NCBI GenBank assembly: GCA_030536355.1
Contig: JAUNQD010000008.1
Location: 1 to 64,000 of the forward strand
Source of the DNA: Bacillota bacterium
Lineage (GTDB): Bacteria; Bacillota; Clostridia; Peptostreptococcales; Anaerovoracaceae
Direction: 5' to 3'
DNA length: 64,000 nt
The position numbers were made by a program, and so were the translations under genes. This document shows positions 1 to 64,000 of this stretch, in pieces (within the stretch, counting starts at the first letter, position 1; the number at the start of each line of letters is the position of its first letter). The notes below the pieces were generated by a model. The model saw nothing but the letters and a program-made list of their open reading frames with translations. It made no database searches and had not been told where the DNA came from.

Positions 1-615
1 AAGCAGACTCGTCCTGCATTCGGTGGAAACCTGATGGCTACCATCATCTGCCCTAGAACGAGACCGCAGATGTCCACAGTAAGACCTGGCGTTATGCAGA
101 AGAGAGAAAAGGTTGAAGGCGCAACTGGCGAAATCGTTAACGTTAAGCCTGCAATCACTGAAGCTGACATCAGAACTAAGATCGTTGAAATCGTTAAGTC
201 CGCTAAGGAACTCGTATCACTGACTGACGCTGAAATCATCTGCTCAGGCGGAAGAGGACTTGGCGATCCTTCAGGATTCGAACTGATCAAGGAATTCGCT
301 GACAAGGTTGGCGGAGTTGTTGGTTCATCAAGAGCAGCTGTAGACGCTGGTTGGATCGATCATTCACACCAGGTAGGTCAGACAGGTACAACTGTTAAGC
401 CTAAAATCTACTTCGCATGCGGTATCTCAGGCGCTATCCAGCACTTAGCAGGAATGCAGACATCAGACATCATCGTTGCTATCAACAAGGATCCTGATGC
501 TCCAATCTTCGAAGTTGCTGACTACGGAATCGTAGGTGACCTGTACAAGGTAATCCCAGAAATCATCGCTGAATGGGATAACGCTGAAGCACTGTACGAT
601 GCATCAACTAAATAG
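1..615 (+). CDS. etfA: Electron transfer flavoprotein alpha subunit, 5'-truncated by window edge
   Basis: This is the C-terminal 204 residues of EtfA, open from base 1 in frame 1 and ending at TAG 613-615. EtfA with EtfB passes electrons from acyl-CoA dehydrogenases, or in bifurcating forms from NADH, through FAD. The sequence reads [15 protein letters not shown] at its start, then the FAD-binding core with [34 protein letters not shown] and [20 protein letters not shown], all hallmarks of the family. The first visible Met codon at 34 is internal to the conserved region, so the true start lies upstream of the window. Codon choice is strongly biased, as in highly expressed genes. A strong terminator follows at once. 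The partner etfB and an acyl-CoA dehydrogenase are probably just outside. Confidence 0.97.
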
Positions 616-636
616 GGAGACCTAACCAAATTTGCA

Positions 637-666
637 AAAAAACGCTCTCATTAGAGAGCGTTTTTT
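637..666. terminator. Bidirectional intrinsic terminator between etfA and maf
   Basis: Stem ACGCTCTC (642-649), loop ATTA, GAGAGCGT (654-661), flanked by A-run and T-run on either side, so it can end both etfA (+) and maf (-). It sits inside a larger imperfect inverted repeat spanning about 614-690 (GGGAGACCTAACCAAA paired with TTTTGGTAGGTCCC). Confidence 0.9.
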
Positions 667-689
667 AATGCAAATTTTTGGTAGGTCCC

Positions 690-732
690 CCGTCAGAGTT
701 GCAGGAGCTTTGCTCCGTGGCAACTTACGGCG
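690..732. repeat. Second hairpin-forming inverted repeat downstream of maf
   Basis: CGTCAGAGTTGC-AGGAGC-TTT-GCTCC-GTG-GCAACTTACG can fold into a long stem with one bulge. It has no T-run on the + strand. It could be a REP-like element or an mRNA-stabilising 3' structure of maf. Whether it recurs in the genome cannot be seen here. Confidence 0.4.
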
Positions 733-744
733 CAGGAGATGACC

Positions 745-1323
745 CTATAGATACTCCTTGACCCTATACCATGGAAAGCCTACTACATTATCATAGTCGC
801 CTTCAAAGCGGTCGATGTATTTACCGAAAGTGCCCTGTATGGCGTATCCGCCGGCTTTGTCATAAGGCTCAGAAGTCTTCACATAGGCTAGAAGTTCTTC
901 ATCGGTATAATCCTTGAAATATACTGATGTCGTATCGCAGAAGCAGATTTTTAGCTTATTAGAGGTATCTATGATGGCAACACCTGTCATTACCCGGTGG
1001 TAGTTGTTACGCAGTTTGCTCAGCATACTATAGGCATCGTTCTGATCGACAGGCTTACCCATGATCTCATCACCATACACTACGATAGTATCTGCCGCGA
1101 TTATCACTGCATCGTCATTGCCGTCAGAAATTTCATCTGTGCTGAGCTGTTCTGCGATATAGGCAGCTTTCTTTAGTGCTATCGCCATGGCAGCAGATTC
1201 ACATGACATATCGATGAGTATTTCTTCATCTACATGAGCAGGGATTATTTCCGGTTCGTAACCATTGTTTTTCATCATCTCGATTCGTCTGGGGGACGAA
1301 GAGGCAAGTATTATTCTTTTCAT
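745..1323 (-). CDS. maf: Maf family nucleoside triphosphate pyrophosphatase
   Basis: A 192-residue Maf protein. The family hydrolyses dTTP/UTP and modified nucleotides to monophosphates (house-cleaning) and is linked to septum control. The N-terminus MKRIILASSSPRRIEMM holds the signature SSSPRR substrate-binding loop. AADTIVVYGDEIMGKP carries the catalytic Asp, and SEPYDKAGGYAIQG is the conserved C-terminal motif. Length is normal for the family. The start is fixed by the conserved N-terminus, yet no Shine-Dalgarno lies upstream, and a -10-like box ends six bases before the ATG, so the mRNA may be nearly leaderless. The gene is transcribed away from the small DMT transporter gene. Confidence 0.96.
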   Translation of the reverse strand: MKRIILASSSPRRIEMMKNNGYEPEIIPAHVDEEILIDMSCESAAMAIALKKAAYIAEQLSTDEISDGNDDAVIIAADTIVVYGDEIMGKPVDQNDAYSMLSKLRNNYHRVMTGVAIIDTSNKLKICFCDTTSVYFKDYTDEELLAYVKTSEPYDKAGGYAIQGTFGKYIDRFEGDYDNVVGFPWYRVKEYL

Positions 1324-1329
1324 ACATTG

Positions 1330-1359
1330 AGTATAGCATTAAAGGTGTTTACAAATCAA
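1330..1359 (-). promoter_or_regulatory. Predicted maf promoter
   Basis: On the minus strand TTGATT (1359-1354), 18-bp spacer and TATACT (1335-1330). The -10 box ends only 6 nt before the maf ATG, which predicts initiation at or next to the start codon. Confidence 0.5.
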
Positions 1360-1374
1360 TGTTCAACAAAACAC

Positions 1375-1403
1375 TTGCATTCAAATCAGGTAAATGTTAG
1401 TAT
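1375..1403 (+). promoter_or_regulatory. Predicted sigma-A promoter for the DMT transporter gene
   Basis: TTGCAT (1375-1380), 17-bp spacer, TAGTAT (1398-1403). The expected start near 1410 leaves an 80-nt leader that contains the two hairpins at 1415-1467. Confidence 0.6.
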
Positions 1404-1414
1404 ATTTGTGTGAG

Positions 1415-1467
1415 AAGTCAGAGTCGTATGACTTGAGATTGCCACCCGATGGGGTGGCATTTTTTTT
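1415..1467 (+). promoter_or_regulatory. Leader with small hairpin and intrinsic terminator (putative attenuator or orphan riboswitch)
   Basis: The first hairpin is AAGTCA / TGACTT with loop GAGTCGTA. Twelve bases later comes GCCACCC (1441-1447), loop GATG, GGGTGGC (1452-1458) and eight T's. This is a textbook terminator placed inside the leader, 11 nt before the Shine-Dalgarno. It matches no riboswitch consensus I can recall with confidence: the loops lack the ACGR of guanidine-II, and there is no fluoride or preQ1 signature. Transcription must read through this element to express the transporter gene. Confidence 0.6.
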
Positions 1468-1489
1468 AGATATGTATGGGAGGTAATGT

Positions 1490-1912
1490 ATGAGCTTATA
1501 TTGGCCTATAGTTCTTGCGGTTTGTGCGGATATCGTATATCAAATAAGTGCCAAATCTACGCCGGAGACGCTGAATCCGTTCGCATCGCTTACGATCACG
1601 TATTTGATAGGTGCAGCCATATCACTTGTCATATTCTACATAACAAGTGCCGGAGGCAATTTTATTGCTGAGTTGAAACAGATAAACTGGACTGCATTCG
1701 CACTAGGTCTTGCCATCGTAGGATTGGAAGCAGGAAGCATCTATATGTACAAGGTCGGCTGGAACATGAACACAGGTTATCTGGTGAAGTCGATAATACT
1801 TGCTTTAGCACTTATTGTTGTTGGATATATCCTTTATAAGGAACAGGTAAGCGGTACTAAGATTGCAGGAATAGCAGTATGCCTCCTGGGTCTTTTCTTG
1901 ATCAATAAATAA
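1490..1912 (+). CDS. Small EamA/DMT-superfamily membrane transporter
   Basis: A 140-residue protein with four predicted membrane helices (about 3-20, 32-52, 69-88, 103-138), the size and plan of half-size DMT/EamA or SMR-like proteins, which act as homo- or heterodimers. It is almost all hydrophobic and ends in GTKIAGIAVCLLGLFLINK, the typical last helix of EamA units. Start ATG 1490 has GGGAGG at 1478-1483. No partner gene of the same kind is adjacent, so it probably forms a homodimer. The leader terminator suggests its substrate or an antimicrobial cue controls expression. The substrate is unknown; annotation as an EmrE-type multidrug transporter would be a guess. Confidence 0.8.
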   Translation: MSLYWPIVLAVCADIVYQISAKSTPETLNPFASLTITYLIGAAISLVIFYITSAGGNFIAELKQINWTAFALGLAIVGLEAGSIYMYKVGWNMNTGYLVKSIILALALIVVGYILYKEQVSGTKIAGIAVCLLGLFLINK

Positions 1913-1920
1913 GGATTTTT

Positions 1921-1950
1921 TTGCAGTAGTTCATGCATATCGTGTATAAT
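1921..1950 (+). promoter_or_regulatory. Predicted promoter for the two-component operon
   Basis: TTGCAG (1921-1926), 18-bp spacer, TATAAT (1945-1950). The Shine-Dalgarno GGAGG of the response regulator lies at 1957-1961. Confidence 0.6.
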
Positions 1951-1969
1951 ATAGCCGGAGGATATTTTA

Positions 1970-2644
1970 ATGGCAAAGATACTGATAGCTGAAGACAATG
2001 TCAGCTTGAGACAGCTGATGAAAATACACCTTAAAAGAGCAGGATATACTGTTTACGAAGCGGCGGATGGATCAGACGCACTGGAAGTAATGGATCATAA
2101 TCATGTGGATCTTATAATCGCAGATATCATGATGCCGGTAATGGATGGGTATCAGCTTATAAAAGAAATCAGAGATGCAGAAATCGATACTCCGGTTTTG
2201 ATAGTAACTTCCAAGGATAAACTTGAAGATAAGAGGATAGGCTTCAAGACAGGTGCCGATGATTATATGACGAAACCCATAGATATGGAAGAGATGCTGC
2301 TGAGAGTAGAGGCAATGCTTAGACGCTGCAGGATAGCAGACTCTAAGCGACTTACAGTTGGAAATGTGAGACTTGACCTCAACTCGCTTACCGTTCAGTC
2401 AGAAGAGCGTGAGATAGTCCTTAGACAAAAAGAATTCCTTCTTTTGGAAAGGCTTCTGGCCTCGCCGAAGAAGATATTCACGAGACAGGCTCTGATGGAT
2501 GAAATATGGGGATATGACAGCAACTCTACGCCTAGAACGGTCGATGCTCATATCAAGTCGCTGAGGGCGAAGCTGAAAGATATAGATGATTTCAGTATCG
2601 AAACCATAAGGGGACTTGGATACAAGGCGGTGATCCATAAATGA
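1970..2644 (+). CDS. OmpR/PhoB-family response regulator
   Basis: A 224-residue regulator. The receiver domain (1-120) has the acidic pocket in ILIAEDN, phospho-acceptor Asp in LIIADIMMPVMDG, Thr in LIVTSKD and Lys in DDYMTKPI. The C-terminal winged helix (about 128-222) contains LRQKEFLLLERLLASP and TPRTVDAHIKSLRAKL, typical of OmpR/PhoB DNA-binding domains. It overlaps the histidine kinase gene by ATGA at 2641-2644, so the two are translationally coupled and form a cognate pair. The target genes are not evident; the adjacent sulfation cassette with a palindrome in its upstream region is one candidate. Confidence 0.96.
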   Translation: MAKILIAEDNVSLRQLMKIHLKRAGYTVYEAADGSDALEVMDHNHVDLIIADIMMPVMDGYQLIKEIRDAEIDTPVLIVTSKDKLEDKRIGFKTGADDYMTKPIDMEEMLLRVEAMLRRCRIADSKRLTVGNVRLDLNSLTVQSEEREIVLRQKEFLLLERLLASPKKIFTRQALMDEIWGYDSNSTPRTVDAHIKSLRAKLKDIDDFSIETIRGLGYKAVIHK

Positions 2645-3687
2645 GGAAATTCAGGTCAAAGCTGACAGCAGCGATGATCATTTTAGTAGTTGTAACATCG
2701 TTTCTTTCTGTGCTTTTCGCCATACTTACCGTGAACGGTAAATTCCTGGAAAGACCGGAGATGCGTCACGTGATGTTCGGACTTGCGGCAGGGGATGTTA
2801 TACTGCTGATCATCCTTATAACTATGATAGCCATAGGGTTCATCCTTGTAATGAGGTCGATCATGAAACCGATACTTGAATTGGATAAAGCCGTAAGCAA
2901 AGTCACAGCCGGAGATTATAATGTTAAGGTCGATACGTATAACAAGGCTGAAGCGATAGTAGACCTTTTGAATAACTTCAACACTATGGTGGAACAGCTG
3001 AGGAACAATGAATATTTACATAAAGACTTCAGCTCAAACATTTCCCATGAGTTCAAAACGCCGCTGGCGATAATAAAGGGCTATGCAGATCTTCTCGAAG
3101 AAGGCGATCTAACTGAAGAAGAACAGCGTAATTATGCTCAATACATATCTAAAGAGTCTAAGAGACTCTCAACCCTTACAGCCAATCTTCTCAGTCTCAG
3201 CAGTTTGGACTATGACAAGCTTCATGGAAGAAAGACGAGGATATCCATAGACGAACAAATCAGACAGGCTGTTCTGAACATGGAAGCTAAATGGATTGAA
3301 AAGAATATAGATATCGAGCTCGAACTTAATGAAGTACATTTTACAGGCGAAGAAGAATTGATAAACCAAGTATGGTCCAACTTGCTGGATAATGCTATTA
3401 AGTTCACCGACGAGGGCGGCAGGATATCCATAAGTGCCGGCAAACATCGCGATGATATCATTGTAAAGATCGAAGATACCGGTGTAGGAATGGATAAAGA
3501 AACGCTGAGCCATATATATGAGCAGTTTTACAGAGGCAACACAGCTACAAGATATGAGGGGACCGGCCTGGGGCTATCTTTAGTACAGCGTATCATACAT
3601 CTTCATAATGGTAGAATATCGGCGGACAGTAAACTTGGTGAGGGAACATGCTTTACCATTGCTTTGCCGTCAAACAATTACAAATAA
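2641..3687 (+). CDS. Membrane sensor histidine kinase
   Basis: A 348-residue kinase paired with the preceding regulator. Two membrane helices (about 7-32 and 51-73) flank a very short external loop of about 18 residues, so it is an intramembrane-sensing-like kinase rather than one with a large ligand domain. A HAMP domain follows (75-125). HisKA holds the phospho-acceptor His in NISHEFKTPLAIIKGYADLL. HATPase_c has the N box NQVWSNLLDNAIKFT, G1 EDTGVGMD and G2 GTGLGLSLV. The signal is unknown. It ends 118 bp before the sulfotransferase gene. Confidence 0.95.
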   Translation: MRKFRSKLTAAMIILVVVTSFLSVLFAILTVNGKFLERPEMRHVMFGLAAGDVILLIILITMIAIGFILVMRSIMKPILELDKAVSKVTAGDYNVKVDTYNKAEAIVDLLNNFNTMVEQLRNNEYLHKDFSSNISHEFKTPLAIIKGYADLLEEGDLTEEEQRNYAQYISKESKRLSTLTANLLSLSSLDYDKLHGRKTRISIDEQIRQAVLNMEAKWIEKNIDIELELNEVHFTGEEELINQVWSNLLDNAIKFTDEGGRISISAGKHRDDIIVKIEDTGVGMDKETLSHIYEQFYRGNTATRYEGTGLGLSLVQRIIHLHNGRISADSKLGEGTCFTIALPSNNYK

Positions 3688-3698
3688 TTTCATACAAG

Positions 3699-3720
3699 AC
3701 TATAATAGTTCTATTATAGT
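3699..3720. promoter_or_regulatory. Perfect 10-bp palindrome upstream of the sulfation cassette (operator candidate)
   Basis: ACTATAATAG (3699-3708), centre TT, CTATTATAGT (3711-3720). The left arm contains a TATAAT hexamer. The position between the kinase gene and the sulfotransferase gene suggests a repressor or response-regulator site. Confidence 0.5.
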
Positions 3721-3743
3721 TCACAAAATAAGTATACAATAAT

Positions 3744-3789
3744 GCTGCAATATTATGACATCTTTCGTCATGATATATGCAGCTTTTAT
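3744..3789 (+). terminator. Imperfect hairpin with T-rich tail, terminator or attenuator
   Basis: GCTGCAATATTATGAC, loop ATCTTTC, GTCATGATATATGCAGC (ending 3783), then TTTTATTTT. It lies just upstream of the Shine-Dalgarno GAGGTGA of the sulfotransferase gene. It ends the two-component operon or attenuates entry into the next one. Confidence 0.65.
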
Positions 3790-3805
3790 TTTGAGGTGAC
3801 ATGAT

Positions 3806-4939
3806 ATGAGCGACAAAGTAAAGAAACAAAAAATATATAAGGCGCATTATTTGATATCCTGCAGGATAGACAATTGGGTGCGCCTTTTGCGTGAGAATAA
3901 GTTCAAGGTGTCAAAGGATAAGATCCCGCAGCTTTTGTATATGCTGGGAGCAAGTGTCTTGCTGACTCCTTTCACCTTGCTGGAAAGTGCCATATATGCA
4001 GCGCCAATAAGGCGTCATAAGATGGAAAAAGATCCTGTTTTTATCATAGGGCACTGGAGATCGGGAACTACGTATCTTCAGAATCTGCTTTCAAAAGACA
4101 AGCAGTTTGGGTGGTGCGACCCTGTAAGTACGACTACATTCTGTAACAGTTATCTTCTTAAGCCTCTAGTAGCAAAGATACAAGGTAATGTTCTGAAAGA
4201 TGCTCGTCCCATGGATAACATGGAGTATAAATTGGATCTGCCGATGGAAGATGTTTTTGCTCTGAACCTGATATCCACTCACTCTATAATACATTTGCTG
4301 GCTTTCCCTCAGAATTTCAGGCATTACCTGAAGGAATCATTTACAGATGAACTTCCTGAAAAGTCGCAAGATGAATGGGAAAGGGCAACAAGATATGTTC
4401 TCAAGAAAATCAGTTTGAGAAATAAAGGCAAGCAATTGATGCTGAAGAGCCCTGACCATACATGTCATGTGGGACATCTGATGAAAATGTATCCTGATGC
4501 TAAATATGTGAACATACACCGGGATCCTTATGTGACCATCATGTCGACCATAAATATGTTCAAAAAGCAGATGAACCTGATCAGACTCAATGATCCGCCT
4601 GAAAATCTCGATGAGATACTTGAAGATGCCATCGTAGAATTGTTCGAGCATGTTTACACCAAACTGTTCCAACTGATGGATGATGATGCGTTCAAAGAAG
4701 GGGCACTTGTTGATGTACCGTATGATAAACTTTCGGCTGAACCGGAAGAAACACTCAAGATGATATATGAAGAGCTGGGAATAGAAGGATTTGAAGAAGC
4801 GCTTCCTGCATTCAGAGAACATATATCATCTGTAAATAACTATGTTAAAAATAAATTTGAACTGCAGCCGCAGTTAAGGGATAAGATTAATGATAAGCTT
4901 GGGTTTTATTTTGAAAGGTATGGTTACGAACGGAGGTAA
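3806..4939 (+). CDS. PAPS-dependent sulfotransferase (Sulfotransfer_3-like)
   Basis: A 377-residue sulfotransferase that would move the sulfonate group from PAPS to a hydroxyl or amine acceptor. The 5'-phosphosulfate loop is FIIGHWRSGTTYLQNLL (GHWRSGTT at 82-89). The 3'-phosphate site is NIHRDPYVTIMSTINMF (236-252), with the conserved Arg and Ser. LMLKSPDHTCHVGHL precedes it, as in the family. A hydrophobic stretch at about 43-66 suggests membrane association and perhaps a lipid-like acceptor. Start ATG 3806 has GAGGTGA at 3793-3799. It heads a run of genes with very short gaps that also make PAPS. The acceptor is not identifiable; a polar lipid, glycan or sterol-like compound are all possible. 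Confidence 0.9.
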   Translation: MSDKVKKQKIYKAHYLISCRIDNWVRLLRENKFKVSKDKIPQLLYMLGASVLLTPFTLLESAIYAAPIRRHKMEKDPVFIIGHWRSGTTYLQNLLSKDKQFGWCDPVSTTTFCNSYLLKPLVAKIQGNVLKDARPMDNMEYKLDLPMEDVFALNLISTHSIIHLLAFPQNFRHYLKESFTDELPEKSQDEWERATRYVLKKISLRNKGKQLMLKSPDHTCHVGHLMKMYPDAKYVNIHRDPYVTIMSTINMFKKQMNLIRLNDPPENLDEILEDAIVELFEHVYTKLFQLMDDDAFKEGALVDVPYDKLSAEPEETLKMIYEELGIEGFEEALPAFREHISSVNNYVKNKFELQPQLRDKINDKLGFYFERYGYERR

Positions 4940-4941
4940 TT

Positions 4942-5778
4942 ATGAGAGCAGACGGTAGAAGAGTTAAAGATATGAATTCCATGTATCATCTTATCCCGCA
5001 GTTTTTGACTCGTCGCTGGGATTCTATGAACATGATAACAGTGGATATACCGCTTGATCCTATCAAGGAATACAAGAACAAGAAGAGGGCTGAAGGTATC
5101 GCCATGAGTCATATGGCCATGATACTTGCTGCATATATCAGAACTGCAGCTGAATATCCGTATCTCAATCGTTTCGTAGGAAACAAGAAGGTATATGCTC
5201 ATAAGGATTTCGCTGTTTCGATGGTAGTTATGAGACCGGGTACTGATGAAGATACGTTTGGCAAGATATATCTTGATTACACAGATACTATCTTTGATGT
5301 GCAGGATAAGATAGCTCACTATGTCGATGAAAATAAAAAGGATGATAACCCTAACCCGCTGGATAAAGCGATGAAGATCATCAAGAGCTTCCCGGGATGT
5401 CTCAATCTCATCGGATATGTGCTCAGATTCATGGACAGACACGGATTATTGCCTAAGATCATCGTAGACGCCAGCCCGTTCCATGCCAGCCTTCTCATAT
5501 CGAATCTGGCAAGTATAAGGACTAACCATATATACCATCACGTATATGAATTCGGAACAACAAGCGTAGCCATAACCATGGGTAACAGCCGTATAGTTCC
5601 TAAGGAAAAGAAGGGTGAGATCGTCTTTGAAAAGACCATTCCTCTAGGTGTCGTTATGGATGAGAGAATATGCGGAGGTCATGATTTCGCAAAGGCATTC
5701 ACTCGTCTCAAGCAGTATCTTGCAAAGCCTGAGCTGCTTGAAGTTCCGCCTGAATTTGAGATCAAGGAAGACAGATAA
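4942..5778 (+). CDS. Stand-alone E2/CAT-fold acyltransferase-like protein with altered active site
   Basis: A 278-residue protein matching the catalytic core of 2-oxoacid dehydrogenase E2 / chloramphenicol acetyltransferase-like enzymes, with no lipoyl or subunit-binding domain. Visible family features are the N-terminal GRRVKDMN, LNRFVGNKKVYAHKDFAVSM, ASLLISNLASI (183-193) and IPLGVVMDERICGGHDFAKAF. The usual DHRxxDG catalytic motif is DERICGG here (240-246), so the catalytic His is Glu and the Asp is Gly. It may be an atypical transferase or a non-catalytic partner. It starts 2 bp after the sulfotransferase stop and is surely co-translated with it. By analogy, mycobacterial sulfolipid loci also pair a sulfotransferase with CAT-fold acyltransferases; that link is inference. 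Confidence 0.8.
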   Translation: MRADGRRVKDMNSMYHLIPQFLTRRWDSMNMITVDIPLDPIKEYKNKKRAEGIAMSHMAMILAAYIRTAAEYPYLNRFVGNKKVYAHKDFAVSMVVMRPGTDEDTFGKIYLDYTDTIFDVQDKIAHYVDENKKDDNPNPLDKAMKIIKSFPGCLNLIGYVLRFMDRHGLLPKIIVDASPFHASLLISNLASIRTNHIYHHVYEFGTTSVAITMGNSRIVPKEKKGEIVFEKTIPLGVVMDERICGGHDFAKAFTRLKQYLAKPELLEVPPEFEIKEDR

Positions 5779-5793
5779 AAGAGGTTAGATGAT

Positions 5794-6696
5794 ATGAGTT
5801 ATTCTACACATTTAGATGCACTGGAAGCAGAAGCGATATACATAATCAGAGAAGTAGCGGCTGAATGTGAAAATCCGGTAATGTTGTATTCTATCGGTAA
5901 AGATTCGTCAGTCATGCTTCATTTGGCACTGAAAGCCTTTTATCCCGAAAAGCCGCCGTTCCCGTTCATGCACGTGAACACTACATGGAAGTTCAGGGAA
6001 ATGATAGACTTCAGGGAAAAGGCAGCAGAAAAATACGGCATAGAAATAATAGAATACATCAATCAGGAAGGTATCGATGAAGGAATCAATCCGTTTGATC
6101 ATGGTGCTGCATACACAGATATCATGAAGACTAAGGCTCTTAAACAGGCACTGGACAAGTATGGATTCGATGCAGCCTTCGGAGGCGGACGAAGGGACGA
6201 AGAAAAGTCACGAGCCAAGGAAAGGATATTCTCCTTCAGAAATCCCGACCATGCATGGGATCCTAAGAATCAGAGACCTGAGATGTGGAAGCTGTTCAAT
6301 ACGGACATCAATAAGGGCGAAAGCATTCGTGTATTTCCTTTGTCCAACTGGACTGAAAAAGACATATGGCAGTATATAAGAAGGGAAAAGATAGATATAG
6401 TTCCCCTCTATTATGCTGCAGTCAGACCGTTCGTTGAGAGAGACGGTAATCTCATCATGGTGGATGATGATAGATTGAAATTGAAGCCGGGAGAAGAAAT
6501 CAAACATGAAAAGATAAGATTCAGGACTCTGGGATGTTATCCTCTGACAGGTGGTGTTCGCAGCGACGCCGATACTCTTGACGCAATTATAGAAGAAACG
6601 CTCAGCGCTGTATCATCAGAGAGGACAAGCCGTGTTATCGACAGCGATGGCGGAAGCGCCAGCATGGAAAAAAGAAAGAGGGAGGGATACTTCTAA
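5794..6696 (+). CDS. cysD: Sulfate adenylyltransferase subunit 2
   Basis: A 300-residue CysD, the small catalytic subunit of heterodimeric ATP sulfurylase, which forms adenosine 5'-phosphosulfate from sulfate and ATP. The PP-loop motif [17 protein letters not shown] is present, with [21 protein letters not shown] and the C-terminal [20 protein letters not shown], all typical. Length agrees with the family. The start at 5794 has GAGGTTAG upstream, and its stop overlaps the first base of cysNC (6696). The neighbouring CysN GTPase drives the reaction. No cysH, cysI or cysJ is nearby, so its APS is most likely committed to PAPS for sulfonation. Confidence 0.97.
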
Positions 6697-8522
6697 TGAA
6701 TGGACTTTTGAAATTCATAACTTGCGGAAGCGTAGACGATGGAAAATCCACCCTCATAGGACATATGCTCTATGATGCCAAGCTGATCTTTGCCGATCAG
6801 GAAAAGGCACTTGTTCTCGACAGTAAGATCGGATCAAGAGAAGGTGAGATCGATTACTCACTTCTTCTCGACGGACTTATGGCAGAACGTGAACAGGGCA
6901 TAACTATAGACGTGGCATACAGATATTTCACTACAGAAAAGAGATCGTTCATCGTCGCAGATACTCCGGGCCACGAAGAGTATACGAGGAACATGGCAGT
7001 AGGCGCATCCTTTGCAGACCTGGCTGTCATACTTATAGATGCGTCGCAGGGCGTTTTGGTACAGACGAGGAGACATGCCAGGATATGCTCGCTGATGGGT
7101 ATCAAACACTTTGTTTTTGCAGTGAATAAGATGGATCTTATAGCATTCGATGAAGAAAGATTCAATGACATCTTAGCTGAGATAAAGGTGCTGATGAGTG
7201 AATTCGAATACGATAGTTTGGCAGTCATCCCTGTTTCGGCTACTGACGGTGATAACGTGACTGCCCGATCCGAGAGGACACTATGGTATGACGGCAAATC
7301 ACTTCTGGAATATCTTGAAGATATAGATGTTTCTGCTGATGATGCAGAAGCAGGGTTTACTATGCCGATACAGAGAGTGTGCCGCCCAAACAGCAGTTTC
7401 AGAGGATTCCAGGGTCAGATAGAGACAGGAACTATCGCGGTCGGAGATGAGATACGCATCCTGCCATCAAGTGAAAAAGCATGTGTCAAAGAAATCATCG
7501 CAGGCTTTGATAATGTACAAAAAGCAGTGAAAGGTCAGGCCGTGAATATATGCCTCGACAGAGAAATAGATGCGTCAAGAGGCTGCGTCATCGTCAAGGA
7601 TGCAGCTGCGCAGACAGGCAACATGTTCACTGTGAAGCTTTTGTGGATGGATGATGCCAGACTTGTGGCAGGCAAAAACTATATGCTGAAGATAGGCACT
7701 AAGCGTATCCCCGCAGTAGTTATGGATATCAAGTATAAGATAGATGTCAATACAAGAAACCGCATCGATACAGATACCATATATAAGAATGAAATAGCAG
7801 TATGCGATATATCTACTTCAGAGAAGATTGTGCTTGATGAATTCAGACAGAATCCTGCACTTGGTTCATTCATACTCATAGACAGAGTATCCCATATGAC
7901 TTCAGCATGCGGAGTAGTGACCAAGATGGTATCAAGGGCAGACAACCTGACATGGCACGATATGACAATAACAAGAGAGCAGCGTGCTTTGCAGAAAGGG
8001 CAGAGGCCTAAGACCATATGGCTTACAGGGCTTTCCGGATCCGGAAAATCCACCATTGCCAATGAGATAGAAAAGCGCCTTTTCCTCATGGGAAGACATA
8101 CAATGAGCCTCGATGGAGATAATGTGCGCCTGGGACTCAATAAAAACCTGGGCTTTGCAGAAGGAGACAGGATCGAGAACATCAGAAGAGTGGCAGAAGT
8201 TGCTAAGCTGATGAATGATGCAGGCATCATAGTCATCACGTCATTTATTTCACCGTATGAGCGTGACAGACTGATGGCAAGGGATATCGTGGGCAGTGAT
8301 GATTTTATAGAGATATATGTGAGCACTCCGATAGAAGAGTGTGAAAAAAGAGATGTGAAGGGTCTGTATAAGAAGGCCAGGGAAGGTAAGATATCATCGT
8401 TTACTGGTGTATCAAGCCCTTATGAAGTTCCGACTACACATCAGATCGAGATAGATACGTCAGACATCACTATTGAAGAGGCTGCTGATATAGTAATGAA
8501 GCAGCTTGAGAAGTTACTGTGA
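6696..8522 (+). CDS. cysNC: Bifunctional sulfate adenylyltransferase subunit 1 / adenylylsulfate kinase (CysN-CysC fusion)
   Basis: A 608-residue fusion. Residues 1 to about 420 are the EF-Tu-like CysN GTPase with P-loop GSVDDGKST (11-19), DTPGHEEYTRNM (G3) and NKMDL (G4). Residues from about 435 are APS kinase with Walker A GLSGSGKST (445-453), DGDNVRLGLN and the ISPYERDR segment. Together with CysD it converts sulfate to APS and then PAPS in two coupled steps. The order and fusion are known from sulfation loci and from NodQ-type proteins. Its ATG overlaps the cysD stop by one base and GGAGGGAT precedes it. It is the cassette's donor-making enzyme. Confidence 0.97.
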   Translation: MNGLLKFITCGSVDDGKSTLIGHMLYDAKLIFADQEKALVLDSKIGSREGEIDYSLLLDGLMAEREQGITIDVAYRYFTTEKRSFIVADTPGHEEYTRNMAVGASFADLAVILIDASQGVLVQTRRHARICSLMGIKHFVFAVNKMDLIAFDEERFNDILAEIKVLMSEFEYDSLAVIPVSATDGDNVTARSERTLWYDGKSLLEYLEDIDVSADDAEAGFTMPIQRVCRPNSSFRGFQGQIETGTIAVGDEIRILPSSEKACVKEIIAGFDNVQKAVKGQAVNICLDREIDASRGCVIVKDAAAQTGNMFTVKLLWMDDARLVAGKNYMLKIGTKRIPAVVMDIKYKIDVNTRNRIDTDTIYKNEIAVCDISTSEKIVLDEFRQNPALGSFILIDRVSHMTSACGVVTKMVSRADNLTWHDMTITREQRALQKGQRPKTIWLTGLSGSGKSTIANEIEKRLFLMGRHTMSLDGDNVRLGLNKNLGFAEGDRIENIRRVAEVAKLMNDAGIIVITSFISPYERDRLMARDIVGSDDFIEIYVSTPIEECEKRDVKGLYKKAREGKISSFTGVSSPYEVPTTHQIEIDTSDITIEEAADIVMKQLEKLL

Positions 8523-8544
8523 TCTAGTAAAAGGAAGCAACCGG

Positions 8545-10011
8545 ATGAAAAAAGGATTAGGCTGGCTGACATCATTCCTTAAAATAGGTGCCATAGGTTT
8601 CGGAGGCGGCACGTCGCTGATACCTGTCATAGAGAATGAGATGGTGGACAGCAAGAAGCTTGTGACAAAAGAAGAATATGACTCCGCGGTAATAGCTGCA
8701 TCCATCACACCGGGGGCACTTCCTGTAGAGATATCTGCGTATGTGGGAAGAGATATCGGAGGGATAAAGGGAATGCTACTGGCACCGGCATGCATGATAA
8801 TCCCGGGCGTATTGCTGACAGTTATAATGCTTGCCACCATGGATTCCCTTGATGCGGAAGTCATAAGGCAGATAGAGATCATAAGTATAGGAATAACGGC
8901 ATTCATTTTTTCTATGATGACTAAGTACATCACAGGAACCATGAAATGGGCCAAGGAGAAAAACAAGACTCTTCCTGTTCTGGCCGTTATTCTATGTGTG
9001 TTTTTCCTCAGTGCCGGAAAGGCCGCAGGCAAGATATTATCAAGCTTCGGGATAACATGGGAAGTGCTGTTTAGCATATCGACTGTACATATCCTCATAA
9101 TGGCTTTCTTCGTCATATGTTATGCCGGAAGCAGGAGGGGTAAGCTGAGTGCAGGTGTTTCCGTGATCATATGCATCTTGTATATCATGTTCCAGTCAAA
9201 GGCGCAGATAATGGCAAGTCTGATACAAAACGATCTTCTTTGTATGGTCTTGTTCAGGATACTTCAGCTCATTATGGTGGGTCTGGCAGTTTACGGCGTA
9301 GTCTCGGTAAGAGACAAAAACGAAAAACCTGTGCGAGTTTCGCCGAAAGGAATTATTAAAGAATGCGCAGTCTGGTTCATAGTTCTTGCCGTGGCATGTA
9401 TACCCGCGTATTTGATGGTGCCTGAACTGGTAAAATACATAGGCAACGGATTTCTCTCATCGCTGATTTCATTTGGCGGCGGCGATGCTTATCTGACAGT
9501 TGCCGACGGTATGTTCGTAGAGAAGGGAATGGTCAGTGAAGAAGACTTTTACGGCAGGCTTGTCATTCTTGTCAACGTGCTGCCGGGATCGATCTTATGC
9601 AAAACGCTGACAGGCGTAGGCTATTACTTTGGATTTGCTGCCGGAGGGATGTCGGCAGCTATAGCAACTGCCTTCGCAGGTTTCGTATGCAGCCTGATAG
9701 GCTCATGTTTCACTATGAGTATAGCCAGGTATTTCTTCGATACATTTGATAGGATGCGAGCCTTTTGTGCTTTGAAAGAATGGACGAAGTCTATCATTTC
9801 GGGACTGCTTGGCACAGTTATCTTATCGCTTCTGTACCAATGCGTAGATGTGGCACATAGTTACGGCGGCAGCGGAGTTCTTATCATCATCGAATTGGCG
9901 GCGATATATGGGCTCAATATATTTTTAGCGAAAAAATATGATTTAGGCACATGGGTAAATGTTATAATATCCATAGGAGCCGCTTTGATATTGGGGAATT
10001 TTATAATATAG
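8545..10011 (+). CDS. CHR-family (ChrA-like) anion transporter, two-domain, candidate sulfate importer
   Basis: A polytopic protein of 488 residues with two homologous CHR halves. The first has FLKIGAIGFGGGTSLIPVIENE and SITPGALPVEISAYVGRDIGG; the second has LISFGGGDAYLTVADGMFVEKG and NVLPGSILCKTLTGVGYYFG. The family is best known for chromate efflux, and chromate is a sulfate analogue. The start is ATG 8545 behind AAAGGAAG; the earlier in-frame ATG at 8506 lies within cysNC. Tight placement after cysD-cysNC suggests sulfate uptake or anion exchange for PAPS synthesis. Direction and substrate are inference, and no CysTWA or SulP transporter is visible nearby. Confidence 0.88.
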   Translation: MKKGLGWLTSFLKIGAIGFGGGTSLIPVIENEMVDSKKLVTKEEYDSAVIAASITPGALPVEISAYVGRDIGGIKGMLLAPACMIIPGVLLTVIMLATMDSLDAEVIRQIEIISIGITAFIFSMMTKYITGTMKWAKEKNKTLPVLAVILCVFFLSAGKAAGKILSSFGITWEVLFSISTVHILIMAFFVICYAGSRRGKLSAGVSVIICILYIMFQSKAQIMASLIQNDLLCMVLFRILQLIMVGLAVYGVVSVRDKNEKPVRVSPKGIIKECAVWFIVLAVACIPAYLMVPELVKYIGNGFLSSLISFGGGDAYLTVADGMFVEKGMVSEEDFYGRLVILVNVLPGSILCKTLTGVGYYFGFAAGGMSAAIATAFAGFVCSLIGSCFTMSIARYFFDTFDRMRAFCALKEWTKSIISGLLGTVILSLLYQCVDVAHSYGGSGVLIIIELAAIYGLNIFLAKKYDLGTWVNVIISIGAALILGNFII

Positions 10012-10024
10012 GGAGGAAATAGAG

Positions 10025-11011
10025 ATGGAAAAGAGAAAGAGAAAATTGCTTACAGGTGTTGCTGCAGTATCGGCAGGAGCTGCAGCTATGGGGACAGGCA
10101 TTTGCCTTATGGCAAAAAAGCTTATAGACATCGCTATGGACAGAGACGGAGTCAAGCCTTCACCTAACAGTGAGAAAGTAAGAAACAAGCTTTGCGGTTT
10201 TTCCAACGAAGATGGATTTATCGACAAGCTGGAAGAAGGCGCTGTGAAGCTTGCTGCAGTAGAAACTGAACTGGTTGAAACTACAAGTCAAGATGGTACA
10301 AGGCTGACAGGGCATCTATACACCTGCAAATATCCGAAACGACTTATAATAGCTGTCCATGGCTGGAGATCGACTTGGAACAGAGATTTCGGGCTTGCTG
10401 CCGATTTCTGGTTTGAAAACAACTGCAATGTTCTGTTCATCGAGCAGAGATGTCAGGGAGACAGCGGTGGTGAATATATAGGATTCGGTCTTCTCGAAAG
10501 ATATGATTGTAAGGCTTGGACCGAGTGGGCCCATGAACGATATGAAGGTAAGCTGCCGATATATCTGGATGGTGTATCTATGGGAGCAACGACCGTGCTG
10601 ATGGCATCGGGACTTGGATTACCTGAAAGCGTCCATGGCATAATCGCCGACTGTGGATTCACATCACCTTATGCCATATGGAAGCATGTGGCTGAAAACC
10701 ATATGCATCTCAAGTACGGTCCGATCAAAGGTGTCGCGGATGCTATATGCAGACAGAAGATACAGATGGTATCAGATGAGCATTCAACTGTGGATGCTCT
10801 AAAAGAAAACAAGATCCCTGTATTGTTTGCCCATGGCACGGACGATCCGTTCGTACCTGTAGAGATGACTTATGAAAACTATAAGGCATGTAAAGCTCCT
10901 AAGAGGCTTGTAATAGTGCCGGGTGCAGCACATGGTCTTAGCTTCTACGTGGAAAAAGAAAGATATGCTGAAGAACTTTTGAAGTTCTGGAATGATTACG
11001 ATAAAAAATGA
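10025..11011 (+). CDS. Alpha/beta hydrolase with N-terminal membrane anchor
   Basis: A 328-residue serine hydrolase. A hydrophobic segment at about 8-30 (LLTGVAAVSAGAAAMGTGICL) looks like an anchor or uncleaved signal, so the catalytic domain is likely outside. Motifs are the oxyanion region VHGWRSTWNRDFG, the nucleophile elbow DGVSMGATT with Ser185, the acid in FAHGTDDPFVP and the His in PGAAHGLS. It resembles the family of extracytoplasmic esterases/acyltransferases with a large N-terminal cap region. It closes the sulfation cassette 13 bp after the transporter and is followed by a terminator. It may trim or transfer an acyl group on the sulfonated product; that role is inference. Confidence 0.85.
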   Translation: MEKRKRKLLTGVAAVSAGAAAMGTGICLMAKKLIDIAMDRDGVKPSPNSEKVRNKLCGFSNEDGFIDKLEEGAVKLAAVETELVETTSQDGTRLTGHLYTCKYPKRLIIAVHGWRSTWNRDFGLAADFWFENNCNVLFIEQRCQGDSGGEYIGFGLLERYDCKAWTEWAHERYEGKLPIYLDGVSMGATTVLMASGLGLPESVHGIIADCGFTSPYAIWKHVAENHMHLKYGPIKGVADAICRQKIQMVSDEHSTVDALKENKIPVLFAHGTDDPFVPVEMTYENYKACKAPKRLVIVPGAAHGLSFYVEKERYAEELLKFWNDYDKK

Positions 11012-11060
11012 TGATAAGGTGCCTTTTGCATAGAGAAAAGAGTGCACTTTGTATGAAAAC

Positions 11061-11095
11061 AACTCCTTCGGGAACAATAACCCGGAGGAGTTTTT
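11061..11095 (+). terminator. Intrinsic terminator ending the sulfation cassette
   Basis: AACTCCTTCGGG (11061-11072), loop, CCCGGAGGAGTT (11081-11092) and TTTTT. It separates the cassette from the spoVA genes. Confidence 0.85.
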
Positions 11096-11131
11096 GCATT
11101 TAATAAATACCTTTTTGATATGGAGGGACCG

Positions 11132-11608
11132 ATGGAAAAAGAAAAAGCAGTAGACAAAAAAGATATATCAAAAGCCTATGAAAACTATGCCAAAAAATTC
11201 ACACCGAAACCAAAGTATATAGCCAATTCGTTAAAAGCTTTTTTTGTCGGAGGAACTATATGCGTAGTATCGATGTGGCTGGAAAATAGATTTATATCAT
11301 CAGGCGCTGAGGAAAAAGATGCTTCTGCATATGTAGTTATGATACTGATAATCATAGCACAGCTTTTGACAGGGCTTGGGTGGTTCGATACGATAGCTAA
11401 ACACGCAGGTGCAGGTGTAATAGTTCCTATTACAGGTTTTGCGAATTCAATGGTAGCTCCGGCATTGGAGTACAAAAAAGAGGGCGTTGTTCTTGGAGTG
11501 GGAGGCAAACTTTTTTCGTTGGCAGGTCCGGTATTGGTATGCGGAATAACGGCGTCTATATTGATAGGCCTTATATATTTAGGGTTAGACTTGATAAGCG
11601 TAGGGTGA
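11132..11608 (+). CDS. spoVAC: Stage V sporulation protein AC
   Basis: A 158-residue integral membrane protein of the SpoVA channel, which moves calcium-dipicolinate into the forespore during sporulation and out at germination; SpoVAC acts as a mechanosensitive-type channel component. The sequence KFTPKPKYIANSLKAFFVGGTICVVSMW, GAGVIVPITGFANSMVAPALEYKKEG and GVGGKLFSLAGPVLVCG is characteristic. I choose ATG 11132, 4 nt after GGAGGGA; the ATG at 11120 overlaps that Shine-Dalgarno. It is followed at 5 bp by spoVAD. It should be transcribed by sigma-G in the forespore, but I see no convincing sigma-G promoter. Confidence 0.96.
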   Translation: MEKEKAVDKKDISKAYENYAKKFTPKPKYIANSLKAFFVGGTICVVSMWLENRFISSGAEEKDASAYVVMILIIIAQLLTGLGWFDTIAKHAGAGVIVPITGFANSMVAPALEYKKEGVVLGVGGKLFSLAGPVLVCGITASILIGLIYLGLDLISVG

Positions 11609-11613
11609 TAAGA

Positions 11614-12672
11614 ATGGCAAGAAAAAAACAGACGATCATATTTGGAAATAAGCCCTATATAATAGGATCTTATTCATTGGTAGGCAAAAAAGAGTCAGAT
11701 GGGCCAATGAAAAAATGGTTTGATGAGTGCCTTGAAGATGACACATATGGTGAGAAAACATGGGAAAAATCAGAAAGCAAAATGTTGAAGACAGCCATGT
11801 CGGAAGCCATGAGACGGGCGGGCAAAAACAAGGATGAGATAGGTGTGGTATTGAGCGGTGATCTTCTAAATCAGCTTATGTCATCGTCTTTCACTGCAAG
11901 AGATCTCCATATCCCGTTTCTCGGAATGTACGGAGCATGTTCAACTATGGCTGAATCTCTTTTGTTGGGAGCTGTATTGGTAGATGGTCGATACAGCGAT
12001 GACATAGTCATCGGAGCATCAAGTCATTATTGTACGGCAGAAAGACAGTTTCGTATGCCCCTTGAACACGGCAATCAACGACCGCCGTCTGCCCAATGGA
12101 CGGTAACTGGTTCCGGTGCGATGCTCATCTCATCAAAGTCTCGTGACGGAGGCTTCCGGGCAGATGACAAAGGTTCATGGAATAGATTAAAGCATATAAG
12201 GGTCGAATGTGGAACGATAGGAAAGGTGATCGACGCGGGGATAAGGGATGCCAACCAAATGGGCAGTGCCATGGCACCTGCAGCAGTTGATACGCTGCTT
12301 AATCATCTGGAAGACACAGGGAGGGATCTAGACTATTACGACGTGGTTTTAACAGGTGATCTTGGATATATTGGAAAAGATATCATGAAAGATTTGCTGA
12401 TAGATGCAGGGATATCTAAAAATATGCTGGATGAACGTTATGATGACTGCGGATGTATGATATATGATCTTCAGCAGGATATTCACAGTGGCGGCAGTGG
12501 ATGCGGATGCTCGGCTTCGATCTTCGCAGGCTATATATACAAGAAAATGACAACAGGAGAACTGAAAAAAGTGCTGATAATGTCGACAGGAGCACTGCTT
12601 TCTACGATAAGCCCTTTTCAGGGAGAGTCGATTCCCGGCATTGCCCATGCAGTATCACTGGTAGCAGAGTAA
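11614..12672 (+). CDS. spoVAD: Stage V sporulation protein AD
   Basis: A 352-residue SpoVAD, a thiolase-fold protein that binds dipicolinic acid in the spore inner membrane complex. Recognisable segments are FGNKPYIIGSYSLVGKKESDGP, FTARDLHIPFLGMYGACSTMAESL, RQFRMPLEHGNQRPPSAQWTVTG and YDDCGCMIYDLQQDIHSGGSGCGCSA. The longer reading frame reaching back to 11539 overlaps spoVAC; ATG 11614 with AGGGTG upstream matches the conserved N-terminus MARKKQTIIF. It lies between spoVAC and spoVAE, as in Bacillus and Clostridium. Confidence 0.97.
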   Translation: MARKKQTIIFGNKPYIIGSYSLVGKKESDGPMKKWFDECLEDDTYGEKTWEKSESKMLKTAMSEAMRRAGKNKDEIGVVLSGDLLNQLMSSSFTARDLHIPFLGMYGACSTMAESLLLGAVLVDGRYSDDIVIGASSHYCTAERQFRMPLEHGNQRPPSAQWTVTGSGAMLISSKSRDGGFRADDKGSWNRLKHIRVECGTIGKVIDAGIRDANQMGSAMAPAAVDTLLNHLEDTGRDLDYYDVVLTGDLGYIGKDIMKDLLIDAGISKNMLDERYDDCGCMIYDLQQDIHSGGSGCGCSASIFAGYIYKKMTTGELKKVLIMSTGALLSTISPFQGESIPGIAHAVSLVAE

Positions 12673-12696
12673 ATATGAGCAGAGGAGTAGGATGAA

Positions 12697-13050
12697 GTGG
12701 AGTATATATTATCATTTATCGTGGGCGGAGTGATCTGCGTAATAGGTCAGATCATGATGGATGCCACCAAATTAACAGCACCAAGAGTTCTGGTGATCCT
12801 TGTTGTTTCCGGTGCGATACTTCAGGCATTAGGTATATATCAGCCATTGGTAGATCTAGCGGGTACCGGTGCGCGAATCCCTCTTCCAGGGTTTGGATAT
12901 AATCTAGCAAAGGGCGCCATAGAAGGTGTGTCCAAAGGCTTGCTTGGGGTGGTGACCGGTGGCTTGAAGGCCGCGGCCGGAGGAATAGCTGTAGCCATTG
13001 GCTGGGGATATTTAATGGCACTGATTTTCGATCCCAAGTCGATACGATGA
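12697..13050 (+). CDS. spoVAE: Stage V sporulation protein AE
   Basis: A 117-residue membrane protein, the third subunit of the SpoVA dipicolinate transport complex. It has about three helices and the conserved GARIPLPGFGYNLAKGAIEG segment. The start is GTG 12697, preceded by AGAGGAG; an ATG at 12692 is in another frame and hits a stop quickly. The gene ends 60 bp before the convergent PBP gene, with a shared terminator between. Other SpoVA subunits (AA, AB, AF) are absent here; a C-D-E trio is common in Clostridia. Confidence 0.95.
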   Translation: MEYILSFIVGGVICVIGQIMMDATKLTAPRVLVILVVSGAILQALGIYQPLVDLAGTGARIPLPGFGYNLAKGAIEGVSKGLLGVVTGGLKAAAGGIAVAIGWGYLMALIFDPKSIR

Positions 13051-13066
13051 TGAAGTGAGGGAATAA

Positions 13067-13096
13067 AAAAGCGGCTTTCTGATGAAAGCCGCTTTT
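13067..13096. terminator. Bidirectional terminator between spoVAE and the PBP gene
   Basis: AAAAGCGGCTTTC (13067-13079), loop TGAT, GAAAGCCGCTTTT (13084-13096). The perfect 13-bp stem with A/T ends serves both convergent genes. Confidence 0.92.
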
Positions 13097-13110
13097 GTTG
13101 TTGGATTGTA

Positions 13111-16032
13111 TTAATGACCAGATCCTGAGCTTGAAGATTCAGCTGCTGAACTGGATTCTGATGATGATTCGTTTGAAACACTTGATGAAGCATCGCTTGC
13201 TTGTGATGCGCTTGAACTGCTGTTGGATGAAGAGTTATCCATCTTAACGTTCGAGTATGTTCCCTTGATGTAGTATTCGCCATTCACATTGTGAACATTG
13301 GAAGGCATCGATTTAAATGATCCTCGAGGAAGATTCTTACATATCTGATCCATTATATTGGAGAACATATTAGCTGTTTCTCCGGAACCTGAATTCAGTT
13401 CAAGGTTCATGTCATTACCCATCCAAATCGCTGCTGAATACTGAGGAGTGAATCCGCAGAACCAAATATCGAAGTTGTCTGAAGTTGTACCTGTCTTACC
13501 GCCGGAAGGCTGTGAATACATTCTGGCACCACTTGCGATACCTCTTGTTACAGAAGTTCTCAAGATGTCTGTCATGATCCATGCAACGCCTTCGTTATAT
13601 ACCTGTTTGCCTTCGGATTTCTTTTCCATGATCACTTCGTTGTTGGCGTCAACAACCTTAGTGTATGCGAGAGGCTTGTTATATACTCCGCCGTTAGGGA
13701 ATGTAGCATAAGCTGCTGCCATTTCCAGAGGGGAGATACCGCTTGCCATACCGCCGAGACCGAGAGCTGCAGGATTGAGGTCATTTACTTCACCTTCATC
13801 ATCTACAGTTGTTACACCGTTTTTCTTGAGCATCGATGCTGCATAGTCAGGGCCGATCTGCTGGTAAGTCTTAACAGCAGGGATGTTGGCTGACTGTTCT
13901 ACAGCTGTTCTGAGCTTCATATCACCTTTATAACCACCATACCAGTTACGAGGCCATGTACGTCCGCCGTAAGTCATTGCTGCGTCATTGATAACACTGC
14001 CTGCGGTGATATATTTACCCCAGTCACTTCCGTCACTGTTATCGAGTCTCATTGTTTTGCCGTCACGATGATATTCATATCCCATCTGGATAGCAGGACC
14101 ATAAGCAGCAATAGGCTTAACCGCTGATCCCGGCTGTCTAGGACTTATCGCTCTGTTGAAGAGCTGTTTTCCTGTGATTTCACGACCGCCTATCATGGCT
14201 TTGACGTGACCGGTTTTATTCTCTACGATAACCATCGCTCCCTGAGGCTGGATAACTTTCTGCTTGAGTGAATAGTTACCTGCCGCAACAACAAGGTCGT
14301 CACCGTCTTTCTTAAAGAATTCAGGATAATCCTTGAAGAAGTCTCCCGAAACAACCACATCTCCATCTCCATTAACGGTCTTATATCCCTGAGGGATACT
14401 TAATGCGCCGCTTTCTATGAAGTAGAATGTGCCGCTTTCCTTAGTGTACATGCCCTTGAATTCGATGCTGACGTCAGGCTGACCGTTTACTTCTGTTTCA
14501 TATATATTGAGTCTTTTTCCTGCTTTGATGGTTATGCCGCCATCTTCATTGTTGGTATATTCGCCGCTTTCCAGTGTGAATTCATTATTCTTGTTGAAAT
14601 AATGTGAGTATGCATAGAGCATTATTTCACCTGAATCATGGTTGAGCAGGTCGCCGGAACTGTTTGTCCTTGCATATAAAATGTCAGGGAAGTTTCTGTC
14701 TTCATCGAATTCTTGTTTAACGATCTGCTGCATTTTTGAATCCATTGTTGTATAGATCCTCAGACCGCCTGTATATACCATTGTCTGAGCTTCAGCTTCT
14801 GAAACTCCATACTCCTCAACGAGATCGTCTATGAGCTGATCTATAGCAAAATCTGTGAAGTATGATGTACCGCTTGATGAAGAAGCGATACTTACCTTCA
14901 TGTGTTTCTGTAGATCGTCTGCAAGAGCAGTTTCATGTTCTTCCTTGGTGATAAAGCCTTCATCTTCCATGATATTGAGGACGAGATCACGTCTTTCTTT
15001 TGAAAGCTCACCGTTATATACATAGCTGGTAGAACCATCGGTTTTAAGTACAGGAAGTGCGTTGTCGGAGCCTACTGTGGAATACTGTACGAGTGCATAA
15101 GTATCAGGAGACTTAGGAAGTGCAGCCAGTGATGCACATTCCAGAAGATCCAGATCCTTAGCATCCTTAGTGAAGTAGGACTGAGCAGCAGATTCTACAC
15201 CATATGAGTTGAATCCCAAATAGATGGTGTTGAGATAAGCTTCCATGATCTCTTCTTTTGAGAGGTTCTTTTCAAGTACTATAGTACAATACATTTCGGA
15301 AAGCTTTCTTGAAATACTTCTCTGGCTTTTGATTTCAGCCAAATAAACGTTTCTGGCAAGCTGCTGTGTGACCGTACTTGTACCGCTTATCTGTCCACCG
15401 CCGAATACACTCTCTATTACAGCTCCGCCCATTCTTATGAAGTTGAAGCCGTTATGTTTCCAGAACTTCTTATCTTCTATTGCTACAACAGCATTTACCA
15501 TGTTTTCAGGTATTTCTTTGTAGTCTATGACAGTTCTGTTCCCATCATCAAAATAGAGATTTTCGATTTCATTGCCTTCACTGTCATACATGATAGAACG
15601 CTGAGATAACATTGAATATATGTCATCTGTGTCCACACGAGGTGCTACTGCGAATATCACGCCGACATAGATACCTATTGCCATTATTACAGCCAAGGCA
15701 CCAAATAAGGCAGTGTTGTAAATAGTATATTTTTTATTTGTAGGACCGCTTCTGCCGCCACCGCCTGCTCCGCCGGATTTCTTTCTGCTTACCCTGGAAA
15801 TAGGGGACTTCATTTTCTTAGAAGCAGAGGCATCACGTTTTGAAGCAGCCTCACCTTGTCTGGATGCACGAGATCTTTGCTTTGTTTGTCTTCTTGGAGC
15901 GGAATGCTTGGTTGATTCCACTTCTCTAGAAGAAGATGGACTCTGCATTGCAGCCTGTCTGTCAAATTCAGCGAAGAAATCGTCTATGTCATCGCGTCTT
16001 CTATTATTGTTGTTATTATACATATCAGACAA
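13111..16032 (-). CDS. Class A penicillin-binding protein (bifunctional transglycosylase/transpeptidase)
   Basis: A 973-residue PBP1A-type enzyme that polymerises and cross-links peptidoglycan. A long basic, Ser/Lys/Gly-rich cytoplasmic tail (1-100) precedes one membrane helix (104-130). The GT51 domain has EDKKFWKHNGFNFIRMGG (catalytic Glu186), QISGTSTVTQQLARN and KEEIMEAYLNTIYLG. The transpeptidase domain has Ser636-x-x-Lys in GSAVKP, SAN in EQSANIPAVK and KTG in GGKTGTTSDN near 843. The C-terminal 40 residues are a Ser/Ala-rich low-complexity tail. The insert between the two domains is rather long. The start has AGGAGG upstream on the minus strand. It is divergent from comEC. Confidence 0.96.
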   Translation of the reverse strand: MSDMYNNNNNRRRDDIDDFFAEFDRQAAMQSPSSSREVESTKHSAPRRQTKQRSRASRQGEAASKRDASASKKMKSPISRVSRKKSGGAGGGGRSGPTNKKYTIYNTALFGALAVIMAIGIYVGVIFAVAPRVDTDDIYSMLSQRSIMYDSEGNEIENLYFDDGNRTVIDYKEIPENMVNAVVAIEDKKFWKHNGFNFIRMGGAVIESVFGGGQISGTSTVTQQLARNVYLAEIKSQRSISRKLSEMYCTIVLEKNLSKEEIMEAYLNTIYLGFNSYGVESAAQSYFTKDAKDLDLLECASLAALPKSPDTYALVQYSTVGSDNALPVLKTDGSTSYVYNGELSKERRDLVLNIMEDEGFITKEEHETALADDLQKHMKVSIASSSSGTSYFTDFAIDQLIDDLVEEYGVSEAEAQTMVYTGGLRIYTTMDSKMQQIVKQEFDEDRNFPDILYARTNSSGDLLNHDSGEIMLYAYSHYFNKNNEFTLESGEYTNNEDGGITIKAGKRLNIYETEVNGQPDVSIEFKGMYTKESGTFYFIESGALSIPQGYKTVNGDGDVVVSGDFFKDYPEFFKKDGDDLVVAAGNYSLKQKVIQPQGAMVIVENKTGHVKAMIGGREITGKQLFNRAISPRQPGSAVKPIAAYGPAIQMGYEYHRDGKTMRLDNSDGSDWGKYITAGSVINDAAMTYGGRTWPRNWYGGYKGDMKLRTAVEQSANIPAVKTYQQIGPDYAASMLKKNGVTTVDDEGEVNDLNPAALGLGGMASGISPLEMAAAYATFPNGGVYNKPLAYTKVVDANNEVIMEKKSEGKQVYNEGVAWIMTDILRTSVTRGIASGARMYSQPSGGKTGTTSDNFDIWFCGFTPQYSAAIWMGNDMNLELNSGSGETANMFSNIMDQICKNLPRGSFKSMPSNVHNVNGEYYIKGTYSNVKMDNSSSNSSSSASQASDASSSVSNESSSESSSAAESSSSGSGH

Positions 16033-16073
16033 AATCTCTTCCTCCTAATTGTATTTAAGATATAACCGTATCA

Positions 16074-16102
16074 ATTATATCATCAATGAGGATAAATGTA
16101 AA
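16074..16102 (-). promoter_or_regulatory. Predicted promoter of the PBP gene
   Basis: On the minus strand TTTACA (16102-16097), 17-bp spacer, TATAAT (16079-16074) with TGA just before it (extended -10). Confidence 0.65.
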
Positions 16103-16127
16103 AGAAAATAACTAACTTTTATCAGTC

Positions 16128-16156
16128 TTGACAAAAACTACATAATGGAATAATAT
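16128..16156 (+). promoter_or_regulatory. Predicted promoter of comEC-holA
   Basis: TTGACA (16128-16133), 17-bp spacer, TAATAT (16151-16156), about 34 bp before the comEC ATG. Confidence 0.65.
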
Positions 16157-16189
16157 ACCAAAAAAGGAATAAAAAGTTTGGGAGAAGAG

Positions 16190-18439
16190 ATGAATAATAT
16201 AAGACGACCGATGATGTATGCAGCATCATTTTTTGCAGTTGGCATATTGCTGCTTTATCACCTGGAATTAATAGGGCAGCCAATGGATAGTCTGCTTGAG
16301 AGTCATATCGGAAATAGTACAAGTATCACAGCTAAGATAATAACAAAAGAATCCGATATGGTGTTGTCTTCCGATGGTGGAGAACAAGCAAGAACGACAT
16401 TGAAAGTAAAAATTAAGGACATAAACAGCATACCCTTTAAAAAGACAGAAAAACTCATCGTCAAATACTATGATCATACGGATGCTATACCGGGGCAGTA
16501 CGTGGTGATGAAAGGAGAGATCGAGAAACCGTTGGGAAGAAGAAATCCCGGATGTTTTGACTACTCTCTTTACTTGAGATCCATAGGCATTGATCATACC
16601 TTTGAGGCACGAAGCATTGAGCTTTGCAAGAGAAAAAATATCAGTATCCCGGAGGGAATAGGGACCGCAGTGCAGATGACTCTTTATGAACTCAGGGAAG
16701 AGTTTATAGCTCTTGTGGAGAAAAGTGCCGGGGAAGAAACTGCGGGAATGATAAGGGCTATAATGTTTGGCAGCAAGACAGATATAGATGATGAAGTTTT
16801 AGAAGAGTTCAGAAAGAATGGAACGGCCCACGTGCTGGCTGTCAGCGGGCTTCATGTGGGCTTGCTTTATGTATTTATTTCTTTTATTTGGAGATGGAAA
16901 AAAGGCAAGCTATTCTTCGTTTTAATAATTGTATTTTTCTTGGCATATATGGTAATGGCGTCCTTTTCACCGTCGGTGGTAAGAGCGGTGATAATGATAT
17001 GGCTCCATGTTTTTGCCGTGCTCACAAACAAGCGATATGATATGGCATCGGCAGCTTTTTTTACAGCGATATCGATGCTTGCGGTAAATCCGATGCACTT
17101 GTTCAATACCGGGTTTCAAATGTCATTTTTGGCTGTGCTTACCCTTAGCCTCATGTTACCTATAATAAAGAAAATATACAGCGGTATCTTCATGGCAAGT
17201 ATAGCAATCCAGCTGGGTCTGCTGCCTTATACCATATATGTTTTCAATTACATTTCACTGGCAGCTGTAGTCGTAAATGTACCTATCATTTATCTTACGG
17301 GACTTATCGTACCGATAGGGATGTGCAGTATGGCAGTGATGTTGATCTTCGAACCTTTAGCAGAGGTCATGATACAATGTTTGGGTGGGCTTTGCACGAT
17401 CATGATGAGGCTCAATGATATGACAGCAATAGATGGGATGACAGTTTTTGATGTGGTAAGTCCGCCGCTATGGATGGTGGCAGCGTATTATCTTATCCTA
17501 CTGGTGTTCTTATCCGAAGACGGGCGCCTTTTATTTATGCGTAAAAGGCACGGTTTGATCAGAAAATTGGCGTATGGTATCCTTGTGGCTTCACTGATTT
17601 TTAATGGGACAGCAGGCAATGATTTCAAAAAAAGTGATTTGGTTTTCGTTGATGTGGGGCAGGGAGATTGCATGCATATAAGGTCAGGGAAAAAAGGAGA
17701 TTATCTGGTGGATGGAGGCGGAAGTATAACTCATGATATAGGAAAGAATACACTTAAACCTTACTTATTGAAGAATGGTGCAAGATCTGTTGACGGGGCA
17801 TTTGTTACACATCTGCATACCGACCATTACAAAGGTATTGTTGAGCTTTGCCGGGAGGATATGGTAGAGCGGCTCTATGTCTATGAAGGATACATGGTAA
17901 GGGAAGATGAAATAATCAAAGATACGGGGCTGGATCCTGAACAGATAATATATCTTCATGCAGGACAAAAAGTCATGATAAGCAACGATATTTCAGTAGA
18001 GGTATTATGGCCTGAAAAGCGTAGTATAAGAGAATATGAACGCCTAACAGAAGGTGAAGAAGATGAGAATATGTTCAGCCTTATTTTAAAAATAACAATA
18101 GCCGGTCGCACTATGTTGGCAACGGGAGATGTTGATACTAAATGCCTTGATGCTTTAGCTCAAAAATACGGTGCTGATTTGGACGTAGATATACTGAAGG
18201 CGGCCCATCATGGCAGCAAGTACAGTGACAGTGATGCTTTTGCAGATGCGGTAAAACCGGAACATGTTGTATTTCAGGTTGGTAAGAATAATTTCGGTCA
18301 CCCAAATGAAGGAATTGTTGAAAAATTCCGTCGAAAAGGTATAATGATATATAGGAATGATCTGGATGGGGCAGTTGCTTTTGGATTTGAGAAAAATGGC
18401 TACATCCGGGTACGGACAGTAAGAGGAGAAAATCTATAG
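16190..18439 (+). CDS. comEC: ComEC/Rec2 DNA-uptake channel with metallo-hydrolase domain
   Basis: A 749-residue protein of the DNA internalisation family. An N-terminal soluble region sits between the first helices (about 45-160). The competence membrane domain follows, with HVLAVSGLHVGLLYVF and NPMHLFNTGFQMSFLAVLTLS. The C-terminal metallo-beta-lactamase domain has VDVGQGDCMHIRSG, the HLHTDH metal motif (541-546), ATGDVD and AAHHGSKYSD. The ATG at 16190 behind GGGAG is preferred over TTG 16178. It is complete, unlike eroded comEC genes in some gut anaerobes, so natural uptake or a related nuclease role is possible. holA follows with no gap. Confidence 0.94.
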   Translation: MNNIRRPMMYAASFFAVGILLLYHLELIGQPMDSLLESHIGNSTSITAKIITKESDMVLSSDGGEQARTTLKVKIKDINSIPFKKTEKLIVKYYDHTDAIPGQYVVMKGEIEKPLGRRNPGCFDYSLYLRSIGIDHTFEARSIELCKRKNISIPEGIGTAVQMTLYELREEFIALVEKSAGEETAGMIRAIMFGSKTDIDDEVLEEFRKNGTAHVLAVSGLHVGLLYVFISFIWRWKKGKLFFVLIIVFFLAYMVMASFSPSVVRAVIMIWLHVFAVLTNKRYDMASAAFFTAISMLAVNPMHLFNTGFQMSFLAVLTLSLMLPIIKKIYSGIFMASIAIQLGLLPYTIYVFNYISLAAVVVNVPIIYLTGLIVPIGMCSMAVMLIFEPLAEVMIQCLGGLCTIMMRLNDMTAIDGMTVFDVVSPPLWMVAAYYLILLVFLSEDGRLLFMRKRHGLIRKLAYGILVASLIFNGTAGNDFKKSDLVFVDVGQGDCMHIRSGKKGDYLVDGGGSITHDIGKNTLKPYLLKNGARSVDGAFVTHLHTDHYKGIVELCREDMVERLYVYEGYMVREDEIIKDTGLDPEQIIYLHAGQKVMISNDISVEVLWPEKRSIREYERLTEGEEDENMFSLILKITIAGRTMLATGDVDTKCLDALAQKYGADLDVDILKAAHHGSKYSDSDAFADAVKPEHVVFQVGKNNFGHPNEGIVEKFRRKGIMIYRNDLDGAVAFGFEKNGYIRVRTVRGENL

Positions 18440-19504
18440 ATGCCCGCTGATTTTTACAAGGAAAAAGAGCATGCTTTCATAACCATAGGAAAAGACATTA
18501 AGGAGGGGAATATTCCTCGCCTTGTTTTACTATGCGGCAAAGAAGATTATCTGATAAGATTCTATGCTGATGCACTCATCAAAAAATATGTTTCGGATGC
18601 GTGCAGACCCATCGATTTGGTGACACTGGAAGGAGAGTTCCTCACCGTTGATAAAGTCAAGGAGAGCCTTGAAACAGTAAGCTTGGTGTCGGAACGAAAG
18701 GTCGTGTTTTTACCTGAATTCACACCTGCTGCAGGCAAAGCTGTCAAAGGTCTTTCGGATAGTGATATCAAGGAACTCATAGAATATTTCCCTATGATAC
18801 CTGAAGGCGCGTTGCTGCTTATAACAGCATCGGAGATAGATGAGGCTAAAGCAAAGAAAAATAAAGTCAGGACTGCTGTTGAGAAACATGGTAGTGTATA
18901 CGATTTCCAGGCTTTGAATGAAAGCCAGCTTCAGAACTTCATAGAGAAGAGATTCAGGACGGCAGGGAAAATGTATGCTCCTTCGGTCATAAGAATGATA
19001 GTTTCCGAAAGCGGATATGGCAATAAAGCCATAGATTACAGCCTATATAATCTGGAAAACGATCTTAAGAAGATAATCGCCCATAGTGATGGTCAGATCA
19101 CCCCTGAAGATGTGAAGGAAGTGTTGGCATCCAACCCTGAAAACAATGTATTTGCAATGCTTGACGCCATTGGACGAAACAGGAAAGATGAAGCATTCAG
19201 ACTGCTTCACAATCTTCTTCAATCAGGAACACCTGTGTTCAATCTTCTGAGACTCATAACAGGGCAGCTTGAATTGATACTGGCTGTAAAAGAAATGCGA
19301 GATGAAGGATTATCACTGCCGCAGATGCAGAAGACTCTGGGCATCCATCAGTTCAGGATCAAGAAGGCAATGGCGGTCACAGGACAATATTCGATGAAAG
19401 ATTTAAGAGCGGCATTAAGTGCTGCTTATGAAGTGGATGAAAATATCAAGACAGGACTTATGGATGGGCAGCTTGCTCTCGAATATTTCATAGCCGGTAT
19501 TTAA
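18440..19504 (+). CDS. holA: DNA polymerase III subunit delta
   Basis: A 354-residue clamp-loader delta subunit, which opens the beta sliding clamp. Features are the N-terminal IPRLVLLCGKEDYLIRFYADALIKKY, VDKVKESLETVSLVSERKVVFL, and the C-terminal collar domain with NNVFAMLDAIGRNRKDEAFRLLHNLLQSG and RLITGQLELILAVKEM. It starts directly after the comEC stop; AGAGGAG within the end of comEC serves as Shine-Dalgarno. The comEC-holA order is conserved in many Firmicutes. The rpsT gene that often follows is not here. Confidence 0.95.
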   Translation: MPADFYKEKEHAFITIGKDIKEGNIPRLVLLCGKEDYLIRFYADALIKKYVSDACRPIDLVTLEGEFLTVDKVKESLETVSLVSERKVVFLPEFTPAAGKAVKGLSDSDIKELIEYFPMIPEGALLLITASEIDEAKAKKNKVRTAVEKHGSVYDFQALNESQLQNFIEKRFRTAGKMYAPSVIRMIVSESGYGNKAIDYSLYNLENDLKKIIAHSDGQITPEDVKEVLASNPENNVFAMLDAIGRNRKDEAFRLLHNLLQSGTPVFNLLRLITGQLELILAVKEMRDEGLSLPQMQKTLGIHQFRIKKAMAVTGQYSMKDLRAALSAAYEVDENIKTGLMDGQLALEYFIAGI

Positions 19505-19517
19505 AAGGAGAAGACTT

Positions 19518-20447
19518 ATGAAAACACAATTAAAAGCAGACCTGATGCTGGTGCTTGTGACATTATGCTGGGGTGTTTCATATTACATGATAGATCTGTG
19601 CCTTGTTGAAATGGGTACTTTCAATCTCAATGCCTTCAGATTCCTGGGAGCATTTATAATAGCAGCTATATTCACTTTTCCTAAGCTTAAAGGTGTGAAT
19701 AAAGAAACTCTGAAATATGCATTTTTCATTGGTTTTTCATTGGTGTTCGTTTACATAGGAGCGACATTTGGTGTTATGTACACAAGCTTATCCAACTCCG
19801 GTTTTTTGTGTGCTTTATCGGTCGTTTTCACACCATTGCTTGGAATAATCATATTCAAACAGCGACCTGATAAAAAAATGGTTGCCGTTGTATTGGTATG
19901 TCTGGTTGGAATTGCATTGATGAGCCTTAATGAGCAGCTGAAACCTGCACTTGGCGATATATTCTGTCTTTTGTGTGCTTTCTCATATGCGGTGGACCTG
20001 ATAATAACAGAAAGAGCTGTTGCCAAGGAAGAAGTCAACGCGTTCCAGCTTGGTGTATTCCAGCTGGGATTCACAGGTGTTTTCATGTTGATACTTTCAT
20101 TCATATTTGAAGACCCTTGCTTACCATCATCAGGTTTAGTTTGGGGATCTGCATTGTTCCTGGCTGTATTCTGTACAGGTGTTGCATTTATCGTACAGAC
20201 TATTGCACAGCAGTATACGTCGGCTACTCATGTAGGTGTTATATTTACTTTGGAACCTGTGTTTGCAGGTATCGTAGCATTCGCATTGGCAGGTGAGATA
20301 TTACTGCCGAGGGCATATTTCGGTGCATTCCTGCTGCTTGCCAGCCTTATCATAATGGAAATCGATGTTAATGCGCTGATCGACAAATTCAGGAACAATC
20401 GACAGGACTCTGTGACAGATGAAATCGACGAGAAATCTGTTGAATAA
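19518..20447 (+). CDS. EamA/DMT-family permease, full size
   Basis: A 309-residue protein with ten predicted helices in two EamA repeats (about 8-142 and 150-290). MLVLVTLCWGVSYYMIDLCL opens the first repeat and GDIFCLLCAFSYAVDLIITERAV the second. Family members export metabolites such as amino acids or take up small molecules; the substrate is not predictable. The acidic C-terminal tail (after 295) is cytoplasmic. The gap after holA is 13 bp with AAAAGGAGAAG as Shine-Dalgarno, so it can be transcribed from the comEC promoter. Confidence 0.9.
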   Translation: MKTQLKADLMLVLVTLCWGVSYYMIDLCLVEMGTFNLNAFRFLGAFIIAAIFTFPKLKGVNKETLKYAFFIGFSLVFVYIGATFGVMYTSLSNSGFLCALSVVFTPLLGIIIFKQRPDKKMVAVVLVCLVGIALMSLNEQLKPALGDIFCLLCAFSYAVDLIITERAVAKEEVNAFQLGVFQLGFTGVFMLILSFIFEDPCLPSSGLVWGSALFLAVFCTGVAFIVQTIAQQYTSATHVGVIFTLEPVFAGIVAFALAGEILLPRAYFGAFLLLASLIIMEIDVNALIDKFRNNRQDSVTDEIDEKSVE

Positions 20448-20472
20448 TTTATATTTTTCTGACAATACCGTG

Positions 20473-20501
20473 TTGATTTATAGACACGTATTTGATAAAA
20501 T
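20473..20501 (+). promoter_or_regulatory. Predicted promoter of the NuoEF-like redox operon
   Basis: TTGATT (20473-20478), 17-bp spacer, TAAAAT (20496-20501) with TGA before it (extended -10). The leader is about 55 nt. Confidence 0.65.
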
Positions 20502-20563
20502 TTATCTATTGCAATAATGTGTATAAAAATGAACAAGATTTTTAAGAAGTAGGAGGATTTAAC

Positions 20564-21088
20564 ATGAGTGAAAAAGGTTGTAACTGTGGTTGCAATTGCC
20601 AGGAAAACAGAGCTGCTCAATTCGCAGATCTGGCACCTGTTCTTGAACAGTATGCCAAGGTTCCCGGCAGTTTGATCACTATCCTGCAGAAAACCCAGGA
20701 TATCTATGGTTATCTTTCAATGGATGCCATCAATTACATTTCAGAAATGACAGGAATAAAACCGGCTAAGATCTATGGGGTAGCGACATTCTATGCTCAG
20801 TTCAGATTGAAGCCTGTAGGTAAGAACCTGATCATGTTATGTCAGGGTACTGCATGCCACGTTAACGGTTCCGAGGCTATCGAAGAAGCCATCAGTGAAC
20901 ATCTGTCAATCAAGGACGGCGAAACTACCGAAGATGGTATTTTCACACTGAACAATGTAGCTTGTCTCGGCTGCTGCTCACTGGCACCTGTTATGATGGT
21001 GAAAAATGCAGACGGAGATGAAACTTATGGTAATCTCACCAAGGATAAAGTTAAGCAGATCCTTGATGAAATAAAAGAAAGAGCATAG
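20564..21088 (+). CDS. NuoE/HydC-like [2Fe-2S] thioredoxin-fold subunit
   Basis: A 174-residue subunit of the 24-kDa complex I / HydC family. The [2Fe-2S] ligands are in CQGTACHVNG and VACLGCCSLAP, the usual C-x4-C and C-x3-C pattern. GYLSMDAINYISEMTGIKPAKIYGVATFYAQF is the family signature. It starts with an unusual Cys-rich stretch, KGCNCGCNCQEN (residues 5-16), absent from standard NuoE; it could bind an extra metal. It is the first gene of a three-gene unit (gaps 11 and 18 bp), with AGGAGG upstream. Codon use is highly biased, implying strong expression. Confidence 0.92.
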   Translation: MSEKGCNCGCNCQENRAAQFADLAPVLEQYAKVPGSLITILQKTQDIYGYLSMDAINYISEMTGIKPAKIYGVATFYAQFRLKPVGKNLIMLCQGTACHVNGSEAIEEAISEHLSIKDGETTEDGIFTLNNVACLGCCSLAPVMMVKNADGDETYGNLTKDKVKQILDEIKERA

Positions 21089-21099
21089 GAGGTGACCAC

Positions 21100-22848
21100 A
21101 TGAAAGTAGTAATCGGTCAGGGCAGCTGCGGTGTGGCCACAGGTGCTAAGAAAACTGCTGCTGAATTCGAAAAGCTGATCGCAGAAAAGAATCTGGATGT
21201 AGCAGTTGATATCACAGGTTGTGTAGGTACTTGTTATCTCGAACCTATCGTTGATATTTATGACGATAACGGGGAAATGACAAGATATGTCAAAGTACAG
21301 CCTGATAAAGTTGAAAAAATCGTTGAGGAACATCTCGTTGGAGGAAATGCTTTCGCAGAACAGGCTATTTCAGAAGAAGATAAGCAGTTTGTTGAAAAGC
21401 AGCAGAGAGTAGTTCTGAGAAACTGCGGTGTTATCAATCCTGAAAACATCGAAGAATACATAGCAGTAGATGGCTATAAAGCTATCGAAAAAGTTCTGAA
21501 AGAAATGAAGCCTGAAGAAGTAATCGAAGAAATCAAGGTTTCAGGTCTTAGAGGAAGAGGCGGTGCAGGCTTCCCTACATGGTTCAAGTGGAACGCATGT
21601 AAGGCAAGTCCGGGAAATGAAAAGTATCTAGTATGTAATGCCGACGAAGGAGACCCGGGCGCATTCATGGACAGATCAGTTCTGGAAGGTGACCCTCATT
21701 CACTGATCGAAGGCATGATCATAGGCGGTTATGCTATGGGTGCAACTCAGGGCGTTATCTACTGCCGTGCCGAATATCCACTGGCAATCAAGAGACTTGA
21801 GATCGCTATGGACCAGGCTAGAGAAAAGGGCTTCTTAGGAAAGGATATATTTGGAAGCGGATTTGATTTTGATATTTATATCAAGGCAGGTGCAGGCGCA
21901 TTCGTATGTGGTGAAGAAACTGCATTGATCGCATCCCTGGAAGGTGAAAGAGGTATGCCTAGACTTAAGCCTCCTTTCCCTGCAGCTAAAGGATTCTGGC
22001 AGAAGCCGACAGACATCAACAATGTAGAAACTCTCGCAAATGTTCCTTGGATCATCTATAACGGCGGTGCTGCATTCGGCGCTATGGGTACAGAACTTTC
22101 AAAGGGCACTAAGGTATTTGCGCTGGCAGGAAAGATCAAGAAGGGCGGACTGGTTGAAGTTCCTATGGGAATGACATTAAAGGAAGTTCTTTATGGTATC
22201 GGCGGCGGCATCAAGAACGATAAGCAGTTCAAGGCTGTTCAGATGGGTGGACCATCAGGCGGATGTATTCCTGCATCACTGATCGACACTCCTGTAACTT
22301 ATGAAGATATCAATAAGACCGGTGCTATCGTAGGTTCAGGCGGTATGATCGTTATGGATGAAGACACTTGTATGGTAGACATGGCAAGATACTTCCTCAA
22401 TTTCACTAGAGACGAATCATGCGGTAAGTGTAATTACTGCAGGATCGGTACTAAGAGAATGCTTGAGATCCTCGAAAGGATCACCGAAGGCGAAGGTAAG
22501 GATGGCGACATCGAACTGCTGGAAGAACTGGCAATGAAGATCAAGGACGGATCAATGTGCGGTCTCGGTCAGACAGCTCCAAATCCTGTACTGACAACTA
22601 TCAAGTATTTCAGAAATGAATATGAAGACCACATCTATAATAAAAAGTGTACTGCAGGCTCATGCAAGGCTCTCGTTACTTACAGCATCAATGATGGATG
22701 TAAGGGCTGTACACTCTGCTCCAGACATTGTCCTGTGGGCGCTATCACAGGCAATGTTAAGGAACTGCACGTTATCGATCAGGATTTATGTATCAAATGC
22801 GGCAAGTGTCTCGACACATGTAAGTTTGGTGCAATAGATAAGAAATAA
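21100..22848 (+). CDS. NuoF/HydB-like FMN, NAD(P)H-binding iron-sulfur subunit
   Basis: A 582-residue flavoprotein. Residues 1-90 are a thioredoxin-like [2Fe-2S] domain (GQGSCGVATGA, TGCVGTCYLEP). Residues about 110-520 are NuoF with SGLRGRGGAGFPTWFKW for FMN, CNADEGDPGAFMDR, and the [4Fe-4S] site ESCGKCNYCRIGTKRMLEI. The C-terminus adds two ferredoxin-type clusters (GCKGCTLCSRHCPVGAI and LCIKCGKCLDTCKFGAI). This three-part layout is that of HydB and the related bifurcating flavoproteins rather than of complex I NuoF. It would carry the NAD(P)H site of the complex with its two neighbours. Confidence 0.95.
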   Translation: MKVVIGQGSCGVATGAKKTAAEFEKLIAEKNLDVAVDITGCVGTCYLEPIVDIYDDNGEMTRYVKVQPDKVEKIVEEHLVGGNAFAEQAISEEDKQFVEKQQRVVLRNCGVINPENIEEYIAVDGYKAIEKVLKEMKPEEVIEEIKVSGLRGRGGAGFPTWFKWNACKASPGNEKYLVCNADEGDPGAFMDRSVLEGDPHSLIEGMIIGGYAMGATQGVIYCRAEYPLAIKRLEIAMDQAREKGFLGKDIFGSGFDFDIYIKAGAGAFVCGEETALIASLEGERGMPRLKPPFPAAKGFWQKPTDINNVETLANVPWIIYNGGAAFGAMGTELSKGTKVFALAGKIKKGGLVEVPMGMTLKEVLYGIGGGIKNDKQFKAVQMGGPSGGCIPASLIDTPVTYEDINKTGAIVGSGGMIVMDEDTCMVDMARYFLNFTRDESCGKCNYCRIGTKRMLEILERITEGEGKDGDIELLEELAMKIKDGSMCGLGQTAPNPVLTTIKYFRNEYEDHIYNKKCTAGSCKALVTYSINDGCKGCTLCSRHCPVGAITGNVKELHVIDQDLCIKCGKCLDTCKFGAIDKK

Positions 22849-22866
22849 GAGGGAGGAGGAAGAAAA

Positions 22867-25800
22867 ATGAATAAGTTCAGACTTAACATCAACGGTAAAG
22901 AAGTTACAGGACTTCCGGGCCAGACTATTCTTGAAGTTGCAAGAGAAAACGACATTTTTATCCCAACTCTCTGCTACGATGAAAGAACTAAGATATATGG
23001 ATCATGCGGTATCTGCATGTGCGAAGTGGAGGGAAACCCTAAGCTTTGTAAGGCATGTGCTACAGAGATCGCACCTGGAATGGTTGTAAAGACTAATACA
23101 GAAAGAGTAATCGAATCAAGAAAGACAAATCTTGAACTGCTCCTTTCAAACCATGTGGGAGACTGCAGACCTCCTTGCGTACTGGCATGTCCTGCACAGA
23201 CTGACTGTCAGGGTTATGTTGGTCTCATCGCTAACGGTGAATACGAAGCGGCTCTCGAACTGGTAAAGGATAAGATCCCTCTTCCTGCATCACTAGGTCG
23301 AGTTTGTCCTCATCCTTGTGAAGAAGAGTGTAGAAGAGGACTCATCGATGAACCTATTTCCATCCAGTGGCTGAAGAGATTCGTTGCGGATCACGATCTG
23401 ATGGATGAAGAAGTATTCATACCTGAATGTGAAGAAGATACAGGCAAGAGCGTTGCCATCATCGGCGGCGGCCCTATGGGTCTGTCAGCAGCTTACTTCC
23501 TTAGACAGATGGGTCATGATGTTACTATCTTCGAAGCAATGCCTAAGGCAGGTGGTATGCTGAGATACGGTATCCCTGAATACAGACTTCCTAAGGCTGT
23601 ACTGGACGAAGAGATCCTGACTATTCAGAAGATGGGCGTTGAAATCATCACTGATACTAAGATTGGTGTGGATATCCCATTCGATTCAGTAAGAGAAGAC
23701 TTCGATGCAGTTCTGCTGGGAATCGGCGCATGGGTATCAACAGGCGTTGGATGCGAAGGTGAAGATGCTGACGGAGTTATCGGCGGTATCGACTTCCTGA
23801 GAAAGGTAGTAAGAAACGAAGAAATCGAACTTGGCGAAAGAGTAGCTATTGTCGGCGGCGGTAATACTGCTATGGACGCATGCAGAACAGCTGTAAGACT
23901 TGGTGCCAAGGAAGTATATAACATCTACAGAAGAACTAAGGACGAAATGCCTGCAGATAGAGTTGAAATCGAAGAAGCTGAAGAAGAAGGCGTAATCTTC
24001 AAGAATCTGACTAACCCTATCGAAGTTCTCAAGGATGAAAATGGCCATGCCTGGGCAGTTAAACTGCAGGTTATGGAACTGGGTGAACCTGATGAATCAG
24101 GCAGAAGAAGACCTGTTCCTGTTAAGGGCAAGACTGAAACTATCGAGATCGATACTATGATCTTGGCTATCGGTCAGGCTGTAGATGCCGACCTCTTCGA
24201 TTGTGATAAGACAAGAAAGAATGCAATCGCATATGATAAGGATACATTCATGACAAGCATTCCGGGAGTATTTGCAGGCGGAGACTGCGGTAACGATAAG
24301 ATCTCTATCGCCGTAGAAGCCATCGCAGATGCGAGAAAGGTATCCGATATCATCGATGCTTACCTTAATGGCGAAACAGTTAAATATGAAAAGCCTTTCT
24401 TCGTTGAAAGAGACGATATTACAGAAAAGACATTCGAAGACAGAGAAAGAATGTGCAGACCTGAAATGCCTCTTCTGTCACCTGAAGAAAGAAAGGGTAA
24501 CTTCAGCGAAGTCATTCCTGAAGGATATACTGCAGAACAGGCTGAAGCAGAAGCTAACAGATGTCTGGAATGCGGATGCCACGACTACTTCGAATGTAAG
24601 CTGATCGATCTGGCTAACCAGTATGATGTACATCCTGAAAGACTTGCAGGAGACATCAATAAGATCGAATTTGAAGATGATCATCCGTTCATCGTGAGAG
24701 ACCCTAACAAGTGCATACTCTGCGGTCTTTGCGTAAGAGTTTGTGACGAAGTTATGGGAGTAGGAGCTCTTGGTCTGGTACATAGAGGTTTTGATACAGT
24801 TGTTAAACCTAACCTTGAAAAACCTCTGGCTGAATCAGGGTGTGTATCCTGCGGTCAGTGCGTAAGCGTTTGTCCTGTAGGTGCTCTTCAGGAAAGAACT
24901 ACTATGATCAAGGAAACTCCTGTAGATACTGTAGTAACAGAAACTACTTGCTCATACTGCTCGGTAGGCTGCAGCCTGTTGTTGGAAAGCTATGGCGATA
25001 TGCTTATCAAAGCTAACCCTGATAAGGAAGGAACTGTTAACGCAGGTCTGGCTTGCGGTAAGGGTAAGTGGGGATTTGACTGTTCAATGCTGGAAGATAA
25101 ACTGGATGAACCTCTCATCAAGGATGAAGAAGGATTCAGAGAAGCCGATTATCATGAAGCCCTCGTTCTCATCGCTAAAAGATGTCAGTCCATAGGTGCC
25201 AAGTATGGTAAGAATGCTATCGGAGTAGCTGTATCCGACAGATACACTAACGAAGAAGCTTATGCTATCAAGACTATGGCTGAAGATATGGGTGCTAAGA
25301 TCTTCTGCATGAACAACAGACAGAGTGGTATCAAGAATGTCATAGGACATGATGCTTCTCCTAACACTATAGATGAACTCCTGTCAACTAATCTGATCCT
25401 GGCAGTTGGTTTCAATGCTGCAGATAACCCTGTTATCCATCTGAAGATGAAGCAGGCGGCTGAAGCCGGCGCTAAGGTGGTTCTGATCAATACTGAAGAT
25501 TACAAACAGGCTATGCCATATGCTGCTAAGGAAGTATATATCCCATCCGAACAGAATCACGTAGGTTTCCTTAAGGCTGTAGCCAAGGCCATCGTTGATG
25601 CAGGTAAGGGTAAGGATCTTCCTGGATATGATGAATTCGCAGCAAGCCTTGAAGACTTCCCAATCTGCGAGTTTGCAAGTGCTGAAGCTAAGGAAATAGC
25701 AGATATGTATCTTGGAGCTAAGAAGGCAATGATCGTATTCAATCAGAATCTGATCACTGTAGATGCAGCTACATTGCTGGCTGATATCGCTCTGATCTCC

Positions 25801-26394
25801 GGTCATATCGGTTCACCTAGAGACGGAATCTTACAGGTCAAGGCTAAGAACAATTCACAGGGTCTGATCGATCTGGGAATCAATGAAGGTGCAGAAGCAC
25901 TTGAAGGAGTTAAGGCTCTCGTTGTATTCGGTGAAGAAGCTGATATCGATACAGACGCTCTGGAATTCCTCGCAGTATGCGATACTCATATGACTTCGCT
26001 GGCTGCTAAGGCTGATGTGGTTATACCTGGAACAGGCTTCGCTTCAACGGATGGTACTTACACAAATACTGAAAGAAGACTTCAGTTCGTGGAGTCTGCC
26101 ATCGATGAAGGCGTTCTCCTTTCCAACTGGGAAGTTGCTGCTGAGATCTCCCACGTATTTGAAATCGATCACGAATGGGAAGACACAGAAGATATCTCAA
26201 TGGAAATGGACGACATGGTTCCATCATACAAGTATGCTGAACTGGACGAAGTCCTTGGTGGAGTGCTGACTCCGGCAGATGCTAAATTGGTAGCTGTAGG
26301 AAATTCAGTATTCATCGATCCTCTCAAGTGCACAGACAGCTTGATGAATGTGATCGCAGAAAGACTTCCTAAACCAGCGAATCCAACAGCGTAA
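22867..26394 (+). CDS. Fused NuoG-GltD-ferredoxin-FDH-like redox subunit, catalytic Sec/Cys missing
   Basis: A 1175-residue multidomain protein. In order: a [2Fe-2S] domain (Cys36, 47, 50, 64); a region with His96-Cys100-Cys104 like the NuoG His-Cys3 site merging into the GltD [4Fe-4S] domain (Cys147, 151, 155); a GltD/NfnB-like FAD domain (GGGPMG, 200-205) and NADPH site (VGGGNTAMDA, about 328); a two-cluster ferredoxin (Cys616-626 and 659-669); and a molybdopterin-oxidoreductase fold with its own [4Fe-4S] cluster (Cys695, 698, 702, 730). The place of the FDH catalytic Sec/Cys-His holds Arg818-Gln819, and the usual C-terminal pterin-binding domain looks short. It resembles NuoG in being non-catalytic at that site. 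With the two subunits before it, it probably moves electrons among NADH, NADP(H) and ferredoxin; this is inference. Confidence 0.88.
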   Translation: MNKFRLNINGKEVTGLPGQTILEVARENDIFIPTLCYDERTKIYGSCGICMCEVEGNPKLCKACATEIAPGMVVKTNTERVIESRKTNLELLLSNHVGDCRPPCVLACPAQTDCQGYVGLIANGEYEAALELVKDKIPLPASLGRVCPHPCEEECRRGLIDEPISIQWLKRFVADHDLMDEEVFIPECEEDTGKSVAIIGGGPMGLSAAYFLRQMGHDVTIFEAMPKAGGMLRYGIPEYRLPKAVLDEEILTIQKMGVEIITDTKIGVDIPFDSVREDFDAVLLGIGAWVSTGVGCEGEDADGVIGGIDFLRKVVRNEEIELGERVAIVGGGNTAMDACRTAVRLGAKEVYNIYRRTKDEMPADRVEIEEAEEEGVIFKNLTNPIEVLKDENGHAWAVKLQVMELGEPDESGRRRPVPVKGKTETIEIDTMILAIGQAVDADLFDCDKTRKNAIAYDKDTFMTSIPGVFAGGDCGNDKISIAVEAIADARKVSDIIDAYLNGETVKYEKPFFVERDDITEKTFEDRERMCRPEMPLLSPEERKGNFSEVIPEGYTAEQAEAEANRCLECGCHDYFECKLIDLANQYDVHPERLAGDINKIEFEDDHPFIVRDPNKCILCGLCVRVCDEVMGVGALGLVHRGFDTVVKPNLEKPLAESGCVSCGQCVSVCPVGALQERTTMIKETPVDTVVTETTCSYCSVGCSLLLESYGDMLIKANPDKEGTVNAGLACGKGKWGFDCSMLEDKLDEPLIKDEEGFREADYHEALVLIAKRCQSIGAKYGKNAIGVAVSDRYTNEEAYAIKTMAEDMGAKIFCMNNRQSGIKNVIGHDASPNTIDELLSTNLILAVGFNAADNPVIHLKMKQAAEAGAKVVLINTEDYKQAMPYAAKEVYIPSEQNHVGFLKAVAKAIVDAGKGKDLPGYDEFAASLEDFPICEFASAEAKEIADMYLGAKKAMIVFNQNLITVDAATLLADIALISGHIGSPRDGILQVKAKNNSQGLIDLGINEGAEALEGVKALVVFGEEADIDTDALEFLAVCDTHMTSLAAKADVVIPGTGFASTDGTYTNTERRLQFVESAIDEGVLLSNWEVAAEISHVFEIDHEWEDTEDISMEMDDMVPSYKYAELDEVLGGVLTPADAKLVAVGNSVFIDPLKCTDSLMNVIAERLPKPANPTA

Positions 26395-26411
26395 CGATTA
26401 AGTTTGATCTA

Positions 26412-26439
26412 AGAGCCGCAAGTATTTGCGGCTCTTTTT
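26412..26439 (+). terminator. Intrinsic terminator after the redox operon
   Basis: AGAGCCGCAA (26412-26421), loop GTAT, TTGCGGCTCT (26426-26435), TTTT. Confidence 0.92.
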
Positions 26440-26459
26440 ACAAGGATAACGGTGTTATC

Positions 26460-26975
26460 ATGGAATATATAACAAATTACGACTCCCCATTGGGTAATAT
26501 AACGATAGCAAGTGATGGCGAAAATATAACAGGACTGTGGTTTGAAACCCAAAAACCTTCAGATGAAGAATTGGAAGCCAATTATGATAAACGCGATGTG
26601 CCTGTATTTGATCAAGCTAAAAAGTGGCTGGATGTTTATTTTTCCGGAAAGGCTCCCGGATTTACTCTGCCTTTAAAAGTCAATGAAACCTCATTCAGAA
26701 ACAGAGTGTGTGAAATAATGATGGAAATACCATACGGGGAAACCATTACATACGGTCAAATAGCACAACGGATAGCAAGAGAAAACGGCGTAGATAAAAT
26801 GTCTGCACAGGCTGTAGGCGGTGCGGTAGGGCACAATCCTATATCGGTCATCATACCATGCCACAGAGTCATAGGAGCCAACGGGAAGCTTACAGGATAT
26901 ACAGGAGGCATAAACATTAAGATAGAACTTCTTAAATTGGAGGGTTCATATGAACAAGTTGTATCAAAAAAGTGA
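26460..26975 (+). CDS. ogt: Methylated-DNA--protein-cysteine methyltransferase
   Basis: A 171-residue single-use repair protein that takes alkyl groups from O6-alkylguanine onto its own cysteine. The active-site motif is IPCHRVIGANGKLTGYTGG. The N-terminal part (YDSPLGNITIASDGENITGLWF) and the helix-turn-helix IPYGETITYGQIAQRIA are typical of Ogt/MGMT. Length is normal. Its 3' end overlaps the next gene by 26 bp, so the two are translationally coupled, although the functions appear unrelated. Confidence 0.95.
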   Translation: MEYITNYDSPLGNITIASDGENITGLWFETQKPSDEELEANYDKRDVPVFDQAKKWLDVYFSGKAPGFTLPLKVNETSFRNRVCEIMMEIPYGETITYGQIAQRIARENGVDKMSAQAVGGAVGHNPISVIIPCHRVIGANGKLTGYTGGINIKIELLKLEGSYEQVVSKK

Positions 26976-27696
26976 GATATGGTTCGCAATAATATGGATA
27001 ATCATATATGTTGTCGGAACAAGTATCGTAGATGGGATTTCACAGGATTACGAACTTAATAAAATACCGACATTTGTTTTTCATGTGATGCTTTGTGTGA
27101 TCATCATATGCTGGATGAATAAGCAACAACTGTTTAACAATTACGGACTATGCAGAGCCAATTCACCTGCATCAAAATTCTTGTACTACATACCGCTGCT
27201 AATAATAGCTTCATGCAACTTATGGTTTGGCATGACAATGAACTTAGGGATCACAGAATCGATATTTTTCGCTGGAAGCATGGTCTGTGTAGGTTTTATT
27301 GAAGAAATCATATTCAGAGGATTTCTGTTCAAGGCCATGGCCAAGGACAGCATAAAGGCGGCAATTATAGTTTCAAGCATCACGTTTGGTATTGGTCACA
27401 TAGTCAATCTCTTCAACGGCAGCAGCGATGATCCTATAGCAACGATATGCCAGATAATATATGCAATGGCAATAGGCTTCCTTTTTGTGATCATATTTTA
27501 CAGAGGCGGTACGTTGTGGCCATGTATCATCACACATAGTGTAGTCAATGCTTTGAGCGTATTTGCAGATGAAAGTAATATGACAACTCAGATACAAATA
27601 ATAACAGCAGCGATACTTACCATTATTCCTTTGATTTATGTTATAATACTTAATAAAACACTACCAAGGAGAGAAACAAATGAAAAAGTTCTTTAA
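26950..27696 (+). CDS. CPBP-family intramembrane metalloprotease
   Basis: A 248-residue polytopic protein of the CAAX protease/bacteriocin-processing (Abi, PF02517) family. The catalytic motifs are [10 protein letters not shown] (EExxxR) in one helix, [12 protein letters not shown] with the metal-binding His, and [11 protein letters not shown] in a later helix. It has about seven helices. Members cleave peptides within membranes or confer bacteriocin self-immunity, but most have no known substrate. GGAGGG at 26939-26944 supports ATG 26950, inside the end of ogt. Its last 17 bp overlap mscL. Confidence 0.9.
27639..27647 (+). promoter_or_regulatory. Predicted extended -10 promoter for mscL inside the CPBP gene
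   Basis: TGTTATAAT (27639-27647) is a perfect extended -10. No strong -35 box is visible. It lies 33 bp before the mscL ATG. Confidence 0.45.
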
Positions 27697-28096
27697 TGAA
27701 TTCAAAGAATTTGCAATGCGCGGCAATATCATGGATATGGCTGTCGGCATCATCGTAGGTGCTGCATTCACAGCTATCGTAACATCGCTGGTAAATGATA
27801 TCATTTCACCTATAATCGGTCTGCTTGTAAAAGTTGATTTCAGTGACCTGGTACTCAACATTGTCGGCGTAGATATCAAATACGGCGCATTCATAATGGC
27901 TGTGATCAACTTCCTTATTGTTGCATTTGCACTCTTTATGGTCATAAAGGCTATGAACAGGGCTGCGTCATTAACTAAAAAACCTGAAGCAGAACCTGAA
28001 CCTACAACAAAAGAATGTCCTTTCTGCAAAACAGAAATACATATTGAAGCAACTAGATGTCCACACTGTACATCTGAGTTAGATAAAGCTGAATAA
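27680..28096 (+). CDS. mscL: Large-conductance mechanosensitive channel with C-terminal zinc ribbon
   Basis: A 138-residue MscL that opens under membrane tension to protect against osmotic downshock. [34 protein letters not shown] is the amphipathic N-helix and first membrane helix; [18 protein letters not shown] is the second. After a linker rich in Glu and Pro, the C-terminus has [18 protein letters not shown], a CxxC-x10-CxxC zinc ribbon not present in E. coli MscL. I recall similar tails in other clostridial MscL proteins. AAGGAGAG precedes the ATG, and the gene overlaps the end of the protease gene by 17 bp. Confidence 0.95.
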
Positions 28097-28113
28097 GATA
28101 TAGAGGGATGATC

Positions 28114-28650
28114 ATGTTCCAAACTGTATTCATTCAAGCGATCGGCCTTTTGGCTGTAGTCTGTTTTATATTCTCATTTCAGATAAAATCAAATAAAGCG
28201 CTGTTCCTGTGTCAGATGGCAGGAAGCGCTTTGTTTTGTGTCCAGTATCTTTTACTGGGGGCTTTTACCGGATGTCTAAGCTATCTTGCTGCTATAATCA
28301 GAAACATAATGCTTAGCAATATGCAAAAGGCACAGTGGCTCCGCTGGAAAGGGTGGTCATGGCTGTTTTCAGCTGTTGCTTTGGTCATTATGGTGTTCAC
28401 CTGGCAGGGACCTGCAAGCATATTGCCGACACTGGCATTTGTAGTAGGGTCGTTTGCATTATGGACCGACAATGCACAGAAGATAAGATTCTACAATCTC
28501 ATCTGTATATCTCCGTCATATTTAGCTTACGGCATATATGCAGGATCCATCGGAGCGATCCTAAATGAAATATTCATACTTTCATCGATCATCATATCCA
28601 TATACAGATATGGATGGAAGGCGATGGGTGAGAACAAGTTCGAAAAATAA
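28114..28650 (+). CDS. YgjV-like inner membrane protein
   Basis: A 178-residue membrane protein with about five or six helices, similar to the Imp-YgjV family (PF10688) of unknown function. Recognisable stretches are FIFSFQIKSNKALFLCQMAGSALF, AIIRNIMLS and FVVGSFALWTDNAQKIRFYN. ATG 28114 is preferred over ATG 28108 because GAGGG lies at 28103-28107. It is 17 bp downstream of mscL and probably co-transcribed. A terminator follows. Confidence 0.85.
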   Translation: MFQTVFIQAIGLLAVVCFIFSFQIKSNKALFLCQMAGSALFCVQYLLLGAFTGCLSYLAAIIRNIMLSNMQKAQWLRWKGWSWLFSAVALVIMVFTWQGPASILPTLAFVVGSFALWTDNAQKIRFYNLICISPSYLAYGIYAGSIGAILNEIFILSSIIISIYRYGWKAMGENKFEK

Positions 28651-28660
28651 AAAAGACGCA

Positions 28661-28695
28661 AAAGACCGCTGACAAATAATGATCAGCGGTCTTTT
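28661..28695. terminator. Bidirectional terminator between ygjV-like gene and CoA-transferase
   Basis: AAAGACCGCTGA (28661-28672), 10-nt loop, TCAGCGGTCTTT (28683-28694) plus T-run; A-rich on the other side. Confidence 0.9.
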
Positions 28696-28705
28696 TATTA
28701 ATAAG

Positions 28706-30283
28706 TTATTTTAGTTTGATTCCCATAACTTCAGGTCTGAAAAGTCTTTCGTCCATCAACTTCAGATCATCAGCGATCACAGGCTTGAATTCCATTTTAT
28801 CTAATATATCATTGTGAAGATCGACTCCCGGAGCGATTTCTATGAGAGTGAATCCTTCAGGTCTAAGCTGGAATACAGCTCGTTCAGTGATATATAGTAT
28901 ATTCTGACGTCCTTTATCAAGTGAGTTTTCGCCTGAGAAAGTGATATGAGCTACATCTTTCTTGAATTTGATGTGCGGCCCATCAGCAACGATGTTTATA
29001 CAGCCGTTTTCAACTCGTATATCGCTCTTCCCCGCAGTAAATGTGCCCATGAAGCATACATTTTTAGCTCCTTGAGTGATATTGATGAATCCGCCGGGTC
29101 CCGGTACTTTACCTGCGAAGCGTGATACATTAACGTTGCCGTGGCTGTCCATTTCTGCAGCACCAAGGCATGCGTAGTCTATACCGCCGCCATCATAGAA
29201 ATCAAACATATCAGGCTGTTTCAGTATGGCATCAGGATTATATGCTGCGCCTGTAGCGATCCCCGGAGCAGGGACACCGCCCATGACACCGGATTCGATA
29301 CTGGCAGATACATTCTTGATCAGACCCTCTTCATTCAATACATTAGAAACGTTCATAGGAACACCTATGCCCAAGTTTATGAATGCATTGTTTGAAAACT
29401 CCATAGCACCTCGGCGGCAGATGACTTTGATAGGATCAAGCTCAAGAGGTTTGATTTCTTCCAGCTGTATCTTCTCATCACCACACCATGAATGGACGAT
29501 AGGGGGCATACCTTCGATGAAATGTTGTCCCGTATTTCCCGGAGAACCGAGGATAACGTAGTCCACAAGGGTAGCAGGGACTATGACATCCTGAGGATGG
29601 AGGTCTCCGCTTTCTACGATCTCATCCACCTGTACCATTACGATACCGCCTGAATTACGAGCGGCAGTTGCCATTTCCAGTTGTTCCAGATGCATCGCTT
29701 CCTTTTCCAAGGAAATATTTCCCTTGCGATCGGCCATAGTTCCCTTGATGATAGCAACATCTATAGGAAATGCAGGGTAGAAGAGATGATCTTCACCCTT
29801 GATATTTATCAGTTCTACAGGACGATCTTTGCTTTCGCGTGCAGTATCGTTGATACATGCACCATCGACACGCGGATCTACGAAAGTCTTAAGACCTACA
29901 GGCGTTATGACGCCAGGTTTGCCCGATGCGATAGCCCTCATCATATGCGACAAAACGCCTTGCGGTATCATGAAGCAAGGGATAGAACCGTCCATGATAA
30001 GAGGGTACATCTTATTGGCAAGACTCAAATTAGCGCAGAGTAATCTGCGCATAAGTCCCCTATGAGCGAAATGATTTATCCCTCGATCTTTGCCATCACC
30101 GCCGATACCGGCAACATTGACCACATTGAGATCACATGGATGGCCTTCGTTTATAAATCTGTTTTCAATTTCTCCAAGTATATCGTCAGCCAGGCAGAAG
30201 CTGATGAAGGCATCTACACCTACTGTCGATCCGTCTTTTATTATTGATGCCGCTTCTTTAGCGGTTATGAATTTTACAGGCAT
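28706..30283 (-). CDS. Acyl-CoA:carboxylate CoA-transferase, fused alpha-beta type
   Basis: A 525-residue family I CoA-transferase with both halves in one chain, as in propionate/acetate CoA-transferase (Pct) and YdiF. It exchanges CoA between a short-chain acyl-CoA and a free acid through a glutamyl-CoA intermediate; the likely nucleophile is Glu330 in ASIESGVMGG. The first half has KEAASIIKDGSTVGVDAF and the second FINLGIGVPMNVSNVL and GGGIDYACLGAAEMDSHGNVNVS. It is the second gene of a minus-strand pair, 10 bp after the crotonase gene. The substrates are likely C3-C5 acids, but the exact ones cannot be told. The convergent terminator ends it. Confidence 0.93.
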   Translation of the reverse strand: MPVKFITAKEAASIIKDGSTVGVDAFISFCLADDILGEIENRFINEGHPCDLNVVNVAGIGGDGKDRGINHFAHRGLMRRLLCANLSLANKMYPLIMDGSIPCFMIPQGVLSHMMRAIASGKPGVITPVGLKTFVDPRVDGACINDTARESKDRPVELINIKGEDHLFYPAFPIDVAIIKGTMADRKGNISLEKEAMHLEQLEMATAARNSGGIVMVQVDEIVESGDLHPQDVIVPATLVDYVILGSPGNTGQHFIEGMPPIVHSWCGDEKIQLEEIKPLELDPIKVICRRGAMEFSNNAFINLGIGVPMNVSNVLNEEGLIKNVSASIESGVMGGVPAPGIATGAAYNPDAILKQPDMFDFYDGGGIDYACLGAAEMDSHGNVNVSRFAGKVPGPGGFINITQGAKNVCFMGTFTAGKSDIRVENGCINIVADGPHIKFKKDVAHITFSGENSLDKGRQNILYITERAVFQLRPEGFTLIEIAPGVDLHNDILDKMEFKPVIADDLKLMDERLFRPEVMGIKLK

Positions 30284-30293
30284 GTTTACTTCC

Positions 30294-31082
30294 TTATTTA
30301 TTCTTAAAAACTATGTCTTTTTCTTTTCTTAAAAAACCGCCCATACCGATCTTTTGATCTTCAGTATCAAAAAGCGGCGCGAAAGCCTTTCTTTCAAAAA
30401 TACAGCCTTCTTCGATGGAAGGAGATGTGCCTTTTGCAAGACCGTAGTCTACAGCTTTCTTGGCAGCTCTTACAGCAAGCTGTCCGTTTTTCTCTATGCA
30501 GAGGGCAAGTTCCAGCGCTTCCTCAAGTAGTTTATCTGAAGGGACGACTCTGCTGACAAGCCCAATTTTAAGAGCTTCGCCGGCATTTATGCTTTTGCCT
30601 GTGAATATCATTTCTTTGGCGATGCTTTCTCCGACTATTTCAGGCAGTCTCTGTGTGCCTCCGGCACCGCAGATGACACCAAGCTTCACTTCAGGAAGAC
30701 CCATGCGTGCTGATTCTGATACGATACGTATATCACAAGCCAGTGCCAGCTCCAGACCACCGCCCAGGGCATAACCGTTGATGGCTGCGATCACAGGGAT
30801 CTGCATACTTTCGATGCGCAGATTGAGACCGCTTCCAAGGCCGGACCATTCCAGTATTTCATCAGGCGTTTTGTTTACCATTTCTTCGATATCCGCACCC
30901 GCAATAAATGATTTACCTGTCCCGGTGATGATCAGAGTATAAATTTCAGGATCTGACTCAACATCATCGAGTGCAGTATTTATATCGGCCAGGAAACTGC
31001 TGCAGAGAGCATTCATGGTTTCTTTTTTATTAAGGGTCAGTATCGCAGTATGACCTTTTTTTTCTAATATAATGTCTGACAT
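30294..31082 (-). CDS. Enoyl-CoA hydratase/isomerase (crotonase) family protein
   Basis: A 262-residue crotonase. The oxyanion-hole segments are SFIAGADIEEM and AINGYALGGGLELALACDIRI; SARMGLPEVKLGVICGAGGTQRLPEIVG contains the conserved Glu region, followed by FTGKSINAGEALKIGLVSRVV. It would hydrate short enoyl-CoA such as crotonyl-CoA or act on a related acyl-CoA. It heads the minus-strand pair with the CoA-transferase. No hydroxyacyl-CoA dehydrogenase or thiolase is adjacent, so it might serve a side pathway rather than the core butyrate route. It is divergent from the ABC transporter. Confidence 0.93.
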   Translation of the reverse strand: MSDIILEKKGHTAILTLNKKETMNALCSSFLADINTALDDVESDPEIYTLIITGTGKSFIAGADIEEMVNKTPDEILEWSGLGSGLNLRIESMQIPVIAAINGYALGGGLELALACDIRIVSESARMGLPEVKLGVICGAGGTQRLPEIVGESIAKEMIFTGKSINAGEALKIGLVSRVVPSDKLLEEALELALCIEKNGQLAVRAAKKAVDYGLAKGTSPSIEEGCIFERKAFAPLFDTEDQKIGMGGFLRKEKDIVFKNK

Positions 31083-31274
31083 GAAGATCTCCTCTGACGA
31101 ACGATTATTATAACATTGACTTTTATTTTAACACATATAAGACAAAAGTTCCAATATCCATAAAACAATCAAAAACAAAAGGTAAAATATAGATAATACA
31201 TTTAAAAAGGAGTAAAATATAATTACTCTGAAGAAAGGAGAATCGGCGTATCGTAAGATCGCCGGATCAGGGAT
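31083..31274. promoter_or_regulatory. Divergent intergenic region between crotonase and ABC transporter genes
   Basis: It is A/T-rich. On the minus strand a TATAAT sits near 31106-31111 without a good -35. On the + strand a TATAAT-like box near 31217-31222 and a small hairpin GGCGTATC-GTAA-GATCGCC (about 31246-31264) precede the ABC gene. No clear operator is seen. Confidence 0.3.
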
Positions 31275-31976
31275 ATGTCATTCGTAACTTTTGAAAATGT
31301 AGGCAAGATATATAAGACAGGAGATGTGGAAGTCCATGCTCTCAAAGGAGTGGATTTTGAAATAGAAAAAGGGGAGATCTGTGTGGTTGTAGGGCAGTCA
31401 GGTGCCGGCAAGACTACACTTCTCAATATACTGGGCGGAATGGATACTCTCACAAGCGGCAGAGTGCTGCTGGACGGCAGAGATATTTCTGCACTTAAAG
31501 ATAAAGAAATGGCCACATACAGAAGGCTCGACATAGGATTCGTGTTTCAGTTCTATAACTTGATCCCGAATCTCACGGCACTCGAAAATGTCGAGATCGC
31601 ATCACAGCTTTCTCCTAAGCCGTTAAACAGTCGTAAGGTGATGGAGGTAGTAGGCCTCAGGAACCGAATGAACAACTTTCCTGCCCAACTCTCCGGAGGA
31701 GAACAACAGAGGGTAGCGATCGCAAGAGCCCTTGCCAAGAACCCGAAGCTGCTCCTTTGCGATGAGCCGACCGGCGCTTTGGATTATGAAACAGGCAAGG
31801 CTATCCTGAAACTTCTCCAGGAAACAAGCAGAAGGACGGGAATGACAGTAGTCATCATAACACACAACTCAGCCCTTACTGCCATGGCAGACAGAGTAGT
31901 CAGAGTCAAGAATGGAACGGTAGCATCGGTGACACTAAATGAGAAGCCGATTCCTGTAGAACAGATAGAATGGTAG
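31275..31976 (+). CDS. ABC transporter ATP-binding protein (MacB/LolD type)
   Basis: A 233-residue ATPase. Walker A is GQSGAGKTT, the signature [15 protein letters not shown], Walker [13 protein letters not shown] and the H-loop [39 protein letters not shown] is typical of the MacB/LolD/BceA family that powers mechanotransmission rather than classic transport. It is followed 12 bp later by a matching FtsX-domain permease. The Shine-Dalgarno is weak (AGGGAT). Confidence 0.95.
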
Positions 31977-31988
31977 GAGCGGAGATAC

Positions 31989-34919
31989 ATGGCCGGAAAT
32001 GTTTATGCTAAAAATATAAAACGCACCATAACCGGAAGCTTGGGAAGATATATAGCCATACTCGCCATAATCGCCATCGGAGTAGGATTTTTTGTGGGTG
32101 TCAAAAATACCAAGGCATCCATGATGGAAACATGCAACGATTACGTCGATGAATACGCGTTATACGATTATAGGCTCATATCTACTTACGGCTTCACTGA
32201 AGAAGATGTGAAAGCGCTGGATGCAGTCGATGAAACTAAGGCTGCGGAAGGCGGTATTTATGCTGACTTTTTTTCTGAGGACAGCGAAGGTAACTCCATT
32301 ATTTTGAGAGCCCATTCCATTACTGAAGATATAAACAAGGTAAACTTGACAGAAGGTCGTATGCCTGAAAAGGCCAATGAATGCATTGCCGATGATTTTC
32401 TGTTCTCAAAAAAGGACATAGGAACGAAGATAAAAGTTGCTGATAAGAATGAAAATGCACAGAAAGATACGCTGAACTTTGATGAGTATGAGATCGTCGG
32501 TATAGCCAAGTCTCCTTATTACATGATGAAGCGTGAACGTGGGACCACTTCGATAGGTGACGGCAAGATCTCAGCATTCATTTATATGCCTCGTGAAGGA
32601 CTTACAAGCGAGTATTTCACAGAGATATTCGTTACATGCAAGGAACAGGGATTCATATTCAGCGATGAATACAATGTCAATATAGATAAGGCGGAAGAGC
32701 CGATACAGACTGCAGCTGAGGCGCAGGCCCACAAGCGTTACGAAGAAATAGTAGATGAAGCTCAGACAGAAATAGACAAGGGTAAGAAAGAGCTGGAAGA
32801 TGGAAAGGACACCTTAGCTGCAGAAAAGGCTTCCACTTACGCGGAGCTGAGAAATGCAAAGCGCACTCTTGATGCAAATAGCAGAGAGATTGAAGCGGGC
32901 AAGGCAGCGATAACTGCTCAGAAAGTGCAGCTTCCGGCGGATAGAGCCAATTATGCGGCTATGCTCTTGCAGGTAGAGGCAGGTCTGGCACAGGATCCAA
33001 GTAATACAGAACTTTTGGAAGACAAGATAGAGCTTACTTATGCCATAGCACAGATCGATGCTGCTATCAAGATGATTCCTGCTAAAGAACGTGAGCTTGC
33101 TGCAGGAGAAAAACAAATAGCTGAAGGTTATGATGAATATTATGACGGCAGGGCTAAAGCCAACAGAGAATTCAATAAAGCAGAGAAAGAACTGGAAGAT
33201 GCAGAAAAAGATCTGAAAAAAGCTGAAGAAGAGCTTGCGGATATGGCCGCTGCCGAAGTTTTTGTACAGAAAAGGGAAGATAACCTAGGATTCGGATCTT
33301 TTGAAAGCAATGCAGATATAGTTGACAGCATCGCTAAAGTATTCCCTGTATTTTTCTTCTTGATCGCTGCTCTTGTATGTTCAACAACAATGTCCAGGAT
33401 GATAGAAGAAGAGCGCACTCAGATAGGTGCCTTGAGAGCTCTCGGATATACGTCCGGAAGGATAATGAAGAAATATATGATCTACTCAGGATCCGCAGCC
33501 GTGATAGGCTGCATCATAGGATTCTTTGCAGGATCAAAATTCTTCCCGCTTGCCATATGGACAGCGTATGGCATGATGTTCGGGTTTGCGCCGCTTCAGT
33601 ACTATTTCAGCTGGTCACTTGCGCTTATATCACTGATAGTATCTTTGATATGTTCTACAGGGACAACATATTTTGCCTGCAGGGGGCAGCTTTCTCACAT
33701 GCCGGCAGAAATACTGAGACCTAAAGCACCTAAAGCCGGTAAGCGAGTTTTCCTCGAAAGGATAGATTTCATCTGGAGCAGATTGAAATTCCTCCACAAG
33801 GTAACTGTGAGAAATATCCTCAGGTATAAGAAGAGGATGATAATGATGATCATAGGTATCGGAGGCTGTGCATCGCTCGTGCTGGCAGGCTTCGGTATGG
33901 ATGACTCTGTTGCGGGAGTCTCCGATCATCAATACACAAATATCGAAACATACGATATCATGGTGGCATTCGAAGAGGTGCTTACCGATGAAAAGAAGGC
34001 AGGATTCGACGAAAACCATGGCGATGCTCTTAAGAATACTGCTGTGTTTCAGCAGTCAACAGTTACTTTGAAGCATGCGGGAGTCAGCAAATCCAGCAGT
34101 TTGATCATTACTGATGATAAAAACATGTCAGATGCTTTTGTTTTGAAGGAAGAAGTTGAAGACGAAGCTAAGATAGCTTATCCGGGAGAAGGGGAGGCTG
34201 TGATCAATAATAAGATGGCTGAAATGCTGGGCGTTGGCATAGGTGATGCTGTAGAAGTGGAATACGATGATACTCATCATACTACCCTTGAAATATCCGG
34301 CATCTTCAGAAACTATGTAAGCAGCTACATGTTCGTCAATGATAAGACGTATGAAATGACTTCCGGCAGTGCATATGAACCATCTATGATGTATCTTACA
34401 GTCAAAGATAGCAGAGATGTACATCGAGTGGCAGATGATATCAGTGATACTGAAGATGTTATAGCGATATCGGTAAATGAAGATGTCAGAGCCGGGATCG
34501 ATGATATGATGCAGAGCCTCAACTATATAATAATCCTCGTTATATTATGTGCGGGAGCACTGGCATTCATAGTTCTGTTCAATTTGAGCAATATCAACCT
34601 TACCGAGCGTGTCAGGGAAATAGCAACGATAGAGGTGCTTGGATTTTATCCTAGGGAAACCGGTGCCTACGTGTTCAGAGAAAACTTGATACTGGTGATA
34701 TTGGGTATAATAGCGGGACTTCCGACAGGATTCCTGCTCCATAAGTTCATCATGAAACAGATAAATATAGACATGGTATCCTTCAACAGTGTGATCGAGC
34801 CTGCCAGTTATGTCTATACAGTTATTGTAGTGTTATGCTTCACCTTCATAGTCGACAGAGTAATGCGGCGTAAACTCAAGAAGATCAATATGGCTGAGGC
34901 ACTTAAATCGATAGAATAA
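31989..34919 (+). CDS. FtsX/MacB-like ABC permease with extracytoplasmic coiled coil
   Basis: A 976-residue permease. One N-terminal helix (18-38) is followed by a large external region with a MacB-like periplasmic core fold, then a Lys/Glu/Ala-rich coiled coil (about 255-425, with RYEEIVDEAQTEIDKGKKEL and EKELEDAEKDLKKAEEEL). A first FtsX domain has three helices (about 450-570), then comes a second external domain and a second FtsX domain at the C-terminus. Such proteins with coiled-coil inserts act in lipid or peptide export or in cell-envelope signalling. Paired with the ATPase before it. The substrate is unknown. Sequence and codon use match the neighbours. Confidence 0.92.
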   Translation: MAGNVYAKNIKRTITGSLGRYIAILAIIAIGVGFFVGVKNTKASMMETCNDYVDEYALYDYRLISTYGFTEEDVKALDAVDETKAAEGGIYADFFSEDSEGNSIILRAHSITEDINKVNLTEGRMPEKANECIADDFLFSKKDIGTKIKVADKNENAQKDTLNFDEYEIVGIAKSPYYMMKRERGTTSIGDGKISAFIYMPREGLTSEYFTEIFVTCKEQGFIFSDEYNVNIDKAEEPIQTAAEAQAHKRYEEIVDEAQTEIDKGKKELEDGKDTLAAEKASTYAELRNAKRTLDANSREIEAGKAAITAQKVQLPADRANYAAMLLQVEAGLAQDPSNTELLEDKIELTYAIAQIDAAIKMIPAKERELAAGEKQIAEGYDEYYDGRAKANREFNKAEKELEDAEKDLKKAEEELADMAAAEVFVQKREDNLGFGSFESNADIVDSIAKVFPVFFFLIAALVCSTTMSRMIEEERTQIGALRALGYTSGRIMKKYMIYSGSAAVIGCIIGFFAGSKFFPLAIWTAYGMMFGFAPLQYYFSWSLALISLIVSLICSTGTTYFACRGQLSHMPAEILRPKAPKAGKRVFLERIDFIWSRLKFLHKVTVRNILRYKKRMIMMIIGIGGCASLVLAGFGMDDSVAGVSDHQYTNIETYDIMVAFEEVLTDEKKAGFDENHGDALKNTAVFQQSTVTLKHAGVSKSSSLIITDDKNMSDAFVLKEEVEDEAKIAYPGEGEAVINNKMAEMLGVGIGDAVEVEYDDTHHTTLEISGIFRNYVSSYMFVNDKTYEMTSGSAYEPSMMYLTVKDSRDVHRVADDISDTEDVIAISVNEDVRAGIDDMMQSLNYIIILVILCAGALAFIVLFNLSNINLTERVREIATIEVLGFYPRETGAYVFRENLILVILGIIAGLPTGFLLHKFIMKQINIDMVSFNSVIEPASYVYTVIVVLCFTFIVDRVMRRKLKKINMAEALKSIE

Positions 34920-34941
34920 GTACTTTTGAAAAATCTTTTTA

Positions 34942-34950
34942 TGATATAAT
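34942..34950 (+). promoter_or_regulatory. Predicted extended -10 promoter for the thioesterase gene
   Basis: TGATATAAT (34942-34950), 39 bp before ATG 34989. No strong -35 box is seen at 17 bp. Confidence 0.4.
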
Positions 34951-34988
34951 TAAATATATTTGAAATATAAGAGAAGGGGATGACTCAA

Positions 34989-35708
34989 ATGACAGAACTT
35001 AGCAATGAAAAAGAATTGCTGACGCTGGAGCAAAGCCTGCGCTTTTGCGCAGAAGATTTTGATGCAAAGGGCAACTTGAAGGCTTCCAGCTTGATGTATG
35101 CATTTCAGGAGATAGCCGGAGCTCACGCAGAAAGCCTGGGCTTGGGGTTCGATGACCTGATGGAAAAGAATTATATATGGGTACTCAGTAAGGTGAGATT
35201 TGAAGTCTCCGGCAGGATAGAGCAGGGCAGGGACTATATTCTTAAGACATACCCAAGACCTAAGAAAGGTGTTACATTCTTCAGAGATTACTATGTATAT
35301 GACGGTGAAGAGCTTATTGCCAAGGGAACAAGCCATTGGTGCATCATAAACTTCGAGACCAGAAGGATAGAAAGAGCCAAGATAGATTTCGATGGCGAGT
35401 TCATCGATCATGAGGCTTTTGAAAACGGCATCGAAAAATTCAAGGTGGATCAGGAATCGCTTGTCAAGATAGGATTCCATAAGGTGACAGAAGATGACCT
35501 CGATGATAATGAACATGTAAATAACTGTCGTTATGCCGATATGGTGGAAGAGGAGTTGTCAGGACATAAAGAGTACTCCATATACTTCTCTAAGGAAGCT
35601 TTGCTTGATGATGAGATAATTCTCTATAAGACTTCCGATGAAGAATATACATACCTTGAAGGAAAGCTCGATGATGAAACTATCATTTTCCAGATCAAGG
35701 TGAAGTAA
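34989..35708 (+). CDS. Acyl-ACP thioesterase
   Basis: A 239-residue tandem hotdog-fold thioesterase (PF01643 family), which frees fatty acids from acyl carrier protein. Typical segments are GNLKASSLMYAFQEIAGAHAESLGLGFDDL, NYIWVLSKVRFEVSGRI, TYPRPKKGVTFFRDYYVYDGEELIAKGTSHWCIINFETRR and VNNCRYADMVEE. ATG 34989 has AAGGGG nine bases upstream; ATG 34980, which would add three residues, touches that Shine-Dalgarno. It stands alone before a terminator. Bacterial members can set acyl length or tune lipid synthesis. Confidence 0.92.
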   Translation: MTELSNEKELLTLEQSLRFCAEDFDAKGNLKASSLMYAFQEIAGAHAESLGLGFDDLMEKNYIWVLSKVRFEVSGRIEQGRDYILKTYPRPKKGVTFFRDYYVYDGEELIAKGTSHWCIINFETRRIERAKIDFDGEFIDHEAFENGIEKFKVDQESLVKIGFHKVTEDDLDDNEHVNNCRYADMVEEELSGHKEYSIYFSKEALLDDEIILYKTSDEEYTYLEGKLDDETIIFQIKVK

Positions 35709-35727
35709 ATATGAATAATGATATTAA

Positions 35728-35762
35728 AAAACCCGTAAACGGTAATCGTTTACGGGTTTTAT
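35728..35762. terminator. Bidirectional terminator between thioesterase gene and gdhA
   Basis: AAAACCCGTAAACG (35728-35741), loop GTAAT, CGTTTACGGGTTTT (35747-35760). A perfect 14-bp stem. Confidence 0.93.
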
Positions 35763-35797
35763 TATTAAGGTTTAAATAAGTCTAAACTATGTAAGGT

Positions 35798-37165
35798 TTA
35801 TACTAAGCCCTGAGCCATCATAGCTTCAGCAACCTTTTCGAAACCAGCGATGTTAGCACCCTGTACCAGAGCGTTCTTATCGTTGTAGTAAGTTTCGCCA
35901 GCCTTAGCGCAAGCATTGTAGATGTTCTTCATGATTGTGTGCAGCTGAGCATAAACGTCTTCGTGCTGATATACAGTGTGTCCTGAGTTCTGACCCATTT
36001 CGATGCATGAGCAAGCAACGCCGCCAGCGTTAGCAGCCTTAGCAGGACCTACAGCTGTCATTTCCTTCATCAGGTAAACGAGAGCGTCGTTAGTTGTAGG
36101 CATGTTAGCTCCTTCACAGTAGAACTTAGCGCCTGACTTAACGATGTTCTGAGCATCTTCCATTCTTACGTCATTCTGCATAGCGCAAGGGATGAACAGG
36201 TCAACCTTAACGCCGAAGTCTTCAGCAACATTCCAAGGCTTCTTTCCAGGAACGAAAGTAGCTTCTGGGAACTTTTCTGCGTAAGGTGCGCAAACGTTCT
36301 TGCCTGATGCTCTCAGTTCGAGGAAGTATGCAACCTTTTCGTCAGTGTTAACGCCTTCTGGGTCGTAGATATATCCGTCAGGACCTGAGAATGCAACTGT
36401 CTTAGCGCCTAACTGCTGTAATTTCCAAGCAGCACCCCATGCTACGTTACCGAAACCTGAGATTACTACGTTCTTTCCAGCCATTTCTTCGCCGTTAGCC
36501 TTCAGCATTTCTTCTGCGTACCATACGATACCGAATCCAGTAGCTTCAGCTCTTCCCAGCAGTCCGCCGTACTGCAGACCCTTGCCAGTCAGAACGCCTT
36601 CGTATCTGTCAACGATTCTCTTGTACTGTCCGAAGAGGTAACCGATTTCTCTAGCGCCAACGCCCAGGTCTCCAGCAGGAACGTCAGTGTAAGGTCCGAT
36701 ATGTCTGTACAGTTCAGTCATGAATGCCTGGCAGAATCTCATTACTTCTGCATCTGACTTACCGTTAGGATCGAAGTCTGAACCACCCTTACCGCCGCCG
36801 ATAGGCAGACCAGTCAGTGAGTTTTTGAAGATCTGTTCGAATCCGAGGAACTTGATGATTCCAGGGTATACGTTTGGAGCGAATCTCAGACCGCCTTTGT
36901 AAGGTCCGATAGCGCTGTTGAACTGGTATCTGTAGCCCTTGTTAACCTGTACTTTACCAGCATCGTCAACCCATACTACTCTGAAAGTAACTCCTCTTTC
37001 AGGTTCTACTAATCTTTCGAGAAGAGCAGCTTCTTCATATTCAGGATGCTTGTCGCATACTGGAGCTAATGATTCGAGTACTTCTTCTACGCACTGGTGG
37101 AATTCCACTTCGCCAGGGTTGTTCTGCTTGCAGAGTTCAATGACTCTTTCTACATAATTTGACAT
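35798..37165 (-). CDS. gdhA: Hexameric glutamate dehydrogenase
   Basis: A 455-residue glutamate dehydrogenase, converting glutamate to 2-oxoglutarate and ammonia with NAD(P). RYQFNSAIGPYKGGLRFAPNV and LPIGGGKGGSDFDPNGKSDAE hold the catalytic Lys residues, and VPAGDLGVGAREIGYLFGQYKRI and VISGFGNVAWGAAWKL (Rossmann motif) follow. The length and sequence match the clostridial small hexameric type. Codon use is strongly biased toward a few codons, implying very high expression, and the promoter is near consensus with an extended -10. It likely serves amino-acid fermentation as well as assimilation. Coenzyme preference cannot be fixed by eye. Confidence 0.97.
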   Translation of the reverse strand: MSNYVERVIELCKQNNPGEVEFHQCVEEVLESLAPVCDKHPEYEEAALLERLVEPERGVTFRVVWVDDAGKVQVNKGYRYQFNSAIGPYKGGLRFAPNVYPGIIKFLGFEQIFKNSLTGLPIGGGKGGSDFDPNGKSDAEVMRFCQAFMTELYRHIGPYTDVPAGDLGVGAREIGYLFGQYKRIVDRYEGVLTGKGLQYGGLLGRAEATGFGIVWYAEEMLKANGEEMAGKNVVISGFGNVAWGAAWKLQQLGAKTVAFSGPDGYIYDPEGVNTDEKVAYFLELRASGKNVCAPYAEKFPEATFVPGKKPWNVAEDFGVKVDLFIPCAMQNDVRMEDAQNIVKSGAKFYCEGANMPTTNDALVYLMKEMTAVGPAKAANAGGVACSCIEMGQNSGHTVYQHEDVYAQLHTIMKNIYNACAKAGETYYNDKNALVQGANIAGFEKVAEAMMAQGLV

Positions 37166-37226
37166 TTTTTTTCTCCTCTTTTTTAAATAATATAATTAGT
37201 TAAAATTGTAATGCCTAGTTAAGTTA

Positions 37227-37255
37227 AATATATCACTACGAATATATACAGTCAA
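37227..37255 (-). promoter_or_regulatory. Predicted strong gdhA promoter
   Basis: On the minus strand TTGACT (37255-37250), 17-bp spacer, TATATT (37232-37227) with TGA before it. The leader of about 60 nt ends in GAGGAG before the ATG. Confidence 0.75.
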
Positions 37256-37346
37256 TGGGATTCCCACCTTTTGGCGGAAAGTTGAAATTTTCTGATAACT
37301 GGAAGGCGGCAGGAATAAAATGGTTGTTTTTATGACAATAAAACAT

Positions 37347-37375
37347 TTGGATTTGCTTTGGAAATTTGATATACT
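37347..37375 (+). promoter_or_regulatory. Predicted mgtE promoter
   Basis: TTGGAT (37347-37352), 17-bp spacer, TATACT (37370-37375) with TGA before it. It places the transcript start near 37382 and excludes the upstream Met codon at 37320 as the real start. Confidence 0.7.
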
Positions 37376-37412
37376 AATTAGGAATGGAATCTTTGAGAAA
37401 GGAGGCAATATC

Positions 37413-38834
37413 ATGGCTGAAAATATGGAAATGATGGATGCTATGGACATTGACACTAAAGAACAGCAATTTGATGAAGACATAGAGAATATAATTGAAC
37501 TGCTTGAAGAAAAATCATACTTTAAAGCGAGAGATGAGATCCTGAAACATAATGAAGTAGATATTGGTGAGATTCTCGAAGAGGTACTGGAAGAACTGGG
37601 TATAGAGAAGACTATAATCCTGTTCAGGATGCTGCCTAAAGATGTTTCGGTAGAGGTGTTTTCATACTTGCCTACAGATGATCAGTTGGAAATCGTCAAT
37701 GGCATAACTGACAGAGAAAGAAACTATATCATCCAGGAACTGGACTTCGACGATATGATCGACGTGCTGGAAGAACTTCCCGCAAACATCGTCGATAAGA
37801 TCCTGGCCAGTACACCTAAAGATGAACGTAAACTGATAAATACATTCCTCAACTATCCGGATACTTGTGCGGGCAGCCTGATGACACCTGATTACATAAG
37901 TCTTCAGGAAACCATGACAGTGGGAGAAGCCCTTGCCCATATCAAACGTGAGGCGCTGGACAGTGAGACTGTATATACTTGTTATGTCAAGAGTGCAGGA
38001 AGAAAACTCCAGGGGATCGTCTCCCTGAGAGCATTAGTAGTAGCTGATGACGATGTGAAAGTCGGCGAATTGATGAATGAAGATTACGTATACGTTAACG
38101 TATACGATGACCAGGAAGAAGTAGCAGAATACTTCACTAGATACGGCTTCCTGGCAATTCCTGTAGTAGATAAAGAAAACAGATTGGTAGGCATCATCAC
38201 TGTCGATGACATCCTGGATGTAATCGAAGAAGAAACTACCGAGGACATCGAGAGAATGGCGGGTATCATGGATGGATCCGACAAGGAGTATCTTGATTTG
38301 AGTGTATTCAATCATGTTAAGTCAAGACTTCCTTGGCTCATATTCCTGACAGTATCACTGATGCTTACAGGAGCCATAATCACCAGATTCGAGGCTGTTC
38401 TTTCACAGGTCATCATACTGGTATCATATCTGCCTTTGCTCATGGGTTCCGGCGGTAATACAGGTACCCAGGCAGCGACACTTGTAATACGTGGTATGGC
38501 AGTCGACGAAATAGACCTTAAGGACGCTTTTAAAGTATTCTGGAAAGAACTGCGCATAAGCATCATCCTGGGAGGGATCCTCAGCGTACTGAACTTTGCG
38601 AAAGTAGTGTTCATAGATCATCAAAGCTTCATGATAGGCCTTACTGTGGCTGTTTCTCTGCTTTTGATCATAATGTTTGCAAAACTGTTGGGAGGACTGC
38701 TTCCGATGGCAGCCAAAAAAGTAGGTATCGACCCTGCGTTGATGGCATCACCTATGATGGCTTCGCTGACTGACATGTTCTCTGCAGTTGCATTCCTGCT
38801 GATCGCATCATTGTTCCTCGGAATTTCACTGTAG
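37413..38834 (+). CDS. mgtE: MgtE-family magnesium channel
   Basis: A 473-residue Mg2+ channel. The cytoplasmic N domain (about 1-140) of helical repeats (ELLEEKSYFKARDEILKHNEVDIGEIL) is followed by two CBS domains (about 150-270, LMTPDYISLQETMTVGEAL and GFLAIPVVDKENRLVGIITVDDILDVIEEE) that sense Mg2+. Five membrane helices come next, with RLPWLIFLTVSLMLTGAII and PLLMGSGGNTGTQAATLVIRG. ATG 37413 behind AAAGGAGG is the start, consistent with the promoter. No Mg2+ riboswitch (M-box or ykoK) is present in its 30-nt leader. nnrD follows after 8 bp. Confidence 0.95.
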   Translation: MAENMEMMDAMDIDTKEQQFDEDIENIIELLEEKSYFKARDEILKHNEVDIGEILEEVLEELGIEKTIILFRMLPKDVSVEVFSYLPTDDQLEIVNGITDRERNYIIQELDFDDMIDVLEELPANIVDKILASTPKDERKLINTFLNYPDTCAGSLMTPDYISLQETMTVGEALAHIKREALDSETVYTCYVKSAGRKLQGIVSLRALVVADDDVKVGELMNEDYVYVNVYDDQEEVAEYFTRYGFLAIPVVDKENRLVGIITVDDILDVIEEETTEDIERMAGIMDGSDKEYLDLSVFNHVKSRLPWLIFLTVSLMLTGAIITRFEAVLSQVIILVSYLPLLMGSGGNTGTQAATLVIRGMAVDEIDLKDAFKVFWKELRISIILGGILSVLNFAKVVFIDHQSFMIGLTVAVSLLLIIMFAKLLGGLLPMAAKKVGIDPALMASPMMASLTDMFSAVAFLLIASLFLGISL

Positions 38835-38842
38835 GTGATTTT

Positions 38843-39718
38843 ATGGAAAATACAGGTTTAATTACTCTCGAATATGTAAAGAATATTATCAAGGAAAGAC
38901 CGACGGAAATACATAAAGGAAAGTGCGGCAGAGTGTTGATCGTTGCAGGTTCTGTAGGTATGGCCGGAGCAGCGGTGCTGTCAGCAAGAGGTGCGCTCAA
39001 ATCAGGAGCAGGTCTTGTTAAGATAGCGGCACCTAAAGAGTTGTTTGACATACTTCAGGTGGCAGTCACTCAGGCGACATGCATCGACGTTTCCGAGATT
39101 TCCGACAGTCTTGCCCAGGGTTCGCTGGATATTTATAATGCAGTAGCCATAGGACCCGGATTGGGGGTAGATGAGAGAAAATACCTGTTGATAAAAGATA
39201 TACTTAAGAATTATAACGGCACTGTGGTTTTAGATGCAGACGGGATCAACTGCATTTGCAAATATGATGTGGGATTACAGTGCTTATCGGGAAGAAAATA
39301 TCCTGTGGTATTGACGCCTCATGTTGGCGAAGCAGATAGACTGCTTTCTGCACTTGGCGAAGAGAAGGTAACTTCTTTAGGCAGAGAGAAAGCAGCAGAG
39401 ATCATAAGCGGCAAGACCGGTGCCATCGTGCTTTTGAAGGGAGCAGGCACTGTAGTTACGGCGGACAAACAAGGCTCATATATTAATACTACGGGAAACC
39501 CGGGAATGGCTACGGGCGGAAGCGGTGATGTGCTTACCGGAGTCATAGCGGCTATTGTCGCTTCGGGTATCGATCCGTTTGATGCAGCTAAAGCAGGAGC
39601 TTACATGCATGGTTTGGCGGGAGATAAGGCCGCTGATGTACACGGACAGTGGGGAATGACCGCTGTAGAGGTGGAAGAAGCCCTTCCTGCTGCATTCAAA
39701 GAAGTTGTAGGCAAATAA
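38843..39718 (+). CDS. nnrD: ADP-dependent (S)-NAD(P)H-hydrate dehydratase (C-terminal-domain type)
   Basis: A 291-residue ribokinase-fold enzyme that repairs hydrated NAD(P)H using ADP or ATP. Motifs are GKCGRVLIVAGSVGMAGAAVLSARGALKSGAGLV, VVLTPHVGEADRLL and the C-terminal TTGNPGMATGGSGDVLTGVIAAIVASG. It lacks the NnrE epimerase domain that is often fused at the N-terminus, so the epimerase, if any, is elsewhere. It sits between mgtE and the mazF-like gene. Confidence 0.94.
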   Translation: MENTGLITLEYVKNIIKERPTEIHKGKCGRVLIVAGSVGMAGAAVLSARGALKSGAGLVKIAAPKELFDILQVAVTQATCIDVSEISDSLAQGSLDIYNAVAIGPGLGVDERKYLLIKDILKNYNGTVVLDADGINCICKYDVGLQCLSGRKYPVVLTPHVGEADRLLSALGEEKVTSLGREKAAEIISGKTGAIVLLKGAGTVVTADKQGSYINTTGNPGMATGGSGDVLTGVIAAIVASGIDPFDAAKAGAYMHGLAGDKAADVHGQWGMTAVEVEEALPAAFKEVVGK

Positions 39719-39747
39719 AAGATTATATTATAAAGGGGTAAAGGACT

Positions 39748-40107
39748 GTGAGCATAAAAAAGGGCGACCTTTATTTTGCTGATTTAAGTCCGGTAACGGG
39801 CTCCGAACAAGGTGGAGTCAGACCCGTGCTGGTGGTCCAGAATGATGTGGGAAATAAATTCAGTCCCACTATCATAGTGGCGGCCATCACAAGCAGGAAA
39901 AATAAGGCCGACCTTCCAACTCATGTATCGATAGAGGCAGATGGGAACGGCCTGTCGAAAAACTCAGTAGTATTATTAGAACAACTCAGAACAATAGACA
40001 AAAGAAGATTGAAAGAAAGAATCGGTACGATCGACAAAAAACGTTTACCGGAAGTAGATGAAGCACTGAGCGTAAGCTTAGGTATCGATAATGGTTCATT
40101 TTTCTAG
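39748..40107 (+). CDS. MazF/PemK-family endoribonuclease toxin, no adjacent antitoxin
   Basis: A 119-residue EndoA/MazF protein, an mRNA-cleaving toxin. [30 protein letters not shown] is the family N-terminus with the catalytic Arg, followed by [25 protein letters not shown] and [17 protein letters not shown]. The start is GTG 39748 with AAGGGG upstream. In Bacillus the toxin follows its antitoxin ndoAI and alr, but here only 29 bp separate it from nnrD and 62 bp from the transketolase gene, so no mazE-type gene is linked. Either the antitoxin is encoded elsewhere or regulation differs. Confidence 0.93.
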
Positions 40108-40112
40108 TGTGT

Positions 40113-40136
40113 AAGGGCTGCGTTGGCGGCCCTTTA
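40113..40136 (+). terminator. Weak hairpin between mazF and the transketolase genes
   Basis: AAGGGC (40113-40118), GC-rich loop, GCCCTTT (40129-40135) and an A/T tail. A short stem, so perhaps a leaky terminator. Confidence 0.45.
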
Positions 40137-40169
40137 TATATTTAATAAATGATTTATATGGAGGAGACT

Positions 40170-40988
40170 ATGGATATTAAAGCTCTGGAAAAGACAGCAG
40201 CAGAGGTGAGAGTCGGTATAGTAAAAGCTATACATAATGCCGGCTCCGGACATCCGGGCGGATCACTTTCAGCTGCAGACATCGTTACTGCACTGTATTT
40301 TGATGAAATGAATATCGACCCTGCAAACCCTAAGATGGAAGGAAGAGATAAATTTATCCTTTCTAAGGGACACGCAGGTCCTGTCCAGTATTCTGCGCTG
40401 GCAGTCAAGGGTTATTACCCAATGGAAGACTTCATGGAATTGAGAAAGATCGGATCCAAATTCCAGGGACATCCTGATATGAACAAGGTTCCGGGAATCG
40501 AAATGTCAACAGGTTCCCTCGGCCAGGGATTCTCTGTTGCCGGCGGAATGGCTATGGCAAATAAGCTGGACAACGATCCGGGCAGAGTATACGTGCTCCT
40601 CGGTGATGGTGAGATCCAGGAAGGTATCGTATGGGAAGCTGCGATGTCAGCTGCTCATTACAAGCTGGACAACCTGGTAGGCATCCTCGACTGGAACGGT
40701 CTTCAGATCGACGGTAAGAATGAAGATGTCATCACAGTAGCTCCTGTAGTAGAAAAATTCGAATCCTTCGGATGGAATGTTATCCAGATCGACGGACATG
40801 ACTTCCAGCAGATCCTGGATGCTTTCAAAAAGGCAAGAGAATGCAAAGGTCAGCCTACAATGATCGTCGCTAAGACCATCAAGGGCAAAGGTGTTTCATT
40901 TATGGAAGATCAGGCAGGATGGCACGGCAAGGCTCCTGATGCTGAGCAGACAGCACAGGCAGTAGCAGAGCTGGGAGGTGAAATGTAA
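40170..40988 (+). CDS. Transketolase, N-terminal subunit
   Basis: A 272-residue thiamine-diphosphate-binding half of a split transketolase, which shuttles two-carbon units in the non-oxidative pentose phosphate pathway. AIHNAGSGHPGGSLSAADIVTALY, LSKGHAGPVQYSALAVKGYY and the ThDP motif LGDGEIQEGIVWEAAMSAAHYKLDNL are present. ATG 40170 has GGAGG at 40160-40164, whereas the further upstream ATG 40149 lacks one. TAATG overlap at 40986-40990 couples it to the next gene. Confidence 0.95.
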   Translation: MDIKALEKTAAEVRVGIVKAIHNAGSGHPGGSLSAADIVTALYFDEMNIDPANPKMEGRDKFILSKGHAGPVQYSALAVKGYYPMEDFMELRKIGSKFQGHPDMNKVPGIEMSTGSLGQGFSVAGGMAMANKLDNDPGRVYVLLGDGEIQEGIVWEAAMSAAHYKLDNLVGILDWNGLQIDGKNEDVITVAPVVEKFESFGWNVIQIDGHDFQQILDAFKKARECKGQPTMIVAKTIKGKGVSFMEDQAGWHGKAPDAEQTAQAVAELGGEM

Positions 40989-41917
40989 TGGCAGATAAGA
41001 TGGCAACAAGACAGGCTTATGGTAAAGCTCTGGTAGAACTGGGTGAAAAGTATCCGCAGCTGGTCGTTATGGATGCAGACCTGAGCAAATCAACTATGAC
41101 TGCTGAATTCGGCAAGGCATATCCTGAAAGATTCTTTAACATGGGTATCGCAGAACAGAACTTGTATGCATCAGCAGCAGGGCTGGCTCTGTCCGGTAAG
41201 ACAGTATGTGCCAGCACATTCGCTATGTTCGCTTCAGGAAGAGCATTTGAAATCATCAGAAACTCCATTGGATATACTAAAGCTAACGTTAAGATCTGTG
41301 CTACTCACGCAGGTATCACGGTAGGTGAAGACGGTGCCAGCCATCAGACTTTTGAAGATATCGCTCTGATGAGAACTATCCCGGGCATGACAGTTATAAA
41401 CCCTTCAGACGGAGTATCAGCTAAGAAACTTCTGGAACAGGCAGTTGCTATGTATGGCCCATGCTATGTTAGACTGGGAAGAGCTGCAGTGCCTACTTTC
41501 TACTGCGAAGATGCTGACATCACTCTTGGCAAGGGCAACCTCGTTAAAGATGGCAAGGATGTTACGATCGTAGCGACAGGTATCATGGTGAATGAAGCTG
41601 TTATGGCAGCTGAAACATTGGCAGCAGAAGGCATCGATGCAAGGATCATCGATATCCATACTATCAAGCCTCTCGATGAAGAGATCATCATCAAGGCGGC
41701 TCAGGAAACTAAGGCCATCGTTACTGCTGAAGAACATTCCGTTATCGGAGGTCTGGGCAGTGCAGTTGCGGAAGTGGTAGTTAAGAACGCACCTGTTAAG
41801 ATGGCTATGGTTGGTCAGAAGGATACATTTGGCGAATCAGGCAAACCTGATCAGTTGAAGGAAAAGTACGGAATGACTGCTGCAGATATCGTTGCAGCTG
41901 TAAAAAGCGTTCTCTAA
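40988..41917 (+). CDS. Transketolase, C-terminal subunit
   Basis: A 309-residue pyrimidine-binding and C-terminal half of the split transketolase. MATRQAYGKALVELGEKYPQLVVMDADLSKST opens the domain; ERFFNMGIAEQNLYASAAGLALSGKTV has the catalytic Glu; THAGITVGEDGASHQTFEDIALMRTIPGM and VTAEEHSVIGGLGSAVAEV follow. The split form is common in Clostridia and archaea. Codon bias is strong in both halves. A terminator lies downstream and overlaps the leader of the next gene. Confidence 0.96.
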   Translation: MADKMATRQAYGKALVELGEKYPQLVVMDADLSKSTMTAEFGKAYPERFFNMGIAEQNLYASAAGLALSGKTVCASTFAMFASGRAFEIIRNSIGYTKANVKICATHAGITVGEDGASHQTFEDIALMRTIPGMTVINPSDGVSAKKLLEQAVAMYGPCYVRLGRAAVPTFYCEDADITLGKGNLVKDGKDVTIVATGIMVNEAVMAAETLAAEGIDARIIDIHTIKPLDEEIIIKAAQETKAIVTAEEHSVIGGLGSAVAEVVVKNAPVKMAMVGQKDTFGESGKPDQLKEKYGMTAADIVAAVKSVL

Positions 41918-41942
41918 CAGAGACATTTTCTAAATAGGAATA

Positions 41943-41995
41943 AACCCCTTTACCATGTAATAAATTCTAGTAAGGATTCATGGAAAGGGGTTTTT
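41943..41995 (+). terminator. Terminator whose 3' arm contains the next gene's Shine-Dalgarno
   Basis: AAACCCCTTTACCATG at 41942-41957 pairs with CATGGAAAGGGGTTT at 41979-41993, followed by T's. AAGGGG within the 3' arm is also the only Shine-Dalgarno for GTG 41998. Confidence 0.8.
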
Positions 41996-41997
41996 GT

Positions 41998-42465
41998 GTG
42001 AAAAATAATAATGAGAAGAAATCCTGCGGCAAAAAAATGAAGGTTATCATTTTAACACTAGCTGTTACAGTGGGAATATGTGCAGCTGTTCTTGGAACAG
42101 GCATATCAGGCGGAGAAAAAAATGTAAAATTTGATGAAGTCAGCGAAAAAAAGATGCCGGCAGATATAACGAACGAAGTAATACCTGAATATAGGGAATT
42201 CGAGCGTGCTCTGGCATGTATGATCGATGATGATGTATATGTGATAGTCACCAGAGGTGAAAAGCCGTCATCAGGGTTTCATGTGTCTGTAGATAAGATA
42301 AAAATCGAAGAAAAAGATGATAAAAGCAATCTGATAGTATATGCATTGTTTGAAGATCCGGACAAAGAAACACCTATCTCACAGATCGTAACATATCCTT
42401 TGTGTGTTGTGAAAACTGACCTGAATGATCTGCCTGATACCATAGAATTGCGCATACAATATTGA
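41998..42465 (+). CDS. PrcB-like membrane-anchored protein
   Basis: A protein of about 155 residues with a lysine-rich N-terminus, one hydrophobic helix (about 14-36) and an exported domain resembling the PrcB_C family (DDVYVIVTRGEKPSSGFHVSVDKI, then ISQIVTYPLCVVKTDL). PrcB is a partner of a subtilisin-like protease in spirochetes; in Firmicutes such small proteins are mostly of unknown role. No protease gene is adjacent. GTG 41998 with AAGGGG seven bases before it is likely; an in-frame ATG at 41980 has no Shine-Dalgarno. The ribosome binding site lies in a terminator stem, so expression may be low or controlled. Confidence 0.7.
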   Translation: MKNNNEKKSCGKKMKVIILTLAVTVGICAAVLGTGISGGEKNVKFDEVSEKKMPADITNEVIPEYREFERALACMIDDDVYVIVTRGEKPSSGFHVSVDKIKIEEKDDKSNLIVYALFEDPDKETPISQIVTYPLCVVKTDLNDLPDTIELRIQY

Positions 42466-42487
42466 AAAAAATACTAACGAACAAAGC

Positions 42488-42520
42488 TCGACATGATTTT
42501 CACATAACTTTCACTTAACG
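42488..42520 (+). promoter_or_regulatory. Three tandem 11-bp repeats, PhoP/PhoB-box-like
   Basis: TCGACATGATT (42488-42498), TTCACATAACT (42499-42509) and TTCACTTAACG (42510-42520). The 11-bp period and TTCACA core fit tandem binding of an OmpR/PhoB-type regulator. They end 43 bp before the -35 of the ftsE promoter. Confidence 0.5.
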
Positions 42521-42538
42521 ACAGCAAATACACCGAAT

Positions 42539-42580
42539 ATAGTGGTTATTTCCCCATAAAATATTGAAATAATCAACTAT
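42539..42580. promoter_or_regulatory. Imperfect inverted repeat around the ftsE -35 box
   Basis: ATAGTGGTTATTTC (42539-42552) and GAAATAATCAACTAT (42566-42580), 13 nt apart. It overlaps the -35 hexamer and could be an operator or chance A/T symmetry. Confidence 0.35.
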
Positions 42581-42592
42581 ATGTAGTAAAAT
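42564..42592 (+). promoter_or_regulatory. Predicted ftsE operon promoter
   Basis: TTGAAA (42564-42569), 17-bp spacer, TAAAAT (42587-42592). Confidence 0.65.
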
Positions 42593-42632
42593 TTACATGT
42601 ATGTTTAAGTGTAGGAAAGGACAACACAACAG

Positions 42633-43397
42633 ATGATCGTATTTAAAAATGTAACTAAATATTACAAATCAAATGTCGGGCTTGAGAAAGTTTCCGTTAG
42701 GATCAATAAAGGCGATTTCGTTTTCCTGGTAGGACCAAGCGGTGCCGGAAAATCGACTTTCATAAAGCTGATACTTAAAGAAATAGATGCAGATTCGGGA
42801 AGTATACTCGTAAGAGGCAATGATGTTACCCAGTTATCCAACAGACAGGTGCCTAAACTGAGAAGGAACATAGGGATCGTATTCCAGGACTTCAGACTTC
42901 TTCCTAAGAAGACTGTGTATGAGAACGTTGCCTTCGCAATGGAAATCATACATCAGCCAAAGAAGCTGATAGATAAATATGTTCCCCAGGTTCTCAGTAT
43001 GGTAGGCATCTCCGAAAAAGCGGACAAGTATCCAGATGAACTGTCTGCAGGTGAACAACAGAGAGTGGCGATCGCAAGAGCCATCGTAAATAAGCCGAGG
43101 ATCCTTATTGCGGACGAGCCTACAGGAAATCTTGACCCTGATACAGCATGGGAAATCATGCAGCTCCTCGATCAGATCAACAAGAGAGGAACTACGATAG
43201 TAATGGTTACGCATGCCAAGGATATCGTTGACAAGATGGGTAAGCGAGTTATAGCCATCGAAAAGGGCAGGATAGTTAGAGATGAATTCGGTGCTTACGG
43301 ATTTGAAGAAGCACTGGCAGAAGTTGATATGGGTTCCGACACTATAATGAGCAGACGCACATTCAGATCCAGATTCATGAGAGGAGGAAGAGACTAG
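42633..43397 (+). CDS. ftsE: Cell-division ABC ATPase FtsE
   Basis: A 254-residue ATPase that works with FtsX to activate murein hydrolases at the septum or lateral wall. Walker A is GPSGAGKST, the signature [15 protein letters not shown], Walker B ILIADEPTGNLD and the H-loop VMVTHAKDI. VTKYYKSNVGLEKVSVRINKGDFVFLVG and NIGIVFQDFRLLPKKTVYENVAFAME are typical of FtsE. It has a C-terminal extension of about 30 residues, basic at its end (MSRRTFRSRFMRGGRD). It overlaps ftsX by one base and is the first gene of a five-gene envelope/repair operon. Confidence 0.96.
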   Translation: MIVFKNVTKYYKSNVGLEKVSVRINKGDFVFLVGPSGAGKSTFIKLILKEIDADSGSILVRGNDVTQLSNRQVPKLRRNIGIVFQDFRLLPKKTVYENVAFAMEIIHQPKKLIDKYVPQVLSMVGISEKADKYPDELSAGEQQRVAIARAIVNKPRILIADEPTGNLDPDTAWEIMQLLDQINKRGTTIVMVTHAKDIVDKMGKRVIAIEKGRIVRDEFGAYGFEEALAEVDMGSDTIMSRRTFRSRFMRGGRD

Positions 43398-44287
43398 TGA
43401 AAAGATTTTTATACACTCTGAAGCAGTCCTTCCTGCAGGTATTCAGAAACAGAGCAATGTCATTGGCATCGATATTTGCCATTACAGCTATGCTTATCAT
43501 ATTGAGTATTTTCTTCATACTCGTTATCAATATCAATACGGCTGCACAGGCCATAAAGAATGATTATGACTCCATCGAAGTATTCATGGAAGATGAAGCG
43601 ACCAAGGCAGATGCCAATAAGATCATCCATGAAATGGATAACAGAGATGGAGTAGCAGATGCATATTATAAGACTAAAGAAGAAGCTCTTGCAGATTTCA
43701 GAGCAAGATGGGGTGAAAACGCATATCTTCTAGATACACTTACCGAAAATCCTTTGCCTAATTCAGTTGTTATCATGATATCCGATTTGGATGAGGCGGA
43801 AGACATAGCTAAACAGGCAGGATCGTATGACGGTGTTGAAGACGTTAAATTCTATAAAGACACGGTGGACAAGCTTCTTAAAGCAACAAAATTCATCCAG
43901 ATAGCTGCTATCGTAGTAATGATATTCTTGATCATAGTATCTGTTGTAGTAGTATCTAACACGATAAAACTGACTGTACTTAATAGATCTAATGAGATCA
44001 ATATAATGAAATATATCGGAGCAACCAACTGGTTCATCAGAGGACCTTTCCTTTGTGAAGGGATCATCATCGGTGTGATTGCTGCGGCCATATCTGTAGG
44101 GTTATCAGCACTGATGTATGGTGAATTGGTCAAGGCTATCGGTGAGCAGATATTCTCCATATTATCAGTTCCTATGGTACCGGTAGGATTTTTGGTGCTG
44201 AACTTCGCATTGATATTCTTGGCTTTGGGAGTAAGTATCGGTGCATGCGGAAGTATAGTTTCCATGAGAAAGTTCCTTGATAAGTAA
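43397..44287 (+). CDS. ftsX: Cell-division permease FtsX
   Basis: A 296-residue membrane protein with four helices (about 22-45, 170-195, 221-245, 262-285) and one large external loop (about 50-165) that recruits the murein hydrolase activator. The N-terminus KRFLYTLKQSFLQVFRNRAMSLASIFAITAMLI and KLTVLNRSNEINIMKYIGATNWFIRGPFLCEG are family signatures. It starts with GTG at 43397, overlapping the ftsE stop. The M23 protein that follows is the likely partner reached through the loop. Confidence 0.96.
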   Translation: MKRFLYTLKQSFLQVFRNRAMSLASIFAITAMLIILSIFFILVININTAAQAIKNDYDSIEVFMEDEATKADANKIIHEMDNRDGVADAYYKTKEEALADFRARWGENAYLLDTLTENPLPNSVVIMISDLDEAEDIAKQAGSYDGVEDVKFYKDTVDKLLKATKFIQIAAIVVMIFLIIVSVVVVSNTIKLTVLNRSNEINIMKYIGATNWFIRGPFLCEGIIIGVIAAAISVGLSALMYGELVKAIGEQIFSILSVPMVPVGFLVLNFALIFLALGVSIGACGSIVSMRKFLDK

Positions 44288-44306
44288 TGATATTGGGGTG
44301 GTAATA

Positions 44307-45377
44307 ATGAGGAAAAAGAAATTAGTATTTATAATAGCAATAATGACTGTCCTTATGATGGGATTCCAGACTGCTTTTGTCAATGCTGAAAGCTTAAGCG
44401 AGATCAGACAGCAGATAAGAGAAAAGGAAGCTGCACTTGAGAGGGGCAGATCACAAGAAAAAGATCTGGCTTCACAAGTAGCTGCTCTTGAACAGGAACT
44501 GGCAAGACTTGATACGGCAATTGCCGAAGGAGAAGCTGAACTTAAAAAACTTGAAAAAGAACTGGCGGAAGCTCAGGCAAAAGTCGATACACAGAATGAA
44601 AATCTCAATGGAAGATTGAGAAATATGTATAAGACAAGTTCTGTCGGTTATGTTGATGTTCTTTTAGATTCAGGCAGTTTTTCTGAATTCCTGACGAATC
44701 TTGAGCTCGTTAAGATAATATACAGCAAGGACCAGGAAGTACTCAAGGAATTAAAGGATGCCAGAAAAGTAGTCGAAGAGAAAAAAGCTGAAGTTGAGAC
44801 CCTTCAGGCAGAACTGGAAGAATCAAGAAAGGTCACTGCATCTAATAAGGCAGTAATAGATGAAAAGAAAAAAGAGATCGCTGCATCTAACGCACAAATG
44901 CAGGCAGCACTCAACGCGCTGGAGCAGGATGCATATAAGCTTATTGCAGAGAGTCAGGGCTCGATAGATCCGAACGCTCCTTATGCAGGAGGTGTTATGG
45001 CCCATCCATCACCAACATGCACAGTAATCACTTCGCCTTTTGGATACAGAACCAGCCCTGCAGGTTATCATACAGGTATCGACTTGGCCAGATACGGCAG
45101 TGCACATGGTCACTCTATAGTTGCAGCTAATGATGGTGTCGTTATCCGTGCTTCTTGGTATGGTGGATACGGAAACTGCATTATGATCGACCATGGTGGC
45201 GGCGTAGTTACACTGTATGGTCATGCATCCAGATTGAATGTAAGTAAAGGTCAGTATGTAATGAGAGGACAAAAAATAGGTGAGATTGGTAATACCGGAT
45301 ATTCATTCGGAGCACATCTTCATTTCGAAGTGCAGATCAATGGCAGCCATAAAAACCCATATTCATACATATATTGA
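44307..45377 (+). CDS. Secreted M23 peptidase with coiled coil (EnvC/PcsB-type FtsEX partner)
   Basis: A 356-residue exported protein. A signal peptide (1 to about 27, ending FVNAES) is followed by a long coiled coil (about 28-215, EIRQQIREKEAALERGRSQEKDLASQVAALEQEL) and a LytM/M23 endopeptidase domain with HTGIDLARYG (metal His and Asp) and HLHFEVQ. This layout is that of EnvC and of the FtsX-activated hydrolases of Gram-positives. ATG 44307 with GGGGTGG upstream is used rather than the earlier ATG 44277 inside ftsX. Metal ligands look complete, so it is probably an active endopeptidase. Confidence 0.93.
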   Translation: MRKKKLVFIIAIMTVLMMGFQTAFVNAESLSEIRQQIREKEAALERGRSQEKDLASQVAALEQELARLDTAIAEGEAELKKLEKELAEAQAKVDTQNENLNGRLRNMYKTSSVGYVDVLLDSGSFSEFLTNLELVKIIYSKDQEVLKELKDARKVVEEKKAEVETLQAELEESRKVTASNKAVIDEKKKEIAASNAQMQAALNALEQDAYKLIAESQGSIDPNAPYAGGVMAHPSPTCTVITSPFGYRTSPAGYHTGIDLARYGSAHGHSIVAANDGVVIRASWYGGYGNCIMIDHGGGVVTLYGHASRLNVSKGQYVMRGQKIGEIGNTGYSFGAHLHFEVQINGSHKNPYSYIY

Positions 45378-45426
45378 TCAAGACATCAAGTGATTAAATT
45401 TAAAGGTATCGGGAGAAATTATAATA

Positions 45427-47064
45427 ATGGTGAGAAAACCGGAAGAAATATTAAATGAACTGCTTAGAGACCGAGGAATCGAATCAGCAGAAGATATTTC
45501 CGAGTTTCTCTCTGACAGACCAAAGAAAACTTATGATCCATTCCTGCTTCTTAATATGGAGGCGGGAGTGGATTTGCTGTTGTCGGAGATAAATAAGGGA
45601 ACGAGGATTTGCATTTACGGCGATTATGATGCAGATGGAGTAACATCAATATGCATTTTGTCCCATATTATTGGAATTCTGACAGACGATCTGACATATT
45701 ATATCCCATCAAGATTTGAAGAGGGGTATGGTCTCAATAAAAATGCTGTCAAGAAACTCCATGACGATGGTGTAGGACTCATGATCACTGTAGACTGTGG
45801 CAGTGTTTCATACGAAGAAGTAGAATACGCCAAAGAACTGGGAATGAGGGTCATAGTTACAGATCATCATAGTATAGACAGCATCAAGGCTGATACAATT
45901 CTCATAAATCCCAAGCAGAAGGAATGTACATATCCTTTCAAGGAACTGGCGGGATGCGGTGTAGCATTCAAAATGGCACAAGCCATACAGCAGAGAGCCG
46001 GACTTCCTAAATCTGTAATAAATGATGTGCTGGATCTGACAGCAGTCGGTACAGTCGGAGATGTGGTTTCTCTTACAGATGAAAACAGGACAATCGTTAA
46101 ATATGGTCTTAACAAAGTCAATGCGGGAGCGAGGCAATCATTAAAAAAACTGAAAGAAGCCATATCCCTCAAGTGGATAACATCTGAAAACATTGCTTTT
46201 GGCATCGCACCTCATATCAATGCAGCAGGAAGGATGGCCAGCGCCCGCGATGCTGTTGAACTGTTCATGGCTGATAATGAGATGATTATGGATAAGAAGG
46301 TAGAAGACCTTGTCTTTTATAACAGCCAACGAAAGAAAAAACAGGAGGAGGCCTACAATAAAGGTATAGAGCTCCTTACAGGCAATGAAAAATTCGTCGT
46401 ACTCCATATGGAAAACATTCATGAAGGAATAGGCGGCATCGTTGCAGGTAAGATAAAAGAAACTACAGGCCGCCCGACCATAATAGTTACTCCATCGGGA
46501 GAAGGATATCTTAAGGGTACAGGAAGAAGCATAGATAAGATAGATATATATCAAGTGCTAAAGAATCATGAAGAACTTTTTGAAAGATTCGGTGGTCATA
46601 GAAGTGCCTGCGGATTTTTAATGAAGAAGGATAACCTGAAAGCACTTAGAGAAAAACTTGACCATGAGATGGATCGGCTTTTGGAAGAGGATCCAAATGT
46701 CTTTGAAACTGAATCGTTGTGGGATATGGAGCTTATGCCTGAAGAAATCAGTGTAGAGTTAGCTTGTGAACTGATGAAGATGGAACCTGTAGGGCAGGGA
46801 AACCCTAGACCGGTATTCGTTTTAAGAAACATAAGGCCTGCACAAGTCAGATTCATGGGTTCTGACAGCGCCCACGCCAAGTTCAATGCCGAATCCGAAA
46901 ATGGAAAGAGGGCAGAATGCGTTCTTTTTCAGAAAGCACAAGAAAAGAGAGACCTTCTCTGCGGAGGAGATTTAATAGATATAATAGGAACGATCGAACT
47001 TCAGAAGTGGAATGGACGAGAGAGAGTTCAGTTTATCGTTGAGGAGATCAAAAAATGCAAATAA
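45427..47064 (+). CDS. recJ: Single-stranded-DNA-specific exonuclease RecJ
   Basis: A 545-residue DHH-family 5'-3' exonuclease for recombination and repair. Motifs are YGDYDADGVTSICIL (66-74 region), VDCGS, VTDHHSID, LDLTAVGTVGDVVSLTDENR, and the DHHA1 domain with GIGGIVAGKIKE and FGGHRSACGF. An OB-fold follows at the C-terminus. The core length is that of short RecJ forms. It overlaps ctpA by 10 bp. Its presence between envelope genes is operon packing rather than a functional hint. Confidence 0.96.
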   Translation: MVRKPEEILNELLRDRGIESAEDISEFLSDRPKKTYDPFLLLNMEAGVDLLLSEINKGTRICIYGDYDADGVTSICILSHIIGILTDDLTYYIPSRFEEGYGLNKNAVKKLHDDGVGLMITVDCGSVSYEEVEYAKELGMRVIVTDHHSIDSIKADTILINPKQKECTYPFKELAGCGVAFKMAQAIQQRAGLPKSVINDVLDLTAVGTVGDVVSLTDENRTIVKYGLNKVNAGARQSLKKLKEAISLKWITSENIAFGIAPHINAAGRMASARDAVELFMADNEMIMDKKVEDLVFYNSQRKKKQEEAYNKGIELLTGNEKFVVLHMENIHEGIGGIVAGKIKETTGRPTIIVTPSGEGYLKGTGRSIDKIDIYQVLKNHEELFERFGGHRSACGFLMKKDNLKALREKLDHEMDRLLEEDPNVFETESLWDMELMPEEISVELACELMKMEPVGQGNPRPVFVLRNIRPAQVRFMGSDSAHAKFNAESENGKRAECVLFQKAQEKRDLLCGGDLIDIIGTIELQKWNGRERVQFIVEEIKKCK

Positions 47065-48182
47065 GCAAGAAAAAATTCATAGTTTGCCTGATAACAGCAG
47101 CCCTTGTCGGAAGCATAATCACAAGCGGTGTGCTAGGTATCAAAGTAAACTTATCCGGCGGTGTTGATGATAAATACGCCAAGATGGAGAGACTGTATCA
47201 GTATATAAACTCAACTTATTATGAAGAGGCTGATATGGATGTTTTGATGGAAGGTGCATACAAGGGCTTCGTGGAAGCTTTGGGTGACCCATATTCATCA
47301 TATATGACAGCTGAAGAATATGCCAACTGGATGACAAATATAGAAGGTGAATATTCCGGTATCGGAGTTACATTCACGCAGGATCAGGAAGGCAAATTTA
47401 TCGTAATATCTGTTGAGAAAGAGTCTCCGGCAGAAATAGCAGGCATGAAGTCAGGTGATATCATCACTAAGGTCAACGGTAAAACTTATGACAACATGGA
47501 ATTGCTGGCAAATGATATCAAAGGCAAGGAAGGAACGAATGTCAAGATATCATATATGAGAGACGGAGCTGAAACTACGGTAGAGATTACTCGTAAAAAA
47601 ATCGTACAGCATAGTGTTTCTCATGAGATGATAGACAGTAAGACAGGATATATTAACATAACATCTTTTATGGACAACACGTATGAAGATTTCAAGGCAG
47701 CTCTAGACGATGTGGAATCAAAGGGTGCTCAGAAGTTGATCCTGGATCTGAGAGATAACGGAGGCGGTTTGTTGACATCATGTATCAATGTAGCTGATGA
47801 ATTCCTTGACAAAGGCATAGTAGTGTATGTTGAAGGCCGAGATCAGGAGAAAAAGGAATATAAGTCCAAGAATGGCAAAACTGACCTTGAAACAGTAGTG
47901 ATTGTCAATGAAAACAGTGCCAGTGCCGCAGAAATACTTGCTGCAGCATTGAAGGACAATGGATTCAAGCTGGTGGGACAGACCACATTCGGTAAAGGTG
48001 TGATCCAATCCACAGTTGAGCTGAAGGATGGATCTGCTTTGAAATGGACAATAATGCAGTATTTTTCACCAAAGGGCAATGTCATCAATAAGAAGGGTGT
48101 AACTCCTGAATTCATCATTGAAAATGATGATAAGGCTGATAAAGATGAGCAGCTTGAGAAGGCTAAGGAACTTCTGAAATAG
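47055..48182 (+). CDS. ctpA: C-terminal processing protease, S41 family
   Basis: A 375-residue exported serine protease. The N-terminal signal-anchor is about 8-29. A PDZ domain follows (about 90-185, YSGIGVTFTQDQEGKFIVISVEKESPAEIAGMKSGDIITKVNG). The S41 domain has the nucleophile in VNENSASAAEILAAAL and the catalytic Lys in TTFGKGVIQ. It cleaves proteins from their C-terminus outside the membrane; CtpA-type proteases often trim cell-wall hydrolases or sporulation regulators. Its position behind FtsEX and the M23 protein suggests a wall target. The ATG lies within the end of recJ. Confidence 0.95.
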   Translation: MQISKKKFIVCLITAALVGSIITSGVLGIKVNLSGGVDDKYAKMERLYQYINSTYYEEADMDVLMEGAYKGFVEALGDPYSSYMTAEEYANWMTNIEGEYSGIGVTFTQDQEGKFIVISVEKESPAEIAGMKSGDIITKVNGKTYDNMELLANDIKGKEGTNVKISYMRDGAETTVEITRKKIVQHSVSHEMIDSKTGYINITSFMDNTYEDFKAALDDVESKGAQKLILDLRDNGGGLLTSCINVADEFLDKGIVVYVEGRDQEKKEYKSKNGKTDLETVVIVNENSASAAEILAAALKDNGFKLVGQTTFGKGVIQSTVELKDGSALKWTIMQYFSPKGNVINKKGVTPEFIIENDDKADKDEQLEKAKELLK

Positions 48183-48231
48183 AATAACAAAAAAATTGAA
48201 TACAATTCGCTTTAAGACATTAAAGTATTTG

Positions 48232-48260
48232 TTGACTACAATCTCAAAGAGTGTTACAAT
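48232..48260 (+). promoter_or_regulatory. Predicted yerC promoter
   Basis: TTGACT (48232-48237), 17-bp spacer, TACAAT (48255-48260). A short hairpin TGCGG-ATCA-CCGCA follows in the leader (48274-48288). Confidence 0.7.
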
Positions 48261-48311
48261 CAATTTATGAATACTGCGGATCACCGCATTAATGTTTGAA
48301 AGGAGTTCCAT

Positions 48312-48611
48312 ATGGCATACGAATCAAAATTCAAGAGAGATGATATAGATGAACTGTTCAAAGCCGTTTTACTTCTTGAAGATGAAGAAGACTGCTACAG
48401 ATTTTTCGAAGACATCTGCACCATCAATGAAATCCATGCGATAGCACAGAGACTTCAGGTGGCCAAATTGCTTTCAGAAGGTAAAACTTACAGTGAGATC
48501 GAAAATCTTACGAAAGCATCTACTGCTACGATCAGCAGGATCAACAAATGCCTTGTATATGGGGCTGAAGGATATCAGCGTATCCTCGAACGTATGAAAG
48601 ACGACGAATAA
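48312..48611 (+). CDS. YerC/TrpR-family transcriptional regulator
   Basis: A 99-residue all-helical DNA-binding protein of the TrpR superfamily, YerC/YecD type. DEEDCYRFFEDICTINEIHAIAQRLQVAKLLSEGKTYSEIENLTKASTATISRINKCL contains the helix-turn-helix. The ligand and targets are unknown in this family. It has its own near-consensus promoter and AAAGGAG Shine-Dalgarno. It may control itself through the leader. Confidence 0.93.
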   Translation: MAYESKFKRDDIDELFKAVLLLEDEEDCYRFFEDICTINEIHAIAQRLQVAKLLSEGKTYSEIENLTKASTATISRINKCLVYGAEGYQRILERMKDDE

Positions 48612-48630
48612 ATCAATATCAAGGAATGAT

Positions 48631-48659
48631 AAATGGCGGCGCTTATGTACCGCCATTTT
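48631..48659 (+). terminator. Hairpin with T-rich tail at the start of the PPTase gene
   Basis: AAATGGCGG (48631-48639), 10-nt loop, CCGCCATTT (48650-48658), TTTAATAA. It may end yerC and also covers the annotated PPTase start codon. Confidence 0.5.
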
Positions 48660-49154
48660 AATAATGTTATGGAACTATATATCATAGAAAATTACAAAGA
48701 AAGATATCCTGATCTTAAGGGAAGCACCTTGACGGATCAGCTGATAAAGGACTGTCTAATGGAGTATGGTATGCAAAGCGCACAAGTGCTTCGTACGCCC
48801 AAGGGGAAGCCATTCGTAGGCGGACTGCATCTATCGGTAAGCCACGGAGGTGATTATTTCGTATGCTTGATCGCAGATAAGCCCGTTGGTATCGATGTTC
48901 AGGAAAACAGGAAAGTGGCAGCAGATAAGATCGCAGAAAGATACTTTACAGATGCTGAGATCAAATACATGGAAGAAAACAAAGAGTCGGGTTTTTTTAT
49001 TCTCTGGACAAGGAAGGAAGCCTATAGCAAGCTGACAGGAGAAGGTCTGGCAGAGGTTCTTAGGGGTACTGAAGTTCTTGAGCGAAAGGACGTTCAATTC
49101 ACCGATTTCCAATTGGAAGATGGAGTATGGTGTTCATATTGTATCGAAGTATAG
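48633..49154 (+). CDS. 4'-phosphopantetheinyl transferase (Sfp type)
   Basis: A protein of up to 173 residues that attaches phosphopantetheine to carrier proteins. LHLSVSHGGDYFVCLIADKPVGIDVQ has the Mg-binding Asp, and RYFTDAEIKYMEENKESGFFILWTRKEAYSKLTGEG is the second signature. Two starts are possible: ATG 48633 with AAGGAATG upstream (used here), or ATG 48669 (MELYIIENYKER), which better matches the family N-terminus but lacks a Shine-Dalgarno. A terminator-like hairpin covers the first start. No PKS or NRPS lies in the window, so the target may be AcpP or a distant cluster. Confidence 0.88.
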   Translation: MAALMYRHFNNVMELYIIENYKERYPDLKGSTLTDQLIKDCLMEYGMQSAQVLRTPKGKPFVGGLHLSVSHGGDYFVCLIADKPVGIDVQENRKVAADKIAERYFTDAEIKYMEENKESGFFILWTRKEAYSKLTGEGLAEVLRGTEVLERKDVQFTDFQLEDGVWCSYCIEV

Positions 49155-49175
49155 TGCAATAAGTTTTGAGGTAAT

Positions 49176-50030
49176 ATGATGAGTAAACAACCAATAATTT
49201 ATAAATTTTTAGTAGAAAATAAGACTGAACATACAGGGATGCTGGCAGAACACGGACTGTCTATTTATATAGAAGCTGACGACAAGAAAATATTGTTTGA
49301 CGCAGGAGCTACCGATATCGTCATCCATAATGCTGAAGTTATGGGTGTTGACCTTTCAGAAGTAGATGTGGCTGCCGTGAGCCACGGACATTATGACCAT
49401 ACCGGAGGGTTTCCTGCCTTTTGCGAAAAAAATGAAAAGGCTAAGATATATATCCATAAGGATGCATTCCGTGATTCTTACGGTTTTAGAAATGGAGAAC
49501 CTGAAGACGAGAAGAGTGGCATTTGCTGGACAGAAGAAGAACGTGAAGCTTTGGAAGATCGTTTCATATTCACAGAAAGTCCTGCATACATCACGGATAA
49601 TATCTGCGTGACAGGGACTGTACCTTATGCAGAAGGAACGAATATCACAGAGAATTTCTATTTTCAAGATGAAGACGGAAATTGGCAGAAAGATGATATG
49701 TCCCATGAACAAGTGCTCGTTATAAGAGAACCTGATGGATTATACATTTTCTCAGGGTGCAGCCATAGAGGGGTCATTTCAGCCCTTGAAGCAGGTAAGT
49801 CAATGTTCCCGGGTGAAAGGGTTGCTGTATTGGTGGCAGGCATGCATCTTTACAGCGCATCTGCAGAAGACAGGGCATATGTGGTCGATCAGATGGCTGC
49901 TGAAGGGTTGGATAAGGTCATGCCGGTACATTGTACAGGCATCAAGGCCATATGTGATCTGAAGACCAAGTTGGGCGATGCATGCGTAGTAGCTGTAACC
50001 GGTGATAGTTTCAAGGGGTCTGGAGCTTGA
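49176..50030 (+). CDS. MBL-fold metallo-hydrolase
   Basis: A 284-residue metallo-beta-lactamase-fold protein. AVSHGHYDHTGGF is the metal motif, LYIFSGCSHRGVISALEAG the next metal site, and VMPVHCTGIKAICDL the last. This subgroup resembles the enzymes annotated as dihydropterin-ribofuranosyl-aminobenzene-phosphate synthases and quorum-type lactonases, whose real substrates in Firmicutes are mostly unknown. GAGGTAAT precedes the double ATG at 49176/49179. recX follows after one base. Confidence 0.9.
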   Translation: MMSKQPIIYKFLVENKTEHTGMLAEHGLSIYIEADDKKILFDAGATDIVIHNAEVMGVDLSEVDVAAVSHGHYDHTGGFPAFCEKNEKAKIYIHKDAFRDSYGFRNGEPEDEKSGICWTEEEREALEDRFIFTESPAYITDNICVTGTVPYAEGTNITENFYFQDEDGNWQKDDMSHEQVLVIREPDGLYIFSGCSHRGVISALEAGKSMFPGERVAVLVAGMHLYSASAEDRAYVVDQMAAEGLDKVMPVHCTGIKAICDLKTKLGDACVVAVTGDSFKGSGA

Positions 50031-50031
50031 T

Positions 50032-50517
50032 ATGGATATCATGGAAAAAAACATTGAAAAAGCAGCGGAACGAGCTGTATCATATATAAACATCAAACCC
50101 CGTACAGCTTATCAAGTCAAAAAATATTTGAAGGACAAAGGCTATGAAGAGGATGTTATTGCGGAGGTAACGGATCAGCTGAAAGAGTATCGTTATATAG
50201 ATGATATGGAATTTTCTTTGATGTATTTTCGTTATGGATTCGAAAAAGGGCGCGGTGTTTCCAGGATAAAACGTGAGCTTTCAGAAAAGGGCGTTTCTTC
50301 GGATATAATAGATATTGCTTATGAAGAGCTGGAGGATATACCGGATCAGTTTGAGATGGCAATGGAGATAGGGCATGGCGCAGTTGCAGGGATAGATATC
50401 AAAGAGCTTGATTTTGATACAAAACAGAAGCTTAAGGCGAAGATAGGCCGCAGACTTATGAGCCGAGGGTTTTCTTCCGATGTGGTGTACAAAGTCATTG
50501 GGAGGCTGATTGATTAA
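50032..50517 (+). CDS. recX: RecX-family regulator of RecA
   Basis: A 161-residue all-helical RecX protein that modulates RecA filaments. AAERAVSYINIKPRTAYQVKKYLKDKGYEEDVIAEVTDQLKEYRYIDD and KGRGVSRIKRELSEKGVSSDIIDIAYEEL are the repeated three-helix units. ATG 50032, one base after the MBL gene stop, has GGAG upstream; ATG 50002 lies well inside that gene. recA is not adjacent. Confidence 0.92.
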   Translation: MDIMEKNIEKAAERAVSYINIKPRTAYQVKKYLKDKGYEEDVIAEVTDQLKEYRYIDDMEFSLMYFRYGFEKGRGVSRIKRELSEKGVSSDIIDIAYEELEDIPDQFEMAMEIGHGAVAGIDIKELDFDTKQKLKAKIGRRLMSRGFSSDVVYKVIGRLID

Positions 50518-50527
50518 GAGGTGGAGT

Positions 50528-51217
50528 ATGAGCGATCAGTATTCAAGAACTGAAATGATCATAGGATCGGATGCTGTGGAAATGTTAAAGGCATCTTCTG
50601 TAATAGTCTTCGGCATCGGAGGAGTAGGAAGTTACGTTGTTGAAGGGCTTGCCAGAGCAGGCGTGGGAAAGCTTACTCTTGTTGATAATGATGTTATAGA
50701 TATCACTAATATCAACAGGCAGATACCTGCATTACACAGTACGATAGGTAAGTTAAAAGCGACAGTAATGGCGGAAAGAGTCAAAGACATCGATCCGGAT
50801 TGTAATGTGGATGCCAGGGAGTGTTTCTTTATGCCGGATACGGCAGAAACGTTTGATTTTAAGGAATATGATTATGTGGTAGATGCGATCGATACGGTAA
50901 CGGGGAAGCTGGCATTGATCGAAAAGGCATATAATGAAGGAGTGCCTGTCATTTCATCAATGGGAACGGGAAACAAGCTTGATCCGTCTCGCTTCAAGAT
51001 AATTGCCATCGAAAAGACTAAAGTATGTCCTTTGGCTAAAGTCATGAGGAAAGAATTGAAAAACCGCGGAATCAAAGGTTTGAAAGTGCTTTATTCGGAG
51101 GAAGAACCGATTAGACATGAGGGGGGAAGAACTCCCGGAAGTATTAGTTTCGTTCCGTCGGTTGCGGGGCTTATGATCGCAGGAGAAGTTATAAAAGATT
51201 TGATTACAGTCCGTTAA
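50528..51217 (+). CDS. tcdA: tRNA threonylcarbamoyladenosine dehydratase
   Basis: A 229-residue E1-like ThiF/MoeB-fold enzyme of the TcdA (YgdL/CsdL) type, which cyclises t6A in tRNA to ct6A using ATP. SVIVFGIGGVGSYVVEGLARAGVGKLTLVDNDVIDITNINRQIPAL is the adenylation core with the Arg finger, and LKVLYSEEEP and GSISFVPSVAGLMIAGEVIKDL are typical of TcdA. ATG 50528 behind GAGGTGGAG fits the family N-terminus; the upstream ATG 50510 overlaps recX. Confidence 0.93.
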   Translation: MSDQYSRTEMIIGSDAVEMLKASSVIVFGIGGVGSYVVEGLARAGVGKLTLVDNDVIDITNINRQIPALHSTIGKLKATVMAERVKDIDPDCNVDARECFFMPDTAETFDFKEYDYVVDAIDTVTGKLALIEKAYNEGVPVISSMGTGNKLDPSRFKIIAIEKTKVCPLAKVMRKELKNRGIKGLKVLYSEEEPIRHEGGRTPGSISFVPSVAGLMIAGEVIKDLITVR

Positions 51218-51293
51218 TTCGAACTGTGTTTTATTTATACTATATCCATAAGATAAACATAAGGGGTTTCATATAGAAAGGATGGTATGAATC

Positions 51294-51494
51294 ATGTTGA
51301 TAGTTGCATGGATATTTATGGGTATAGCAATTTTAGCTTCTGCACTACTTTTAGGTGACTTGAAGCGTGAAATGGAGTATAATTATATGAATGGGAGTGA
51401 AAAGTTTGCTCTAATAATTACCGAAGGAGAATACCATGGATTACAAGAAGCAGATCATAGAAAGAGTAGAGTCATTTTACCTAGATGTGGTTGA
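51294..51494 (+). CDS. Possible small membrane protein
   Basis: A 66-residue reading frame that starts with a clean membrane helix (LIVAWIFMGIAILASALLLG, residues 2-21) and then becomes charged. AAGGATGG lies 10-15 nt upstream. Its last 58 bp overlap the next gene in another frame, which is unusual, and a promoter-like element lies inside it (51355-51383). I recognise no family. It could be real, with its stop set by chance, or spurious. Confidence 0.4.
   Translation: MLIVAWIFMGIAILASALLLGDLKREMEYNYMNGSEKFALIITEGEYHGLQEADHRKSRVILPRCG
51355..51383 (+). promoter_or_regulatory. Possible promoter for the 160-residue unknown gene
   Basis: GTGACT (51355-51360), 17-bp spacer, TATAAT (51378-51383). 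A perfect -10 but weak -35. Confidence 0.4.
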
Positions 51495-51918
51495 AGAATT
51501 TAAGGAAGCAGAGATGCAGATCATCAAAGATTCCAAGTTCAAGATGATATTCAAAAAGAAGAACTATGATGGAAATATCGAGCATCTTAAGAAGTGTAAG
51601 AAGATAGCTCTTAATATAGATGTCGACGATATCGAGATCCCGTCAGATGATAAACTTGCCAAGCAGGTAGTCAAAGCATTCGAAAAATGTCTTGTGCTTT
51701 TCAATAATTTATGTGACACACATTCGAGACTTCAGATAGGACTTAAGAATAAGGCTGAAAACAAGGAAAATATGAAATTCTCCGATTACAAAGAACTGTT
51801 CCAGAAAGTCCAGACTGCCAGAAACAGTCTCAACAGCGCTCTGCATGAAATGGATATCGTTTATACTGACTTCGCATACGACGAGGATGAAGATCCAAGC
51901 ATCGAATACCTTGAATAA
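51436..51918 (+). CDS. Conserved-looking helical protein of unknown function
   Basis: A 160-residue soluble protein with no family I recognise. It is highly charged (many Lys and Glu) and predicted mostly helical: an N-terminal amphipathic helix (KKQIIERVESFYLDVVEEFK), a Lys-rich middle (KFKMIFKKKNYDGN) and a C-terminal helix pair ending in an acidic tail (DEDEDPSIEYLE). It has no signal or membrane segment. AAGGAG precedes ATG 51436. It lies 26 bp before rmuC and may share its transcript. Codon use matches the neighbours. Confidence 0.8.
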   Translation: MDYKKQIIERVESFYLDVVEEFKEAEMQIIKDSKFKMIFKKKNYDGNIEHLKKCKKIALNIDVDDIEIPSDDKLAKQVVKAFEKCLVLFNNLCDTHSRLQIGLKNKAENKENMKFSDYKELFQKVQTARNSLNSALHEMDIVYTDFAYDEDEDPSIEYLE

Positions 51919-51944
51919 TTGCAAGCAGCGATAGGGAGGTAAAT

Positions 51945-53024
51945 ATGGGAGAAATGAGTCTTATAATAATAGGGCTTTTCGTTGTGATGACAGTACTGAT
52001 AATATTATCAGTAGTGATAATCATCAAGCTGTCCTCACAGAACAATAATAACAATAACAACAGCGTTCACGATCTCAGACGGGAACTGCGCGATGAGATG
52101 GACAGATCACGTCAGGAAACTATAGATATCGTACAGCGCAGCGTTAAGAATATGGGAGATATGATCTCTCAGAACCAGAGAGAAAGCTCGGAACTCCAGA
52201 GCAGAAGGCTGATGGAACTGAACAAGCAGTTTACAGATACTCTTGAGCAAGTAACGAGAGGCCTAGGGGAAATGCAGTCTCTGGCAGCCGGTGTAGGAGA
52301 TCTTAAAAAGGTTCTGTCAAATGTCAAGACAAGGGGCATCCTGGGTGAGATCCAGCTTGCTGCCATTTTGGAACAGATACTGTCACCTGAACAGTATGAT
52401 GAAAACGTGGCAGTTACAGGCACGACCGAACGTGTAGAATTTGCTGTCAAGTTCCCGGGAGAAGGTAAGGACTTCGTTTATTTGCCTATCGATTCCAAGT
52501 TCCCGGCTGATGCATACTCAAGACTTCTTGATGCTTATGATACAGGAGACAAGATGCTTATAAAGGCTGCCAATGACGGACTTAGAACAGCCGTATTAAA
52601 GGCAGCTAAAGATATCAGCACCAAATATATAATGCCGCCTGCAACGACTGAGTTTGCCATCATGTTCCTTCCTTTTGAAGGCCTTTATGCTGAAGTGCTC
52701 AGACAAGATATCGTAGAGATGCTGCAGAGAGATTACAGAGTTACGATAGCGGGACCTACAACGATGGCGGCTATGCTCAACAGTTTCCAGATGGGATTCA
52801 GATCCCTGGCACTGCAGAAGCATTCAGGCGAAGTATGGAATACTTTAGCCAAGGTAAAAACTGAATTTGATAAATTCGGAGAAGTACTTACCAAGACTCA
52901 AACCAAGATGGAACAGGCACAGAAAGACCTGGAAACACTGGTTGGAGTGAGAACAAGAGGGATACAGAGAGCGCTTAAAAACGTATCCAACACGACAGAA
53001 TATATAGATAACTTTGATGAATAA
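51945..53024 (+). CDS. rmuC: RmuC-family DNA recombination protein
   Basis: A 359-residue protein with an N-terminal membrane helix (about 5-29), an Asn-rich linker (seven consecutive Asn), a coiled coil (about 40-105, DLRRELRDEMDRSRQETIDIVQ) and the RmuC core with LGEIQLAAILEQILSPEQYDENVAV, VYLPIDSKFPADAYSRLLDAY and TEFAIMFLPFEGLYAEVLRQD. The family restricts inversions at repeats and carries a nuclease-like fold. GGGAGG precedes the ATG. It is the first of several tightly spaced genes through deoB. Confidence 0.93.
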   Translation: MGEMSLIIIGLFVVMTVLIILSVVIIIKLSSQNNNNNNNSVHDLRRELRDEMDRSRQETIDIVQRSVKNMGDMISQNQRESSELQSRRLMELNKQFTDTLEQVTRGLGEMQSLAAGVGDLKKVLSNVKTRGILGEIQLAAILEQILSPEQYDENVAVTGTTERVEFAVKFPGEGKDFVYLPIDSKFPADAYSRLLDAYDTGDKMLIKAANDGLRTAVLKAAKDISTKYIMPPATTEFAIMFLPFEGLYAEVLRQDIVEMLQRDYRVTIAGPTTMAAMLNSFQMGFRSLALQKHSGEVWNTLAKVKTEFDKFGEVLTKTQTKMEQAQKDLETLVGVRTRGIQRALKNVSNTTEYIDNFDE

Positions 53025-53038
53025 GGAGTTTAGCATCC

Positions 53039-53761
53039 ATGAGCGTATTTGCCATAGCTGATCTGCATCTTTCATTAGCTCCGGATATAGACAAACCGAT
53101 GGATATATACGGATACAGATGGCATGATCACGTTGCACGCCTGGAAAAAAACTGGAGAGAGCTGGTAAAAGATGACGATACTGTTATCATTGCCGGCGAT
53201 ATTTCCTGGGCATTGAAACTTGAAGATGCCAAATATGACCTTGACTGGGTGGACTCATTGCCCGGTCAAAAAGTCATGTATAAGGGGAATCATGATCTCT
53301 GGTGGAACGGCATCACAAAACTCAATAAAATGTATGACTCGATAACCTTCGTCCAAAACGACTGTTTTGCGGCGGAGGATTTTGTCGTATGTGGAACCAG
53401 AGGATGGCTCACTCCTGATAATGACGATTTCAAAGAAGCCGACGAGAAAATATATAGAAGAGAACTGATGAGAATGAAAAGTTCACTTGATGCCGGAAAA
53501 AAACTGATCGATGAGATGGGTAGTAACGTTGAAATGATAGCAGTCATGCATTTTCCTCCTGTCTCCAAGGTTGCTTCGTTCTCAGGTTTTCAGCAGTTAT
53601 TTGAAGATTACGGAATAAAGCATGTCATTTATGGACATATACACGGTGAAGACGGATTCAAAAATACCATAAGAGGCAGTCACCATGGAGTAGAGTATGA
53701 TCTCATATCATGCGACTTTCTGAACTGCATACCTAAACTTATCGAAAGGAGCAGACCATGA
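53039..53761 (+). CDS. Calcineurin-like metallophosphoesterase
   Basis: A 240-residue phosphoesterase. The metal motifs are FAIADLHLSL, IIAGDISWALK, YKGNHDLWWNG, AVMHFPPVSK and VIYGHIHGED. Closest in plan to the YfcE-unlike, YkuE-unlike cytosolic group often annotated only as serine/threonine phosphatase or metallophosphatase. Its substrate cannot be deduced. It overlaps deoB by ATGA at 53758-53761, so it is coupled to nucleoside salvage, perhaps by chance. Confidence 0.92.
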   Translation: MSVFAIADLHLSLAPDIDKPMDIYGYRWHDHVARLEKNWRELVKDDDTVIIAGDISWALKLEDAKYDLDWVDSLPGQKVMYKGNHDLWWNGITKLNKMYDSITFVQNDCFAAEDFVVCGTRGWLTPDNDDFKEADEKIYRRELMRMKSSLDAGKKLIDEMGSNVEMIAVMHFPPVSKVASFSGFQQLFEDYGIKHVIYGHIHGEDGFKNTIRGSHHGVEYDLISCDFLNCIPKLIERSRP

Positions 53762-54936
53762 TAAAGAGAGTGATCCTGATGGTGCTGGACAGCCTTGGCA
53801 TGGGTGCACTTCCTGATGCAGAAAAATACGGAGATAAAAATGCTGATACTTTAGGACATATACTTGACGAATATCAGCTTGATATACCTAACCTTAGATC
53901 ATTAGGCCTTGGGAATATAGAAAAAGCTGCCGACGGCAGATTAAAGGTGGATACCCCTCAAGGCGCATTTGGGCGCTTTGCAGAAAAATCAGTCGGAAAA
54001 GATACGATCACAGGTCATTGGGAAATAGCAGGTATATATACGGAAACTCCTTTCAAGACATATCCTGAAGGATTCCCTCTGAAATTAATGGATGCTTTTT
54101 CCCGGGAAATTGGCAGAGGATGGCTGGGAAATTATCCGGCATCGGGGACCGAGATAATAGAACATCTGGGAGAACAACACGAGAAGACAGGTGATGTCAT
54201 CGTGTACACTTCTGCAGACAGTGTATTTCAAGTGGCGGCAAATATTGATGTAGTTCCATTGGAAGAACTGTATGATATATGTGAAAAGGCAAGAAATCTG
54301 CTTCAAGGCGAATATGCCTGCGGCAGAGTAATAGCAAGACCTTATATTTTGGAGAACGGTAAGAGGATAAGGACTTCTGACCGAAAAGATTATGCTGTAT
54401 CTCCTCCTGAGGATACTATGCTTGATCTTATAAAGAACGAAGGAAAAACTGTTTATGCAGTAGGTAAGATCAGCGATATATTCAACGGATGCGGAGTAAC
54501 GAAATCCGTTCATACAGACAGCAATGATGATGGAGTGACTAAAACCATCGAAGCCATAAAGCAGGATTTTGAAGGACTCATATTTACTAATCTGGTGGAC
54601 TTTGATTCTAAATTCGGACATAGAAGAGATGCTATAGGCTACGGCAAGGCAATAGAAGAGTTTGACCTCAGACTCCCTGAAATCATGGAAGCGATGAATG
54701 AAGAGGATATATTGATCCTATGTTCGGATCACGGCAACGATCCTAAGCATACAGGATGGGATCATACCAGAGAATATATCCTCGGAATCGTCGCAGGAGC
54801 AAAGATCAAGGGTGGAACTGATTTGGGTACAAGAACGTCTTTTGCGGATATAGGAGCGACCATAACCGATATTTTGACAGATGGTAAAAGTATCACATCT
54901 ATAGGTGAAAGCTTCAAAGAAGAAATCTTGAAGTGA
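53758..54936 (+). CDS. deoB: Phosphopentomutase
   Basis: A 392-residue alkaline-phosphatase-fold enzyme that interconverts ribose/deoxyribose 1- and 5-phosphates. RVILMVLDSLGMGALPDAEKYGD holds the metal Asp, VGKDTITGHWEIAG the active-site Thr, NLVDFDSKFGHRRD and LCSDHGNDPKHTGWDHTREY the C-terminal metal site. Full length. It works with the pyrimidine nucleoside phosphorylase encoded next to feed nucleoside sugars into the pentose phosphate pathway. AAAGGAG lies upstream within the phosphoesterase gene. Confidence 0.97.
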   Translation: MIKRVILMVLDSLGMGALPDAEKYGDKNADTLGHILDEYQLDIPNLRSLGLGNIEKAADGRLKVDTPQGAFGRFAEKSVGKDTITGHWEIAGIYTETPFKTYPEGFPLKLMDAFSREIGRGWLGNYPASGTEIIEHLGEQHEKTGDVIVYTSADSVFQVAANIDVVPLEELYDICEKARNLLQGEYACGRVIARPYILENGKRIRTSDRKDYAVSPPEDTMLDLIKNEGKTVYAVGKISDIFNGCGVTKSVHTDSNDDGVTKTIEAIKQDFEGLIFTNLVDFDSKFGHRRDAIGYGKAIEEFDLRLPEIMEAMNEEDILILCSDHGNDPKHTGWDHTREYILGIVAGAKIKGGTDLGTRTSFADIGATITDILTDGKSITSIGESFKEEILK

Positions 54937-54960
54937 TTATGCCTTCATAAGGAGCAACAG

Positions 54961-56265
54961 ATGAATACAGTAGAACTGATAACTAAAAAGAGAGATGGTC
55001 GAGTGCTTACGGAAGCGGAGATAGAGTACCTTGTTAAAGGATATACAGCAGGGGATATTCCCGATTATCAGATGTCAGCATTTTTGATGGCCGTATATTT
55101 CAATGGGATGACAAAGGATGAAACTGTGGCATTGACACAGATAATGAGAGATTCCGGAGATGTTGTGGATCTATCAGCAATAGATGGTATCAAAGTCGAT
55201 AAACACAGCACCGGAGGAGTTGGAGATAAGACTACTTTGATCGTTGGTCCTGTGGCTGCTGCGTGTGGAGTACCTATAGCCAAGATGAGTGGAAGAGGTC
55301 TTGGTTTTACGGGCGGTACAGTAGATAAACTGGAAGCCATACCCGGATATAAGACGTCCATATCCGAACAGGAATTCATGGATCAAGTGAATGATAAAGG
55401 TATCTCTGTTATAGGTCAGACAGGCCATATAGCACCGGCAGATAAGAAGATATATGCTCTCAGAGATGTGACTGCAACTGTAGAAAATTTAAGTTTGATC
55501 ACGGCCAGTATCATGAGCAAAAAACTTGCTGCAGGCTCTGACGCCATTTTGCTGGATGTCAAGTGCGGCAGTGGTGCGTTCATGAAGAGCCAGAAAGACG
55601 CAGAAAAACTTGCTGAGCTGATGGTAGAGATAGGAAAAGCAGATGGCAAAGAAACCATGGCAATGATAACAGACATGGAGCAGCCTCTGGGTAATGCCAT
55701 AGGCAATACCTTGGAAGTTCAGGAAGCCATCGACGTTCTCAAAAACTGCGGACCGAAGGATATTACTGAGCTTTGCATAGCATTGGCAGGAATGATGATA
55801 TACCTTGGTAAGAAGGCTGATACTCCTGAAGAAGGAATGCAAAAGGCGCAGAGAGCGCTGGAAGATGGAAGTGCTCTTGAAAAGTTCAGAGATCTTATTG
55901 AAGGCCAAGGTGGAGATACTGCTATAATCGATAATTATGCGTTAATGCCGCAAGCTGAGTTTAAGCTCGACCTTGAAGCATGGGATGATGGATACATAGC
56001 ATCCATGGATGCCATGAAGTTCGGTCTTGCATCCCAGCATACAGGTGCCGGCAGAGAGCGTAAGGAAGATGAGATAGATATGTCGGCAGGGATAGTGCTT
56101 GCCAAGAAAATAGGAGATACTGTGGCAGCAGGTGATGTGATATGCAGTATTTATGGAAATGATATGAAAAAAATCCAAAAATCATTGGAAGAAGTTAGAA
56201 ATGCTGTTAGAATAGGTATCAAGAAGCCTGAGAAGGTCGATCTAATCAAGAAAATAGTAAAGTGA
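54961..56265 (+). CDS. pdp: Pyrimidine-nucleoside phosphorylase
   Basis: A 434-residue thymidine/pyrimidine phosphorylase that releases base and sugar 1-phosphate. VDKHSTGGVGDKTTLIVGPVAAACGVPIAKMSGRGLGFTGGTVDKLE is the glycosyltransferase family 3 signature, with SIMSKKLAAGSDAILLDVKCGSGAFMK and the C-terminal lipoyl-like domain (FGLASQHTGAGRERKEDEID). It follows deoB after 24 bp. The distinction between PdpA (uridine and thymidine) and DeoA (thymidine) cannot be settled by eye; the clostridial relatives are usually Pdp. Confidence 0.95.
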   Translation: MNTVELITKKRDGRVLTEAEIEYLVKGYTAGDIPDYQMSAFLMAVYFNGMTKDETVALTQIMRDSGDVVDLSAIDGIKVDKHSTGGVGDKTTLIVGPVAAACGVPIAKMSGRGLGFTGGTVDKLEAIPGYKTSISEQEFMDQVNDKGISVIGQTGHIAPADKKIYALRDVTATVENLSLITASIMSKKLAAGSDAILLDVKCGSGAFMKSQKDAEKLAELMVEIGKADGKETMAMITDMEQPLGNAIGNTLEVQEAIDVLKNCGPKDITELCIALAGMMIYLGKKADTPEEGMQKAQRALEDGSALEKFRDLIEGQGGDTAIIDNYALMPQAEFKLDLEAWDDGYIASMDAMKFGLASQHTGAGRERKEDEIDMSAGIVLAKKIGDTVAAGDVICSIYGNDMKKIQKSLEEVRNAVRIGIKKPEKVDLIKKIVK

Positions 56266-56279
56266 GGAAATAAGGATAT

Positions 56280-57401
56280 ATGAAACGTATATTGATCGTA
56301 TTGATGATGGTAGTCTTGGCCTTTTGTTTGGCAGGGTGCGGAGAATCAAATGATGAACCTAAGACTGCCGAACTGGCAATGATAGCAGATTGTGACAAGA
56401 TAGAGGACGGATCTTTTACTCAGGCTACTTGGGAATCGGTAGAAAGCTTTGCTAAAGATAATGCACTGACTGCTAAGTGTTATAAGACGGAAGATGTCGT
56501 GGATCCGGAAGAAGCGGCAAAGGCAGCAAAAGAAGGAAAAGAAGTCAAGGGCCCTCTTACTAAGGAAGAATCATATATGAAGGCCATCGATAAGGCTGTC
56601 AAGAATAAGGCTAAACTGGTTATCATGGCCGGAAGTAATTTTGAAACTACTGTTTATTCTGCGCAGACTGCATATCCGGATATTAAATTCTTGCTTATTG
56701 ACGGTGTGCCTCATGATGCTGCACTGAATTTTGCTACGGCAGCCAATACTATAGGAGTTATATTCGCTGAAGAAGAAGCGGGATATCTGGCAGGATACGC
56801 AGTTGTTAAAGAAGGGTATAATAAGATAGGATTCATGGGCGGACAGGAAATTCCTGCAGTTAAAAGATATGGCTATGGATTCGTTCAGGGTGCTGCAGCT
56901 GCTGCAGCAGAGATGGAAAAGAAGGTAGAAATGTCGTATGTATATACGGGAACATTCGATCCTTCAAAAGATATAAGAAAGATGGCAGCAGATAAATTCA
57001 AGGACGGAACACAAGTTATCTTCGCATGCGGAGGTGCCATGGGTACATCTGTTATGGAAGCTGCTGAGAATAATGGCGGTCTCGTAGTAGGTGTAGATGT
57101 GGATCAGAGCTATCTTTCATCATCGGTTTTGACATCAGCCAAGAAAGAGATAAACGTCGTTATCAATGAGATGTTAGAAAACTATGTTGACGATAAATTC
57201 GTGGGTGGCATCGCATTCAACTATGCAGCCAAGAACGGTGGAGTATCCCTGGAAATGGATAATGCTAGTTTCGTCAAGTTCAAGGATGACGACTATAAGA
57301 AGGTATTCAGACAGCTCAAGAACGGTAAGATCCAGCTCAAGAAAGATACAGGGGTTGGTGCTGTTACCGAACTAACAGGAGAATGGGTGACCATAAAATA
57401 G
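56280..57401 (+). CDS. BMP-family nucleoside-binding lipoprotein
   Basis: A 373-residue lipoprotein. The signal peptide ends in the lipobox FCLAGC with Cys20 as the lipid site. The mature part is a periplasmic-binding-protein fold of the BMP/Med family (ADCDKIEDGSFTQATWESVESFA, VIMAGSNFETTVYSAQTAYPDIKFLLIDG, AEEEAGYLAGYAVVKEGYNKIGFMGG). Family members bind purine or pyrimidine nucleosides for ABC uptake. No permease or ATPase gene adjoins it. It ends the deoB-pdp-bmp run, so it probably delivers the substrate of the phosphorylase to an ABC transporter encoded elsewhere. An insert rich in Lys/Glu (EEAAKAAKEGKEVKGPLTKE) is notable. Confidence 0.9.
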   Translation: MKRILIVLMMVVLAFCLAGCGESNDEPKTAELAMIADCDKIEDGSFTQATWESVESFAKDNALTAKCYKTEDVVDPEEAAKAAKEGKEVKGPLTKEESYMKAIDKAVKNKAKLVIMAGSNFETTVYSAQTAYPDIKFLLIDGVPHDAALNFATAANTIGVIFAEEEAGYLAGYAVVKEGYNKIGFMGGQEIPAVKRYGYGFVQGAAAAAAEMEKKVEMSYVYTGTFDPSKDIRKMAADKFKDGTQVIFACGGAMGTSVMEAAENNGGLVVGVDVDQSYLSSSVLTSAKKEINVVINEMLENYVDDKFVGGIAFNYAAKNGGVSLEMDNASFVKFKDDDYKKVFRQLKNGKIQLKKDTGVGAVTELTGEWVTIK

Positions 57402-57403
57402 AC

Positions 57404-57422
57404 CATTATACTATTATGTGGT
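57404..57422. promoter_or_regulatory. Imperfect palindrome upstream of the tetR gene
   Basis: CCATTATACTATTATGTGG lies 30 bp before the tetR start. Only part of the arms match. It is a weak operator candidate. Confidence 0.25.
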
Positions 57423-57452
57423 AGTTAATATAAATATAGATGGAGGAAAAAA

Positions 57453-58121
57453 ATGAAATCAAAGAAGACTAGAGAGAGAATCCTGGATGCATCACTGGAA
57501 TTATTCAACAAGAGAAAAGCATCCAATGTCAGCACAGTTCAGATTTCTGCAGCAATGAGTATCAGCCCGGGAAATCTATACTATTACTACGCAAACAAAG
57601 AAGACGTTATCAGATGTTTATGGGATGAGCGTATGTCAGGAAAGCTCGATGAACTGCTGAACGGCGTGGCGGATATCAAGACTGCCGCTGATTTGCTGGA
57701 CTTTATCAAAGCTGGACTTGAGTACATGATAGAATATAGATTTTTCTATACTGAAATATCAACACTCTTTATCAATGATGAGAAACTGGTAGAGATATAC
57801 AGAGAAGCAGACAAGAAAATGAGAGATACTTTCTCGGATTTCGTTGTAAGAATGGGCGAAGAAGGTAAGTTTATCGACCATGATGAAGCTATAAGAATCA
57901 TGTCTATCCAAAATGCCGTAGCTGTAGCTGAACAGATGCTGGATCGTTACGATGTATACCTTGAAAGAGGAATAACTAAGGAAGACTTCATAGGTTTTTC
58001 CTGGTTGAGAATAATATCTACATTGGTCCCTGTTTTCGAAGACGGCATGAGAACAGAAGTAAGAGAAGAACTTAAAGCAAGAGGCTATAATAAAGAAAAA
58101 TATTTGGAATTACCAAGATAG
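57453..58121 (+). CDS. TetR/AcrR-family transcriptional regulator
   Basis: A 222-residue regulator. The N-terminal HTH is TRERILDASLELFNKRKASNVSTVQISAAMSISPGNLYYYYANKEDVIRCLWDE. The C-terminal ligand domain (about 60-222) is helical and resembles the TetR_C members near fatty-acid genes. GGAGG precedes the ATG. It lies 34 bp before the CoA-transferase gene and likely controls it, perhaps sensing an acyl-CoA. An imperfect palindrome (CCATTATACTATTATGTGG, 57404-57422) upstream could be its operator. Confidence 0.93.
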   Translation: MKSKKTRERILDASLELFNKRKASNVSTVQISAAMSISPGNLYYYYANKEDVIRCLWDERMSGKLDELLNGVADIKTAADLLDFIKAGLEYMIEYRFFYTEISTLFINDEKLVEIYREADKKMRDTFSDFVVRMGEEGKFIDHDEAIRIMSIQNAVAVAEQMLDRYDVYLERGITKEDFIGFSWLRIISTLVPVFEDGMRTEVREELKARGYNKEKYLELPR

Positions 58122-58155
58122 ATAATGCTGCAGCTCTTTTTTAGGAGGTTTCATC

Positions 58156-59490
58156 ATGAAGATCTACGATGAATACAGGAGTAAATTGAGGTCTGCCGAT
58201 GAGGCAGTCAAGGTTGTTAAAAGCGGAGACTGGGTGGATTATACTACAGGAAATGGTTATCCTAAGGCTCTGGATGAAGCGCTTGCGCGTCGAAAAGATG
58301 AGCTCACTGATGTAAAAGTCAGAGGAAATCTTCTTGCCGGACCGATACAGATCGTAGAATGTGACCCTGAAAGAGAACATTTCATTTACAACAGCTGGCA
58401 TTGTTCCGGATATGAGAGAAAACTATGCGATAAAGGATTGTGTAATTTTATCCCAATGATATTCAGAAGTCTTGTGGAGTATTACAGACATTTTCTCGAT
58501 GTCAATGTTGCAATGATTTCTGTAGCGCCTATGGACAAACATGGTTACTTCAACTTATCGACTTCCATAGGTGTGGCCAAGGGTATCCTTGATAAGGCAG
58601 ATGTGGTCATCGTTGAAATCAACGATAACCTTCCGGTGATCCACGGGGGATGGGAGGACAGCATCCATATTTCCGAAGTGGATTTCATAGTTGAAGGTGA
58701 CAATCCGCCTTTGCTTCAGATGGGTACACCTAAACCTAAGGATACAGATATCAAGATAGCAGAAGCCATCATACCACATATATCAGATGGATGTATGCTT
58801 CAGCTGGGAATTGGTGGTATGCCGGGAGTTATCGGCGAGATGATCGCTGACTCTGACCTTAAGGATCTTGGTATGCATACTGAACTGGCATCAGACGCAT
58901 ATTACAAGATATTTGAAGCCGGCAAACTGACCAACAGATATTCCAATCTTAACAAAGGAAAAGGAATAGCAGGTATATTCTACGGAACAGAAGATTTCTA
59001 TAAATGGGTAGACAACAATCCGGGGATCATCGGTTATCCTCTCGAATATGTCAATGCTCCTGAAGTGATGGGTAAGTTGGATAAACTGATATCTATCAAC
59101 AGCTGTATATCTTCCGATCTTTATGGTCAGGTTTGTGCTGAAAGCTTCGGTACAAGACAGATATCAGGAACAGGCGGTCAGCTGGACTTCTTGACAGGTG
59201 CGGCCATGTCAAAGGGCGGCAAAGCATTTCTGTGTACGGCGTCTACATTCAAGGATAAAGAAGGCAATATACATTCCAGTATAGTGCCTACATTCAGCGG
59301 AGACATCGTAACATCACCGAGAAGCCAGTCATATTACATGGTTACAGAGTACGGTGCAGTAAATCTTGTTGGAAGAACTACATGGGAAAGAGCAGAACTG
59401 CTTATCTCTGTAGCACATCCTGACTTCAGAGAAGAACTCATAAAAGCTGCCGAAAAACAGAAAATATGGATAAGATCAAACAAGCGATAA
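58156..59490 (+). CDS. Butyryl-CoA:acetate / 4-hydroxybutyrate-type CoA-transferase
   Basis: A 444-residue family I CoA-transferase of the acetyl-CoA hydrolase/transferase type (PF02550 and PF13336). The catalytic Glu is probably Glu243 in [30 protein letters not shown] forms the CoA loop, and [17 protein letters not shown] and [23 protein letters not shown] match butyryl-CoA:acetate and 4-hydroxybutyrate CoA-transferases. It would release butyrate or a related acid while charging acetate. The TetR gene just upstream and the ETF, crotonase and other CoA-transferase in the window support acyl-CoA fermentation. The exact acyl substrate cannot be told. Confidence 0.92.
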
Positions 59491-59522
59491 TAAGCCTGTT
59501 TGTGAAAATGATCAGATAGTTG

Positions 59523-59576
59523 AAAACCTTCTTTTTTATTCAATGTAAGCATACATTGAAGGGAAAGGGAGGTTTT
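59523..59576 (+). promoter_or_regulatory. Nested hairpin that overlaps the dacF Shine-Dalgarno
   Basis: The inner perfect stem is TTCAATGTA (59539-59547), loop AGCA, TACATTGAA (59552-59560). The outer arms AAAACCT (59523-59529) and AGGTTTT (59570-59576) can pair. The outer 3' arm includes AGG of the dacF Shine-Dalgarno GGGAGG and a T-run, so it reads as a terminator of the CoA-transferase gene or as a translational control. Confidence 0.55.
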
Positions 59577-59581
59577 TTATT

Positions 59582-60838
59582 ATGTCTAAAATAAAGAAGA
59601 GATACAAGGTGATATGTTTATCTGTTTCGGCTCTATTGGTGGCCGCTATAGGCTTCATGGGTGTAGATAAGTTCATATCTAAAGAACGAAGTTTGAAAAT
59701 AATAGATGATACTGCCGTGACCACATCACAGCAGGTGACCGCAGAAAGCAGCGGGAATGACGGGATAAAGCCCAGAATAGATGCCAAATCTGCCGTACTT
59801 ATAGATGGAAGCAGCGGTAAAGTTCTCTATGCTCAGAATGAGAAGAAGCACCTGCCTCCTGCGTCGGTAACTAAAGTTATGACATTGCTTCTCGTCTTGG
59901 AGGGGTGTGAATCAGGCAAGATTTCCTTCGATGATAAGGTGACCATATCCCAAAGGGCAGCCGGTATGGGCGGCAGTCAGATGTATATGGAAGCAGGTGA
60001 GCAGCATACAGTGGAGGAACTTCTCAAAGGAGTTATCATGGTCAGTGCCAATGATGGCTGTGTTGCATTGGCAGAACATCTGTCAGGCAGTGTAGAAAGC
60101 TTCGTGGATGAGATGAATAATAAGGCAATATCTATGGGTCTTAAGGATAGTAATTTCGTAAATACCAATGGACTTCCTGTAGCAGATCATTATTCATGTG
60201 CATACGATATAGGGATGATAACAGCGGAGTTGATGAATCATGAAGAAGCACATAAATGGTTCACCAATTGGCAGGAAGATATCAAGGTCGGACTTCCGGG
60301 AAAAGAAAGCAAGTTTACACTGACAAATACGAATAAGCTTATAAGGAATTATAACGGGGCAATAGGTGTGAAGACTGGATTCACACAAGATGCAGGATAC
60401 TGTTTGTCCGGTGCCGCAGAGAGAAATGGGATGAGATTGATCAGTGTGGTTCTGGGGTGTAAAACAAGTGATATAAGATTTGATGAAACAGCCAGACTAT
60501 TGGATCATGGGTTTGCTAAATATGAGACCATTAAACTGGCTGATAAAGGTGAGCGGATAAAGGAAATAAAAATAGATAAAGGAGATGCAGATATGATATA
60601 TGCAGTGGCTCCCGAAACAATAGCAATAACCATAGAAAAAGGAAAAGGAGATAGCATAAAGAAGAAAATAAAAATAAATAGAGACATCGATCTTCCTGTC
60701 AAAAAAGGCGAGGAGATTGGAGTGATGGCCATAGATCACGCAGACAAAACTATAAAGTATAAGCTGGTGTCAGATAGAGATGTAAATAAGGTTGGTTTCA
60801 TAAAATTATACATACGTATGTTAAAAGAATTACTGTAG
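59582..60838 (+). CDS. D-alanyl-D-alanine carboxypeptidase, DacF type
   Basis: A 418-residue penicillin-binding protein of the S11 family, which trims D-Ala from peptidoglycan stem peptides. The signal-anchor is about 8-28. The active site motifs are SVTK (Ser95, Lys98) in PPASVTKVMTLLLVLEG, SAN in VSANDGCVALAEHLSGS and KTG in GVKTGFTQDAG. The C-terminal PBP5-like beta domain is followed by an amphipathic tail (LYIRMLKELL) for membrane attachment. In spore formers DacF can work on the cortex. The DUF3343-like gene follows after 21 bp. Confidence 0.95.
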   Translation: MSKIKKRYKVICLSVSALLVAAIGFMGVDKFISKERSLKIIDDTAVTTSQQVTAESSGNDGIKPRIDAKSAVLIDGSSGKVLYAQNEKKHLPPASVTKVMTLLLVLEGCESGKISFDDKVTISQRAAGMGGSQMYMEAGEQHTVEELLKGVIMVSANDGCVALAEHLSGSVESFVDEMNNKAISMGLKDSNFVNTNGLPVADHYSCAYDIGMITAELMNHEEAHKWFTNWQEDIKVGLPGKESKFTLTNTNKLIRNYNGAIGVKTGFTQDAGYCLSGAAERNGMRLISVVLGCKTSDIRFDETARLLDHGFAKYETIKLADKGERIKEIKIDKGDADMIYAVAPETIAITIEKGKGDSIKKKIKINRDIDLPVKKGEEIGVMAIDHADKTIKYKLVSDRDVNKVGFIKLYIRMLKELL

Positions 60839-60859
60839 TTTAGATCGGAGGATATGGTC

Positions 60860-61072
60860 ATGAAAGGTGAGTGCTATTTATTCTTCTCAGGATATCATTC
60901 TGTAGCGACAGCATCAGACATTTTAAACAGGTATCAAATAAACAACAGGATCGTAAGAGCGCCGTCTCTAATGAACGGATGCTGTAGTTTCGCTGTACTC
61001 ATAGATGAGAATGATGAGGGTATGTCTGAAGCGATATTATGGGATAAGGCAGTGAAAATCATTTGCAGATAA
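60860..61072 (+). CDS. Small DUF3343-like protein (putative Se/S carrier-like)
   Basis: A 70-residue soluble protein resembling DUF3343. ECYLFFSGYHSVATASDILNRYQINNRIVRAPS matches the family start, and LMNGCCSFAVLI has the adjacent Cys pair where relatives hold a single conserved Cys (typically SCG). Its function is not established; it is described as a possible sulfur or selenium carrier in some databases. ATG 60860 with GGAGG eight bases before it is preferred to ATG 60854. It is the last gene before a long intergenic stretch. Confidence 0.8.
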   Translation: MKGECYLFFSGYHSVATASDILNRYQINNRIVRAPSLMNGCCSFAVLIDENDEGMSEAILWDKAVKIICR

Positions 61073-61145
61073 ATAATTTTAAATGTTTTCAAAAAAGCAT
61101 AAATTAACAATGGCAAAAACTGTGGGGTTAAAATCGCTGAAACCG

Positions 61146-61174
61146 TTGACATTTCAACGTTTTTAGTGTATACT
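61146..61174 (+). promoter_or_regulatory. Predicted strong promoter of the SH3-glucosaminidase gene
   Basis: TTGACA (61146-61151), 17-bp spacer, TATACT (61169-61174). Near consensus. The leader is about 60 nt and ends in GAGGAGG before ATG 61242. Confidence 0.78.
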
Positions 61175-61241
61175 AGTGACAAATACATTCATAAATCAAA
61201 GACGAAATTTATATAAAAATCAGGTATACGAGGAGGAAATT

Positions 61242-63593
61242 ATGTCAACAAGAAATGGGGTAAAGAAACGAGCAATACCGGCAGTGATAACGGCAATGAT
61301 GATGCTTTTCACTGTTTTTGCTGTGATTCCAATGACGGATCTTGGCAAGGTATATGCTGCCGGAGAAACGGGTAAAGTAACCGCAACCCTGCTAAATGTA
61401 AGGTCCGGAGCCGGTACAAGCTATTCGAGGATAGGCAGTATGGTTATGGGAAAGACTTTTACTATTACAGGTTCAGCCAATGATAGTAAAGGTGTTACTT
61501 GGTACAAGCTTAATTACAACTCGAGAACCGGTTATGTATCATCCGATTACGTTAACATAATACAGGATTCCGTAACCAATGTAAGTGATCTTAAAGGTAC
61601 TGTTATCACGTCAAGCGGAAACCTTCTAGTCAGAACAGGTCCCGGAACAGGCTATACTAAAATAGGTTCTTTAGCTAACGGCAAGACTTTTGACATCAAC
61701 GGCAAGACTACAGACTTGTCCGGAACTACTTGGTATAGATTATCTTACAGTGGTAAAACAGGATATGTTTGTTCTACATATGTCAAAACAACTTCTACTG
61801 CTCCAAGCGTAAGTACTGTTACAAATACTACAGGTAAAGTTACTACTGACAGTGGGTCATTATATGTAAGAACAGGTCCGGGAACAAACTATAGCAAGCT
61901 TGGATCGATGGCAAAGGGTACAACCTTCACGATCACAGGAAAGTCAAACGATAGTTCGGGCAGACCATGGTATCAGCTCACATTCAATGGTAAAACAGGA
62001 TATGTTACATCTGAATTTGTAACTACAACAACTGTTACTGTTCCGGCACCGCAAGAAAAACCTGGTGAAACAGAACAGCCTTCAGTTGAACCGGACAAGC
62101 CGGCAGAAGAAACCAAGCCGGTAGTTACTATTAAAGTAACGGGTAAGGTGAATACAACAACATTGCCGCTGCTTGTTAGATCAGGTCCGGGAACAAACTA
62201 TAATAAACTGGGAAGTATGTCTAAGGGGAAAACTTTCACTATCACAGGTGAAGCTAAAGACAGCACCGGAACAGTATGGTACAAATTCAATTACGAAGGT
62301 AAGACCGGTTATGTATCATCTATTTATGTTATAAGAACCGAAGAAAGAATAGAATCAAACGGAACGACAGACAAGCCTGAAGAACAAGAACCTGCTCCTC
62401 CGACTGTAACATTCCAGATCGGAACAGTTGATTCCGGAGATGGACTTAATGTAAGAACAGGTCCGGGAACTGAATACAGCAGAATTACTGTTCTTCCTGA
62501 CAAAACTGCAGTTACAGTTATTGGGTCTGCTAAGGCAAGCAATGGCAAAGTGTGGTATAAGTACCAGTATTCTTCCAGCCAGGTTGGATATGTTTGCGGA
62601 GATTACTTCAAGGTAAAGACAGTTACATCTGATAGTGATTTCGAAGCATATATGATAAGTCAGGGATTCCCTGAAAGCTATAAGCCGGGGCTTAGAGCTC
62701 TCCATGCAGAACATCCACAGTGGGTATTCAAAGCAATGAAGGTTGGATACAATTGGTCTGATGCCATCAAAAAGGAAACTGCAAATCCTGGCACTAATGT
62801 CGTAAGTTCTTCCTCACCTGTAAGATATAGAAACTCTGCCACATATAATTCAAATACTAATTCATGGACAACTTATGATGGCGGATGGTATTCAGCAAAT
62901 AAAGCCGTTGTAGAATATTATATGGACCCAAGAAACTTCTTGGACAATAATGGTATTTACCAGTTCATGACCCATTCATATGACAGCTCAACACAGAGTG
63001 CTGATACAGTAGCAGCAGTGATCAAAGGATCATTTATGCAGAACCAGAATCCGGGAGGGGGATATTCTTCCTACGCTGCATTGATCAATGATGCCGGCAA
63101 GAATTCTGGAGTGAATCCTAACGTCCTTGCAGCAATGATCATACAGGAACAGGGCTGGAACGGAGGAAGCGGTCTCATAACCGGAACATACAGCGGCTAT
63201 AAAGGATATTACAATTTCTTCAATATCGGTGCTTATCATGCAGATGGAATGACTGCAGTGCAGAGAGGTCTTTGGTACGCTAAGGGTGGAGATAATAACG
63301 CAACTTCATATTCAAGACCTTGGAATACTCCATATAAGGCTATCCTTGGAGGAGCACAGTTCTATGCAGAAGGTTATGTAAATGAAAATAAAGACTCATA
63401 CTACAGTAAGAAATTCAATATATATAATGGATTGAGCTCTGTAGGTACATATCAGTATATGACCAATGTAGCGGCAGCGACAAGTGAAGGCAGCATCCTT
63501 AAGAAGGCTTACTCAAGCAATTCTAACCATCCAATTGCTTTTGAAATACCTGTCTTCAACAATATGCCGACAAACCCATGTCCATTACCTTAA
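61242..63593 (+). CDS. Secreted glucosaminidase with five SH3b domains
   Basis: A 783-residue exported wall protein. The signal peptide is about 1-40, ending GKVYAAG. Five bacterial SH3 repeats follow, each with a variant of LNVRSGAGTSYSRIGSMVMG and ending in GYVSSDYV or GYVCGDYF; a Pro/Glu-rich spacer splits repeats 3 and 4 and another splits 4 and 5. The C-terminal catalytic domain (about 465-783) is of the N-acetylglucosaminidase family, with NNGIYQFMTHSYD, NVLAAMIIQEQGWNG containing the catalytic Glu, and YYNFFNIGAYHADGM. It likely cleaves peptidoglycan while the SH3 units bind it. The ATG is set by AGGAGG and the strong promoter. Confidence 0.92.
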   Translation: MSTRNGVKKRAIPAVITAMMMLFTVFAVIPMTDLGKVYAAGETGKVTATLLNVRSGAGTSYSRIGSMVMGKTFTITGSANDSKGVTWYKLNYNSRTGYVSSDYVNIIQDSVTNVSDLKGTVITSSGNLLVRTGPGTGYTKIGSLANGKTFDINGKTTDLSGTTWYRLSYSGKTGYVCSTYVKTTSTAPSVSTVTNTTGKVTTDSGSLYVRTGPGTNYSKLGSMAKGTTFTITGKSNDSSGRPWYQLTFNGKTGYVTSEFVTTTTVTVPAPQEKPGETEQPSVEPDKPAEETKPVVTIKVTGKVNTTTLPLLVRSGPGTNYNKLGSMSKGKTFTITGEAKDSTGTVWYKFNYEGKTGYVSSIYVIRTEERIESNGTTDKPEEQEPAPPTVTFQIGTVDSGDGLNVRTGPGTEYSRITVLPDKTAVTVIGSAKASNGKVWYKYQYSSSQVGYVCGDYFKVKTVTSDSDFEAYMISQGFPESYKPGLRALHAEHPQWVFKAMKVGYNWSDAIKKETANPGTNVVSSSSPVRYRNSATYNSNTNSWTTYDGGWYSANKAVVEYYMDPRNFLDNNGIYQFMTHSYDSSTQSADTVAAVIKGSFMQNQNPGGGYSSYAALINDAGKNSGVNPNVLAAMIIQEQGWNGGSGLITGTYSGYKGYYNFFNIGAYHADGMTAVQRGLWYAKGGDNNATSYSRPWNTPYKAILGGAQFYAEGYVNENKDSYYSKKFNIYNGLSSVGTYQYMTNVAAATSEGSILKKAYSSNSNHPIAFEIPVFNNMPTNPCPLP

Positions 63594-63621
63594 AGGAAAA
63601 GGGAAAGCAAGAGGTTGATAA

Positions 63622-64000
63622 ATGAAGAAGATTTCAAAAAAAATAATAACCATATCAATGGCAGCAGTCATGCTGCTGCCATTGATAACAGTCCAGTCTT
63701 CGGCAGCCTCATCTGTTATAATCAGCGGAGGCGATAGTGTCAAAGGCGGAGATACATTTTATGTATCTGTTACATTTAACGGCAGTGACATCGGCAGGGT
63801 AGATGCCGGACTGTCATATGATACGGATAAATTGACATATATCAGCGGAGGCACAAGCCAGGGTAATTCCGGTTATGTCCAGCTGAAGCTTGCAGGAACA
63901 GGTGAAGCCATAACATTCAATTTGAAATTCCAGGCTCTGCAAGAAGGAAAAACATCTGTGGATGTTCAGACTTATGAGATGTACGATCTGAATGAACGAT
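63622..64000 (+). CDS. Cohesin-domain-like secreted protein, 3' end beyond window
   Basis: A reading frame of at least 126 residues that runs off the end of the window. A signal peptide MKKISKKIITISMAAVMLLP (1-20, extending to about 30) is followed by a beta-rich domain typical of cohesin or type-II CBM-like folds (GGDSVKGGDTFYVSVTFNG, RVDAGLSYDTDKLTYISGG, EAITFNLKFQA). Such modules mediate surface assembly. GAGG is at 63611-63614. The gene follows the SH3-glucosaminidase by 28 bp and is probably co-transcribed. An unusual inverted repeat lies in the signal-peptide region. Confidence 0.8.
   Translation, partial: MKKISKKIITISMAAVMLLPLITVQSSAASSVIISGGDSVKGGDTFYVSVTFNGSDIGRVDAGLSYDTDKLTYISGGTSQGNSGYVQLKLAGTGEAITFNLKFQALQEGKTSVDVQTYEMYDLNER
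63653..63687 (+). repeat. 15-bp perfect inverted repeat inside the signal-peptide codons
   Basis: TATCAATGGCAGCAG (63653-63667), loop TCATG, CTGCTGCCATTGATA (63673-63687). It lies 31 nt downstream of the start codon, so the mRNA can fold into a strong hairpin in the translated region. Confidence 0.75.

Follow-up and report, generated by a model that had tools for sequence, protein, structure and literature searches.

What decides whether the small transporter gene near the start of this 64,000-nucleotide stretch of Anaerovoracaceae DNA (the window) is transcribed? The preliminary description pointed to a promoter at 1375-1403, a small hairpin, a perfect terminator with eight T's and then a Shine-Dalgarno, and all of these are present in the sequence. 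As judged from comparative sequence analysis, the leader is probably an ON-type transcription attenuator in which a very small structured RNA, most likely a candidate orphan riboswitch, is in control. The features are as follows.

1375-1380 and 1398-1403, + strand: promoter, -35 TTGCAT and -10 TAGTAT, 17-bp spacer, assigned from the sequence
1410-1445, + strand: conserved candidate aptamer, GUGAGAAGUCAG-AGUCGUAUGACU-UGAGAUUGCCAC, predicted transcript start at 1410
1410-1412, + strand: 5' strand of P1 (GUG), partner CAC at 1443-1445, from MFE and RNAalifold
1414 and 1442, + strand: G1414-C1442 pair, stacking above P1
1416-1419, + strand: 5' strand of P2 (AGUC), partner GAUU at 1437-1440, alignment columns 7-10/38-41, from RNAalifold
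1421-1434, + strand: P3, the variable and covarying apical stem-loop, stem 1421-1425/1430-1434, loop 1426-1429
1435-1436, + strand: conserved internal-loop GA opposite A1420, unpaired in RNAalifold
1440-1467, + strand: intrinsic terminator, stem 1440-1447/1452-1459 (8 bp), 4-nt loop, T8 at 1460-1467
1478-1483, + strand: Shine-Dalgarno GGGAGG, assigned from the sequence
1490-1912, + strand: regulated transporter gene (ORF, ATG at 1490, 140 aa), EamA-like/SMR-like

A recurrent leader before one transporter family

Of the eight terminator-like sites in the first 6 kb, where shuffled sequences give 4.0 +/- 1.6, the one at 1440-1467 is the strongest, and the leader (1405-1492) folds with a z-score of -2.9, matched by 2 of 200 shuffles. 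The encoded transporter resembles PF00892 over residues 16-139 (E=2.3e-5, 25.1 bits against a cut-off of 28.2), and its predicted structure is helical, with a pLDDT of 82. Farther upstream, between etfA and maf, a palindromic hairpin flanked by A and T tracts (636-666) is probably a bidirectional terminator.

The transporter was searched for in 60 related genomes, and the upstream sequences were compared. The flanks vary freely, and the core, GUGAGAAGUCAG-N(10-22)-UGAGAUUGCCAC followed by the terminator, is preserved almost to the letter. When the same 61 genomes were searched by pattern, 12 had the motif and none had the reversed control. Scanning 84,980 species genomes gave 51 pattern matches. 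Every match that bears a promoter and a terminator lies before the same transporter; these come from Clostridia (among them Lachnospiraceae, Oscillospiraceae, Peptoniphilus mikwangii and Anaerovorax odorimutans) and from Coriobacteriia/Atopobiaceae. Searches with a covariance model, covering 49 genomes of the genus and 298 of the family, yielded further variants. An almost invariant pattern, GUGAGAAGUCAG-[variable stem-loop]-UUGAGAUUGCCACC-terminator, is found at 36 loci in gut bacteria as far apart as Clostridia and Coriobacteriia, a total that omits the partial copy L223. At 34 of these the directly adjoining downstream gene encodes the same EamA/SMR-like transporter of ~140 aa, and the two others encode a CrcB fluoride channel (behind a variant motif) and a secreted metallophosphoesterase. 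Since the 36 loci recur with unrelated flanks and with a covarying stem (see below), the leader is not a chance arrangement. In the window's own genome the covariance model has no match at E<=0.01 other than the one at 1410-1467 (82 bits). A phylum-wide sample of 399 genomes contained only this copy, and the distribution of the motif is thus sparse and patchy. One other locus from the same family (L220) shares its leader and its transporter with locus L094 of Anaerovorax odorimutans. Judged from ORF positions, there is no conserved operon partner or neighbouring regulator gene.

Several loci depart from this arrangement. At L217 (G562) a G12A motif precedes a secreted calcineurin-like metallophosphoesterase, with no transporter. 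An A6G variant (L222, G699:C15) stands before two adjacent EamA-type genes, which recalls paired SMR transporters. At L200 (G451:C118) the maf-transporter neighbourhood is like that of the window, the leader is gone and the upstream region is different, a natural loss. At L125 (G066) a transporter homolog follows what may be a far-diverged copy, with the sequences GTGCGAGAGC..TATGAGATTGC and with GAGATTGC as the terminator pairing. The leader is missing from transporter paralogs of 40-45% identity (L016-L018, L025 and L026), and at L025 a divergent gene resembles a LysR-type regulator. Covariance-model matches of 24-31 bits in genomes of the class were mostly chance terminators and were set aside, with the exception of L049/L122, which precedes a transporter homolog. 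We also rejected matches in the apparent SCIFF precursor coding end beside a radical-SAM gene (L171-L173 and L224) as chance, and rpoB-like matches in Christensenellaceae as coding sequence. Among viral contigs there were 18 relaxed matches, none with both promoter and terminator.

The hairpin and the predicted switch

The preliminary description had the element start at 1415. Its hairpin is real, but the conserved element begins five bases earlier, at 1410, and extends to 1445, inside the 5' arm of the terminator; at about 30-36 nt the aptamer candidate is indeed short. The element at 1410-1445 is near-invariant across 33 distinct sequences. RNAalifold on these 33 sequences and, independently, the single-sequence MFE give (((.(.((((.(((((....)))))..)))).)))). 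as the fold of the window copy. In the first three variable pairs of P3, all 93 of 93 cells are complementary (31 sequences), against 70.9 +/- 2.2 and a maximum of 79 in 2000 shuffles, and the second pair occurs as A-U, G-C, C-G and U-A. Over the full consensus structure, 99.0% of cells pair, and pairing falls to 41-43% when the partner is slid by one column. The covariation score of the 33 sequences is 0.233 versus 0.109 in shuffles, none of 500 scoring as high, and nearly all of the signal comes from P3. Leaders of relatives thus hold covarying pairs, the lack of which had been named as grounds for abandoning the attenuator reading.

The lower helices change little. P1 has one two-sided change, U2-A45 to C2-G45 in L098, where the terminator is changed too, so that any apparent covariation in P1 is that of a single sequence; in L122 P1 is broken. 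One-sided changes that keep the pair turn G8-U40 into A8-U40 (L170 and L122) and G12-U35 into A-U (L122 and L217). Because the core is so invariant, most P1 and P2 pairs are beyond covariation testing. Mean pair probabilities are 0.92 for P1, 0.83 for P2 and 0.89 for P3. A first idea for P2, UCA:UGA, gave way to AGUC:GAUU, which agrees better with the G8A and G12A variants and with both folding programs. A11 and A37 are invariant, and G36 is altered only in the crcB-associated variant. The near-invariant purines that lie between the helices (A4, A6/G42 and A11/G36-A37) are probably the binding pocket, a putative site that in the window would comprise the GA at 1435-1436 with A1413 and A1415/G1441.

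These features suggest how the switch may work. A -10-like hexamer, picked automatically, lies 6 nt before the first G of the motif in 23 of 31 members, mostly with a TTGACA-like -35. This near-fixed distance suggests that transcription probably begins at the motif, so that RNA polymerase would start at about 1410 and the motif itself would be the 5' end. The first 36 nt would then form a single hairpin made up of three short helices, namely P1 (GUG:CAC plus a G-C pair), P2 (AGUC:GAUU) and the variable P3. The 3' strand of P1 (1443-1445) lies inside the 5' arm of the terminator (1440-1447), and for this reason the hairpin and the terminator are mutually exclusive and a stabilized hairpin would delay the terminator. 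In isolation the hairpin is weak, with an MFE between about -5 and -13 kcal/mol for 30 of the 31 members, and the mean terminator energy in relatives is -16.9 kcal/mol. By computed energies, the hairpin forms first and the terminator prevails after 10-22 more nucleotides in 30 of 31 members. It is worth noting that A45 is kept in L062 and L105 despite a C opposite it in the terminator, which suggests that A45 probably serves the upstream hairpin.

Without ligand, the much stronger terminator would form about 10-20 nt later and transcription would stop. A ligand, presumably a small molecule or ion, would stabilize the hairpin and delay the terminator, and polymerase would read into the transporter gene, whose product is probably an exporter of the ligand itself or of a toxic relative of it. 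ON switches use the 5' side of the terminator (PMC7736828), and the arrangement of this leader matches that description, the classical ON layout. The comparison with relatives has strengthened the attenuator reading: the leader is conserved, its 5' hairpin has nucleotides in common with the terminator, and the stem covaries.

What the leader may sense

A protein and a tiny RNA-ligand sensor had both been considered possible, and sequence comparison now makes a riboswitch the more likely of the two. A small ligand is favoured because the known antiterminator domain is lacking and no upstream reading frame is kept, as described below. Two ligand leads, both weak, come from the genes and the transporter.

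The first is a sensor of an organic cation, guanidinium or a relative, that would be functionally like the guanidine riboswitches and yet a separate RNA. We regard this as a tentative reading, on the unlikely side. In the PDB, the folds closest to the transporter model are those of the Gdx-Clo SMR guanidinium exporters, but the match is not significant (E = 2), and the acidic residue of TM1 is not kept (D/E/N/G in alignment A3). Guanidine riboswitches control SMR and MATE genes (PMC12186494), and a different leader is common to EamA homologs and MATE pumps. Against this, the guanidine-I, -II and -III models of Rfam are absent from the E<=5 matches in 1330-1520, and the guanidine-IV architecture is absent.

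The different leader is itself unlisted. It consists of CGGGUGAGCACCUACCG (CGGGUGRRCACCUACCG) overlapping the 5' arm of a terminator. It lies before transporter homologs in other Clostridia (L118/L137, L119/L136, L123/L138, L141, L154, L147 and perhaps L109-L111 and L117) and before MATE efflux pumps in other genomes, and its transporter-linked copies have no Rfam match at gathering. It may be a second attenuator of very small size, responding to a related ligand.

Control by a protein comes next. LicT/BglG RAT antiterminator sites are small hairpins that overlap the 5' arm of a terminator. In the same manner, an RNA-binding protein could stabilize the present hairpin, which resembles RAT sites in its size and position, and so block the terminator; one dominant target family (34 of 36 loci) would fit a dedicated regulator. 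However, the CAT_RBD domain (PF03123) is absent in 12 of 12 motif-bearing genomes, by a search that found it in the controls E. coli, B. subtilis, C. glutamicum and L. lactis. The target here is also not a sugar PTS operon, the gene neighbourhood holds no conserved regulator, and the motif occurs in two phyla. We therefore consider protein control in general improbable, if still a serious competitor, and control of the LicT/BglG type unlikely.

The second ligand lead is fluoride. The leader would be a second class of fluoride riboswitch, and the EamA-type protein a fluoride-related transporter, which we judge quite unlikely. The lead comes from genome G449, in which a motif variant lies directly before crcB (PF02537, 95.7 bits), and from sister genomes in which the known fluoride riboswitch RF01734 precedes crcB (and an antiporter). 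There is only one such crcB case, however, and this copy alters the otherwise invariant G36 and may therefore differ in specificity. RF01734 precedes none of the scanned EamA homologs, G002 and G017 carry RF01734 and the motif together, and the other leader of EamA homologs is also found before MATE pumps, which are not known to export fluoride. The crcB-linked copy itself (L170, G449:C75:17170-17226) has the changes G8A and G36C and is followed by crcB and then a PAP2-like gene; from its sequence, a switch of ligand specificity is possible. The bolder form of the idea takes this copy as the clue to an unrelated second fluoride-sensing RNA class, 36 nt long and starting at +1, that would control a new family of EamA/SMR-like fluoride exporters. 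We hold this to be doubtful, with a low probability.

A partial terminator that acts constitutively, or a small and stable sRNA, neither of them sensing anything, would account for the strong terminator that always follows, but hardly for unpaired purines that are invariant or for a terminator 5' arm kept beyond the needs of the terminator, and we consider it very improbable. Ribosome-mediated attenuation through a leaderless 5' GUG ORF (VRSQ....-stop in most members) is extremely improbable, since the GUG at the predicted +1 and the short ORF of about 8 codons ending in UGAG in many members are outweighed by insert lengths that are not multiples of 3 in 12 of 31, a GCG in place of GUG in L098, VRSQ codons without synonymous variation, and variable codons that track base pairing.

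An unlisted RNA family

The candidate riboswitch matches no Rfam family at gathering, as the preliminary description held, and nothing credible appears at E<=5 in 1330-1520. A match to the Phe leader was rejected, as it reaches 20.7 bits against a gathering cut-off of 55 and rests mainly on the terminator. The covariance model of RF01734 has no match in the window, in G000 or in the crcB leader L170.

Among known systems, guanidine-IV (mepA/GGAM-1) is also an ON switch that works through a terminator, in front of genes for small exporters and MATE pumps, and it too has nucleotides common to aptamer and terminator. Guanidine-IV has two hairpins joined in a kissing-loop pseudoknot, ~90 nt in all (PMC7736828, PMC11611296, PMC12186494). 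Here, by contrast, one 36-nt hairpin starts from the predicted +1 and the promoter abuts the motif; a single hairpin before the terminator is an architecture that rules out identity with guanidine-IV. The fluoride riboswitch RF01734 (crcB motif) is likewise a small aptamer before crcB, which the present motif precedes in one genome (G449), but the two do not match in sequence or structure, and RF01734 lies elsewhere in the genus. The PreQ1-I riboswitch, with an aptamer of about 35 nt, terminator control and an H-type pseudoknot, is similar in aptamer size, but the present leader has no Rfam match. In the openly searchable literature, no relevant paper with the motif sequence was among the 15 best of 37 chance-like matches, none linked COG2510 to a riboswitch and none dealt with a second fluoride class.

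The leader thus appears to represent an RNA family that is new and unlisted but belongs to a known kind, a candidate terminator-controlling riboswitch with an unusually small aptamer. It is a strongly supported orphan riboswitch candidate, in which the 5' end of the aptamer apparently coincides with the transcription start. As sensor and switch together take up less than 60 nt, ligand screening, structure work and use as a compact genetic part should be easy. For the bacteria that carry it, the leader points to the substrate of an uncharacterised family of small transporters, because the compound that is sensed is probably the compound that the transporter handles.
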